This document shows positions 1 to 64,000 of a stretch of DNA of 64,000 bases, one piece after another. The stretch's first letter is position 1. Each line of letters starts with the position of its first letter. Under the pieces are notes generated by a model. The model saw only the letters and a list, made by a program, of their open reading frames with translations. It was not told the DNA's origin and did no database searches. The stretch is taken from positions 1 to 64,000 of the forward strand of contig AZLU01000159.1 in NCBI GenBank assembly GCA_002224055.1, in the 5' to 3' direction. The stretch is from Pezizomycotina sp. ARF18 (taxonomy: Eukaryota > Ascomycota). The position numbers were made by a program, and so were the translations under genes.

Positions 1-3000
1 TATTACTGACGCTTCTTTTATTAATAGCGGCGGTAATATTAATTATTCACTTCATCTGCCCTTACTCTAAGGCTTATCAGGTATATTGATTTGATAATTG
101 ATAGCTAGGCTAAAACTGCCTTGCTAGCGTAGTATTATTATTTGACGCAGCAGCGGCTCCTCCGCTCACCCCATCAAAGTTGTTTTCTCGGCACACCTCT
201 CGTATCTCGCATCGAGTGGACGGGTCGTATCCCGTGGTTATAGGAGGAGGGAAAGAAATATACTAAGTAATCAATAGTTATCACAAAAATATTTGGGCCA
301 TTTTCAAAATGTGTAAGAGAAAACCTCCCTCTGCTTTCAACATCACCCTTGATTCTTTATCCATTTTTAAACGTTTCGGGGTGTGGTATTCTTAGGAAAT
401 AAGAATCTTATTTTATAATATTCAAACTCTGTATAGTATCCTCATACAATCCTTCAGGGTAGAAGCAGGGGGAAAAAAGAAAGAAAGAAAGAAGAAAGAA
501 TCATCCTAATAATAATTGAGAGCTAGTACGTACTAATAATAATAAGCAGGGAAAAAAAATAATAGAAAATATAAATGGCCTATAAACATGACGTGGAACA
601 ATAAAATAACTTCCGAAGGCCTGTTCCTTGATCCATGATCCTCGACTTTGAGAGAAGAGCAGAGGGGAGAGAGAAAAGGAAAGAAAGGAAAGAAGGGAAA
701 GATGATTCCCCTCTCAGTGACTCTCTCCCTGACGTCTAGACCTAGGCGACCCTCCAAAACGTTTTTGCCCCCATATTTTCTCCTAGTATCCATCCATACC
801 GGTTCAGTTTGAAATATCTTACCCAACCAGCTCAGCCTATTACATCCTTACCGTGTGCCATTAAAAAAAAAAAAAAAAAAGGAGAATAAAAGAAAGAAGA
901 AAATATACTAATGATAATAATACAGGAGAATCAAGACGATGTTCAACGAAAGCTAAACAGAGGATCAGATATCATGGAACGATATCATCGTATGATTGGA
1001 TCGTCGAATTATAAATGATGACAGCATTTTCATCCACGGTAAGGGGAATTGAAGATTTTATTATTTTAAAACCCCCAACCTTTTTTTTTTTTTTTTTTTT
1101 TTTTGGAGGTTTGTTTTAGCCCTCTTTTTTCTCTTTTATCGTGTTGAGATCATAGCTTACCAGGGAAATCCCAAATCTTTTACATTTCTATCGCGACGAA
1201 TAGATCTACAAGAAGGTTTCGAAGACTCCTTAGGATATCACCTGTGTAGATCACTTTGTCTTTTCTCGAAAGATGGCGCGACACAACAGAACAAAAGAAC
1301 GAGGACGAACACGACCGAATCTCTCCACATCTCCGAAATCGGCTCAATATTGATGACAGATTTGAGTGTGATTATCGGTCTTTCAGATTTGCATGAATCT
1401 TTCTGGAAGACATCCAGGAGAATTTCAAAGGTGTTCCGACATGGACGGTCCTGGCTCCTGTCCGCCCCAGATAAAACTTCGTGGCACACACAAACCATTG
1501 TTCTGAAAAGGGCCCTGTTAGAAGAACATGGGCTGCAGCTGTCACCACGGAGGCGGCTCATTTTATTTTTATTTTTATTTTTATTTTTATTTTTGTTTTA
1601 TTTTTTATTTTTTGAGGATTCAGTCAGTGGAAGCATGAAATTTTTGGGGGGAGCTCGACCGCTCTCGAATTGAAGCGCTCGAGCGTTCGTTCGGGGGACT
1701 TCGGGAGTTGGGTCAAACGATTAAGACCATCCCACACAGTTTCCGCCCTCTAGCTATGAAGGGGGATGGACGGGTTTTATTTATTTTTTTTTTTTTTTGG
1801 GGGGGGGGGGGCAAGTTTTCTGTTCGAAGAGCTGATCCTATCATTCACATGCTTCTACGTGCTTCTATTGAGTTGACTGAGTCGCTGAATATCGATATCT
1901 TTTGAGTAATCGCGCTCATGTACGACGATATTCTAGTAGACGGTATTTTCCTACGTTCTGGAGAAGATCATTGGCTATATTGTCTCCCTCTCTTCGAGTG
2001 GTTTTTTTTTTTTTTTTTTTTTTTTTTTTGAGTGGACTTTGGACTTTTTGATTGTCGGCGATAAGTGGCGTTAGAACGAAATTTGCAGAACTCTTAGGTT
2101 TTCTATACTGTTCTCTGCGACGTGCAGAGGAAGAACTGCCGGGAAATTGGACTTTGCGGTTCTGCGAATACTTTTGTAAGGTGTTTCTTACCTTTTTTAC
2201 CAAACGGCTTTAGGCATCATCGTTAAAACGTCCCCCCAAATTTCAACTACCTTATAGGCTGTTTTTTATTCACTATTATTATTATTTTTTCTTTGTTTCT
2301 TTGATTGTCCATTGGGGGGGGTTTTCGGAAGTTGTCTAAGATTGGTTTGTCTCTCTCTTGCAGAAATGGAGACGGCATGCAATAGGCTCGAGCGTTACCA
2401 AAGATGGAGGGTGAAAGATCAGCACCGCCGCAATTGGGAAGCATTGTTTGCAAGATCGAGAAGTTTAACCTTCCATGTTTTGTCTATTCTTTCCTCCCCT
2501 TACTAATAATGATTAATATTCATCAACTGACTTTGTTTTCTACCGTTCTTATTAAGATTTTTATATAGTATATTTCTGCTATTAACTAGCCCTTTCGATT
2601 AGAAAACCTGGTTTTAGAACGGCAGATTAATCGAAGAAATTGACATGACTTTTTTTTTTTGTCACCTTTACTCGAGCCTCCACTGGTGCTCCAGTGATCT
2701 TCACTGTACGCAAGGAAGTGTTTCTACAATAATGCACGAAACTATAGGCGATTCCTTCTGTGTCTTAAACGCTTTCTCTGGAGACGATGTCTTTTAGTTT
2801 TTTTTATTTTATAAAAAATTTCATACAAAGCGAAGCTGCCATGAGTGTTACTCTAGATCATGATGTGGTATTCTACGATAGAAATACAAGGCGGATGCCT
2901 CTATATTCTGTGTTTTTTTACAATAATTTATTTTATATATAATTGTCGAAATTTAACAGCCGGGTGAGTTTCGTGAGAATCCTTAAAAAAAAAAAAAAAA

Positions 3001-4646
3001 GGTATTCATGATATGAAAATAATATTATTGTGAGAATTTTTCCCTCGGAGATTGCTGAGAGCAAGTCATCATCTAGACAGGCCTTCTTTTTCGTCAGACT
3101 TTCGACTCTCTCTTCGACTTTCCCTGCGTAGATCATTTTTATCTTCTAAAATGACTCTCTTCTGCTCTTTTCTGCAAAAAGGTCTTTTTGCTACAATTTT
3201 ACACGATGATAATAGTGGAGAACAGATCGTTCATCTTTCTTTTCAGCTGTAATATCATTGAGAACATACGTTCTTCATGCGCCATGTTCAAATGTAACCC
3301 AACCTCTTCTGTCTTTCTTCCTTCCTGTCTTGACGTATGTTCTGTCTGTCAAATGTAAGTTTAATATAACACTATATTACTATATAATAAAACAAAAAAA
3401 TCGTTCCTGTATGTATCATGAACTCCGTTTTTACGAGATACAGATATTTTAGTAATATAAGTTTGTAGTATTTATATGAAGACCCTGTGGCGTCTGCATC
3501 TTGCCTTTTGCTTCCTATTAGGCCTACAACAGAACTGTCATCAACCAGCTGCAGCAGCGACAATCGTACGTTTAAGATGATGAATGGACTACCGTTATCC
3601 GCAACAAAGCTATAAAGGCAGGTGTAAAATAAAAAGTGGTATATATAGAAATATATATGTTGTTTTTAGTTCTACGTCGTTTTGTCTTCAAACAATATAT
3701 CCTAGAAAGAAAGAAAAAAATGAAGAGGTTCTTGAAAATATCGATGATACTTCTCCGCTCAATTCTAAAAAGTTTATTAATTTACCGAGACAGGAACGCT
3801 CATGTAATTTCGCTTCTTGAAGGTATACGTATATATATTTTTATATACAATCTTTTTTTTTTTTTTTTTTTTTTTTTTTTGGATAAGTTTAATAGGAACC
3901 GGTATGTGAGCCTAATTAGCTAGGTTGAGAAACTCTAGCCATCAAAGACGAGACAAGACAAAGAAAAGAAAAGAGGAGAACAGGTTCACTTCAAAGAATG
4001 TGGGTTTCATTACATAGTTCTCAGAAGACAGAAAGAAAAAGAGACGGAGTCTAGGACATTGATTATAATTATTACGTGATTCTGATATCGATTCAGCAGT
4101 AAGGACAGTCTGCAACCGGTCACAGATGAGAGGAGACATGTCAACGTGCATGAGAGGGTTGGACTTCCTCGTGAAATTTCATTTTGTAAATTGAGCGAAA
4201 TAGAGAACAGATCGAAGGGCCAGACTTGCAAATTGCTGAACCTACCTTTCGACATTTCTTGCTGACTCCGATATACGTGCTCTAATAGATAGTGGCGAGA
4301 ATATTTGGCCTTTTTTGATGTGACCCCAAGCGTTGTGATATTCCGTGATATTTGCCATTATGGATTTAAATCCTCTTTTCTCTCTCTTTTCCTGTTGGAC
4401 AAAAAAATGTTGTTGAAGATGTGGATTGATGTGGATTGTGAAAACTTCAGTAATCAGTGAGACAGACATATATCCCGAACAGGTATACCGTTCTATACCG
4501 CCAAAACTTTTCTCCTTGCTATTTTTTTTTTGGCTATCGACATCTCAAGGCTGTGTTCAAGGCTTTTCTTGAGAGTTATGTTGTATTGGTGACTTTCTTT
4601 CTGATACTGCCATGGGAAAGTTTCCAGGATAAACTACTAAGCGTAA

Positions 4647-4678
<32 letters not shown>

Positions 4679-5787
4679 GGTGACCCCGAATGAAGTTAAC
4701 CGTGAAAAAGATTACTGTGGCTATGTAATATGGTGAACAGGCAAAAAACGCTGCCTGCTAATAATGTAACCGTACCCAAGGCCTTTTCCTTGACATTCTA
4801 CGTGAATATAGATATTTGTCGAAGTTTATAGAATCGTAGAATACGAATGATGGGATATTGCTATGTGTAATAATGAATTTTTCTGAGGGGATGATGGTAT
4901 ATTCGATGTAAGTGATGTATTCTGGATCGTAATAAAGGTATTAAAGAGTGCTGTAAGAAAGAAGCAGTGATAAATCTATACCATCGGAAACCATATACCA
5001 CGATATAGATATTCTTCATCTTCCATGAGAACGTAAAGAGATAGATGCAAGAAAAGAATACTCTTTTTCATCCAATGGCTATGTTACACGACGAGCCATC
5101 CTGATCTGATGGTTTACTGAATTACTTTACGATGAATAGATGATCTGTGAGCTTTGGTGTTTTTCCTTAACAGAAGTGATGAAGACGTGGAAAACGTTGA
5201 ATCGCGTATACGCTTGGTCGGAATTCCTACATGTATACGGCTCGCCCGAAGTTAAAGAAGCAGAGAATCTGTCGGCGAGGAGATGACTTACAAAGTAGGA
5301 AGGAATGCAGCATCGTTGAGTGCTTTTCTACGTGCTGATGATAGGAGAAAGTTGGGGGGAAAAAAGGAGCAGTAATTTGTTATGTCTGTTGTAAAAGTTG
5401 AGAAGGATAAGACGGAAACTCCATGTTGTATAGATTTTCAACAAAATTTCTATTGCTTTTGCAGCGTTTAGCCTGCCTGTATCGATTAATGTATAATGTA
5501 AAATATCACTTCTTTTTTTCCATTTTGTATACATCTATAGAAATGGACAATTCGAGATCAATATCCAACGAGAAATCAAGAAGAAACTCCAGATATCACG
5601 AACACGATTTAACATACATCTTCAAGGTCGTTTTTTAAAGAATTTGCAATGCAAGCGGATGTGGGTATTCTTTTTACTAACGGCTGCTTGAATGCACGAG
5701 AAGAGAACAAAGAAAGAAAAGGATTGAATAGATGGGGAATAATAACGAATAGTTTGACTTTATAATCCTTCAAAGATGGCCTTTCTC
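1..5787. other. Gene-poor left flank, no supported gene
   Basis: This AT-rich stretch carries many short ORFs on both strands but none with a recognisable domain, a coherent exon chain or a protein-like composition over more than about 35 codons. It holds at least six A or T runs of 15-32 bases (around 863, 1081, 2000, 2987, 3850 and 4653), a T run joined to a G run near 1786-1811, and an ATTTTT-type simple repeat at 1559-1612. A short exon-like open stretch lies at about 5174-5290 (+) after a good acceptor (ttaacag), but both of its frames look equally coding and I could not attach it to anything. The rightmost few hundred bases are downstream of CFT1 and may hold its 3' UTR. Confidence 0.6.
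1559..1612. repeat. ATTTTT hexanucleotide simple repeat
   Basis: Successive copies of TTTTTA with slight decay (one G interruption near the middle) fill this stretch. It is a microsatellite in a gene-poor flank and has no visible coding role. Confidence 0.85.
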
Positions 5788-8700
5788 TTAGAACCCTAAC
5801 GCTTGCTGAAGTTCCCAAAGGTCATTCCTGACCGTCGCCTCCGTCGAACCCGCCCTGCTTGCGAGATCTGCCTTCCTCCCCTTCGACAGGTTCAACCACT
5901 TCCTAATGAAACCCGCGTCGAGGACCGTCCTCAGCGTCTCCGTGCTCGTGCTCTTGTAGCGGCAGGCCCTGTACGCCCGCGGATTCAGGCCGGCGAACTG
6001 CTCCTCGCTGTTCGTCAGTTGGCCTTGCAGGATGTTCAGTCTCCGGTACGTCAGCTCGGGCAAGTTTACCACGATGCCATCGCTCCCGTCAACGTCGTGA
6101 TTAGGCACAGGAACTCGTCGTCCTGCGTCTCCCGTCCTCTGACGGAGCCGAAGCGGCGTTGGCAGGCTTGCAGCGAGGGAGCATTGTGACGGAGCGTACT
6201 TCGTGGCCGGTGAACATGTCTGCTCGGCGGATTAGGCGCTGACCGGCGAGTGATTTTGGATCTGAAAGATTATACAGTGTCAGATAGAGTATCTTTTTAA
6301 TCAATATTCAACGATTAGATTTGATGTATCCTACGTTCTGGATCGTATTGCATGATGTGAAGATTCGAATCGGCGTCAGCAACCACGAAGAAAAGCTGCT
6401 CATTGTCGGGTAGGAAATCTGCAGCGATAACTTCTAGTCTCTGCACGTCTTTTCCAAAGAGTGTCATCTTGTATGGCTCTTCCTGCAAACATAATCCTAT
6501 TTGTTAAAATAAAACAGAGCCTTACTCCAGAAAGTAGAAAGAATGAATGAAAAGGCATCTGTAGACTTATTCGTACCGAAAACCCAACGAACCAGAGGCT
6601 CTTCATGATGTCCCCAAACAGAATCATCCCGTTCAAGTTCTTCGCCACGGAAACGTACATGTTCATGTCCATGAACGCGACTGGAAGTAGAGACTGGTCT
6701 TCCTTTAGACCTCGAACCATAACCTGCCCGTAGCAATCTTTGTTAGCATTTTAAACTCTACCACGTAAACGTCTAATACCATACCTTCTGCCTTGGGCCG
6801 CTAATAGATAACCTTCAATCCCGCAAAGCGCACTAATAGTACCCTTCACGTCCTCCCGAACGATCAACTTGAGTTTCCTGTTCGTTTCTGGTTTTCCAGG
6901 CTCCGGTACGACTTCGATGATCTCGAACACGTATATTCCTCCACGAGCTGACATCTTTCGCCTCGCATTACGCCCGTACCCACCGCGATGAGTTGCTTAC
7001 GCGCCTTTGACTCTTCGAGACTTCGAGTTCGACGGATTTTACGATCAAGCCTACCTCATTCTGTCCAAATCATAACTAACGCAAGGACAGAGTTAGAAAA
7101 TTTCACCATTCGTTGCTACACTTATTACACTCCTTTCTTACCTGTCGACAACGGTCCACGTCAGCGGCGATATTAACTTCAGGCTCCCGACGTCAACTTC
7201 GGGCATGAGAACACCATCGAAGCCGCCGTCCGCCTGTATCGTATGCCAGCTGTTCGGAATATCCTCCTCCGGCCCGATCTCCATCGCTTGCCTCGTCTCC
7301 GTACAAACAACGTAAACGGACAGCGGCGCGTGGTACGCCAGCGCGAGCGGCGTCTCCGCTAGCATGATTTTCTTCGTGAGCCATGAGTGCTCGAACGAGA
7401 AATCCGGCAGATGGCAGACCCTCACGATACCAGCGCTGTCGACGTACAGAAACCCCCTCTCGGTATGCTGCGCGTGGAATGGACTCAGGCTGCGCACGCT
7501 GAAGCCAGATAATTCGTACTGCCTTGGATACCCTTTACTCGACTTCATTACAAAGCACGGGCTCGTACCCGGCATGAAAACGCACGAGTAGCCGCCGACG
7601 TTCTCGAGGACGATCATGCTCCGCTCGAGGGATTTATCTTCCTCTCCTTTCGGAGACGCGATCCTGTGGTTCGGTATCTTCTTAAAATAGAGAACCTTGG
7701 GCGTTTGGGAGGGGTCGATGTAAGGTTGATATATGATGATATCATCTTGGGACGTTCGAACCTAATACCACTTTATTAGCAAGCAATTTCCGCAAGAGAT
7801 CGGTTTCGTACGAGGGAGGATAGCTCACGATTAGATACGGATGTGACGACGACTCGTCGCCCAGATATGTAACGAGGATTTCTGAAATATCCTCCTTCAC
7901 GTGCTGTCGCGACGTTTGGTATTCTCTGTTTAGATGTGGATGGAGAGTTGAAAAGTTATTACAACTAAATATTACGGTGTCGAGATCTGGGAGGTTAAAC
8001 ATCTGGCTCGTATAGTTAGCAAATGTATTTCCAACAGAGAATGAAAACAGCCTACTCACCTGCAGTGCGCCTTCCGAGTCGAGAAGGAAACAGTGGCAAC
8101 ATTTCTCCTCGTTATCCACTGAAAGTTCTCCCGACCTAGCAGTAAAAAGCGTGGCAGCTACATATTTGGTGTTCTGATTATAGTTAGCATTAGCGTCCTT
8201 GAATCAAGAAAGGACTATCTGCGGATGTTATTGGATGTTTACCTTGATGCTGTCTGGCCGTGGTACTTCCTCAACCTCTAGAGTCTGTGGATGGCAAACA
8301 TATACCACGACGCTATTGTCATCCCTCCGTACGAGGACATATGGGTCTGATAACGTTGCTGAGAGGATGGCAGGTTCTGCACCGGTTTCCTCATCAAACA
8401 TCGGGATAATTTGGGATAGTTGGAGGTCTGTTTACGTCAAAAAAAGAGGGCGAAAGTTTATCAGAAATCATGGCTTCAAAGGAAAAGAATACACAAGTTC
8501 GATCATGACATCTCACGTAGGATGATGCACTGTGGAGAATTTGTTCGGCAAGGCTTCGCTCTTTTGCTTTGTGAAGATATTGAATAAAATACACACCACT
8601 ATCGTATACGCGCATATCAGTTTCACAAACCTGCACGATCCTCTGGCCATCCATTACCGCGCCGACATTGATTGTCGCTCCGCTCGAGTCGAATTCGGTG

Positions 8701-10652
8701 CCTTTGATCTCGTCGAACTGCGTACCGACGTTGAAGACTAGACTCTCGTCTGCCTTTGAAGCGAACAGGTATCTGTCGTATTGTTCGCCAGCGTTGATCT
8801 CCTCTTCCACACCAACAATAGATGCCATCGGCCCTTTACTCTCCCGCTTGCGTGCCCTAACGGTCCAAAGTCCGAGGCAATCCTTGTACTCGAATCTTCC
8901 TATGACGTCCGGTACGATCTTGCGTCGGAGAATGGACACTCCGCCCTCCTTACTTTCTCCCGTTGTTGTCACGATATCCAGCTCGGTGACGATATCGAAA
9001 GTGGTTTTGTACTTCTCCGGAGTGAGCAGCGATTTTCCAAACGTAACATCTCTGCACGGCCCTGTATTCCCTAGCCTGTCGTGTATTCGGAATATATATT
9101 CACCCGTAGACTTCCCCGGCACTTTGCCAGCCGTGTCCGCTTGCTTCTTGGAGGTCTCTTGGCCAGCGCTTGAATCTCCGTACAGGTCGTCGAGATCATC
9201 ATTCTCGTAGTCAACAGCTTCGTCGTCCTCTACAAATATCACCTCCGATTTTGCAGAAGGGCCCACGCGCTCGCCTCGGTGTCGCCAGCCCAGGATTGCA
9301 CTATCGTTGTTCACAGAGCCTATAAACATGCGACGGCTCCCCACGGACGCCATTGCGGTACACGCGCCGTACAAGAATTGAGTGCCATCCTTCTTCTGAC
9401 ATTTTGTAAGTGTCAGTCCGCTCACGTTCCGGCCCTCCATCTTGAAAGATATCACTACCAGCTGCCCGTGGTCCGTTACGAGAAGTAGATCGCCGTCTTC
9501 CCCCGGTAGCGATTCCACCACTGCGTTTTCTAGCTTTAACTGGAGATGCGACTGGTCCGTCATAGCATACGCGGACGACTGCTTGGCAAACTGGTTTACA
9601 GCTACGGCTGTCGTCTTTGCCGCTTGATCAACGTGTATAATCTCGTTACAGCCTAGAAGGAGAGTTCCACCTATAGGGGGAGGTAGCGAAACCGCTTTGT
9701 AGATATCGTAGGGTAGCTTTGCGACTGATAGGATCGGAGTAGATGCCCTCTGATCCAGATCTAGCGTAATGATGATGAAAGAAAGGGTGTCCTTCCGCAC
9801 TTCTAATAGGCCCGTCCATGACCTCTTCGTTTCATACAGCACCGCCAAAGTAGGCTCTCGGTATTCGTGCAGGAATGTGATGTCTATTATGTTCTCAATG
9901 GCTTCGTCCAGTTGGCTGGCGGCAACGACGAAAGACGAGTAGTACGGCGTTTCCTTCTTCTCTTGCGTCCCGTTTGTTGTCGCCGGTTCGTCGGTCATTA
10001 CCGTGTCCTTCTCCCATCCAGACTTCCATCATCATCCCCAAGGACCAAATCTTCATCTTCCTTCTGGCGGAAAGGCAGAATGGCCAGCATGTCTCTGTTG
10101 AACTTGAGAGCTGCACAACGGCTAGCCGGATCGGCGATCAGGAAACTGACGGGGTTATCGGGCATTATCGGCGATTTGAACTCGTCGCGCTCGTAGTAGT
10201 GCAAGCTGATAGTGGAAATGTTGAACGTCGATGGATCCCATTCGAGTAGCGACAGCTTGGCCGATTCGAACGCGACCAGGAGGCAATCCCGCCGCTCTTG
10301 CTCGAAAGCGTTCTAACCTTAGCTAGCGACGTTATACTCCCGTTTAGTGTGTACTCCGCTACCAGCACGAATTTCGTCGTTGTTTCGATGTTCGTCCGCT
10401 GCAACACGACGTCTGCGCCGCCGAACGCTTCCTCGTGGTCTGTACTTCCAGAACTCTTCTGTCCGCATCCATCGCATCCTGCCTGTCCTTGTTATCCGTG
10501 TCGTCGATCTCGTTTTCGAATTGGGCGAACCTGAATATCTGCAGCAGGGACGTCTTTGCGACAACAAGGTTCTGTTCGTCGGCTGAAACGAAGTTGAGCG
10601 AAAGCGCCGCATTGACTGCCGTAGGCTCACAAACCTCAGCGTAGGCTTGCAT
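5788..10652 (-). CDS. CFT1: CFT1, cleavage and polyadenylation specificity factor 160 kDa subunit
   Basis: CFT1/CPSF160 is the large beta-propeller scaffold of the cleavage and polyadenylation complex and helps recognise the polyadenylation signal in the nucleus. The start is the ATG at 10650-10652 (MQAYAEV, like the usual fungal MQ-Y-E start), followed by the conserved [12 protein letters not shown] segment. The long exon at about 8640-9998 carries the first propeller ([29 protein letters not shown]) and an acidic linker (DDLDDLYGD). The last exon (5788-6108) ends with the CPSF-A type tail [16 protein letters not shown]...[11 protein letters not shown]. Several short introns lie between about 6100 and 8640. 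The length fits a protein of about 1,400 residues, normal for fungal CFT1. The frame breaks near 10480, near 10289 (one G apparently missing) and near 6170; these look like sequencing errors. The gene is divergent from the LMBD1-like gene. Confidence 0.95.
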
Positions 10653-11375
10653 GATCGTGTTGATGATATCTATATACAGCGTCCTACCGTGTGGAATAGG
10701 GGGAAGAGCGATCTTGCGACACACTTTGCGCGCGTGCTTCCAAACAGTGGTGATTTTCGTGTTTGTAAGGTTTTGTCGTGTGTTGAGAGAAGCCCTTTGT
10801 GTGGTGAAAGAAAGCTACTTAGGCTTGAATAAAGCTCGAGTTTGCCGTGCGTGTTCTTTTGACCCGCAATAGCGTGCTGATATGGTATCTCCAGATCACG
10901 TGAGAGACGCTACGGCGGATATACTCGGTAACGATTTTCATGACACGGCTAAATATCTTCCGCTCCCCCCCTCTCTCGCCATTAATTCAAGTTTGTTGTT
11001 GTTTATGATTTGATATCCAGGAACAACACAATTCCGTTGCCAATCCAAATGTACGTCATGTCGACGCGTACTACCAACGAGTAGTCAGCAAGGCTCTTTT
11101 ATAAAAATCGATACATCTAGCTTGAAGGGCTTGCAGATAGATTAATCAAGCATATACTTGTTATCCTCTTCCTTCCCTTCAGACGAAGCAGGTCCAGATT
11201 GCCGACACGACTATACCTAAGACGCCTGTGTCCTAAAAAATAACAAGCAAGATAGGAAATTAAGAACATTTCTGATAACAGTCCCTCCTCCAAAGGGATT
11301 TCCATCCCTTTAACTATTTGATCACCATTCCCCCCCCATCGAGAGAGCCTCACGAAAAGGAAACTCACCAATAGG
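10653..11375. promoter_or_regulatory. Divergent promoter region between CFT1 and the LMBD1-like gene
   Basis: This 723-bp gap separates two start codons that point away from each other, so it must hold both promoters and both 5' UTRs. I see a short C run near 10966 and another near 11330, but no clear TATA box. Small ORFs in it look like chance. Confidence 0.6.
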
Positions 11376-13482
11376 ATGGCTCTCCTAGCTACTTCCTTTA
11401 TCTGGGTTGCGGCCCTGGTGGTGGTAGCGATAATGGCGCTGGCGTCCATCGTCTTTGTTAGCTTGTACGCTCACACCCGAGAGCGGAGTTTATTCGTATC
11501 AACAGTAGTCGTGGTCTCGCTCACAGCATTGCTGTCAACAGTGTGCCTGCTACCGGTCGACATCGCACTGGTGGCGGCCACCACAGACAATAGCACAGGG
11601 CTGAAGAAGGACTGGCGACACCCGATACCGTCAACAAGATCGTCCTGAGTCTCAAGATTGTATACTACTTCCACTATTCGCTGGATATGCTGCTCTGCTG
11701 GATCGTCATTCCGTTCACATATTTTTGGTAAGTGCTGGTTGTTGGTGTTTTTTTTTTGGTCTTTACTTTGAGCTTGAGAAAGGTGGACAAGTTCGGGTTG
11801 GTATTCGAGTAGCAGAATTTTAGGCAGATGCTAACATCAATTTGCGACATTAGGTACGAAGAATGGGATATCGAATCCACCACCTGGTCTCGTATCCGCG
11901 GCGCTCTGCGGTACACGCTCGTCTTCCTTTTGATCGTCATCATCCTGTTCGTCGTCGGCTTCTTCCTGCCTATTTCGCATGACCAGCCGTCGAAGCACTG
12001 GGACTTTGATTACTTCCGGAAGCTGCTTATGGAAAATCGTGAGTTTACAAAGCCTAGATTGATCACTAATTCTTATCGCTTTTATTGTCATGGTTCTAAC
12101 ACAGACGTAAATACAGATGGAGAACGCATGCTATCATTTGTCATCGGCATCCTCCTCGTAGTTGGCACACTACTATATCTCCTTTACACCGGTGCAGGGC
12201 TGGCGCTGTACCCATCTACCTCGTCAAATCCATACCCTCCGTCTCCGTCCACTCCGCCCAGGAAGCCCGCGACGCTCTCATAATCAACCGGGAACGGCAG
12301 CGCATGATCGAAGCTCGCGAGGTAACCGGCAGCAACCTGAGCGCCAGGGACCGGAGGGACATGGAAGATCTACAGAGGGAGGAACGGATGCTCGCCCGGC
12401 GCCAACGACTTGCGGATGAGGTCACAACAAGTGGGTCGTGAAGTTCTTCGCATTTTTCAGGCCATTTAAGATATTCGGCGGCATCTTCTTGCTTGCGGTC
12501 TCGATCTTCGTTGTCGTTTCGATGCTTATTACTAGTATGTATCAACTCAACACTATCTCTTATTGTTCTTGTTACGGCGGTTATGCTAATGTGTCTCGTA
12601 AAATTCTTTTTTACAGCATTGACAAGCTCAAACACTCGCCGTGCGGAAGGAGCTGTGGCTATGTCCTTAGCAATCCCCAGCTCTTCAACCCTCTTAATTA
12701 TGTTATGCTCAAGGCTGCCATTGCCTTCCCGGTCGATTACGTAGTCCAGGTATTGCTCGTACTGTTCATGTTCGTCTGCACGGTTTCCGGACTGTCGATC
12801 ATCGGGTAAGTAATGTTCCTTCCCTACACATCAATAACATCCGTAGCAAGTTACAAAATCTCTAACACGATTATCTTGTCTCGTGTGCTACAGAATAAGA
12901 GTCCTTTGGATGGTCATCTGGAAAGTGAAGCTCAAGCGGACGAGACCGCAGGCGCTCCTGATGGGGACGGTCATGCTCATGCTCACCGTCCTCGCGATCA
13001 ACTACTCCGTAACCATGATCGCGGCGCCGCAGTACGCCCACTTCGGCGGCCAGAAGTACTGCGCCAGGACCGTCGGCGGCCCCGGAACCGCCCACGACTG
13101 CTCCGAGCACCCGGACTTCATAATGGACTGCAGCACCCTCTCCACGGGCGACGCCGCCGACATCTGCACGCCTACCGTCGTGACTACGTTTATTAACAGG
13201 ATAACGATTAATTTCCCGGGCATGGGCAATACAACGTTCTACCTGCAGTTCTTCTTCATCGGTGTGTTCTTCGTCACGTGCGCCGTGGGCCTCATTAGGA
13301 CGCCGAAGATGGACTACGACTCCGAGGAGGAGGACCAGGAAGCCGAAGAGGAGAGTCTGCTGGCGGCTGCGGGCACTAGGATCCGCGGCGCTTGGACGAT
13401 GTCAGGGGTGGCCAGCGGAGCGGTAACGGTAGCTCCACGGCTGCGACGTACGGCAGTAGTAGATCATGAGAATGTGGGGTGA
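11376..13482 (+). CDS. LMBD1-like membrane protein (annotated in fungi as probable lysosomal cobalamin transporter)
   Basis: The product is a polytopic membrane protein of the LMBR1/LMBD1 family, which in animals acts in cobalamin export from lysosomes. The predicted exons follow fungal homologs end to end: [17 protein letters not shown] (first membrane segment), an [16 protein letters not shown] segment, FTYFWYEEWD split by an intron with donor gtaagt near 11738, an [16 protein letters not shown] segment, a charged cytoplasmic loop (RERQRM...RRQRLADE), [29 protein letters not shown], the loop [11 protein letters not shown] with several Cys, and an acidic tail ([15 protein letters not shown]). 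There are about five introns and the length is about 560 residues, usual for the family. Single-base frame breaks occur near 11624 (one G missing) and near 12430. Many ascomycetes have no known need for vitamin B12, so the substrate is uncertain. Confidence 0.93.
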
Positions 13483-15561
13483 ATCTCTTTCATTGGAACA
13501 AATTTGCTTTTTTTTTTTTTTTTTATCCATCATGGGAGGGTCATATGTTTTTAATTTGGTTATCTGGGTTAACTAAGAAGTATCATGTTTTATGTCCACT
13601 TTTTTTTTTTTTTTTTTTTAAACATCTGCCCGTTCATTTCGTATTTTATTGACCAGCATTCCCTTGTCATTGTTTTTACGGCACATGAGTTTTTGTTTAA
13701 AAAGTGGTACGTTTATTTCCTATTTATCCGCGAAGGTTTTGTCTATCAATGACTTGTTTATTTATATATATATACATTTTTCCCGCCCCAAGAAGGCCCC
13801 ACGTTCTCCCCACAGATTATTATATTTGGGGAAGGAAGGTATATTGAGGTATTTCAAGTATTTCTCCGGCCTAGGGTAAAACAGGACAATAATTTATATA
13901 TTTATTTCATTTTTTTGTTTTATACTCATTGGGCATAAAGTGGCTTTTCCAGACTGCAGGCACCTTCCTCGTTTCCCGGTTATATTTTGTCTGTTCTTCC
14001 AGTTGAATTGTGTTGCTCTTGCCACGCTTTGTTCTAGAATAACCTTCCAATGTTTTCCTTTCAAAAATAGGGTAGTACGCGTGCATGCAGGTCCTCTTTC
14101 CATTTATCTCTCGCCCATGGTTTGGTTGTGTCAAAACGGTATTGTTGCATGGGTATTTTGGTGCGCTTTTTGTTTCACTGGTATATTACAGTCTTTGAAC
14201 TAGTTTTTTTTGGTATTTGATTTATCTTCCTGTAAAAACGAAGAAAAGCTCGTGATGGCTTCTTCTCAACATCAAATTCTTGTTATCGCGAAACTAGTGC
14301 GCAATGACTTAAACAACCCGCTAGCGCCAACTTTGTTTCTTTCTGTTTATCATTTTCTTCAACAAGCTAAACACGTGGTGAAGCAACTCCAATCACGATT
14401 CACTTAGTATTTTAATTTCGCTTCACGGCAGATCTCTTTCAAAGAAAAAAAAAGCCAAGGCGCTATCGATGTTTACAGAGATGTTTAACCGGAGGCTGGA
14501 GAGTGGGGCTCTCAGCGCTCTTGAGAGGTTAGAGATAGGGCAGATAAAGTAGCTTTAAACTTTTTTTTTTTTTTTTTTTTTGCCTAACTGTGCTGTGGGG
14601 AACCCATATATGCAAGTGCTAACCTGGTAAGCCTGCACATGCAAGTGCTACCTGAACGCACAATAGAAAAATGGAGGTCCATGTGAGAAGTGAGTCCCCA
14701 CAGCGGTTTATATGGTGTCTCCACTTCGTAAGACAAACGATGAACAACGAGATTCGTGAAAACGAAAAAAACTTGAGGGCTGGCGCGGTTAGTTTTGATT
14801 TTCCGGCTGATAATGATGATCTTGAAGCCATACGCTACGAATTTCCCCTTTCTGATAGGGCCTTTTCATCATTACTTCAACTACCGGCGTCGATTGGAGA
14901 GGGCCTGTTATCCACACTTGATAATCAATGTTTGAATATATTGTAATACATATTTGAAAAGGAATGATTAGAAAAAAGGAAGAGCACTGAAATTGGAAAT
15001 TAATGCTTAATGTTTGTTCTATTGTGAATATTCATTGCTACAAAAAAAATAATTAAGATCGCGAGGTTCTTTACCAACTCGATTGAGGGAGTTGATATAA
15101 GTGGAAAGAAGTCTCATTACCGTCTAATTCGATATCTCGTTGTTTTTCGAAGCGTTATTTCTGTAGAAATGGACTCCGTACCTTTTCAATAACCACTTTC
15201 AAGTACAAAATCTGAATATAGGATATATATACCATATAAAAGTATGAACATAAACTGGACGTATTTCTTTAACTTTCCTAAACGCCAGTGACTCCTTAGC
15301 CAATGTTTTGTTGTCCAAGGGAATGGACAAGATACACAAACAAATATGACAACCTGAAATTCAATCCCAGCATGACAATTTAGGCTCGTGGCAAAAAGAG
15401 AGGGAGAGAGACGAGAAGGTCTGAAGGCTATATATCTCGCGCTAGCTTGAAAAAACAGAGAAAGGATAATTTTGATTTTTTTTTTAAAAAAAAAAAAGAA
15501 AAGAGAGGGTAAGATGGGTTGAGATTGTTGTTTTGAGGTTTATGTTGATTTATAATGGCTA
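13483..15561. other. Intergenic stretch without a supported gene
   Basis: The gap lies between the 3' ends of two convergent genes. It starts with the likely 3' UTR of the LMBD1-like gene, which has two T runs (about 13508-13524 and 13600-13619), and has a further T run near 14562-14581. A short direct repeat (ATGCAAGTGCTA) occurs twice near 14610 and 14640. ORFs at 13940-14203 and 14671-14946 show no recognisable domain. Confidence 0.55.
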
Positions 15562-16978
15562 TTAAGTGTCGTAGATATTAATATTCACCATGTCCACAGG
15601 GCTTTCGTTCTCGATGTGATGATTGCTCAAAAAGTAGTCGTCCATTGTCCGCAGAAGTTGCCTCGAATTGAAGTCCACATCGTCGACGCAGTGACAAGCA
15701 ACGATCCCGACGAGTCTACCGGCCCACTTATCATCGAAGATGGGCGCGCAGTCGTCATCGGTTCGGGATATCATGCAATGAAATTCCTTAGAGTGAGCTT
15801 CCAAGTTCCTGCGCAAGCTGCTTTGAACTTCGTTAACTTGTCCGGGTCTCCGCCCTCGTAATTCATGCCTCCTACGGCTAAGTATTTTGCTATCTAGGGG
15901 ATCGTCGACCATTATTACGAACTCTAAGCTCCCGTCTCCTCCCATCCATTTGACCGTGTTGATAACCAGAGGTACGAGATTGGTGGGAGCTATGAGCGTT
16001 CAGCAACTCGACGAAACCATCGAGGTTCGGATTTTCGTCGTATTATATACCCGCCTGTGCCTGCCGCGATGTGAGGAGCTGCTGATTGCTAGGAACCGGC
16101 AGTGGGGTGAGCGAGATCCCCAGGGATGTTGCGAGCTCGATCGGACAGGTAAGTGTACGTACCCTTCCGCAAGTCGAATCTACACCCGCCTACGAGGTTG
16201 CTAGAGCGGGGTTTGGTGCTCTTGTGTAGCCCTTCGTTGACGGACAGACGGTAACGCACGGCATGCTTCTCATCCCTACCCGTGCTCGAGCTGGTAGTTG
16301 GATTCTATAGCTCGGCGGTCTCGAGTACGATGGAGGACGGGGAAGTGCAGAAGAACCAGTTGAGTTTTAGGGGTCGGGGATTTTTATAAACGGAGTCCTT
16401 CTTGGTGCCCACCATGCTAAACAAATCTTGGTGCCTCATCCTGGGGTTCATAGATGGTGGGGGAGCGCCGACTGCTGGCGACTGCCATCTTCGCGTCTGA
16501 GCACCTCCTCATGACGTTTGTAACGTATATGACTACATATTTGCCCGCCTTTCACGTCGGCGATGGTGAACTCGACAGCTTTGACCGCCTTCGCCGCTGT
16601 GGACACCAGCATTCTAAACTGGCGCACCTGCTCAAAGAAACCCAAGCGCCGCTCGTGCTTTTGCTGCTCTGACAGTTGAGCCAGATTGGATGATAAATTG
16701 TGCAGGTTTGAAATGGGATAGGGTTGCAGACCAGAGAAAAACGTCGAGAAACCTTCTGCCCTCGGAACAGCGGAGCGTCAGTAGTTAGGGTCGACAGTGA
16801 CGCATTTTCTCCGCACATGCTCTACGTAGGAGCTAACCATCCCGATTGGCGCGACGGGTCATATGCTCGATTACGGCTAGATAAAATACGTTGCAGGGGT
16901 GGTGCTAGATGTCTTGATTTCTATGGATATATCATCGAATTGTAGGAGGTAACGACGCATGAATTGATATCTCGACAT
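15562..16978 (-). CDS. Unrecognised gene, about 450 codons, frame-broken
   Basis: I do not recognise this gene. A good start lies at 16976-16978 (MSRYQFMRRYLLQFDD) and a stop at 15562-15564. In between, protein-like segments follow one another in different frames: a basic amphipathic stretch (EQQKHERRLGFFEQVRQF, then STAAKAVKAVEFTIADVKG) near 16500-16690, MVGTKKDSVYKNPRPLKLNW near 16340-16410, VRYRLSVNEGLHKSTK through YTYLSDRARNIPGD near 16110-16260, and a C-terminal part KWMGGDGSLEFVIMVDDPLD with five Cys and an acidic SRTDDDCAPIFDDKWAGRLV near 15560-15960. The last 127 codons are unbroken. At least four frame changes are needed. Since neighbouring conserved genes show the same kind of break, they may be assembly errors or unplaced introns, but a decaying gene is possible. 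Confidence 0.5.
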
Positions 16979-17774
16979 TTTTTGGGTACTGCTGCGGCTT
17001 GATATATGGAAGACGTTGCAAGAAAAATCAATTGAAAGAGATGTGTAGAGGAGGGGGGGGAAGATATTACACAGTCTTCAACACTCATATTTTTTTCGAA
17101 TATAAACGAGAAGAGAAAAAGAGAGAGGAAAACTAATTAGGAAAGGCTGGTCGTGAATCAATCGTTGAATATACAATAATGCATATGGTGATCGCCTTCC
17201 CCTTTTCTGCAAGGCTATAAACACCTTCTATACATCTAGACTGCTTTAGTAGATAATACTGAAGGATACCCGAAATACCCGAGTAATCGTAATCATTCGA
17301 CGTATATATAAGCTTTTCCCCTTTCCGGTGCGCCGTGATTTGATAACGCTTGAGGTATATATATTGTGATTTATCTAACTATATCTAGACATCGTGAATA
17401 CGAGGAAAGGGTACTAATATATAAACAATCGTTATCAAATCTGTATATATATAATCTAAAGTTATATATTGTTCTTGAATCCACTAAGTGCTATATAAAC
17501 ACTGCCGCCTTTCAGCAAGGAACATCCAGTACACACAGCATCAGTGCACCGGACCGTTCGTGATGTAATGTTAGATACCAACAGCCCACAGGGGTCATCG
17601 CTGTTGCTGAACTTCTCGATATATATATTAAGCTGAAAAATATCAAACACAAACCTCACACAACACAAAATGCCGAAGCCTGAATATCCCATCCATGGTT
17701 CAAAAGAAAGTTAAGAGAAAAAAACGTGGCGGATAGTAAAAGGGGAGACGAATACGAGCATATCATGGAGAAGT

Positions 17775-17808
<34 letters not shown>

Positions 17809-18870
17809 GGGGGGGGAAACAGAAAGATTTTCATCCGATGTTGACATGCTTCGCGTACCTTACTTGAATGTCTTAAAAAGGTGAAGAAGCTAAGATACGA
17901 AGATGTGAAAGCAGGATACGGAATATATATAAATGAGTATATAAATACCCGACGTCGTGGTTCTTATAAGGACCCTTTATCACCAGCTGTCATCTCAAGT
18001 CATCACTTCTGGCATATATATTCTTCGAGTTCCCTTCGCGTTTAGTCATAAACTTCGTTACCATCAATTTACGAGAAAAACAATGAAGCTACCAAACCGC
18101 ACACCTATCTAAAAGAAACAAAATGAGTAAAGGAGAGAGAAATAAAAAAAGAAAGGCAGGCAATGCTCTTGGATATATGCATTGAGGTGTTTAAAGGCTT
18201 TGTAGAAAGAACGAAGAGAAATCTGCAGTTGAAACGAAACAAAAAACAAATCGCAGCAAATATACAACAGCGCAAGGACAAAGACCAAGAAAATCGTAAG
18301 AACGAGCAATTAACAAAATGATATAGATAAAAGAGGAGTTGGAGCCAAGGAGGAAAACCATAAAAAGTTCAAGAAAACTTGTCCTTCTGAAGTGTTAGGT
18401 TAAATGATTTTCACAGCTTCCACAAAAGTGTTGATTCGATATGTTCCTAACCTTGTCGAAAGAGTAAAATAGAAATATAATTCGTCGAATAAGTTTTTAA
18501 GGCCCCTAAAACAAAGTACAAGCAGAAGTAGTAGTATTATTAAAACATAGAAGAAACGAATTTTTTTTAAAGACGATAGAGGGGAATAAAAAAAGAGAAC
18601 CGCATGAAGAGAAAAAAGAAAAACGAGGACAAAAACCAAAGAAATATTAAAGAAAACCCAGTGGAATAAGAACGATCCCTTAGAATAGTAGTAATTTTTA
18701 TTTCCCTTCCTATTGATTAAAAAGAAAATTTTAACGACCCACAAGCTCCATTTGCCCGAAGTAATTCCCAAATTTACATATTCCCCATTTACATTATTTG
18801 ATTCCTCCGAAGATAAATTGCCATGGAAAGAATTTTTGTTTTTTTGATTTATTTTTTGGGGGATTATATC
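16979..18870. other. Intergenic stretch without a supported gene
   Basis: This AT-rich gap holds a run of about 32 T followed directly by 8 G (about 17777-17816) and several TATATA-rich patches (17300-17470, 17620-17635). ORFs at 18109-18309 and 18400-18771 on the minus strand are hydrophobic, low-complexity readings of purine-rich plus-strand DNA and I do not support them. The right end is the likely 3' UTR of the TOS1-like gene. Confidence 0.55.
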
Positions 18871-20595
18871 TTATAGGGATTGGACAGTGGCACCCTCATT
18901 CCAAGAATCGATGGTGGCCTGATCGAGAGACTGTGGCCAGTCAAAGCTTGGGAGCTTGGAGATCTTGACGGTTCCGTCGCAGTTGAGGGAGATAGCACCA
19001 ATGAAAGTCTCATCGGCGCCAAGAGGACGTTCGAAGTATTGGCTGCATCCTTACCACCACCCTCAACGACCTTGGTAGCGTGGTTGAGCTTGCCACCTGA
19101 GCGCTGTGGATAGTCGAAACCATCTTGTCCTTGGCAGCGCTCGAGAGGACCTCGAAGGCGTCGATTTCACCACATCCAGAAGCCCAGCAAGACCACTCCG
19201 GATGGGGCGGATACATCAGCGTACGGGGGATGCGGGCGTTAAGGAGCCAGACAGAAGGCATGTCGCCGTTGAAACCAGTTTGACCATCGCTCTGGGAATT
19301 GAATTCGACGACGAAAGTCTTTGAACAACCACCCAACCCTCTGGAAATGAAGTTAGATAATTGGACAGAACAAGAAATTAATCGGGGGGCTGAAAAATCA
19401 AGATGGGAAAGAAGCTTTTCAAAGGAGCGACAAGGACATACTGTAGGCAAGATTTCCATAAGTGTAGCCGCAGCTGTCGCCTTCGCACTTCTGCGCCTGC
19501 CAGATCGAATATTCCTTGTTCGAAGGAATCTTCGTGTTCTTCTCCAGGCATTCCGGGGACGAGGCTGAAGCGAGACCGTTGGCTTTGCAATAGGACAAGG
19601 AGTTGCCGAAACAACTAAATAGCGGTAAAAGATTAAATTTCGTTCTCGAAAGAAACACTGAAGTTATGGTGATGATAAGGTGTGGAGAATAAGAACATGT
19701 GAAACTTACGACGACCAGGTTCCGGAACTACTAGCACCGCCATGTTGTTCATGAATAAAACGTTTTCATCCTTGACACCCTCAGTAGCACTGTAGTAGCT
19801 TACACGAGTGAAACCACCGGCCGCAGGCTGTCCGTTATCGCCAGCTCCCGCACCAGCACCAGCACCAGCACCCGCTCCTGCGCCAGGACAGCATCAGCAC
19901 CAGGGCCAGGGCCAGCACCAGCACCAGGGCCGGCACCAGCTCCGGCATCACCTCCAGGACCATACTGATCATTGGCAGTGGGGATGACAGTCGGGCTAGG
20001 AACGACAGTGGGAGTAGCCACGCCGTTGACCCAGACAGTGGAGGTACAATACTCCGTTTAGTAACGTAGTGCATCCTCTTGTGGAAGTGCGCGTGGTCGT
20101 GCCTCTTGCGGTGAGAGCGCTGTTCAGAAGTCTGCCTCTTACGCATCTTCTGGGCGTCAGCACCGCTGGTGGGAGTGTAGACAGCAAAGTTTTTGAGGAT
20201 CATGGGACCCCTGATGTGCATAGAAAGCTGAATTTAACAATAAGGATATATTAGCAAAATTTCCCCTTAGCTGGACGCAAAGGATTTTGACATGGGGAAA
20301 TTCATCTCCTAAGCATCCAAAAAAAAAAAGGAATTTACCTCTTCATTGAACGGGCGAGAGTCCACTATACGCCTTGGGAGCAGTCGTGACGCTGTTCATG
20401 TTGCAGGCACCATGGGGTCCATGTTCGTAACCGCCTGATACGTGCCATCCTGGCCAACGTTTTTGAAGCAGACCTTTTAGTCGCACCAGTATAGGCATAC
20501 CCGGCAATGTATTTTGCCCCAGCGTCGGGGTTAGCGTAGGCAGTGCCTGCAAAAAGCATAGTCGCCGCCGAAATGATACTGAGAACCGGCGCCAT
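18871..20595 (-). CDS. TOS1/YJL171C-type secreted cell wall protein
   Basis: This is a fungal wall protein of the Tos1/YJL171C family (Tos1_N glycine-rich domain followed by Tos1_C, a glycoside-hydrolase-like domain). Yeast Tos1 is covalently bound to wall glucan; enzyme activity is not firmly established. The start at 20593-20595 gives a signal peptide (MAPVLSIISAATMLFAGTAY), then the short N domain (YTGATK...VTNMDP, Cys-Asn-Met-Asn). SMHIRGPMILKNFAVYTPTS is the family signature. A Lys/Arg/His cluster (KMRKRQTSEQ, RKRHDHAHFHKR) with possible Kex2 sites and a Gly-Ala-Pro low-complexity linker (GAGAGPGAGAGPGPG, 19820-19960) come before Tos1_C (GFNGDMPSVWLLNARIPRT, CWASGCGEIDAFEVL). The tail is SLNCDGTVKISKLPSFDWPQ, ending at 18871. 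Frame breaks occur near 20470, 19860 and 19050. No GPI signal is seen, as usual for the family. Confidence 0.92.
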
Positions 20596-21450
20596 TTTCA
20601 AATTCTTTTGTTGTTCGATATTTTTACGTCCTCCTGTGTCGCAACGGATTTTCCAATTTGTATCAAAGCTTTGTCGTTATAACAATATCTTTATTTCGAT
20701 ATCCAAAAACCCAATACGCTTTGTCCGAAAAACCAAAGTGAGAAACCCAACGATTCGTATTTTAACAAGCGATTCGATAAGGAACGTAGAGGCGGACAAT
20801 TGTTTAAAAAAGGTCCTGCAAAGAACGACTTGGTTAAAAACACACGAATGAACGTGAAAGCAAACCCTTGAGGATTCGCTTTGTAAGGAGCGTGGGGAGA
20901 TAAAAGAAAAAAAAGAACAAATCAAAAAATGAACAAAAACTTCAGCAATATTGCTGTGAAAAACTAATAATCATATTTATATGGGGAAGAGAAGAAGAAG
21001 AGGGAAAGAAAAGATAGAGGTGAATGTGGGCGAACGGCCCTATATGAATAAAGGGAAAATTGGAAACCAGACTACTACAGGACGAGAATAGGGGGTATTT
21101 GCTTCCTCTTTCTCTCTCTTTGCTGCCACACCAAAAATCTGCTAGTGTGAAAACAATTTAGGGGCGACGAAAAACAACCATGCAAATAATGGAGAGCAAC
21201 GCCCAGCAAGGAAGGAAAAAAAAAAAAGGAACGCTAACACGCAACAAACAGCAAAATGTGGGAGAAAAAAGAAAAGAAGAGAGAAAAAGGAAATAATATT
21301 AAAATGGGGCCTTTGACGATCAAATTGGCCGTCTTGGGAAGAGGAAACAAGTGCGTGTGGGAGAGGAACTGGAGATCACCGTAATAGGTAGAGTAGAGAG
21401 ATAGGGAAAAGGAAAGGGAGAGAAACGAGAGACAAGAAAAGAAAAGAAAA
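20596..21450 (-). promoter_or_regulatory. Pyrimidine-rich upstream region of the TOS1-like gene
   Basis: On the minus strand the DNA at roughly 20880-21450 is long CT-rich (plus-strand GGAGAGATAAAAG, GAAGAGAAGAAGAAG and so on), a composition known from promoters of well-expressed genes in filamentous fungi. A possible TATA box (TATAAATA on the minus strand) lies at 20974-20981, about 380 bp upstream of the ATG. No 5' UTR intron could be placed with confidence. Confidence 0.45.
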
Positions 21451-22560
21451 GAATCCCTTGTCTCGCATATCTTCTTCCTTCGAGGCCATTTCTCCCGACA
21501 AAAAGTATTCACCCTCGACCCTGCGAAAGAACACCTCAGGTAGAAGAAAGAAAAAGGAAGAGGACAAGGGAGTTCTTTTTTTTCGCAGGCAAATTGCAAT
21601 GAATATGCTCTTTCATTGTTGCTCTTGCTATTATTTCTTGTGCGCAGTTCTCTTTGTTTTTTTCGCGGAAGCCTTGAAGCTGACCATCTCTCCCTTGGGA
21701 AGGAGCTACTGCAGTGCCCTTGTGAGCTTTTTTTTTTTTTTTTTCCTCTTTTTTCTTTTTCTTGTGGACTCTTAATAAAGCAGCGCGGGTGCGTCTTGGA
21801 AGGCTGGTCAATCGCAAGCTAATTGGAGCGCAAGTATAATTGAAAACCACCCGCACCAACCAAATGAGGGAGATGGACGATCCAGATGCCGTCCAAGAAG
21901 TAGCTATCTTGATGCTTGACTCTCTTGAGGAGAGAAAAAAAAAAATCGGGTGATTAAAAAATAGAAAACTCAAAAAAGGAACCTCCAGGATCTTGAAGGG
22001 AAGTGAAACAATCTCACACTATCAGTGCTCGAATTCCGATTGGAACTTCAAGGACGTTTGTAGGAGATTGAGGCTTCGTGATGCGCCTTCTGACCTGAAG
22101 ATGCGAAGCGAATAAGCGGAATGGAAGAAGAGTGAAAGGAACTGAACAAAGCAAACAGAACAAGTACAGGGAATGAGAACAGATTGGTACAGCAGGAAAA
22201 TCAACGCACTCACCTTCCTTGACCTCACAAAGACCACTTGCAGTAATTTTTGCGCCAAAAATAGGACTACTTGTATATAGTTCACTACTTTCTAAACAAT
22301 TGTCGTCAATATCAAAGAAAAGGAAAATGATTTACTCTTTTTAATTACGGTTATTAGATATTAGTCTTTGTGCTTGGGAAGAGGGTTTTTTTTTTTTTTT
22401 TTTTTTTTTTTAATTGTTTTGGTTGTATTCGTGAAGTTGAAGTTCGTTGTTGTGGAGAAAAAAATTCGTAGAAGGTTCGTCGGCGATGTCGACCTTTTCT
22501 CGTCGCGCGCTTTTGTCTAGGGTAAGGCCAAAAAAATTTTATTTCATTATTTTTTATTTT

Positions 22561-22592
<32 letters not shown>

Positions 22593-22824
22593 TTTACTAA
22601 TTTATTTATTTATTTTTTTTTTTAAAAAATCGTTGGCGAGTCTCGCGACCATTTTCAGCAAGAAGTACCCGAAATAAAAATAAATAAATATAAGTATATA
22701 CAGTATTAAAATACATAAATATTTTTCCCTCATGGTTACTGCTAAAATTGGAATATATCGCTCAATGACGATTGAGTTGATACTTCAATAATACTACTTA
22801 GGTAATAGTAGTATCAGCACAACT
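21451..22824. other. Intergenic stretch with T runs and a TTTA repeat
   Basis: Contains T runs near 21729-21744 and 22387-22411 and a degenerate TTTA/TTA repeat at about 22545-22632. The ORFs here are homopolymer-driven (poly-Lys, poly-Phe) and are not supported. Confidence 0.55.
22545..22632. repeat. ATT/ATTT simple repeat
   Basis: The stretch starts with ATT triplets and passes into ATTT tetramers, ending in a T run. It is low-complexity DNA downstream of the small gene at 22825-23247. Confidence 0.8.
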
Positions 22825-23247
22825 TCATTTCACTTCATCATCGAAAAGGGACCTGTATGCTTCACGATTCTTCAAACACGACATTGAATCGTAACGAGAA
22901 CCCTGCCTGCGGCTACTGTTACTGCTGCTGCGATGACCATTACTGTGAGTAGCCAAGTCACCAGCAGTAAGAATCACTTTCTTCTCAATCTTCTGTGGCA
23001 CGATGAGCATTACTCTGCAAGAAGAAAAAAAGAAACTGTTTTATATTGTTTCTTCGCTAGCTAGTATCATCTGGCGCTTCCCGGAAACAGTCTAATTGGA
23101 CAGGTTCCGACAGCTTAACCAAATAAAAAAAAAAAAAAAAAAAAAAAGAAGAGATGGTCGTTTCATTTCCTGGAGAATTATGTTGCGCCATACCTATGAC
23201 GAAGATGGCCCTCCTTTTTCGCCGTGACAACCAGTGCAATTTCAGTG
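22825..23247 (-). CDS. Small spliced gene, conserved-looking protein of unknown function (5' end unresolved)
   Basis: Two exons join cleanly. Exon 23194-23247 reads TEIALVVTAKKEGHLRH and ends at a gtatgg donor. A ctttag acceptor precedes it. After an intron that holds an A run, the last exon 23014-22825 reads VMLIVPQKIEKKVILTAGDL, then a Ser/Arg/Gly-rich stretch and the tail DSMSCLKNREAYRSLFDD before the stop. The joined reading frame is unbroken and typical of a cytosolic basic protein. The composition (beta-strand-like N part, Ser-rich linker, short C-terminal Cys-Leu-Lys-Asn-Arg motif) resembles short uncharacterised proteins of filamentous fungi, but I cannot name a family. The first coding exon must lie further right; an ATG near 23340 does not join in frame, so the 5' end is open. 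Confidence 0.6.
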
Positions 23248-24491
23248 CTAAAGTGAGAAGGATAAAAAAAAGGCCAAGAGATCTATTTCTGCGGGTGATA
23301 TTGAAAGGAAAGTGATATTTCAATTTACTTCCATATCAAACGGTCTTTTGATAAGCAAGAGAGACCAGAGCTTCAACGGGCAAAGTCTTTAGAGAAACAG
23401 TCCAAGGATATACTGTAGGTATTGTATTATACGAATACTACTGCATAATTTCCCTTCTGCCCGTTCCTTCTGAGATTGTTCGTCTTGAAATTACTCTTGG
23501 GATACGTTCCAAGGTAAACCCCTACTGAAAAATTCTGGATCCTTTCATGCGTCGAAAAAGTTCAGATGAAACCCTTTTTGATGGATTGTTAACCCATGTT
23601 CTTGAGATAGAACGCGCGATATTGGAAACAACGCAGGACAGACATAGATCACGAGGGGTTTAGATATTTCTAGGCCTTTAATCGCCATTGATCGGCGATA
23701 GTTCGATTCCCTTAATTGCTGTTTTAATCCAATTGTTTGGTATAAATCGCGAAACACAAACGAGGCAACTGCAAGAAATCCGGGGTTATGCGAGGGAACG
23801 AAAAAAAGCCTGTCTTCGTGATCGACAATAGACGTACGCACGTCAAAAAGGGGGTAGTTTGTGATTTGTTTCGTCAGCAACATCTCCAATGTCTCCTGGT
23901 ACAAGATTATTTTCGTGGTACGGTTCTTCCCTTCCTTTGCCACTTGAAGATCATGGGACGCTTCAAGCCCTCAGGCTTACTAGAGTTTTACTAGAGTTTC
24001 CAATTCTATTATTGAATCATTCATACTACTTGAGAATACTGCGCGTGCTGACGGAAGAAGGTAAAAGAGACTCCATACTTTGGTACGTAACTGGTGCTAA
24101 GTATATAAAATCCGAAATGGTCCCGCATGGAAAAATAAGGCAAGGTTATATTTACCGCGGGAAATCAATATTTTTAGCAATGGAAATTGTCCAGGGGCTG
24201 TTTCCCTTAAACAAAGATCCCTTAGTATAAAAATCTCGCACGGGGCCAGGTCCTTACAAGCGCTCCCCTCTTTCAGTACCCCTGTCGAATTTTTGAACTG
24301 TCTGGGAAATCTCCTGGGCGGATATGACGTTCGTTCGCATGGGATGTTTTCCCTTGGATTATCTATTTAACACATCTTTGCTGTGATGCGCACTGGTATC
24401 AACGTACTGACCGGTAGTTGTTTTTGGACTTGAAAGGTGGCACTGTCGAATGTTTAGGATAATTTATAGTGGATATATATTATTATTATTA

Positions 24492-24553
<62 letters not shown>

Positions 24554-24699
24554 GTGGAGAGGAATGGATGATGGCCGGTGCTGAAAGCGATATTGCTGTT
24601 GAAGAAACTCCAAAGGAACAAGTCAATTTCCTTCTCACGCTGGTCTATCAGACAGTAACGTATATAAAAATAGCTAACCATCACGGACGAAATTTATAA
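23248..24699. other. Intergenic stretch without a supported gene
   Basis: Upstream of both the small minus-strand gene and the plus-strand peptidase-like gene, so it should hold both promoters. The minus-strand ORF at 23545-23943 (132 codons) has no recognisable domain and overlaps plus-strand ORFs of similar length. A trinucleotide repeat lies near its right end. Confidence 0.5.
24477..24555. repeat. (TAT)n-(TAG)n compound microsatellite
   Basis: About 15 TAT/ATT triplets with one interruption pass into about 10 TAG triplets. The repeat lies just upstream of the peptidase-like gene and is a likely length-polymorphic locus. Confidence 0.9.
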
Positions 24700-26574
24700 A
24701 CTCAAGTATGGGGTGCTCGTGTAACTAGCGAAATGCTGGACATCCGTACAGAGCTTACCCAAATTGACGAAGATTTCAAAAGCTACGTGGGATCGTGAAC
24801 CACGCCCAGATAAACTTATCCGAATTTGACCAAGAAGACTACGAAAGCCCTTTCCGGAATTGCCTCCCGTGACGGACAATGACAACGACGACCGAGCTTC
24901 GATGTGGGAATCCTTAGCTTGTCAAATACAGTGGCCACTCCGAAGGAAGATGAAGAGGTTGAACACGAGAGAGTTCAGCTCGGCTATCTGGACCAGAGTG
25001 CGTTGAGGGCAATGAACACGTGGAGTCTGAGGCGACTAAAGATGGTTGGCCGCCAGAGCGACATCGGGTCGGCAACAGCGGTGTCGTCAAGACGACCATG
25101 CAGCAAACGGGCCACGGAGCGTGTTAGTATTAAACTTCGAACTTTAAAGTTCTAATTTATAGTTGTTTCTATATCTTTCTTCGGTGGAAGGAGGCTAATC
25201 TTGGTACTCAGACCCCTCGCAATCCTTGGAAGAGGGCCTAGAATCGTCGGGGATAGAAAGGTAAACTCTTTGAATGTGACGTCACAGGTGCCTTTTTTAC
25301 TTTTTCTGCAGTATGTGGCAGCGGGTGCAGTGCAAGCTTTTGATCCCCGTCCGTATCGGCTTCGCTAGCCACAGCTTGTCGTTCCATCTTTCTCAACAAC
25401 GGTATATACGACATGCACGTCATTCTCTACGAATCTGAGTACCACCACTCTGCGAGCTTATATAAGCTAGCCGTCACGTCCAAAGCTGCCGAAATCGCCG
25501 CGACCCCTTCTCCACTACTCTCGGAACTCCCATCTGTAATGCCAAGACAACCTATGTCGAGGGAACATGTGAGTTCTTCTTTATTGACAGCAATAAGCCC
25601 GGTATAATCTATCTCTTAACAGCGAGACACGTCCTCTTCCACCCGGACAACGATAAAACGAGCTTTACACCTTCCATGACAGCGATCGGCAAAGCCGCTT
25701 TTCAAAACTCGTTGCGAGGCGATCGAGTCCACGGTTCAGGCTAAAGAGCTCGTCCTCGAATACTTCAAAGGTCGTGTAGAGGAGGCTGATAAGATGGAGG
25801 ATGAGGGTGATGCTGCTGCGGTACGCGCAGAGTCAGGGCCCGAGATTGTCAAGGTAGAGACGGAGATCGTGGGCTTAAGGCAGTTGCTCGAAGCGTTAGA
25901 AAGAATTGGACGACGGAAGAGAACCGTGTCATCGGCCACGTTGTTCTTTCTCCCCCCATCATTTTCAACTATGGCAGCGACGGTTTCACCGACGACTGGG
26001 CCGTTATTCAGGTCGAGCCCTCTATGATCGCCAAGTTTAACCTCATCGGCAGCGCTATTGATCTTCGCTCCGTAGCTGTCGACGAGCTCACGGGCTGGAT
26101 GTATCCCCACCCCGCCAATCCTTCTTCCTTCAAATATTCTGTCAGCGGTCATCTTCGATTCACCGGTGTGGTCTCGGACAAGGAGATGTATATGTCCGAT
26201 CCGAAGAACAAGGACCACAACAACGATACTGTGATTATGGTGCTGAAGAACGGCAAAACCTCCGACCTCACCGTTGGCCGTTTGAACACCATCCGCGCCT
26301 TTACCCGCGAATATTTTAAAGGCAAACCTGGTGAGATGTCGAAGGAGGTAAGCGTACTGCCTCGAAACTCAAAATCCGGGCCGTTCTCTTACCGTGGAGA
26401 TTCTGGGTTTGCGGTTGTTGATGGTAAGAGAAGAATTTGTGGTACTTTAACAGGGGAGACGGAGCCGCCGATATTTCTGACTGCACCTTTGTTACATCGA
26501 TCAACTTTCTTATCAAGCGTTTGGCTGAACATGGCTTTAAGGCCAATATCCTCTTTAAGGCCGCGGATCTCTAA
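24700..26574 (+). CDS. Fungal trypsin-like (chymotrypsin-fold) peptidase family protein, function unknown
   Basis: The product belongs to an uncharacterised fungal protein family with a chymotrypsin-like triad. The His lies in LLTARHVLFHPD (His codon 25628-25630) after EGTCEFFFIDSNKPG, the Asp in FTDDWAVIQVE (25994-25996), and the Ser in YRGDSGFAVVDGK (Ser codon 26402-26404). Between them are WMYPHPANPSSFKY, IGSAIDLRS and VGRLNTIRAFTREYFKGKPG, which are family hallmarks. An N-terminal region (MLDIRTELTQIDEDFKSYVG, then ELPPVTDNDNDDRASMWESL) and an acidic helical insert (EYFKGRVEEADKMEDEGD) precede the Asp. The C-terminus ADISDCTFVTSINFLIKRL to KAADL and a stop at 26572-26574 is in another frame, restored if one G is missing from the G run near 26453. 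More breaks lie near 24790, 25500, 25735 and 25905. The true start was not found. No signal peptide is visible. Confidence 0.75.
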
Positions 26575-28824
26575 ACGTTAATGGTTAGTTATTCTTTCAT
26601 TATTTTAAGCTTCTAAGTGTCTGGTAGGGGCCTAATTTGAACGTAATTGTACTTGTATCATGACCTGATAGTGATGAAGAAATTTCATAAAAAAAAAAAA
26701 AAAAAAAAAAAAAGAACGAGGCGCCAAGACACTGCAAAAGAGCAATATTAACCCACGCTTCAATATTTCAAATTCGACTGGAAAAATCAAAAACCTGAAT
26801 TAGGAAGGACCGTTTCCTGAACCTTAAAAAAAAAAATGAAATCAGGGGCTTTTCTCTGTTACAGAATCGCAACCACTATCTACAACCCCAACCCGCTTTT
26901 TCTCCCCTCTGCCTCTGCAAAATGTGCAAGGGAGGGGTTGACTGTTGATTGGGGTCTTGAGACAAGATGCCAAGTTCGGATAAGAGGAATGCATGTCATT
27001 TGCTCTAATTTCTTTTTCTGCTCTGTTTATCGTCCAGCGAAGGGTTATATTGTATTTGTTCCCGGGCTTTTTATTCACGGCCTCCTAACCTTCGGAGCTG
27101 GATACCGATCGCGATTGCAAGGAGAAAAAACGAGAAAGACCCCCGCGTAGAATGAAAAAGGGATCATCGCTTCTTTTTTTCTTCACCATCGCGCTCGGCA
27201 AGCAGGTTCCGAAAAATATTAAGTATTTAGGGGAAGATGATTAATTAACCAAAAGCTGACGTGGACGAGGGCGCTGCTAATCGTTACTATCGCCAATTAT
27301 TAAATTAAAGAAGGACGGGATGACTAGGAAGTGGATTTGAGCGCAATCTGTCCTTGTGCTGATATAAGAGCTTCATTAAAAGGTATTTCAACTCACGTGT
27401 TTCCCTTCCTCCGTGCTATCTTTCTCCTTGCCATTAATCTCTTGTGCGACTTGTTGAAGCAGGGTTGTTTTATTGGATAGAGCAACGTTACCGCACTCGT
27501 CTCTGCCAAAAAAAGAAAAGAAAGACAGAAAAGGGCGAAATGTCGTGCGGAACTGGCCTTTTGGCCAACAAGGGCATTGTTGTGGTGCCATTGGCCAATG
27601 AACTAACGATATAGTTTCTAGGCCTTTGTTCTAGGGCTGAGACAATTTTAATGGTCTGAATCCCTCGACCAATAACTTGGTTAATTTGGTCCAGCTAGAC
27701 AGGATATTCCTTTCCAGTTGGTGGAACACGACAAATTATTTCCATCGAGGATAAAAAGCGCATTCTCGTTTTCTTTTCTGAACATGGCAAGATTTCTCGA
27801 AGCTCCGGATAGAGAAAGAAAGGGGAATTAATCTTATAATTTTTTTTGTCTCTGGACTTGTCCGTCGCATTTGGCGAGAGGAAGAGGTTCTGCTTCCCCG
27901 ATAACGGCCAAGTCTTGGACGAAAGCTATTTTTAAATTTTTCCTCCTTTTTTCTTTCCGGACAGTAGTGTCAACACTCCCGATTATAATTCCCCTATCCT
28001 ATTAATCTTGGTGAAACTCCGAATCAGTCGATAAATGGTTCGAAGAATTTTTAGAACGGGCGTTAGTTGCCTAGGAGGGCAGAAAACATATCGGAAGAGA
28101 ACTCAAGATCAATACAGAGGAACAACATGCGGTGCGACGGTGTGGTTCTTGGTTCGGCAGACACTTCTTTTCTGTCTGCGATCTTCCAACCGCCGAACGA
28201 TAGGAGGAACACGGTATTTTGTTTGTGGCGTCAACGTTCCACAAGCGGATGCTTGGCATGGACTTCGAGATACCTTTCTTCGTTTTTCTCTTTTGTTTCG
28301 GGAAAAAAGAATAAATATAGGAACATTTCTTAGCTGTTTTCTTTCGGGTCAATGACCTGTTTATCCGTTATCTGGATAATCGGAATGCTCAAGGACAGTC
28401 TTTTAGCTTTCTTATGCAGGACGACGGAAGGGAGGGGCTGTGATTTTTTTGTTTTTGTTTGGAGGGTTACTGGTAGTAGACATGCGCAAGGGCGGCGAAA
28501 CGTCGCGCAACTGTGGTCGGATGTTTTAGGTCGCCGGCCATTTTGCTTTCCAACATTCTCAACTCCGACCAGTATTTCTCGAAGCAGAGCCGCGCCGTCA
28601 TTAAAAGATCTTACATTTTTTTTTTTTTCTTCTCAAAACATGGTATTTTATCATATATCATCAGAATTGCAATATTACGGATGAAATATGCGGCTCTCAG
28701 AAGATCTAACTGTTTGGCACTAATATATCGCTTCGTCTGCAGCTTTTTCAATAATAACTATATGATATGACGAACACGCGGGTATTTGTGATGCTATATT
28801 TGACGTATGAATTGCACAACAATA
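26575..28824. other. Intergenic stretch between convergent genes, no supported gene
   Basis: Holds an A run at 26689-26713 in the likely 3' UTR of the peptidase-like gene. ORFs at 26836-27150 (+), 28035-28355 (+) and the overlapping minus-strand ORF 28071-28352 lack domains and compete with each other in all frames. Confidence 0.55.
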
Positions 28825-30147
28825 TCATTTCGCAGGCCGTGAGTATTTCATGAACTCATGGCCTTGTTCTTCGAGCGGTGCATCCGGCCTCGGTGACCTG
28901 GTACGTACATTAGTGTGTTGCTTAATCAGGGTCGGGTTATGTAAAAAGCAGGAAATTAGAATGAATATCGTAATCAAATGAAATTTCATACCTTCGTTGA
29001 AACACGTCGTGCAGTAAAGGTCACCATCACACCCGGAACAACGGTACGCGGCATCTTCGTTGCATATGCCTATCATCCATTGAGATCGCGTTTCAGCAAG
29101 GAAGCCCAAGAAACATGCACAATACTAAAAAAAAAAAAAAAAAAAGAAATCGGATGAGAAGAAGTTAGAATATACGCACAGCACCAATGCTCGCTATCGT
29201 CGATTAATTCGTCGACTTTCTTTTCTATCGACTTTGGCGCCTTCTTCGAACCTTTTTTCAGCGGCTTGTTCGTCGGAGCGAGCGGGAGACCTAGATCGCC
29301 CGTGGGGACGCTTTTGGGAGCAGTTGGTAGGCTCAGCGCCTGCAAAGCCGCTAATCGCTTCCGTAGCGCGTCGTCTACTTCGTCGTTATCCTCCTCCCCT
29401 TCTTCATCCTTGTCGTCCGTGTCTTTATCCTTCTCGAGTGCAATTTCGGCGTTAATCTTTTCCAGTATTTCCTCCACCGTTTCTCCTTCGTCTTCGTGTT
29501 GCTCTTCTTCGGTAGACTCATCGTGATTCAACTCGTCGGGTTTTACGTCCGCCGTCGTCGAGGTAGTTTCAGTTGGTGCATCACGAAGCGAGGCTCGAGC
29601 CTGCGCGAGCAGCTTCGAGATGGCGTCCGAGTCTGACTTTTGGAGATTTGAGTCCTTGATATCTCCGGCTAAATCTGCCGCGTCGAGTGTCCATTCGTCG
29701 TTCATGCCGAGGGATTCTAGGAGATCCTGGAAGGGATCCAGTAGTAACTGCCGAGTCAGTGGGGTTCTTTCTTCCGCTCATATCTAAGCTATTTCTAAAG
29801 TAGCGTTTATTGGGGTAAAGATCTACTACGCACTTCTAGAGGTGTATCGTCGTGCTCGACGTCGCCCGTGCTGAAATTTGACCATCTTGATGTAGTAGTG
29901 GTAGTAGAGGTAGAGGTATTGTGTATAGTATTTTCCGTAGCTACGGCTTTCTTCTGGAAGATTTGCTCGAAGCGGGAAGATAGATCGTCTTTGGGTGGCG
30001 CATTCTTTTGGCTGTGATTTTGTAAACGTTAGCAAGTCAGGTCTTTTCGTCGAAATGATATTGTATTGCGAATGGAGAGGACAGAGGGAATCCCTTGGAC
30101 CTGAAAGCTGCGCGAAACGTTTCCTAAGATCATCGTCATCTCCCATT
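28825..30147 (-). CDS. ANCHR-like (ZFYVE19) zinc finger protein
   Basis: The C-terminal finger [16 protein letters not shown] followed by [13 protein letters not shown] matches the zinc-binding module of ANCHR/ZFYVE19, an abscission (NoCut) checkpoint factor in animals; fungal homologs are not characterised. The start at 30145-30147 reads [16 protein letters not shown], resembling the N-terminal helix of the family. Exon 2 carries [17 protein letters not shown] and a Thr-rich stretch, and the next part an acidic Glu/Asp-rich region ([16 protein letters not shown]) and [14 protein letters not shown] before [14 protein letters not shown]. The finger is split by an intron with donor gtgcgt, containing a T run near 29127-29145, that joins TGC|T to GC perfectly. 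The tail ([21 protein letters not shown]) is out of frame by one base near 28890. Another break lies near 29730. Divergent from KRE33. Confidence 0.85.
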
Positions 30148-30582
30148 TTGTATGTTGGCTTCGGCGTCTTTGTTATGAAACAACTCTGGGCTCCTGTTGA
30201 AGTTCTACGATTGTGATGATCACGAGATTGAGTTTTGAGTTTCGTTGAACGTGGGTTTTTGGGAGCTTGAGCCTTTGGCGCCCCGCTGCCGCAGAGCCGC
30301 ATCGATGGATTTGCCTTTTTTTTTTTTTTTTTTTTTCTTGGCCACGGACGAGACGAGTGAAAGAAAAATTTTTAGCCGATAAACTTTCTATGAGATAAAA
30401 TCTATGACTGCGCATCAGCCGTGAAGTTTTTCTTTTCGCAAGCAGTCACAGAAAAGTTTTCTGGATCTCAAAAGTAACACCGAGGAATCTACTTAACCTT
30501 TCGTTTCGACGATGAACTGAGCTGGCTGTAACGAATCCCCAATAAAACACCTTTCAATTCTGCGATCAAAACAACTACAATC
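30148..30582. promoter_or_regulatory. Divergent promoter of the ANCHR-like gene and KRE33
   Basis: Only 435 bp separate the two start codons. A run of about 20 T (30317-30337) lies near the middle, the kind of poly(dA:dT) tract known to exclude nucleosomes in fungal promoters. A short CT-rich stretch (TTTTTCTTTTCG) lies near 30427-30440. Confidence 0.55.
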
Positions 30583-33500
30583 ATGCCAAAGAAAGCCTTG
30601 TAAGTCGCTGGCGAAGACTGACCTTACGGGATGTTGCTGACCTTCTCTGCAGAGATTCTCGGATTCCGACGCTCATCCGCAATGGTGTACAGGTAAGAAG
30701 AACAGAACTCTAAGGTGTTCATGGGGAGGAGCTACGTTTTCTAACGCAATTGAACCTGCAGGACAAGAAGCGCTCCTTCTTCGTTATCGTTGGCGATCGC
30801 GCGAAGGATGTCGTCGTTCACCTGCACTACATCTTATCCGCCATTGACATCAAGCAGAACCGCTCTGTCCTATGGGCATACAAGCACAAGCTACTAGGCT
30901 TCACCAGGTTCGTCTCCACTGGTCCTCCTTCGTTCCACGTCAATTGTAGAGCTACTGACCTCTTTTCCTCCGTTAGTCACCGGAAGAAGCGCGAAACGAA
31001 GATCAAGAAGGAAATAAAACGTGGGATCCGCGAACCCAACTCGGAAGACCCTTCGAGCTCTTCGTCAGCTCGCAGAATATCAGATATGTATATTACAAAG
31101 AGACGGAGAAGATTTTGGGAATACGTACGGGATGTGCATCCTGCAGGACTTCGAAGCGATGACACCGAACTTGCTTGCCAGGACGATCGAAACCGTCGAG
31201 GTGGAGGCTTGGTGCTGCTGTTGCTGAAGACGATGACTAGCTTGAAGCAGCTTTATACGATGACGATGGTACTTGGAATCTTTAGCCGTTTTTTCGTGTG
31301 ATTTGGAGGAGGGCTAGGGTGGCTGACTTAGGTGGTGTTTTCTTAGGATATCCATTCGAGATATAGGACGGAAGCTCACGATGACGTTGTCGCACGGTTC
31401 AACGAAAGATTATCCTCTCGCTGGGTAGCTGCGATTCGTGTCTGGTCGTGGACGATGAGATGAACGTTCTCCCGATATCCGGTGGTAGGAGCGTGAAGGC
31501 CTTACCACCGGCTGGTTCTGAAGATAGTGCTAGGGCGAAGGCGAAAGCGGAACTGGAGGAGCTGAAGCAAAGCCTTGCTGATACCCCGCGTGTCGGATCG
31601 CTCGTCAACCTTGCAAAGACGGTGGATCAAGCCAAGGCATTACTCACGTTCGTTGATGCGATCGATGAGAAGACACTGCGCAGTACAGTCACTCTAACGG
31701 CCGCCCGTGGAAGAGGAAAATCGGCCGCCCTGGGTGTCGCCGTTGCCGCAGCCGTCGCCCACGGTTACTCCAACATCTTCATAACCTCCCCGAGCCCCGA
31801 AAACTTGAAGACGCTTTTCCAGTTCGTGTTCAAGGGTTTCGACGCCCTCAACTACCAGGAACATATCGATTACAATATCATCCAGTCCACGAATCCCGAT
31901 TTCAACAAGGCTATCGTGAGGGTAAATATTTTCAAGCAGCACCGCCAGACTATCCAGTACATACAGCCCGCGGATTCTCACGTCCTCGGACAGGCTGAGC
32001 TGGTCGTCATCGACGAGGCTGCTGCTATCCCCCTCCCGCTCGTACGGAAGCTTCTTGGGCCGTATCTCGTCTTTATGGCGTCTACGATTAACGGTTACGA
32101 AGGTACCGGCCGATCGCTGTCGCTGAAGCTCATCCAGCAGCTGCGCGACCAAGCGAAGGATCTACGAAGTCTCAGCAGCAGGAAGATGGAGAGGCTGTGG
32201 ATCGATCCGGTAGGACGAGCAGGCCGCAAGGTTCGGATAGAGGACCCGGCGGGAGAGTCCTTCGGGAAATCACGCTGGCGGAACCTATCCGTTATGCTCC
32301 CGGCGATCCTGTAGAATCGTGGCTCAATAAACTCCTCTGCCTAGATGCGACTTTGCCCACGACCAAGCAGAACAACCAAGGCTGCCCTCACCCGTCGAAG
32401 TGCGAGCTTTACAATGTTAATCGGGATACGCTGTTCTCCTACCATAAAGTCTCCGAAAAGTTCTTGCAAAAGATGATGGCTCTGTACGTAGCCAGCCATT
32501 ACAAGAATTCACCGAACGATCTGCAATTGATGAGCGATGCGCCGTCTCATCAGCTTTTCGTGCTGTTACCGCCGGTGGATGAGAGTTCTGGCGATCTACC
32601 GGAGCCTTTGGTCGTACTGCAAGTTGCTCTGGAAGGTCAGATATCGAAACAATCTGTTATGAACCAGCTTAGCCGGGGCATGCGAAGTGGTGGCGACCTT
32701 ATTCCGTGGCTGGTAGCGCAACAGGTATGCTATAAACTTGAAATACTCCAGATTATTTTATACATGGAGTAAAGTGCTTACGTTTTTTATGTGTGTGTAG
32801 TTCCAAGATGACGATTTCGCCGGTCTTTCCGGTGCGCGTGTTGTTCGTATTGCGACAAATCCGGATTATATGAAGGTCGGTATAATTCTTCTCAGTTCTG
32901 CGAAACTCTCGTACGACTAACATGTTTCCTCTCGTAAATATAGATGGGCTACGGCTCCCGGGCTCTCGAACTGCTCACGGAATTCTACGAAGGCAAATTC
33001 GCAAACCTGTCCGAAGACGGCGGCTTCGTCGACGAGAACATGGTCCGGGTAACCGACGCGGAGATCGAAGAATCGTCCCTGGAAACGGACAACGTGAAAG
33101 TCCGAGACGCAAACGCCATGCCGCCGCTGCTGATACGGCTCCAGGAGAAGAGACCAGTCGATATCGACTATATGGGCGTCTCGTACGGTCTCACGGCGCC
33201 GCTGCATAAGTTCTGGAAGAGGCAAAAGTTCGTTCCGCTGTATTTGAGGCAGACGGCCAACGACCTCACGGGCGAACACACGTGCGTTATGGTCAAGGCT
33301 CTTGAGCAGAAGCAGGATGCTTGGCTTGGAGCTTTCGCGAAGGATTTTCACAAGCGGTATATATCTTTGCTGTCGTACCAGTTCAGGGTGTTCCCGTCGA
33401 TACAGTCGCTGTCTATACTGGAGTCCGCCAGCGCCGGTGCTGCGCTGGATAAAACGCCTGTTTCGCGTACGTATCTACTCTTACGGTTTCCCGGATTTAT

Positions 33501-34273
33501 TATTCACTAACTAACGTACTCCAGCAATAACGAAATCCCAACTCGACGACCTCTTCTCCCCGTTCGACCTCAAGCGCCTCGAATCCTACGCGAATAACAT
33601 GCTCGACCACCACGTCATCGTCGACTTAATCCCCTTAATCGCAACGCTGTACTTCACATCCCGCCTACCCTCCTCCTTCAAGCTATCCGGCCTACAATCT
33701 TCCATACTCCTCGCCATCGGTCTACAGCGTAAAACAATCGACGACGTCGAAAAGGAACTTAATTTACCGAACCAGCAGGTACTAGCCATGTTCATCAAGA
33801 TCATGAAGAAAGTATCATCGACCCTTAATGGTATTCTTTCGGACGCGATCGGTAGCGAATTACCTGCGGCGCACGAAGGGAGGAAGTTAGTCGGCGCCGA
33901 AGAAGTTTTTGACGATGATGCTGGGGGTGTTAACGGGACTGCGAATAAATTAGTACCGCTGGAGCAGACGCTCGAGGAGGATATAGCGGAAGGGGAAGAG
34001 GAGACTAGTAAAGCTCTCAGGGAGAAACAGAAGGAGCTTATTAACGCGCTGGACTTGCAAAAGTACGAGATACCGTCCGCGCAGTCGGAATGGGATGACG
34101 CGGAGAAGCAGATTGCTGGTAGTAGTAGTAATGGCGCGACGGGTAAGAGCACGACGGTGAGTATAAAGTCTACGAAAGCAGCCGGGAAGAGGAAGAACGG
34201 AGAGTCCGCGAACGAGATTTACGAGAAGGAGATGGCGAGACAGTCGTCGTCTAAGAAGCATAAGAAGCGGTAG
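30583..34273 (+). CDS. KRE33: KRE33/NAT10, RNA cytidine acetyltransferase
   Basis: KRE33/NAT10 makes N4-acetylcytidine in 18S rRNA and tRNA and works in nucleolar small-subunit assembly. Exon 1 (30583-30599) and exon 2 (30653-30692) encode only MPKKALDSRIPTLIRNGVQ; exon 3 starts at 30762 with KKRSFFVIVGDRAKDVVVHL. The N-terminal domain includes GNTYGMCILQDFEAMTPNLL and the DUF1726-type ARTIETVEGG region. The helicase-like ATPase has Walker A AARGRGKSAALG (about 31700-31726) and Walker B LVVIDEAAAIPLP, then TINGYEGTGRSLSLKL. The GNAT part follows (HQLFVLLPPVDES, QISKQSVMNQLSRGM, ATNPDYMKMGYGSRALELL near 32850-32990), then the tRNA-binding region and a Lys-rich tail (SSKKHKKR). Total length is about 1,060 residues, as expected. 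One-base breaks lie near 31051, 31119, 31200, 31413 and 32200, all at short homopolymers or close to them. Confidence 0.97.
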
Positions 34274-35242
34274 AAAAAATAAATAAAGGAATGGGATTGT
34301 GTTTTTGACGAGTCTGTCATTTTGTAAGATATAGGAGGAAAAAGTTACTAGTTTTTCATGGTTATGTTTGTCGTCGCTCTGGGGTTAGAAGGGAGCTGTA
34401 AGATAAACTTCTAATTAGTAGAATGCGTGGGAGTTATTCATTTCGTTATATGTATATTGCAACGCTCTCGAAGGCAGATTCAATGAATGATTGAGTGAAT
34501 AGTAGTATATCTACGTAGTAATTCATCTGAGAATGTTAAAAAGTAATATATCGTATATGTATCTCCTACAGCTACCAGCAGTTGAGGAAGAAGTCATCTG
34601 GATTTTACTGGGGTGCAACCCGTTAAAATGAACGCTTAATGTTTGTTTGGTATCTCTCGCGTTCCTTCAGTGTCTATAAGCTTATCTAGTGTTTCTGAGA
34701 GGCATGTCTGGCTAAACTAAGGAATTTTAAAAAAAAAAAAAAGAATACAAGAAAGAAAACATCGATTCTAGTCATACAGCTCACTTTTTTAATAAAATAG
34801 TTTGTGGTAGTACAGGATACGGTATAAAGGGCGATTCTTAGTAATAATAAGAGTATAGAGTAGAGATCGCGAGGCTCAGATTTGTAGCCTCGTGCGATCA
34901 AAATTTCGTGATGTTCAAAAGAAAAATAGACCGTTAGGGAAGATAATAAGTGTGCTTGGGTAATTAACGCCTCTCACAGTTAAAGTATAATGGCTCGTGG
35001 CCTAGAGGCAGTAAAACGAGAAGAGCATTCAAACGGTAAATAACAAGATAAGGACGGAGAAGTTAATACCAAGTCATAAGGAAGAAATGGTAACAAAAAC
35101 GCACACGAAATAAAAGAGAGAATGGCGTAAAAGAAAAGGCATTAAAAATGGGTTCGAGTATTGGTTAATAAGTAAGGTATCATTGCTCAATATAAATAGA
35201 GGCAAGTTCGCTAAGGGACAGTTTTGGAAAAGAGCTTCCCAC
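34274..35242. other. Intergenic stretch between convergent KRE33 and DST1
   Basis: Both flanking genes end here, so the gap holds two 3' UTRs. It is AT-rich with no recognisable ORF or RNA gene. An AATAAA-like signal (aaataaataaagg) follows the KRE33 stop within about 20 bp. Confidence 0.6.
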
Positions 35243-36457
35243 TCAAGAGAACTATATGGAAAATATCATTTCAGTACACAGAGATAGTATCAGGGCTAGG
35301 AAGAGATTGAGACTTACCTTCCACCTATTGCCGCAGATCTCGCATTCGCAGAACTGTATAAAACATACAAATGTTAGCGCGACTACGGAAAATGTAACTC
35401 TGGATGAGGGAGAGGTTATACGCACTGTTGTCATCGGTTCATCTGCGGACCTAGTCTGAGCCTGCGAGTAAGAAACTTGGCGCTTGCCGCACTTTCCGCA
35501 GCGGAACTGGTCGGTCGTAGACTTCTCTGCTTTAGGAACCATGGCCTTATTCATGTTTTCCTTTTCGAGTATCTTATCGGCCGCCTTGCGTTCCGCCGAG
35601 GCCATCTCCTCCGTCGTCATCGTGGCGAGGCGCTCGGGCGGAATTTCACCGCTGACAACACGTTTCCGCAGGTTCGGGTTCTTGACATCCTTCAGGTTAA
35701 GGAAGAGCGATCGCATCTTCACACGGTACTCGTCGTCGAGGCGCTTCCCGCTCGTTTGTACACCGTTTCTTCGATGGACCTAACGATCTTAACGATATGG
35801 TCGGGACCTGTAGGGTGAAGGGCGCAATTATAGTTAGTATCTCCTGGCGATCAACAGTTATTATAGGATATTTAGCACATACTAGCGTCGGAGCCTATGC
35901 AACACCCATCGTACAATAAACCGAGAGAGCGATTCCTGACCTCGTCGTCGTAAGGTCGAGACTCACGCCGTCGTTCTTCCTGTTGCGATTCGCGGACGAA
36001 ACGGTTTTCGAGGGGGCGGCGGATGACGACGATGCCGATCCGTTCTGACTGGCTTCCTTCTTCATTGGCGCCCTCCCTTCCCATCCCCCGCGGCTTCGGC
36101 TTGTTCCCCGACACCGACACGTCCTTCTTCCACTTCATAACGATATCCTTCGCTAGTTCCGCCACAGCCTTGTCGGGAAACTGCCGTAGTTTGTTTACCG
36201 TCATTCCGATTTTCGTCTCCTATAAAAAGATAAAACCAATTAAAAAAGGTGAGCTTGTCGCATTCCATCACTTTTTCATCCTAGAAAACGCAATAACCTA
36301 TGTCGAAAGAGAGATTGCGTACCCTCAGAACCTTCTCACTCGCCACAACCCTTGCTTTCAGGCTCTCGAGAATATCGATGACGTGCTTTGCCGGGAGCTT
36401 GTCTTTCGTGGCCTTCTCCAGGTTCTGGCCGCAGGTCTTGATTTCGGCGACATCCAT
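35243..36457 (-). CDS. DST1: DST1, transcription elongation factor TFIIS
   Basis: TFIIS rescues backtracked RNA polymerase II by stimulating transcript cleavage. Exon 1 (36457-36323, 45 codons, MDVAEIKTCGQNLEKATK...) starts the TFIIS N-terminal LW domain, continued by IGMTVNKLRQFPDKAVAELA and IVMKWKKDV. A linker of low complexity follows. The central polymerase-binding domain has VRSIEETVYKRAG, DDEYRVKMRSLFLNLKDVKN and PNLRKRVVSGEIPPERLATM. The C-terminal zinc ribbon has FRCGKCGKRQVSY, the catalytic Asp-Glu in RSADEP, and CECEICGNRWK with all four Cys. The ribbon is split by introns, and the last exon (35243-35251) is only 9 nt (Phe-Ser-stop). A one-base break lies near 35748. The length is about 300 residues, normal for the family. 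Divergent from the hypothetical gene at 37244. Confidence 0.96.
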
Positions 36458-37243
36458 AGCGACGGTAGTATTATTCTAACTAGACTTCGAGAATCGCGTG
36501 GCGGGCAGAATATGGGCAAAGGCGACGAGTGAGATGGTGGGGCTGGATCGTTGGAGAACTGCGATTCTGATGAAGATCTATTATAGAAATCAGTCTCGCA
36601 TCATCAAAAATTAGGAGCCGCGCGGTTGACTTGGCAAACTATGAAGACCTGAAGCAGTGCGTACTTGCCCCTTAGATATAGGTTTTGCGCGGATGAATTT
36701 TGACGATACGACTTGAGAAAGGAATGGGCGAGAGGGATGAACTAAATGGAGATGGCGATTTGTAATTGTTGTTGACGGATTTTTGATCATCGATGTTTGT
36801 AACGAAAGGGAGTGGAAACTCGTGTGTGAGTGTGGGAAGGAAAAGAAAGAGAAGGCCAATCAATCAATGAAAAAAAAAAAAATAACAATTTAGTTTTTAA
36901 TAAATTACCAAATCAGGTGTAGCCTTATAGAGGATCACGTGATATATAGCGGTGCCTTTGAGGCCTGTAATTTTCTATGTCGTGGATGTCTCCTTTCCTT
37001 TCCTTCCCTTTCCTTTGTTCGTTTTCGTTCCTAAGTTCCTCCCTATCTTCGACAGGCTTTCTTGGATCGACACAGCAGCGGAACCCTTTACTACGGTCAA
37101 TAATAAGGGGATTCGAGAGATATGAGGCTAGCTTGCTTCTTCAACCTGCTCCGAGCAAGGCAGCCCCACGGTTAACAAAAAGAACTTCCAAAGTCGTGCC
37201 CCTTCTCTTTCACGAAATCAAAATCCAATCAAGGAAACAAACC
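36458..37243. promoter_or_regulatory. Divergent promoter of DST1 and the hypothetical gene at 37244
   Basis: This 786-bp gap separates two outward-pointing starts. The plus strand from 36977 to 37243 is an open in-frame extension of the downstream gene, but its codons (MSWMSPFLSFPFLCSF and so on) look like translated CT-rich leader, so I treat it as 5' UTR. Confidence 0.5.
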
Positions 37244-38086
37244 ATGTCATCAAAACCGAAACCTATACGCACGGCGGCCAAGAAGGTCTTCAAATCACTA
37301 GCCCGCTGCATAATCTTGCCGCTCCGCGTCCTGGTGGCGCTCACCTACGGCGTCGTCAGGATCCCCGGCCGCGTCATGCTGCGAGCCGCGATGGCAGTTT
37401 CCAAGCGGATCAGACGACCTCCCGCCCGCCCCCAACCGGCCCTCTACCCTCCACCTCGACCGTCGGCACTTTCCTACGACGTAATCAGGGCTGCAGTTCT
37501 GGATAATAGGGATTTACCACTCCGCGAGGCGGCGTTGCACGCTCAGTGCGTCCACTACCTCAAGGGCCACCTGGACGACGACGAAGTGGCGAAGTTGCAG
37601 GAACTGCTTACCCAGCGGCGCGGTCTACAGGCGGCCATGGTTTCGATTGCGTCGGAAGGTGTCCGCCGCGGCGTACTCCCGCGGGAAGCGGTGCTCAGCG
37701 CCTGCTCGGGTGTCGGTCAGCCGTCAGGCGAAACGCTGCTGAACGCCATACTTATCGGCCAAGTCATACCGATGTTCGTTGCGCTCGAAGATGCAGCCGG
37801 AGAATTTCAAGCACCGAGGGTGTGGCTCGCAAACGTCATAAGTCATAGTCGCGGGATGTCGCCTTCTTACGTACGACTGGTGGACTTTAAAAGGCTCGCG
37901 ATGGATTTTGGTTTTCTCATCTCCGACTCCGCTAGGAACCTGGATTTCAGAGCTGCGAGCCCTGAAGAAATGGAATTATCTCCTACACGAATACCCATCT
38001 TTGATTGTATTATTCCGGAAAACGACGAGGAGTTTGCTGCCTGGGATAGTGCGGAAGCAATGACCTCATCTCTCATGTTCTTATAA
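37244..38086 (+). CDS. Hypothetical protein, basic N-terminus and helical C-terminal domain
   Basis: I do not recognise this protein. The reading frame is a single intronless, unbroken stretch of 280 codons from an ATG in a strong context (caaaccATG); the same frame is open upstream to 36977, but that part reads like translated leader. The N-terminus is basic with a hydrophobic segment (CIILPLRVLVALTYGVVRI, about residues 24-42) and a Pro/Arg-rich stretch (RRPPARPQPALYPPPRPS). The rest is mostly helical: NRDLPLREAALHAQCVHYLK, DDEVAKLQELLTQRRGLQAA, PRVWLANVISHSRGMSP, VDFKRLAMDFGFLISD, and an acidic end (IPENDEEFAAWDSAEAM). The N-terminal pattern could be a mitochondrial presequence or a membrane anchor. 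It is the longest unbroken gene here besides single exons, and its GC content is that of its neighbours. Confidence 0.75.
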   Translation: MSSKPKPIRTAAKKVFKSLARCIILPLRVLVALTYGVVRIPGRVMLRAAMAVSKRIRRPPARPQPALYPPPRPSALSYDVIRAAVLDNRDLPLREAALHAQCVHYLKGHLDDDEVAKLQELLTQRRGLQAAMVSIASEGVRRGVLPREAVLSACSGVGQPSGETLLNAILIGQVIPMFVALEDAAGEFQAPRVWLANVISHSRGMSPSYVRLVDFKRLAMDFGFLISDSARNLDFRAASPEEMELSPTRIPIFDCIIPENDEEFAAWDSAEAMTSSLMFL

Positions 38087-38359
38087 AGGCAAATCACGGT
38101 TGGGATGGCATTTTTTTCAAAACCATTGTATATACGCATGACGTATCGACATTAGGTTACGTCGTCAAGACTGAATATTAATCATGGCCATTCGCACATA
38201 AAGGGTCAACATATATACCGTGGCTTCATTTTAACGCTAGCAGTAAGGTGTATCAAGTGAAAGTTCTAATATTGTTGAGAAGAGATGCTTTTGCCCAACG
38301 ACATCCACGAAAAAACAACGAATCATAACAAGCATAGAGGTAGAGACGATGGTGAGCCT

Positions 38360-39713
38360 CTATCTGCCGGTCATCGAAGACATGACCTCCTGGTGCGCGG
38401 CCCTGTCTCTGTTCGTATCCGAAAGGTTTCCTATGCCTATTTCCAGAACGAACGGTGTTACTAAATTTTGTTCTTCAAATGTAGTCTAGGATTTGTTGCT
38501 TACTTCTCAGATCACCGACTACGTCCTTCGCCTTGCCGAAGTATACCTCCTCTGTTGATGCGACACAATTGTTAGCAAAAGCTAAGTGAACTAAGAATGG
38601 TGGGACTCACGTAGCATATTCCTCATCTTCAGTTCCATATCCTCGACCAACTAGAAGATCTCAATGTTAGCCAATTCACAAATAATTAGTAAAACAAGAG
38701 CGTGCAGCGCGAGTGCTCTTTGTGCGCGTATAATATGCACATAGTATATACGTAGCATGCGTAAAGCGTAAAACGCTATATGCAAATACCCCTATATAAG
38801 TAGCAAAATATCTTACCTTGCCAATATTAGCAATGTGGGAGGTGTCGTCTTCGACCGGCAGGTCCTGCTCGACCTGCCTCGTCATGTTCCCGCTCAGGTC
38901 CATCTCGCCGAGGGATTCGCTGTTGCTCAGCATGTTTAGTATGACCGTGCTGGTGAGCTTGTAGTGGGCCATCTCGCGCGGTCGATGGCCTCAAAGACGT
39001 GGATCGAATCCCAAGTTCCCTCGGACTTTGATGACGGGGAGGCGGCTGTTGTTTGTGAAATACAGTTAGCTCTTGTGCTTCGGGTGACGGCCATTGAAGT
39101 TTTAGCGGTATGTTCTTGGATTGGGTATTACGAACATTTCTTCAGCAAAACAACGCCGGCAAAACCGTCGTCCAGATTCCAGAAGTACACGCTGGAGACT
39201 CCGCCTTCATAGTACCTAATTATTCAAATAATCTTTGAATCAGCGAATCGTGAAGTGCTTCAGATTGCAAGTAGCTCAAATCCGCCGCGTCTTTTGGAAT
39301 TCTCCTTACAGCTCTCTGTAAACATCGAAAGCGTCGTTAGCCGCGACCTCCATCTTCCGCACACGCTCGCTTGGGTATGTGCCGTCGCTCAGCGGCGGAT
39401 CGAACTCGTTGCTCCACGGCGACCTGTACGAGTCCTGGTCGCGGTTGTAGTCGCAGAGCAGGTAATCGCGGCCGGATTTCTTGCACCTGGCGATCTGCAA
39501 GGGCTGGTCGACGGAGGAGAGGAGATCCTCCGTCAGATCTGGGACGAGGTCGACGAGGCATTTAGGTTGCTGCTGATGTGCTTGGGATTTAAGCGACGGA
39601 GTAGGTCACTGCGACATTGCGGTTAAAAGCAGCTGGTTAGCAGAAATTATATCGCTGTTAATGCTTCTGAGGTATAAGATAGCTTACAGAGCTGAATCGA
39701 AAGGATCGGACAT
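38360..39713 (-). CDS. CAP2: CAP2, F-actin-capping protein subunit beta
   Basis: Capping protein beta pairs with Cap1 to block the barbed ends of actin filaments at cortical patches. Exon 1 (ATG at 39711-39713) gives MSDPFDSAL, exon 2 [16 protein letters not shown]...[58 protein letters not shown] and [17 protein letters not shown], exon 3 [20 protein letters not shown], and further exons [76 protein letters not shown] and [13 protein letters not shown] before the stop at 38360. These are near-invariant family segments. Frame breaks lie near 39559 (one C missing) and 38975. The intron at about 38653-38816 is longer than the others. Divergent from NDUFAF7 with a 311-bp gap. Confidence 0.96.
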
Positions 39714-40024
39714 GTTTGGACGTTTGGACGAAGGAGCTGTTGAGCTATAAGTGACTTTTTCTAGCTAGCAGTGAAGCTCCTTTTTCTGCTTATCGAGAGA
39801 AGAGAGTGGGTGTGTATGGGTTTTGTAGCTGCAGGTTTGTTGGTCGGTCGTCGAGAGAAAAAGAAATATAGAACGACACGCTTTTAACACCACGTCCATA
39901 GGCTTTTTCCTCTTCCCACATTTTTTTCCAAGTCGACAAAGTTCCCCGCGATTTTTCCACGACAGTCAAGATTTTTCTACTCCACACACTCGCTTCAACA
40001 CCGCTTGCTAGTCCATGCGTGATC
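39714..40024. promoter_or_regulatory. Short divergent promoter of CAP2 and the NDUFAF7 homolog
   Basis: Only 311 bp lie between the two start codons, so both promoters must fit or overlap here. No TATA box is obvious; T-rich patches occur near 39900-39980. Confidence 0.55.
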
Positions 40025-41790
40025 ATGGAAACGAAGCTTCTTTCAGGAATATTTCGAAAATTGTTTCGTCAATGCCACTGCCGTAAAGCTGTGCGGACGG
40101 CAGTACCTCTCTACAGCTTCAATGGCTTTTCAGGACCTGCATTAACCTCCAACGGTGGCTTGCGACAGCAGCGAAGATGCTACGCTAAGGTGCCTACGCG
40201 AGAATCGCTCATTGATCGCGATAGCTGGCAGGCTAGGTCGCTGGTACAGACGAAAGATATGACGGAGGAGTTCAAGAAGGTGCCGCTGGAGACGCGCGGA
40301 GTCTAGCGAGGAGGAGGGAGCGGCCGAAAATGTGCAAGATGCTCGTGAGGGATTATATCGACGGTTCAGTCTTCCCTACGATGGCATTGCAGACCTTTAT
40401 CGCATATAGCTCTTTAATGATATAACTTTTGGAAATGGCGATTTTTATGGTGGTGTGTTTTTTGTTTCTTACGCTTTCAAATTTCAAAAATCTTAGATTG
40501 CCTATACAACCCAGCTATGGGTACTTCTCGAAGGAGGCAGTTATATTCTCATCGCCCGAGCCGTTCCGCTTCACAAGCATGAGGAACGAGTACGAATTCG
40601 ACCGCGAGCTGCAGCGGAAGTACCTCGCCTTTGAGGATGCGCTCGACGCCGAGGAGCGAGCGACATACGGCAGCTGTGGCACACGCCGACGGAGCTTTTC
40701 AAACGTACTATGGCGAAGCCATCGCACGGTACCTTTACGAGAATTACCTGGACTGGTACCCCACGTACGACCTGGTGATATACGAAATGGGCGCGGGCAA
40801 CGGGACGCTCATGGTCAACATTCTCGACTACCTGAGGAATAATTTCCCGGACGTTTACATACGGACGCAGTTCAAGGTCATCGAGATATCGCCCAGGCTG
40901 GCGGACCGGCAGCGCCGCATTGCCGAGAGTTCGGGACACGGCGAACACGTCGAGATCGTGAACACGAGCTTCTTCAACTTCGATCACTTGGTATCGACAC
41001 CGTGCTTTTCCTGGCGCTGGAGGTCTTCGATAATTTTGCGCACGACATGGTGCGGTACGACCCGGAGACGGAGGATGCGCTGCAAGGTTACGTACTGATA
41101 GATAACGACGGCGAATTCCACGAGATCTTCACGCGGGGGCTGGATCCGGAGACGGAGCGGTTCCTAGAGCTCCGCCGCAGCGTCTACGATCCCGAAGCCG
41201 ACCCGTTTTTCAAGAGGATTATTACAAAATCCTTCGGAAACCCTCACGCCAGCTCAGCTTTGGCACCGCTATGGAGCAGATCAAGCGGAGGCTGTTCACG
41301 TCGCGAACCTTACGGCGCCTGAGTTTTTACCCATACGCATGTTGCAGTTCTTGAAATACTGAACTCGAGGTTTCCGCACCACCGGCTTATCATATCTGAT
41401 TTTCATTACCTGCCTGATACCATCGAGGGCGTCAACGCGCCGGTAGTTCAGACGAGATATAAGAGGACTAACGTGCCGGTATCAAACTTATTTTGTAAGT
41501 AACCATCGCTTCAAACTCACCATATATTCTCTGCACATGTCCATTGCATTTCAAATACTGACACACAATGCTTGCCTATAGGTCCAGCAAGGCTACTTCG
41601 ACATTCTCTTCCCCACAAACTTTGAGATGGCAAAAATGCTGTACCAGCTCATCTGCGGGAAATTCTCGCGCGTGCTGACGCACGAAGATTCATGAAGCAG
41701 TGGGCGGAGCTAGCGGATACTACAACGAGAAGCGGCGAGAATCCCATGCTCAACTGGTACGCAAATGCGTCCGTATTGTGCACAGAATAA
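40025..41790 (+). CDS. NDUFAF7 (MidA) homolog, mitochondrial protein arginine methyltransferase
   Basis: NDUFAF7 is a SAM-dependent methyltransferase (DUF185) of the mitochondrial matrix that modifies the NDUFS2 subunit during complex I assembly, so its presence suggests this fungus has complex I. METKLLSGIFRKLFRQCHCRKAVRT is a plausible presequence (rich in Arg/Lys, few acids). MCKMLVRDYID, NPSYGYFSKEAVIFSSPEPF, ELWHTPTELFK-type and YYGEAIARYLYENYLDWYP follow. The SAM-binding loop EMGAGNGTL lies at 40784-40810, then FKVIEISPRLADRQRR, DTVLFLALEVFDNFAHD, QIKRRLFTSRTL, RFPHHRLIISDFHYLPD, GVNAPVVQTRY, GYFDILFPTNFEMAKML and the end ENPMLNWYANASVL. Two or more short introns occur near 40310-40500 and 41497-41581. 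One-base breaks lie near 40670, 40704, 40990 and 41245. Confidence 0.93.
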
Positions 41791-42154
41791 ATCGAAAAAA
41801 CTAGGAATGGTGTAATGAAAAACGTCTGTGATTCTACGCGAGTTTGAGTTTTCACATTGCATTTCTTACTATGATATTGGGAAATGATCAAGGATTCCCA
41901 TTGTACAAATACCTTCAAGCATACTTCCCTTTGTACGGGGGAGCTGGTCTGGATATCTTAAAAAGTCCTACTCGAATGATCAATTTCGCACATACTCACA
42001 ATTGAGCACGCTGCCCACTTAAAGAGACAATAGTTTAGTGATTTCACCATCAACGTATTAAAGAGGCAGCACAGTAATTCCACATCGAGATAGATCCGTA
42101 CACACAACTCGATATCTACAGTGCAATCCTACTCAAGAAAACGTGCTCCTTTTT

Positions 42155-42465
42155 TTAAGCTTTTTGCTTCCCACCCTGTCCAGACGTGCCGCTATTTCTT
42201 CCTTTTCCTTGTCCAGACGTACCCCCACTTTGGAATTCTGCACTGCTATCACCGTAATCGCTCTCGCTGCTGTCGTCGCTATTGTCTCTATTTTCAATGC
42301 CGCTGTCATGGTTTTCCTGCTGCTGTGCTCGCAAAAGAATAGCTTGACACCACGGGCACGTACCGACGGGGAACCACGCGGGTCTCATCCTGTCGCATTG
42401 GCATATCGGATGCCTGGTAACGACTTGTGGAGACACCAGTGGTATCGGTTGTTGTAGATGCACAT
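42155..42465 (-). CDS. Possible small Cys/His-rich protein, frame-broken
   Basis: A minus-strand start at 42463-42465 gives MCIYNNRYHWCLHKSLPG, after which the protein-like reading moves to another frame: HPICQCDRMRPAWFPVGTCP with WCQAI, then a Ser/Asp-rich tail (DNSDDSSESDYGDSS) and a Gly-rich basic end (GTSGQGKGRNSGTSGQ). The Cys and His spacing (C, H-W-C-x2-H, C-x-C, C-x2-C) suggests zinc binding and resembles small fungal proteins that begin MCxY and have a Cys-Gly-His motif. The frame change near 42415 may be a sequencing indel like those in neighbouring genes. The overlapping plus-strand ORF at 42143-42457 reads as hydrophobic noise. I am unsure that this is a gene. Confidence 0.4.
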
Positions 42466-45308
42466 TTTCTTGTCGCTTATGAAGGGTTGATCCTAGATTT
42501 AATGAAAAATAAAATGGGTAGTTGTTTTCGACAGTGGGAAGTGGAATTCCTGGTGTTCTAATATCAAGTTGTAGATTCGGCTAGCTATAGCTATGCATAT
42601 TGATTGATATTTTATAACACGATCGATTTACCTCCAGACAATTATAGAACCCAAATTCGTGAAGTTTAGAAAGAGTGAGAAATTCTAATAATTAGAATAG
42701 CTGGGCAAAATATATCTTTGAGACGGATATCCATTCAGGATTTTACTCGGGTTCTCAGGTTTTTACAAAGAGTTTTCTTGTATATTACTAAAGAAAGTTG
42801 TTTCATGCCCACCTCTTCACCATACGGAAGCAAGAAGGCTTTTTTCGTCTCTTCGGCTTAATCTTGGGCTCTAGTAGTCTGGAGGCTCTCGGGTCTCTAG
42901 ACTAGGCTATCGCAATGGTAAGAATATATTGTTGGGCATCATTGATAGTGATCACGGCGACTATCAGAGATCTTATATAATCATACGGGCTGTATATTGA
43001 ACATGTTGTATTTTTGTTGTATATTTCATTTTCGAAAAGATATACTTGGGGTAAGGAAATATGTCTTGCTCAAAAAATGAAATACAAATAGGCATCATTA
43101 GGAAAGAATGAAATTGAAGGAAGCATTTCCGGCGAAAAATGTTACAAGGCGATGCATGTATTATTATTAAGTATAATAACAAGTTTTCAAGTTTGTAAAG
43201 ATAATGCTATAACTTGACAGCGGTAGCGCACTCTTAGACGGACAGTATCGAGGTTTCTTTTCACTCATCGCAATTTAATGGCTTCTGATTTCTATGACTT
43301 GAAAAACCATATCCTTATCCTTGCCAATGTGCTCTTCAGGGTATGATAACCAATTTATAAAATATATATTTCCTTTTCTTTGAAAAAGGGAAGCGAGGAA
43401 AACGACTCAAAAAGTCAATTGACAATATGACGCATTTGTTATGAAAGAACTCGTAACGCAACGTTTAACTCGGTCCGAAACGGCCAGCTTAATGCTGCCT
43501 ACCAGCCCGTTCTAGAGTTACACCAGATATATATGCTAGAGGAGAACCTAGAAGGCAGGCATACAGCCTCGAGTGATGAAAGCGTGCAATTTGTGCTACA
43601 GCACATTTGAAAGTTTGATATTCTTTGAGCAGCGTTCAAGTACAAACTCCTGCGGAACATGACCACTGCAGGATACATGAAATAAGCGCTTGATCTCCAA
43701 CGTCAAGTCAGCCTTCTTTCAACTGTATAAACGTATAAACATAATCACGATACCCAAAAAAAAAAAAAAAAAAAAAAACAGGAAATATTTTGTTTGTTTG
43801 TTGTTTGTTTGTTTCGGTTAGATTCGATTCAGCGTTTAGACCGTTGCTAACTTGCTATTAACGATCTAGCGGGGCTTTCTGAGAAAGCCTCCGAGCAATC
43901 TATAAAACGACTACATTATTAGGGGAAATGGAGAAAATACTAAACGCCTTCACAAGACAAATTACAGTGAGAATATATTACGGAACGTATAACTCCTAAA
44001 CCGGATTTTTATTCCGGTCAATAAAGCCTCTGGGGAGTCCAGAGTCCTAACAGAGCCGTATTCATTCACAAACAATATACTCGAAACATTCACGTTATAG
44101 AGCCGCTCGCGACCGTTTCACTCAACAATAACACACAGTCCCGCGACCAAAGCGCACGTATGAAGTAGTTAATATATATCAAACCACGCAAACAAACAAG
44201 CGGGAAAAATAAGCACTTTCCCCATTTTGTGCTTTTTCTTTTTAATATAGAAAAACAAGATGCCGACTAGCTTTTTATAACGCTTTGAAGACGTTTGCTG
44301 ACAAAAAAAGGGGGGGGGGAGGTGAGTCAATAATGTTCGCGGTACCACTTCACGAGATTGGGCTTGAAATGAAAAAAGGAGTACATTTTCGATATCGCGC
44401 GGCCCCGACGCCGTGCCATATAGATAAAATTCAACCGGGGAGCAACGATTGGGGAGTCTGGAGACTAACTAATCGTAGTAAAGGGGGTAGATACCCGTAG
44501 GTTTACATCTTAGTAGATAATACCTTTCTTAAGAAAGAAAAATTTTTATAAGGCTGCCAATTTCGCTCGATTACGCGTTCAGAAGCGGTGGGGCCGTAAG
44601 ATGGGATAAACCGTGGAAACGATATGAAGCAAGAAGCGGTATACCGATCCTACGTCGTGATTCTCGTTAAATTGCATCATCGAGATGCTGATTATCAGGC
44701 GATTATCATCAGGAACATTCGAAAGTATATCAATAGGATAATCATCTAGTCGAATCTCCTAAGGAAGATCAAATGCAACGTTCCTCTCGGCATTCCTTAA
44801 GTTGTTCATGCAAAGTTATCAGGCATTCTCATTGCTGTAGATCTAGACCTGAGGAAGCATTTATATGACGATAGAGAATATATTTTTATTGTAATTGTAT
44901 TTCTCAATCTTCTGAGCAATACATGAAATGGTGTATACCTGGTATATATCGTCTGCAAAACTACAAAGACAAATGGAAAGATGTAATGATGAGGAACGAA
45001 GGATAAGGATAAATATGAATATAGATATTGGTATCATAGAATGCAAAATAAAATACAAGAAAATAGAGAATATTAGGAAATTTAGTAGGGAAAGTTATGA
45101 TACCGCTAAATTACACAAAAATAAAATAAAATAAGAAAAGCATTGAAGATAAAAAAGATTATAGATACACATGAGGCATGAAAAAATGAATAATTTTTTA
45201 TTTCATAGTCCAAAGGTAATTATTAAGAAGCTCTATAATATAATGGTATCAAGAATAGCAAAAAGGCAAAGAAAACTTTTAACTGTTTACAGAGCTGGTG
45301 TAGGAGCG
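42466..45308. other. Intergenic stretch without a supported gene
   Basis: About 2.8 kb with no ORF that looks coding. It holds an A run near 43757-43778, an (A)7(G)10 junction near 44305-44321, and a TTTG repeat (tttgtttgttgtttgtttgtttcgg) near 43791-43816. No tRNA could be folded from it by eye. Confidence 0.55.
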
Positions 45309-48271
45309 CTACCCTCTTTTCAGACCAAGCGACAATGTAACCGCTTGCTGCAAGTTGGTGAACTTGGGTAGCGAGGCACCGTAGCTGCCACTTCCTCCAT
45401 TGCTGTTCTTGCCATTTCCGTTTCCATTATCAGAGTTTCCGCTCTTGCTGCTGCTGCTACCACTACCATTTTGAGCGTTCTGGTTGGTAGCGTTGGAGCC
45501 TTTAATGGCGGCAGCGCTAACTTTAGGACTTTCCTTTGCCGGCGTGCTTGTCACGGGCAGGGAGTCGGCCTGAGCTCGTTCCTGCTTCGTGGGAGTAGCC
45601 TTAGCATCTTGTTGCTGTTGCTTTCAGTGGGGTGGTTCTTGCTTCTGGCTTCGCTAGCTGAGCAGACACCTCAGGAGATTGTACTTTCGGTGCCTGCTGT
45701 TGCTGATCTGGCTCGGCGGTTGCTTTGCGCTGCTGCTGCTGAAGATGAGCCATACTGCTGCTGAGAGGAGCTAGACTGTTGCTGAGATGAACCGTAACCC
45801 ATTGAGATGAGGACTCCTGGGCGGGAGGCGTGTACACAGGACTTGTGCAGCGTAGGACGTGCTGCTTGGCCACTCTGTTGATATCCACCAGCAGGCGGGG
45901 CGTATACTGGAGCTGCAGCCTGGGAAGACATCATAGGCGGAGCCTCGGCATGGCCGGAGCATATACAGGAGCTTCAGCAGGGGAGCTCATCGCTGGTGCT
46001 TGGGCGTACGCCGGGCAGAGCTGGTCGGTAGCGGCGCTTCGGCCATTGCGGAAGAAGTAGTGCACGGCTGAGACCGGGCGCGGCGGGCTCGGGCTCAGGC
46101 ATGGCAACATCTGCGGCATGTACGAGTTCTGCATGGCGGAGGAGTGGTGGTGCGTAACCACCCATGCCGGACCAGGAGTTCATCGGGCAGGCACAGTGGC
46201 AGTTGCAAGCCTGGGGTGGCTGCTGCTGCTCAGGAGACTGCGCTGGTGGAGAGTGTATGACGGAGCAGGTGCAGCCTGTATGGGAGCTTGCGCCGGCGGA
46301 GTGACAGTGACCGTGTTAACCTCTGTCTGAACCTGGTTCACGGTCTCAGTCTGGATCTGGTTAACGGTTTGAGTCTCAACATTATTGACCGTCTGAGTGA
46401 CGACGTCGGTCTGAATTGATTGACGGTCTCAGTTTGCACCTGATTGACGATTTGAGTCTGAACGTTGTTGATGGTCTGGGTGACAACGTCCGTCTCGAAG
46501 TGTTGACGGTCTGGGTCATCGTTTGGACCTGGTTCACGGTCTGAACGTAGGTGACGAATTTATCGCTCTCGACAGTCTCGGTCATAGTCTGAACCTGGTT
46601 GACGGTCTGAATATAGGTGATAAATTTATCCTTCTCCACAGTCTGCGTGACATCCCTCTCAACGGTCTGAGTCTGGAGGTAGACCTGTGTCTTAGTGATG
46701 TCGTTCTCCACGGTTTGCGTGACGTCCCTCTCGAGAGTCTGTGTTTGGACGTAGACTTGTGTCTTGATAACATCATTCTCCACAGTCTGTGTAACAGCTT
46801 TCTCAAGAGTCTGAACGTATACCTGGGTCTTGGTAACGTCGTTCTCGACGGTCTGTGTTTGAAGGTAGACCTGAGTCTTCGTAACATCGTTCTCAACGGT
46901 CTGCGTCTGAACGTATACCTGAGTCTTTGTAACGTCATTCTCGACGGTCTGTGTCTGAAGGTAGACTTGAGTCTTGGTAACATCGTTCTCCACAGTCTGT
47001 GTAACAGCTTTCTCAAGAGTCTGAACGTATACCTGGCTTGGTAACGTCGTTCTCGACGGTCTGTGTTTGAAGGTAGACCTGAGTCTTCGTAACATCGTTC
47101 TCAACGGTCTGCGTCTGAACGTATACCTGAGTCTTGGTAACATCGTTCTCAACAGTTTGAGTTTGCGTCTGGAGATAGACTTGGGTCTGTAACATCGTTT
47201 TCGATCGTCTTTGTAACGTCATTCTCAACCGTTTGAGTCTGTAGGTAGACCCTCGTCTTCGTAACGTCATTCTCGACCGTTTGGGTCTGTGTTTGAACGT
47301 AGAGCTGGGTCTTGGTGACGTCGTTCTCAATGTCTGAGTCCGCACGTAAGTGATGAACTTGTCCTGCTCCAAGGTCTTGACATAGGTAATGAACCTATCC
47401 TTCTCAACGGTCTGAGTCTGGACGTAAACTTGCGTCTTGGTAACGCGTTCTCGAGCGTTTGGGTCCTGAAGTAGGTGAAGAACTTGTCCTTTTCAATAAC
47501 GTCCGTCTTTGTCACATCATTCTCAATAGTTCGAGTCTGAATATAGTTCTTGGTTTCCGTTTCCGTAAGGGTTTCGAACATAGTATCAGTCTTGACCAAG
47601 AACTTGGTGTATAACTGGACGACCGTAGTTGGGATTTCCTCGACTTTAGTAACAAACTTCTTCACCGTCTCGGTCTCGGTTTCCGTGTAGATGACAGTCG
47701 TGGGGATCAGACGAGTGTAGACCTTGGTCTCGAACATGGTTTCAGTTTCCTTGTAAACAACAACCTTGGTTGAAACATAAGTAGTCGGCACGAGCTCGTA
47801 TAGGTCTTGGTCTCAAGATCGACTTCCGTCTTAGTAACGTGAATAGTCTTAGGAGGAAGGTGTAGAACACCGTGACGGGCTTCGTCACAACGTCAGTCTC
47901 CTTCACTGTTTCCGTAACCTTCGTGTCTCTGTCACAACATAGTTGCCACCCTTATTGTTGTAGTTGTTATTCGAGTTGTAGTAATTAGGAGGCGCATTGT
48001 ATGGAGGCGGTGAATATTGCTGCGGAGGTGCGTAGTACGACGGAGGGGTATTAGACGCCTTGTACGCATTCGTTGACGACGTATACCCATATTGCTGCCC
48101 TTGCCCATACGAAGGAGTTTGCCCGTACGAAGGAGCCTTCGATATCTCGCTCACATCCACCGATCCAATTTGGCCGCCAAAGCCAGGAGCCGATGCCTGG
48201 GCGATAGCCATGAGCTGGCCCACCACGGCAAAAATTGCCGCCGATCTTAGACTGTTTGCTGACCTCGTCAT
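45309..48271 (-). CDS. Putative secreted Thr/Val/Gln-rich tandem-repeat protein
   Basis: I do not recognise a named family. The start at 48269-48271 gives a signal peptide (SLRSAAIFAVVGQLMAIAQA), followed by a Tyr/Pro/Gly/Asn-rich region (YGQTPSYGQGQQYGY, YYAPPQQYSPPPYNAPPNYY). From about 47900 to 46330 the protein is almost entirely Thr/Val/Gln/Glu-rich: first irregular ETETETVKKFVTKVEEIP-type units, then a 16-residue repeat (TQTVENDVTKTQVYLQ and variants with YVQ or LERDVTQ), then VEKDKFITYIQTVNQVQTM units. The C-terminal third is Ala/Pro/Tyr/Gln-rich (APVYAPPAGGYQQSG, SSQQQSSSSQQQYGSS) and ends in a Ser/Gly/Asn-rich tail (SGNSDNGNGNGKNSNGG), stop at 45309. Several frame breaks occur, so the exact length (up to about 980 residues) is uncertain. 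No GPI signal is clear. A surface or extracellular structural or adhesive role is inferred from composition. Confidence 0.75.
46500..47340 (-). repeat. 48-bp coding minisatellite inside the secreted repeat protein gene
   Basis: The unit encodes ENDVTKTQVYLQTQTV or close variants and repeats about 10 times or more with mostly synonymous differences. A higher-order duplication of 210 bp is also visible: the stretch starting CACAGTCTGTGTAACAGCTT occurs at 46781 and 46991 and the copies stay nearly identical for over 150 bp. Confidence 0.85.
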
Positions 48272-48960
48272 TTTCTTTATAGGATATGTGAAAGATATAA
48301 GAAAGAAGGATAGACTCTCAAGCTGGTATTGTAAAAACAGAACTGGTTCAAAAAATATATAGATAATGAGCGTTCTTTCAGTCCTGCTTCGTTTCCTCTC
48401 CAGGAGGTCTTGATAGTCCTAGCAACTATGTTAGCTAAACAATTCTGAGATCAATCAAATCAACCGAAAAGCCAAGCGGGAAGATGATTACTCACAAAAA
48501 GTAAGAAAAATTAGATAGAAACGAAGGGCATTAAAAAGAGAGTAGAATGTAAAAAGCGGTCCTTGAGATCCTGTCCCTTGATTTCCAGCCGCTGCTGATA
48601 TAAAAATGGACGGTCAACGTGCAAAGAAAGGAAGGGAAGAAAAGAAAAAAAAAAGGGAAGGAGAAGAGAAGAATAAAAGGAACAAACAAAATGAATGGAC
48701 CAGCAAAACAGTTGAGGACGAGGAAGAGAAGAAAAGAAAAGAGAAGATCTAAGGGGACGGGGAATTAGAGATCCATATATTCAATTGCGGGCGCCTCCAT
48801 CCCCACCATCTTTTCGTCGGATGTGCAGGAACTTGCAGCAAGCAAGATGTTTGTTTATTGTCGCAGAAAAGAAAAAAGAAAAGAAGAACAGAAAAAAGGA
48901 AATACAGCGATCAATGTAGAAAAAGAAAAGAAAAGGTAAAGGGAAGCAAAGCGAAAAATA
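48272..48960 (-). promoter_or_regulatory. Pyrimidine-rich upstream region of the secreted repeat protein gene
   Basis: On the minus strand, roughly 48600-48960 is a long CT-rich stretch (plus strand rich in GAAAAGAAA and GGAAGGAGAAGAG). The first 90 bp upstream of the ATG contain a TATATATT-like patch near 48353-48361. The arrangement is like that upstream of the TOS1-like gene. Confidence 0.4.
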
Positions 48961-50693
48961 GCCAGGCCATGCACATGCTTTTTTCTCCTTTCACGCTGTA
49001 GCCTTTCCTCCCGGTGAAATCTGACAATTGTGCCCTATTCATAGATATCTGGGTGCTGCTATACCTCCATCTCTGGGATCGGCTCTTCGGTTCACTGTGA
49101 CCGCAACGACCCGCAACACATTGGGTGTCAAAACCCCTGGACATTAGGTCGATCCTGGAAAGGTCCTGACTGACATTACTATCCAATTTACGGTTCAATT
49201 GAGGTCGCAACGGTAGCAGTCGAACACGGTTATAGTGCCCACCTCTTTTTTTTTTTTTTTTTTTTTTTCTAGACTGAGACGACCGTTCGCGAAAAGGGAA
49301 GTGGGGATTTCAGGGCGATGCATCGCCACTCCTAGTAGAGCGTGTGGAAGCGATTGTGGAACAAACCACTCTTCAGTATAAGATCCGCAATCTATATGAG
49401 AAATTATCCCAATAAGAAAGACAAATTCGAGAGGGGGCCTTTGTTTACCGCGTTTTACGGGAAACCGTCATCCGAAAGCAGGTGTGAATTGTGAATAGAG
49501 GAGTATAGCTATAGATAAGGGTAGTATCCCAAACATCACCCTGTTTCAGAGCCTCCGTTCTCCATTGATCGTGACGGTTGTACTCTATCACCAAAAATAT
49601 CATGAAGAGTGACTATCATTTCATCCTGTAACACGTCGACGCCGGGTATTTCACTTGGCAGGGGGGAAACAAATATATTTGGACGGCAGCGGCCCTGTAT
49701 ATGAAAACAACGTCCTCCTCTATCGCCGAAAGAGTAGTAGAAAGAAGAGTCAGCTTCTGCCTGGCGAATTGAACGAAGTAAAAAAAGGATTTAATACTTG
49801 TTTGATGAGGGAGAAGAAAGCATAATTCCAACTGTCCCAGATAACCACCTGCTATTAAAAGAACCTGTTATCGAGAATATAAAACTCCCAATAAGTATAA
49901 GGGCGTCCAGAAACTGACGCATACGTATCGTCAAGGCCTGAAGAAATGGATAGAGATTGAGTTAGAACTGGAAGCAAAGAGGGATAAATCCCTCGTTCAA
50001 CAAATGATGCGAACAATACTCATGTCGCTTGTCAGTTGCTTGATTGGTCAGTCGCGAGTAGTCGAGAATAAGAATTGAATACTATAAGCTTTTTTGTTGA
50101 GAGAATTTCATGACGGTTATTCTTAAAGGAGGAGACTTTTGGAGTATTGAAAATATTCATAGTTAATTATTTCGGCCGGTACTTAATTAATCTATTTTTC
50201 AATAAGCAATATACCGTCTGAACAATTTCAGAATCGAGACCTCGAAACGATTTTTAAACTACTTTCTCAAGAGTCATACTTGTTCGACTCGAGCCCTGCT
50301 AGCGACAGTGAAGGACAAAATACTGAGCAATTTGGCCACTCACTGGGTATTCCCAGCTTAAGAGGAACGAGGCCTGAATCAAGTAAAAGTCTAGCAATCC
50401 CAGCACGACCTGCCTTATCATCTCGGTAATGAACTTTCGCGGTGCTGGGTTCAGGGCCTTTACTGATATCTGATACAGAGCTATAACAGGCGGTTTAAGT
50501 CTAAGGATTATTTTTTTCGCAAAAATCGATGCAGCCTCACGCAAGGAAGCAGCCAAGCAGCTCCCCAGGTGCAGTGGGGATCTACAGCGAACCTCCGCCC
50601 ATCGCCGGCGTGTATACATTGGAAACGTCAAAATCCGACGGCTATGTTTTCACTTCCAGCGGCAGTGGCGTTCTATCGTACGATTTATTGGCT

Positions 50694-50730
<37 letters not shown>

Positions 50731-51545
50731 TAGGTATGTTTGAAGATATTACGTTGAAATCGAAGATTGACAGTAAGAGTCGCATGCTCAAAAGTTTCGT
50801 CCATCTTTGTAGAAGAAACAACAAGCTCGCTTTCTTTCTCTCAAAAGCAGAAGCTGTTCTTCTCGGAGCTGCCAGCGTTTTTAATCTTCATGTTTATTTC
50901 GTCGGTTATTCATTTGCTAAGTATCTTTAACGTCGATCTCAAAACAGACGTCAGTAGCTTGCAGCAGCTGATCACTTTGGCGTGCCTTGGCCCCTTCGGT
51001 CAATTTATTAGACGACCATTGGCATGCGGCGTTAGCGTTCCTTGGGAAAACCCCGCAAGGTGCAAGTCGTATGCCTGCAGCCCACGCGAGCAAGGGGGAG
51101 TTTGACAACGAAATCCTCGTATTTCGATTCTCCAGTCCTAGTACCGTTTGCGGGTTGGGAACTTCTGAGGCGGTACTGTTTCGAATCTCCAGAAACCTAT
51201 TTATACTTCTTACCATCCGGGGAAAAAAAAGGAACAAATGCATCAGTTTCCCATTCTTTCTTTACCATTACCTACTGACATCTGCTCATGCTGTGGACTC
51301 TGAAGAACTAATTGCGGGCATGGAATAAGAATTCTCCGCCGTCCAATCGAAAATTCTCTGCTGGTATATGTTTGAGACGAAACCATTTTGAAGAGCTGGT
51401 TCACGTTGATTTTCAGTCGTTTCTTTTTTTTTTTTTTTTTTTTTTTTGATTGATAAGCGGTCGTGATTTATTTTTGCGAGTTTTTTTTTTCCTTCTGCGT
51501 TATAATGCTTTTAAATTATTCTTATTAGTTATTTAGGGCTGGAGT
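48961..51545. other. Stretch without a firmly supported gene
   Basis: Contains T or A runs at 49250-49268, 50695-50728 (34 A) and 51425-51447. A plus-strand ORF from 50529 begins MQPHARKQPSSSPGAVGIYS and reads GVYTLETSKSDGYVFTSSGS before entering the A run; it has a protein-like composition but no recognisable domain. ORFs at 50767-51105 and 50987-51328 (+) include a hydrophobic segment (LPAFLIFMFISSVIHLLSIF). These could be exons of the candidate gene that follows, but I could not join them. Confidence 0.4.
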
Positions 51546-51943
51546 TTTGATTGCAGACCCGAATCTCGGAAAGAATTTACCTGAGCGAGGATTTAGAAGC
51601 GTATCAGATGTTTTGTGGCTTGCTCCACCACTGTCGCGATATTGCGATTTTGGCCCTGCAAGATATTTTCCGTACGGTCTGCAGGTCTGAGTCTAATATT
51701 AAACATTTCTTTGGGGTAATTTTCACGATCTCATGTTTTTCTTAGGTTCACTCCACATTAATTTCGACGATTTTGAAAACTGAGAAAAGAGCACCACATC
51801 TCATTGATATACGAGAGAACAGAAGAGTTGCTGGCTGTAAGGCTACGGTGAATATACTTATATTCTATTTCGTTCAGTTGTTATTTACAAATTTATTCAG
51901 GCGTCTTCCCTCCAGCGCGATAACCACCAGATTCCAACCTGAA
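51546..51943 (+). CDS. 3' exons of a possible unrecognised gene
   Basis: I do not recognise the product. Three exon-like segments join in one frame with normal splice sites. Acceptor ttgattgcag leads into TRISERIYLSEDLEAYQMFC then GLLHHCRDIAILALQDIFRT, ending at a gtctgc donor. After about 70 nt, acceptor ttcttag leads into VHSTLISTILKTEKRAPHLI then DIRENRRVAGCKAT, ending at a gtgaat donor. The last acceptor, ttattcag, leads into ASSLQRDNHQIPT and a stop. The joined frame is unbroken and soluble-protein-like. The 5' part is unknown; the open stretches from 50529 may belong to it. Confidence 0.4.
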
Positions 51944-52025
51944 GATCCTGTCTAAGACGATCCCGAACGATGCGGAATCAATGCAACCAAAGTCTAGATA
52001 GATCAATGCATACATTTGGATGGGA

Positions 52026-52091
52026 ATAAGGCACACACACACACACATACACTTACTCACTCACAGGCACACACACACATTGACACACACT
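52026..52091. repeat. Degenerate (CA)n microsatellite
   Basis: Runs of CACACA are interrupted by short TTACTCACTCACAGG and TTGA segments. It is simple-sequence DNA in a non-coding stretch downstream of ATG14. Confidence 0.85.
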
Positions 52092-52814
52092 TTCCAAGAC
52101 AGTTCACGTCTCGAGCTACCCAAGCCTTTCGGCTTTTTTCTTTGCATATATTCCTCGGTTTGTCACGATTTTACATGACGATCCTGATTGTTCCAAGGGC
52201 CTCGTATATTGAGAGTTCGGAACTGTCTTGTCTGTAAACGCGTACGTATATGGCCCATATATGATCCAGAAAAATAGTATTCCGATATATTATCATTTAT
52301 CGCAAAGTAAGGCGCTCTCTCTTGATTTCTAAGAAATGTATCTTCGAACCCCATCATATTGCGAAAGGATTGGGTCGAAGTAAATGTTATGGCTTTCTTA
52401 CGATGCGTGATCGAGTAATTTATGAGTACGAATTTGTGGGAAGAAGGAATTGCGCAATGCATTTACCAACAATATCGTTCCAACAGATCTTCCTGGTAAC
52501 CGATGTGGGAGCTCGGGACAGGCAACCCTTTGAGAGGAAATCAAAACGTGTACACTATACTTGAGGTGAGATGAAATGGACTTTCTAAAAGATCTAAATC
52601 TCCGACCTATATCGTTATAGATTAAAAATAATACTACGTCGGCTTCTATTCTTCTTTTTTTCGATATAGGATGGGGGTTTAAGAAATACCAAGATTCGGT
52701 AATATATCTCACGTTACCGGGAGCTCCCATGTTGGTATTAATTTTCCCACATCACAATTGTTGGTTCACGATGTTGATGATGCTAGTTAAATTAAATATT
52801 GTGCATGTATCTCG

Positions 52815-54799
52815 TCACAACGTGTTGACTTTTTGACTAATCATTTTATAGTGGTTGAGCTTCGTCCAACCACCGGATACATCTTTCCCCCCGTTGACCA
52901 CGCTCCGAGCCTTGAAGGCAGGGGACGCCGTACGAGCGGGGCTGCCGTTAGCGTGAACCTTGCTAGGACTCCCTGTAATAGAGACCCCTTCGTCGGCGTC
53001 ACCGTGCCATCTTCGGCGACGATATCATTATCCTTTGCTTGGCACGTACCCTGACTCCGCGATCATTGTCGAATCGGCGGTAGCCTCCGCGGCTTCTTCC
53101 AGCGCCTCGTCCTCGATGAGGTCCCACTCCGCCGCCGTAGATTCCCCCAGCAGTAAAAATTTCGTCCTGTCCATCAGCATCCCCAAATTAACCTTCCACC
53201 CCGCCATGTGCTCGTGACCCTTCGCCGATCCCAAAAACTCCTTCGCGCAGGCGTGGTTCACCATGCCGAACATCGTGTTATCGCCGGCGCCGTTTCCTTC
53301 CTCACGTTACCAGCGGCGGGGATTTTCCTCCTGACGCTGCTGCGAGGTTAGGTGTAGGCAGCGGCGAAACAGTAGGATCAGATATCAGCGGAATATCGCT
53401 CGCGACAACCGCCGCTGGTACGTCTTCGTCGGCGTCGCCAGGAGTAAATAGTACAGATTCCTCCCCGGCTGCCAGACGTCTTCCACTTCCCCTACCACTT
53501 CCTCCACACCTTGCGACCAGCACATCCACGAGACGTTGTACGCCAGCATGCTGACCCCTCGATGAACAGCGCGTAGCGGTTCGAGTCCGACGACGACAGC
53601 TGGAGTAAAGGTACTTCGATGTTCAGCTCGCGCGGCGGGACTTGCTGGATATTCGGATGGAGGGGTGCGGCGAACCGCGCTGCGGTAGCTGGATCTCGCA
53701 GGGTAGCTTGAGGCCGAGGTACGAAGCTACCAGGACGGTAAGGTGCACCAGGTGACCGAGGGAGACCGTGAGGTTCGTGGGGTTTATATCTGTGTTGAGA
53801 GCTCGTTAGTCATATCCATATCATTATTAAAAAAAAAAAAAAAAAAAATTAACTTAAATGAAAAACGGTAAAGAAGCTCGTCTTACGGTTCAGTTGCCTG
53901 ATATCCGGTATCACAACGCCATTAATCATGTAATCAATACCCCTCTTCCTCCTGCGCTGCTTGAGCGAATGCAAGCTCGCCGCTTCCCTGCACAAAAACA
54001 CCCTCGCTTCCCCTGTTAGGTCGTGCACAACGTTCGACGCCTGATTCTTTTACGTATATCCCTCTTAACGTCGCTGAGCGCCTTCTCCTTCTTCTGCTCG
54101 AATACGTTCCTCGCTTCCTTTAGCGCATCCTTCTCTCCTTATTCGCCTGCTGCAGCGCACTAATCTTCTCCGAACAGTTCGCCATCTCCCTCCTCAACCC
54201 GTCCGCGTAACCTGTATATCGCTAACCCGACTCCTGAGCTCCTCCGTCTCGTGCCTCGCCTGCAGACACGCGCCGTAGTCCGAATCCTCGCTCAGCTGCC
54301 AATAATAAACTCTCCTGCGTCGTCGCGGTCTTAACTACGACGACGGACTCGTACCGGCGGGCGTACAGCTTATCCCGCACGCAGTCGGCGCACGTGAGCT
54401 TCGTCTGCGAGCGGTCGCACAGGTTACACCTCCCCGTCGGCTTCGGGGGCGTCTTCGCGCGGGTCACCGGTTGCGCGCCTACCCCTCCAACAACTCCGAC
54501 GGGGCTGTGCGACCGCTGGCCGGATAGCGCATTTAAGCGGAGCGTGTCGATGGCTCCCGGTGCTGATCCGTGGCGCTGGAGGTGTTGCTGCTGCTGCAGA
54601 CGTGCTCGGGGAGAGTTATTCGTGGCGGGGGAGCGTAGGGTGACGACAGCGACGACCCCGCCACCGCTGCCTGCTGAGAGTGGGGTTTAAGGGGGAGTGC
54701 GGGTAGGAGTAGTGGTGGATGGGCGGAGGCGGGCGGTGGACATTGTCGTAGATGGACGGCTGCCGGGCCTGGTGGTGGGGCGCTAGACTGGAGATCCAT
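52815..54799 (-). CDS. ATG14: ATG14, autophagy-specific PI3-kinase complex I subunit
   Basis: ATG14 targets the Vps34-Vps15-Vps30 PI3-kinase to the phagophore assembly site. The start at 54797-54799 begins a Pro/Ser-rich region (MDLQSSAPPPGPAA). The Cys repeat CNLCDRSQTKLTCADC (about 54385-54432) is typical of the ATG14 N-terminus and is followed by coiled-coil-like segments. The ATG14/UVRAG domain shows REAASLHSLKQRRRKRGIDY, NGVVIPDIRQLN, INPTNLTVSLGHLVHLTVLV, ASYLGLKLPCEIQLPQRGSP, ELNIEVPLLQLSSSDSNRYA and MLAYNVSWMCWSQGVEEV, then FLLLGESTAAEWDLIEDEAL and the usual end GGWTKLNHYK, stop at 52815. An intron near 53795-53885 holds an A run. Frame breaks are frequent (near 54535, 54290, 54060, 53670, 53560, 53300 and 53020), more than in other genes of this window. 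Confidence 0.88.
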
Positions 54800-55538
54800 A
54801 GCGGAGTCGGGTGAGGCGGACGGAGGGAGGGGAGGAGGGGCACCCAGAGGGTTCGAATTCCTGCGGTAGGGATCCAGGGCTGATGACGATGGCGGGAGGT
54901 AGCTTCTGAATAACTGGATTTAGAGATTTTTCGAGTAGCTAGACGAAGAGAACTCTGCGGCTCAAAAAAGAGAACCCCTGGCGGTTGGTAAACAAACGGA
55001 TTGAACGCTGTTAAAACAGGGTATCTTGAGTATTGAGGGTATCAAAGCAAAGGAGCAAATAAGCGAGAATCGTGAGATCCTATAGCAAAAACGACCAGTA
55101 GAGTGTCAGCGGATCGTCGAGGATGATGAAGGGTAGAAGACACAGGAATTATATATTCCTACAACGGCAACTCAAAGATGAAGGCGGAAAAAAATAAAAA
55201 TAAAAAATAAATGAAGGAAAGGGATGGGTTCTTTAAAGTAACTCTCGTGTTCCCTGGGCCTCTTTTCACTTCAGCCGCGTGACTCTCTGGTGATCACCAT
55301 TTAGCGATGCGCTGAGATGCTGACCTGATCTGACGCGATACACACGAAGTTAAACGCCAAAAGCTCTCACGTGATCTATAATGTATCTGCTTGAATTAGT
55401 TAGATCTTGAGCTCGACGTGAATGCTGGCACGGCGATTCACTAATGGTATGTTCCCCTCGCAGAAACTGTACGAAACTTGTGGGAGCTATTAAGGTAGAC
55501 TATTAGATTATTATTATCACCATTGTAGCTTTCGCCAG
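54800..55538. other. Intergenic stretch upstream of ATG14 and downstream of TEL2
   Basis: Both flanking genes are on the minus strand, so the right part holds the 3' UTR of TEL2 and the left part the ATG14 promoter. A short ATAAAA-rich patch lies near 55185-55212. No gene is visible. Confidence 0.6.
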
Positions 55539-58500
55539 CTAGCCTATAAGCTCCCCAAGTAGTAGCCTCTCATACTTCTCCACGACCTCTCTCGTCTTCA
55601 CAAGTACCCCCGCCGCAAGCGCTCTCCTCTTTCATCGTTGCCTTCCCCACCTTTACCACCCCGCCCTCAAAGACGTCAGTCACCCACTCCTGCGTCTCCA
55701 CGAGCTCCTTCGCGTGCTCTTGAGCTAGGCGCCGCTTCGCTTCGTCGGTAGTAGAGTTGATGTCCACCACTGTAAGGAAGCCTAGTAGTATAGAGTCGAG
55801 GACGGTCGAAGACGAAAATGCGAGGGGGTTATGTCGGAGGGATAGGAGCAGGTCCCAGAAGGAGGATGTAAGCTGCGGAAGGTATAGGACGTTGGGTCCG
55901 GAGCTGTGCAGCAGCAGCGTGAGGGTTTCAGGTAGAGGGCGAGGAGGTGTGGGTTGAGGTGCGGTGTAGATATGCCACTGCAAAATGAGTTAGAAATTGC
56001 ATTTATCTTAAGAGAATAAGAAGTATGTGAGAGTTAAATGTACTTACTAGTCCTGTAAATAAACCGACCAAGCATTGATAAGAGGAATGAAGAAAGCTTC
56101 CGCTACGATTTTCCCAAGCTTGTTCGGCGTAGGCTTCTTCCTCCTAGCTTCGACGTCCATCCGCGTCGAAAATTTGCGGACTTTCAACACTTCCGGTCCC
56201 GAAAGCTTATCCGCGGCGTCCACTGCCATAGGTCGTACCATGCTCTCTTCCAATTTCGCCGCGAGGGCATCTACCGGCGTCGAAGAGTACGAATACGTAT
56301 CGTGCAAGCGTGCCGGTAGCTTCTTCGAGGGAAACCTCGCCTTCGCCTTCTCCCCTTCCGTCAACTCGAATTTTCCAACCCACGAGGAGTCCTCCTCACT
56401 CGTCCGGATATTTCGAGCGCTGCTATACCGACGGCACTCAGCATCATGCACCGCTGGTTGAGCGACCACTCCCCATCAAATACCCGCTGCGATATCCACC
56501 GCCCGCCGTGACGGGTTGTGATACCACGATGGCGACGATGCCTTTAAGCTTCATGGTGTCAAATCCTTCCATGTCGAACTTATCCTGTAAACCCACGAGC
56601 GAGTCTAGCAGCTCGGTCAGGTGCGACGTGAGCTCCGTACCAAAATGGCTTTCCGCCTTATTAGTACGGCGGCGTTCTGCAGTGCGAGCTCCTGCTTTCG
56701 TAGTAGTCGTGGGAGTTTAGCATGTAGAGCAGGTCGCGGATGTACACTGGCGCGCTCTCCTTTTGCCTCCTAACCATCGTAGGGTCGTCGTCGGAATCTT
56801 CGGCGTCCGAGGCCATTTTCGGGTACGGTTCAAGGTCGTCGTCGTCGTCTTCTGATTCCGTCTCTACTTCTACTATCCTGGCACCGGATGCTTCGGTGAG
56901 ACCCTTCCCATCGCTGCCATCTTTTATTTCCTCGATAATCGGTACTACTGATGCTTTCGGCTTTCGCGCCGTCATCGCAGGCTTCTTTTTCGCATGCGGT
57001 TTCCTCTCCTTCGCGAGCAGCTTATAATCACCAACCTTATCATCAACGTACACCAACCTCCTCCAACTATCCGCTTCTTCCCCTTCCATCTCCTCCAAAC
57101 CGGAAAACTTCATCCGTATCTTCTCCTCATCCACAAGTTTCGACACCGCCTCCCCGACCACCATCCCCAAAAACCTAACCTGCGTGTTCGTACTAGCCAG
57201 CCGGTTCGATATGGAATGTAAATAGGCCGACGATTTAGATAGCAACTTCAGATACGACGGCGGCTGGCGGTGAACGTATCCCGCCAGAAGTAGCAGGCAC
57301 TGCGCGTTGACTTCCTGGTGCAGCACGGGCGCGTGGCGTATCCACAGCTTGTCGCCGAATGTAGATACGTTCTTCTCCAGCGCTTCCTGTAAGAAGTACA
57401 GACTGTTCTCGCACTTATTTACGGCTGATATTATCGCCCGCCGGATAACTACGGTTTGACCGGAACCCGCGCCGCCGCTACGGTAATCCACTCCTTAAAA
57501 ATCCTCTGCATTCCTCGCTAACTTCACCGTCTAGTAAAGCGTATAAAACCCGCAACCGCCGAAATCGTCATATCCGCTTCTGCATCCGTAGATAATTGTA
57601 ACGAAGTATCTGAAGAAAAATGCCGTTTCGATAGTAGCTTCAGTATCGAGTCAAGGTACGACTTCCTATCGTGTGGTTGCAGCGCGTCCAGCATCCTCTG
57701 TATCCTTTGAAAGAATACTTCATCCGTAACAGCGCTATCCTCCGGGAAATACGCTATTATCCGCGAATCGATAGTTTCGTCCGTATATCCAAGCTCAGCG
57801 CGCGCGATACCAGCGTTGCAAGCTCCTTCCAGCCACCATCGCTGTCTAGTGGTAAAGAGCGTATCATGGTCGATATATTCTTCCCAGCCACGTAGAGTAC
57901 CTCTTCCCGTCGCCGATCCACTTTCCTTCGTCTCCGTAGCCATCATAATTTCGTAGGAGCAGAATATCCGCCTCACTTGCTACGGATAGTAAACGCCCAC
58001 CCGCTACCAGATTGATGAACTCCTTCCATACCATATCTTTCTTGACCTTATTATTATTCCCCTCCTCGCTGCGCTGGTAAATAAACTCCCACATCTCAAC
58101 GCAACCCTTCCACCGCGTAGTAGCCGCTCCAGCACGTTCATCGCGTCAGATAGCTGTTCTTTCGATTCCTCTTTCTCTTTAACACCTCCGGACGATGCGA
58201 GCGACGTTAACACCCTTATCCTCGCTACTAAACCACCGAGACCCGTCACGCTACGCAGGCATTCCAGCAGCTGTCCGCGCGCTTTCTTGTGGTTCGCTAA
58301 CACCCGCCAAAAGTTCGGTAAGATACACGTTATAAGCGCGTTCACGATCCTTGAAGATACCGCCGACGGTTTCCGGACGTCGAACGAGGACGTGAGGTAC
58401 TGCAGTACGGCGGAGAGCTGTTCCAGCGACGGCGACGCTTTTAGTAGCATTACGGCTGCTTCGACGCTATCTACTGGTTTAAGCTGCTGCTGCTGCTGTT

Positions 58501-58656
58501 CGGAGCTGCTAGAGCTTTGTGGGACGTCATCTTCGTTCTTTTCTATTAGGGTGGAGGTGCTCTGAGCGTCTGTTTTGTCGATGTAGAGGAGATGGCGGTT
58601 ATGAGGGGGTCGGATTTAAGGGATGAAGACCGTACAGTTGTTAGTAGCTCTTCCAT
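55539..58656 (-). CDS. TEL2: TEL2, telomere length regulation protein (TELO2)
   Basis: Tel2 is the core of the TTT complex, an Hsp90-linked chaperone that matures PI3K-like kinases such as Tor, Tel1 and Mec1. The start at 58654-58656 gives MEELLTTVRSSSLKSDPLIT, then a poly-Gln patch (SSSSEQQQQQLKPVDSVEAA) and helical-repeat segments (NALITCILPNFWRVLANHKK, SVTGLGGLVARIRVLTSLAS). The middle includes EKNVSTFGDKLWIRHAPVLH and LASTNTQVRFLGMVVGEAVS. The conserved TEL2 domain follows an acidic block: ETESEDDDDDLEPYPKMASD and AEDSDDDPTMVRRQKESAPV then YIRDLLYMLN (56720-56880). The C-terminal part has NSLYFLQEALEK-type helices and the end EVVEKYERLLLGELIG at 55539. An intron lies near 55982-56045. Frame breaks occur near 58585, 58110, 57490, 56690, 56480 and 55610. 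Length is about 1,000 residues, usual for fungi. Confidence 0.93.
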
Positions 58657-59878
58657 GGTTGTAGTGGCAGCTTGAAGCTGAAGCTGCATGCACGTGGAGG
58701 ATAGTTTCGAGCTTGCATATGCACCGGAGCTGTCATGGATTTAGAATTGCTGTGGGGCTCATTTTTTCGGCGCAAAATTTCGAGGTCCATTAAAAATGGA
58801 TCTTAAAAGCTGCTATCCATGTTTTTTTCGACACGGCTTACTTTGAAGAAAATACGTTTCGTTTCGACAGAATTGTAGAAGTTCACGATAGATATAAAAC
58901 AGCAGACATTACTTATATACATAAGAGCTCAGGTGTTTTGGTAATTGAATGTTACACGTATTCTCATTAAAAATCATGTCATTGGATACGGAACTGTTTT
59001 GGTTCAATATCGCCGATATTCATAAAATATGAACATGGAAGGGAAGAAGAATGGATGGAGAATATAAACATCTCTATACTGAGAGAAGATGGGGATAAAG
59101 AAGCATATGGCGTACAGAGCATGGAGAATATAGAAAAGAAAAAAAAGTAAAGCGTGACGGAAATAAAAGGAAAGAAAAGTCCGGAACTCCAAGGCAACAT
59201 CAAACCAAGTATACGTAAACAGGTCACCAGGAAGAAGTGAAAACGAACAGGAATGAAGGAGAATCCTGGCATAGGGAAAAATACAAATGCACCACCAACG
59301 AAGAAAAACAAGAGTAACTACAAACATTTTTGTCAAGCATTTTTAAAAACTCGGCAGACCATCGTTAAAGGAGCTTTTTTTTTCTTGATGTTACAAAGGA
59401 AACAAAAAAGAGAATTGATGAAAGAATGTGTTGACGGCGTGTGATTTTAATAATAAGCGTCCTTTAGGCAATGCGCTTTAGTAAGAGGAGTTTTGTCTTA
59501 AGGGAGCAATCGGAAGGAGGAAAATAATAAAGAAAAAGGCCGTAGTAAGAGTAAAGGAATGAATATTTGCGCTCGGGATTTTAGACGCAGAGTACAAGAA
59601 ATGACCGTCCATAAGAACCATTAAAAAAAAAATATTGAGTGATTGTAAACGATAGTCTGTGAATAGAAAAAAAAAATAATTCTTATGGCTTGTTAGAGAG
59701 GAAAAAAGGTTTCTTTTTGTAAAAATTCCCGATATTAAATAATGTTGAAAATAGAAAGGAAAATAAACCGCCATCGTGAAAATAGAAGCCGCTCGTGCTG
59801 GGAAGTCGTGATTATTGTCGGCATCGAGACGTCGTCGTATAATTCTTAATTATTGAAAAAAACCGTCTCCTGTTGTAG
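58657..59878. other. Intergenic stretch between TEL2 and the DUF2406 gene
   Basis: Holds the TEL2 promoter on the left and the 3' UTR of the DUF2406 gene on the right. The minus strand is pyrimidine-rich at about 59030-59260. The minus-strand ORFs at 58979-59311 and 59478-59774 are Phe/Tyr/Leu-rich translations of such low-complexity DNA and I do not support them. Confidence 0.55.
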
Positions 59879-61776
59879 TTATCTATTGTCCTTCCTGCTG
59901 AAGGTTCTTTTCAACCAAGATCCCCTATTAGATTGCGTCTGCGACGAAGAAGAATTCTGCTTGGAGAGGGTGTTCGGGCGACGCTGCGAGTTATCCTGAA
60001 CAGCGGCGGGTTATAGTTGTACTGAGGTTGTTGCTGCCTATATTGCTGCTGCTTCTGGGGCTGCTGCTGCTGCTGATAGTATCCACCTTGCTGTTGTTGG
60101 TTCCTCTGTCCATACGGGTTGACGTTTTGCTGATACTGCTGCTGCTGCGGACGACCTCCGAAACCGTTCTGCTGGCCATCGACGGGACTGACTGGGCTCA
60201 CTACATTATAGTATTCTTGTGAGCCGGGATTTCCATAGGAATCGTTACATCCGCTATCATCATAATAATAACCTTCTTGACCTTGAACTTGAGCAGCATA
60301 GCCGGCAGTAGGAACACGGTTGTTGGAACTTGATGGGACAGGTTTTCTGTTAATATTCATACCTCCGTTCTGCTGCGGTTGCTGATTGGGATAAGCAGCT
60401 TGGCTCTTGGACAGCGGCGATGGCGTTTTCTTCGGACCGGCGGCGGCGCGCCGTTCTGATCCATGTAGTCCCTACCCCTGTAGCTAGACGATTCCGAGGA
60501 GGGATTCGTAGAGTAGGCGTCGTTGCTCCACCCTCGAGATGCGTAGCTTCCCGAGCCTGTGCCGTTAGTGTCTACTGACGGCGATGGCATCTCGCTGTCG
60601 TCGTAATAGGGCTGCTCTCCGTTGGAATAACCGCGGTGATTGTAGGGGAGGCGCTGATTTGAGTCTCGGTATTGCCTAGCATTGTCGAAACTAAAAAGGG
60701 TGTTAGAAAAGGGTCATAACTGAAGCGCACAAATTGCGCTCAATGAATTCCAGGGGAAAAAAATTATAGGTATAAACATTGAGAACATCAAGCTGAAATA
60801 GAAATGAGTGATGCCAGTCATGTCTACGGAACGGAGAATACCTGCCTTTCATTCCTTGGCATCCTTCCCTGGCCGTTATAGTAGGAATCAAACTGCTGGC
60901 GGACCATACTTTGTCTCCTAGACGAAGCCGCCGTTTGACTAGAAAAAAAAAGAAAAAAAAACAACGAAAGTCAGCATCACGTCCAACTTCCCTTTCTGGT
61001 GAAATCATTCGTAACTCGTCGCAACAATCGTCTCCTAAGACTGTAGCAGAAGAAGCGCAGCAATCTGACATACCGCCACGCTCTGTTCCAGTTTCTAATA
61101 ATTTCGCAACATTAGCGAAAAGAATCTCGAATTAAGCCCCAGATACAGAGAAGGGAAAAAAAAAATCCAAGAAGAATATTTATCCAGGGAGGTTTCGGTG
61201 AAAATGGTAACGCACCATATCTGGAAAGCCTCTTTTCCTCCTCTTCCTTCATGATAGCATGGTCAAAGCTTCGGATTGTATCGAGAGGCCTCTCCAGCCT
61301 GTGTCTCGTAGGGTTACTCCTATCGGGATCGGCTTGCGTGAGATTGGCATGTTAGTGGACGCTTGCGTTGAAAGGAAGAAAGAAATTGAAATTCTGAAAG
61401 CACGAGCGAACAATGGGGTGATAAAAATAAAAAAGAGTACAAAAAGGCAATCAAAGACAACGTCCCCACCACGGAAAGCCCCGCGCCTCAGATAAGGGAG
61501 ATAGATGGCAAGGATTGCGATGATATTGAGTAATTTAAATTGGGGTACAGGAATGGGGTGGAGGGGTTCTTTTTGGTGGGTGGTACCTATTTCATTCCCG
61601 TATTGATCTTTGTGCTTCAATCTCGAAATCCCGATTGCAGCACTCTGCGCCTGCTGGAACGGTTCCTCTGCCGCCAACGCCGACGAAGGATCCTTCGAGG
61701 CTACCAACTTCCTCGCCCGTTTATCTTTCTCTGTCTCCTTCAGAACGACCTTCTCCTTCTTCCTTCCGAAGACCAT
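59879..61776 (-). CDS. DUF2406 family protein with a Gln-rich tail
   Basis: Fungal DUF2406 proteins have no established function. Exon 1 starts at 61774-61776 (MVFGRKKEKVVLKETEKDKR) and continues KLVASKDPSSALAAEEPFQQ through RLKHKDQYGNEI. An intron (donor gtacca, acceptor cgcaag) joins to ADPDRSNPTRHRLERPLDTI then RSFDHAIMKEEEEKRLSRYG, the family signature. Another exon near 60858-60938 reads SRRQSMVRQQFDSYYNGQGR, then from about 60690 comes a long disordered part rich in Tyr/Ser/Asn/Gln (NRDYMDQNGAPPP, NPYGQRNQQQQGGYYQQQQQ). It ends with a basic Ser-rich tail (LSKQNSSSSQTQSNRGSWLK then RTFSRKDNR), stop at 59879. One-base breaks lie near 60437 and 60002. The basic ends and disorder suggest a membrane- or kinase-linked regulator, but this is inference. 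Confidence 0.88.
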
Positions 61777-62455
61777 GGTTGCGACGAGCAGCCGTCTTTG
61801 CGACTGGGCCTTTTTGAAGTTAAGAGCGATCGATAGATTGGATTGCGATACGAAATAGCGCGCGGTTTAGTGTCGAATAATAATTATAACAACAACAAAT
61901 TTTTTTTGTTTGATAATCCTCGATCGGAAGGTTGTTGTAAAAGTCGAAAGAGGGACGAAACGAATGGAGGGGATACGTATGTTATTAAGTGACGATCTAG
62001 CAGGTTAAGTTTTTTTTTTGTTTGTTCTTTTTTTTTAAATGAAACAACAGTGGTAGATGGAAGATATAGTTTTCGGTCGCAAAATGGCTTTCGTCCCAGT
62101 AGAAAAGACCCGCGACACAAAATCTGCGACACAACTTTCTTTTCCAAAACCTTCTCTTATGTTCCGCAGGTGGCTCAGTTTTTTTTTCGACGTGATAACT
62201 GGGTTATGTCCCTTCGTTGAAATATTTTTCTTTAATTGTGATAAAAAAGCGACGGTAAAGAGAGTAAAGCGATCGGTGAACAGGGTCTGCAAGATGAAGA
62301 ATTTATTATCCTTCCCGTTTTATTTCATTTATTTTTGTTTTTATTTTTTTTGTTTTTATTTTTAATTTTTTTTTTGTTGCGGCCGGTGATCTGGCGGAAT
62401 CTGGCGGAATGTTTCTTTTGAAAAGGCGACGAAGAAAGCGAGTGAACTGTGAATC

Positions 62456-62486
<31 letters not shown>

Positions 62487-63801
62487 ATGATATGACGATA
62501 ATATTAGATACCCAATAATAGATGCTTTTTTCGACTTTTGATCCCAATTGAATAAACGATTAATATAAAAAACCTAGCGGTATATATAAACGACTGAAAG
62601 ATGGTAGATATGTATATATAAATATAGAAATTAAGATAGATAGGTAAACTATATATGAAGAAAGAGATATGAAGCGAAAGAATAGAAGGGAAGGAATGAT
62701 GGTACGACGACCGTTTGGTTATTATCTCGAGACGAGGTGGAAAAGAAGAGAAAGAAGAGAGAAAAAAAGAAAGACGAGAAAGTCGTTTATTTAATTTTTT
62801 TTTTTTATTTATTTTCACCTACTATTTATTTTATTTTTATTTTTATTTCCGTCGCTGAGATTTTTGCTCTGCGCTGTATCCTTTTTTTTTTTTTATAAAA
62901 TATAACCACTGCCATAGTATTTATTTCCTTTCTTTTTTCTCTCTCTCCTCTTTCTCTTCTTTTCTTTCGTTCTTTCTTTCTTTTTCTTTTCTTCTTTTTC
63001 TCTTCTGCCACACGCATCACATCATCATAATCATCATCGTAATTATTATTGCTTTTTCATTTCCTCGCGCGCTGATTCTTTCCCCCCAAGAAACGAACTT
63101 CTGTCTTTTGCCCACGGTGCCAACCTTTTTGCCTATATTATTGCTTCCTTTTTGCATGCAAGGCCCGAAAAGCAAATAAAAGCCAATGGAAACGTCTCAA
63201 AAAGGCAAAAGGGGGGCAGAAGAGGACCTGTTGGATGGGATGAGATGGTGTTGTCGTAGCGGTGGTGCATGGCATGGATCCGTGGGTGGATGACTGCGGG
63301 GGAACTAGAAAAGAGAAGACCAAGCAATAAACACCTCCGTGAAGTATATACTAAGTGCATACATGACACGGTGAGCATTCTAGGCAGGATGTTTACTCCC
63401 GCGCATCCTCAGGAACATTTATTTTAATTTTTTATTTTTAAATTTGTTTTGGTTTAGTGGCTGGCAATGGCTGCTGTTTTTTTTAATTAACGTTCTACCA
63501 CTTGCAGTTTTCTGACAATTACGCGAAAGACCTCCATTCACAATCACCACTCATCTGAATCCCACTTGAAGAAAAGAAGAGGAGGAGACTTGAACAGACA
63601 AATTATTCAAAGGCACAAAGGGTATTCGCGCAATGGCACATTCTCTATATTGTACATTTGTGATTTAAAAGAAGCATCCCATTTTGTACCTCCGGGAGCG
63701 AGAAAATATTGGGCGAGAGGCAATATTGTCATTGCTGGCAAAAGAAAAGCAGGCGCTGCAGGCTAAAGAAAGTGGTTGGGATCTGTTTCTTTAATTTTTT
63801 T
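61777..63801. promoter_or_regulatory. Long upstream region of the DUF2406 gene, low complexity
   Basis: About 2 kb with no supported gene. The right-hand flank is the 3' end of another minus-strand gene, so this gap holds its 3' UTR and the DUF2406 promoter. It contains T-rich patches (62011-62038, 62330-62375), an (AAT)n repeat, and a CT-rich block at 62880-63005. A plus-strand ORF at 62057-62365 reads through T-rich DNA and is not supported. Confidence 0.45.
62455..62483. repeat. (AAT)n microsatellite
   Basis: About nine uninterrupted AAT triplets. It lies in the non-coding gap upstream of the DUF2406 gene. Confidence 0.92.
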
Positions 63802-64000
63802 TTATATATACCGCAATACACTACCGCTAAACCGTATAGCTTGTACCAGCCTTTCGATATCTAGGATCAACCCTCCACCGCGTCGCTGAACCATTCCGTG
63901 GATTCTCGCCAATAAAGCACTACTGCAACAATAGTCTCGGAGCAGTCGAGGCAGTCTCTTTCTGCATTCTTCCAAGGCTGTTGTGAAGCGGGAGAGAGGA
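63802..64000 (-). CDS. 3' end of an unrecognised gene running off the right edge
   Basis: The minus strand is open from the window edge to a stop at 63802-63804, about 65 codons. It reads RFTTALEECRKRLPRLLRDY, then CSSALLARIHGMVQRRGGG and LILDIERLVQAIRFSGSVLR. This has a normal soluble, helical composition, unlike the low-complexity noise in the gap next to it. I do not recognise the family and the rest of the gene lies outside the window. It would be transcribed in the same direction as the DUF2406 gene. Confidence 0.5.
   Translation of the reverse strand, partial: PLSRFTTALEECRKRLPRLLRDYCCSSALLARIHGMVQRRGGGLILDIERLVQAIRFSGSVLRYI

Follow-up and report, generated by a model that had tools for sequence, protein, structure and literature searches.

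The most telling property of the gene described here, which lies on the minus strand of the window (the whole analysed stretch of DNA, 64,000 nucleotides long), is a strict two-residue phase of Thr and Gln. Over nine repeat pieces (540 residues) 129 of 132 Thr residues stand in one phase, against at most 90 in 10,000 shuffles, the phase having been chosen per piece and identically for data and shuffles; the three off-phase Thr all fall within the piece 47447-47812. In the same nine pieces Gln (69/69) and Lys (34/37) are found opposite Thr, and Asp (23/29) on the Thr side. One face of the 179-residue core holds 41/41 Thr, and it carries acidic residues too, as 10/10 Asp and 12/13 Glu are on it; the opposite face holds 30/30 Gln, 11/11 Lys and 9/9 Tyr, and Val occurs on both faces (14 and 22). 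The alternation also appears as a mean identity of 0.209 at even lags versus 0.048 at odd lags (six repeat pieces), the even-odd difference having in 500 shuffles a standard deviation of 0.0057 and a maximum of 0.034, and in the head and tail pieces this contrast is slight or absent. The effect is sharper than in the earlier note on this DNA, which had spoken of alternating beta-branched residues.

It would be logical to suggest, and we give it about an even chance, that we deal with a genuine, once-found gene by which a filamentous ascomycete makes a secreted wall or matrix fibre protein with a Thr-rich face, and that the frame breaks in the gene are assembly indels. That the product is a real, unusual secreted repeat protein is very probable; its function and fold we infer. 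With this alternation each repeat would run as an extended beta-strand, dominated by Thr on one face and carrying Gln/Lys/Tyr on the other, the Thr face may be O-mannosylated and/or packed into sheets, and the repeat region would then form a long fibre or stalk. Both ends, the Tyr/Pro head and the Gln/Ser/Gly tail, could be flexible and possibly cross-linkable, and hold the protein in the wall or matrix. A bolder version, which we regard as distinctly unlikely, is that the repeat domain of about 500 residues is a single phase-locked, two-faced beta-ribbon, with a Thr and acidic side against a Gln/Lys/Tyr side, that builds up a rod, be it a solenoid, a sheet or an intertwined trimer, for which the literature found has no counterpart among fungal walls.

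The gene starts with an ATG at 48271 and ends with a stop at 45309, in agreement with the coordinates given in the earlier note, which had left out the strand and the breaks in the frame. Its parts follow one another as signal peptide, Tyr/Pro/Gln head, degenerate TETETV-type repeats, a main array of VENDVTKT/QVYLQTQT, NNVQTQ-type repeats, a Pro/Ala/Gln region with a single Cys cluster, and a Ser/Gly/Asn tail:

45309..48271, minus strand: entire gene, 2963 bases, in frame pieces in this assembly.
47924..48271, minus strand: signal peptide (judged by eye, about the first 28 residues), then a head rich in Tyr/Pro/Gln/Asn; together 116 aa in a single frame, with Cys, KR/RR and sequon all absent.
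47447..47918, minus strand: N-proximal repeats, degenerate, of TETETV, PTTVV and YTKFLV type, in three frame pieces; 39/42 Thr in phase.
46502..47444, minus strand: main repeat array; four pieces, the longest uninterrupted one of 179 aa (46502-47038); Thr in phase 75/75.
46312..46496, minus strand: C-proximal NNVQTQTVNQVQTETVNQ-type repeats, in two frame pieces; 15/15 Thr in phase.
45609..46311, minus strand: Ala/Pro/Gln/Tyr-rich region; single Cys cluster CNCHCACP near 46200, three stretches without clear frame.
45309..45608, minus strand: Ser/Gly/Asn tail; two N-glycosylation sequons, C-terminal end ...LPKFTNLQQAVTLSLGLKRG before the stop.
48356..48361, minus strand: TATATA, a possible TATA box, maybe by chance, some 90 bases ahead of the ATG.
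45197..45202, minus strand: AATAAA, a possible poly-A signal, maybe by chance, about 107 bases past the stop.

Upstream of the gene, at 48419-54221, no stop-to-stop ORF of at least 150 aa occurs for nearly 6 kb, which in this assembly is not proof of gene-free DNA.

The signal peptide, the Tyr/Pro-rich head and the Ala/Pro/Tyr region followed by a Ser/Gly tail, all proposed before, are recognised again: the hydrophobic N-terminal stretch IFAVVGQLMAIA (Kyte-Doolittle mean 2.28 over 12 residues) is followed by AQASA, as seen by eye and hydropathy, the head is rich in Tyr, Pro and Gln and free of Cys, and the tail composition is found in the translations of the pieces. A signal-like start, repeats and the Thr phase together support the view of a secreted, repeat-built and beta-prone product. 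At the C-terminus the best 12-residue hydropathy window is 0.73 and a GPI signal is not recognisable, the frame there being possibly wrong; wall anchoring of the protein would be a guess, given no clear GPI signal. The repeat pieces hold no N-glycosylation sequon and no KR/RR, and a single KR among all 16 pieces stands close to the tail end. The Cys cluster CNCHCACP (46145-46255 of the window) is isolated, with Cys in 0 of the 15 other pieces.

Sixteen-residue repeats, as noted earlier, do exist, and within a 181-residue piece of the Thr/Val/Gln/Glu repeats the identity at lags 16 and 32 is 0.45 and 0.40, respectively; the period of 16 is accompanied by others, since the 11 motif starts of the core stand 8, 14, 16, 22 or 24 residues apart, every one of these spacings being even. 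The main array is built of 8-residue half-units, for example VENDVTKT plus QVYLQTQT (16), and includes LEKAVTQT (8) and a 22-residue unit as well; nine regular 16-residue units were found by motif. Pro, Gly and Cys are all absent from its four pieces.

The repeats are coding, with the appearance of selection, because the differences between them are strongly concentrated at the third codon position: in 84 in-frame pairs 863 differences are distributed as 156/96/611 over positions 1/2/3. The pairs were 48-base windows of DNA identity at least 72% inside repeat pieces, one pair per diagonal and 48-base block, and, as they share sequence, no true probability attaches to this bias. A pN/pS of 0.07 (9 units, 36 pairs) was set aside, the units having been picked by protein motif.

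As for the fold, a simple meander with tight turns that keeps Thr constantly on one face is unlikely on geometric grounds, because hairpins with turns of two or four residues would put Thr on the other face every time the chain turns. By the same geometry the phase would fit an even-rung solenoid, a parallel in-register stack, three-residue turns or a single extended chain. Two single-sequence AlphaFold2 models consist of strand and coil without helix, at very low mean pLDDT (41.3 and 33.5), and the strands of the first track the repeat by eye, with breaks near END; because of this very low confidence the case for beta-structure rests on the sequence pattern, and the models speak neither for nor against a particular fold, the stacked strands suggested in the earlier note included. 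A Foldseek search with the 179-residue model gave 78 matches with E of 10 or less, of which none reached 0.001 (best E 0.32). Many of the best 50 of these 78 we take, by their names, to be beta-solenoid proteins, and a pLDDT of 41 leaves this resemblance without weight.

Neither Pfam (9 of the 16 pieces scanned, the other 7 being of 18 to 38 residues) nor NCBIfam (4 of 16) gave a match above cut-off, and the core alone matched no PDB sequence, the best being a penicillin-binding protein at E 1. The earlier statement that no named family fits therefore stands for the pieces scanned (Pfam 9/16, NCBIfam 4/16, PDB 1/16), fungal homologues being outside this scope. Weak Pfam matches of the core to EF-Ts_N (E 0.0056) and MU2_FHA (E 0.014) are below cut-off and were taken as composition noise. 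In its own genome the head, the repeat core, the N-proximal repeats and the tail each match this gene alone at E <0.1, these counts being lower bounds; the next-best places, for the head at E 0.153 on contig C2 and for the tail at E 0.512 on contig C37, were taken as chance. The core was also compared with three non-fungal collections, where absence says little: contigs of bacteria and archaea (84,980 species; 24 pattern matches, 0 confirmed), IMG/VR (2 pattern matches, 0 confirmed) and plasmids (tblastn, none at E 0.01). Among the papers listed in literature searches, titles and the starts of abstracts named no protein of such layout.

The gene is not one open frame in this assembly (46.36 Mb, 408 contigs) and was read as 16 open pieces, 921 codons in total; the division was made by eye with open stretches picked, and the pieces are stop-free partly by construction. 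The frame assignment in the low-complexity tail rests on composition, and no frame was assigned there to 46006-46144, 45803-45859 and 45706-45718. At 11 of the 15 junctions the pieces abut to within 5 bases, at one they overlap by 19 bases, and at three there are gaps (139, 57 and 13 bases, the unassigned tail stretches); introns are ruled out for frame changes between pieces which abut within a few bases. The frame changes at 14 of the 15 junctions, nine times by a one-lost-base step and five times by a two-lost- or one-gained-base step.

Assembly indels are the likeliest cause of these breaks, because HSP90 and some RNA-polymerase genes are broken too. HSP90 of the same assembly (C137:55600-57900) has family matches in five places with start frames 0, 2, 1, 2 and 0, the fifth falling within the span of the fourth, which makes at least 5 frame changes in about 1.5 kb, and its 5' part appears by eye, in a frame-by-frame reading, to change frame even more often. 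Matches to the second subunit of RNA polymerase on C15, C82 and C236 are in pieces or contain stops, some perhaps due to introns, and those on C257 are unbroken in an open frame of 879 aa. In the window itself the gene at 31385-34273 (plus strand), an RNA cytidine acetyltransferase NAT10/Kre33, served as a frame-shift control. Its matched piece scores 230 bits with 5jpq, 204 with 6ke6 and 144 with 7mq8, which we take to be the proteins of Chaetomium thermophilum, yeast and human, respectively; this order agrees with a filamentous ascomycete as the source, the placement resting on Kre33. It has one clear frame change between 31403 and about 34100, where the flanking matched stretches are 24 bases apart and leave no space for an intron, and a second interruption near 33470-33530 that by eye looks like a GT...AG intron. 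A Methyltransf_28 gene in the window also has its family matches in two ORFs of different frames, the second being below the family cut-off. The breaks in HSP90, polymerase, NAT10 and Methyltransf_28, alongside the unbroken C257, mean that the assembly is indel-rich in places and clean elsewhere. With 14 frame changes in 2.96 kb the repeat gene is well above NAT10 and similar to HSP90. Short-read alignment is described as unreliable in repeats, where errors often survive polishing, in the available part of one source (PMC8812927), and such repeat-linked polishing errors may add to the frame breaks here, though the unique tail is also affected.

The other readings partly overlap with the preferred one, and their likelihoods are not exclusive. 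A decaying gene, in which the frame breaks are real, is to our mind quite improbable: the change of frame at 14 of 15 junctions is denser than in the nearby NAT10, the three tail stretches without clear frame would fit and the bias at silent sites could antedate the decay, but HSP90 is about as densely broken in the same assembly, and the breaks resemble single frame steps, not stops (though the pieces were picked as open). We consider it rather unlikely that the repeats form an unfolded mucin-like stalk, an extended chain with O-mannosylated Thr and a phase left over from an old repeat of two codons. The Thr/Val alternation could suit such a stalk as well. The abundance of Thr (41 of 179 core residues), the four core pieces without Pro, Gly and Cys and the low AlphaFold2 confidence would agree with such a stalk, while the phase has been kept despite diverged third codon positions, and because of this combination something seems to hold it. 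The earlier note had likened the repeats to those of fungal adhesins or amyloid-like wall proteins, a reading which is drawn from composition. An amyloid-type adhesin, where molecules would stack through uncharged stretches (TQVYVQTQTV, for example) and glue hyphae together or to surfaces, as the short Ile/Val/Thr cores of Als/Flo do, is in our opinion unlikely, if still a reading to be taken seriously. The regular 16-residue unit does contain a 10-residue uncharged Thr/Val/Gln/Tyr stretch, and catalogued fungal adhesins often combine a signal sequence, repeats and amyloid-prone segments, according to the part of the catalogue available (PMC6023273), which is the combination that speaks for such an adhesin here. 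Of the features by which adhesins are recognised, the gene has an N-terminal secretion signal (hydrophobic core and AQASA site, by eye and hydropathy) and Ser/Thr-rich tandem repeats, the latter by Thr with hardly any Ser. Against it, the known cores are of 5-7 residues in the same available part (PMC6023273), whereas the entire array repeats here, about one fifth of core residues are charged, and the Pfam matches (9/16 pieces scanned) include no Als, flocculin or other known adhesin domain. With the Als/Flo GPI-type adhesins, as far as that catalogue excerpt describes them (PMC6023273), the gene shares a signal peptide, long Thr-rich tandem repeats and possible beta-aggregation; it differs by having no recognised binding domain, GPI signal or Als/flocculin family, and perhaps also by its strict Thr/Gln phase over hundreds of residues.

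Two further readings borrow their mechanics from rods known elsewhere. In one of them, which we hold highly improbable, 16-residue coils with two TxT motifs (TKT, TQT) form an ice-binding or ice-nucleating solenoid with water-ordering Thr arrays, as proposed for InaZ and Mortierellaceae proteins. The 16-residue period and the TxT motifs are present and resemble the InaZ-type proteins, bacterial and of Mortierellaceae, whose 16-residue coils carry TxT, SLT and YGS in the portion of the source at hand (PMC12978214). Unlike what that portion describes (PMC12978214), the repeat pieces lack Gly, SLT and YGS and have mixed spacings, of which 8, 14, 22 and 24 break the register, and 9 regular units stand against 23-42 repeats in the fungal proteins. 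The ice-nucleation family was not listed at E up to 10 in a search of 7 pieces, where HMMER filters discard many weak matches, and with SLT/YGS absent and the register broken InaZ membership was rejected. In the other one, a trimeric beta-prism rod of the phage-spike kind, three chains with octads, an N-D turn and alternating strand residues would be wound around each other, and this we find very improbable. The octad VENDVTKT is similar in layout to octads of T4 gp5 (e.g. VRGDETKT), the gp5 C-terminal part likewise favours lags 8, 16 and 24 (0.20, 0.20, 0.19), and both proteins have two-residue alternation and are rich in Val/Thr; Pfam lists Gp5_C at 10.4 bits (E 0.83) and at 10.2 bits (E 0.93), and Gp5_trimer_C at 8.2 bits (E 3.8), scores far below the cut-offs. 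The fungal octads, however, are without the Gly, alternate octads of the 16-residue unit are without the turn, and the alignment with gp5 does not rise above shuffles, its score of 39 being matched in 207 of 500 shuffles that keep the phase and in 120 of 500 full ones, for which reason homology to gp5 was rejected. Judged by sequence, the gp5-like and the InaZ-like readings both seem to fail membership, and for each only a likeness in the way of working would remain.

The preferred secreted fibre protein can also be compared with other repeat or wall proteins of fungi. The A-regions of Candida glabrata Awp proteins are not known to be made of short tandem repeats. The Awp beta-helix proteins resemble ours as fungal wall proteins with stacked beta-strands (presumed here), but their A-regions combine a right-handed beta-helix and a beta-sandwich and are pectate lyase-like, as stated in the available part of the source (PMC8746771). 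Rep1 and the Kex2-processed repeat proteins are likewise secreted, consist mostly of repeats and have a proposed surface role, and differ from our gene, as far as the available parts of two sources go (PMC4617103, PMC6339444), by the KR/RR sites that its repeat pieces lack; a Kex2-processed repeat protein was rejected on this ground.

Adhesins of filamentous ascomycetes are little known at the molecular level, as put in the available part of the catalogue (PMC6023273). If the phase-lock reflects structure, the gene would offer a beta-fibre from nature in which Thr dominates one face, and would help to understand how filamentous ascomycetes build surface fibres. On the practical side, the gene calls and 'pseudogenes' of this assembly are suspect, as HSP90 and second-subunit RNA-polymerase genes are split in it, and gene finders can miss genes of the present kind, here in 16 pieces, in indel-rich assemblies.

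Elsewhere in the window, an ORF at 25811-26581 (plus strand) contains a GDSGFAVVDGKRRICG stretch and has no Pfam match at E 0.1. This stretch is reminiscent of a trypsin-type serine protease. At 19841-19962 there is a CCAGCA hexanucleotide repeat of 20.5 copies with 70% match.
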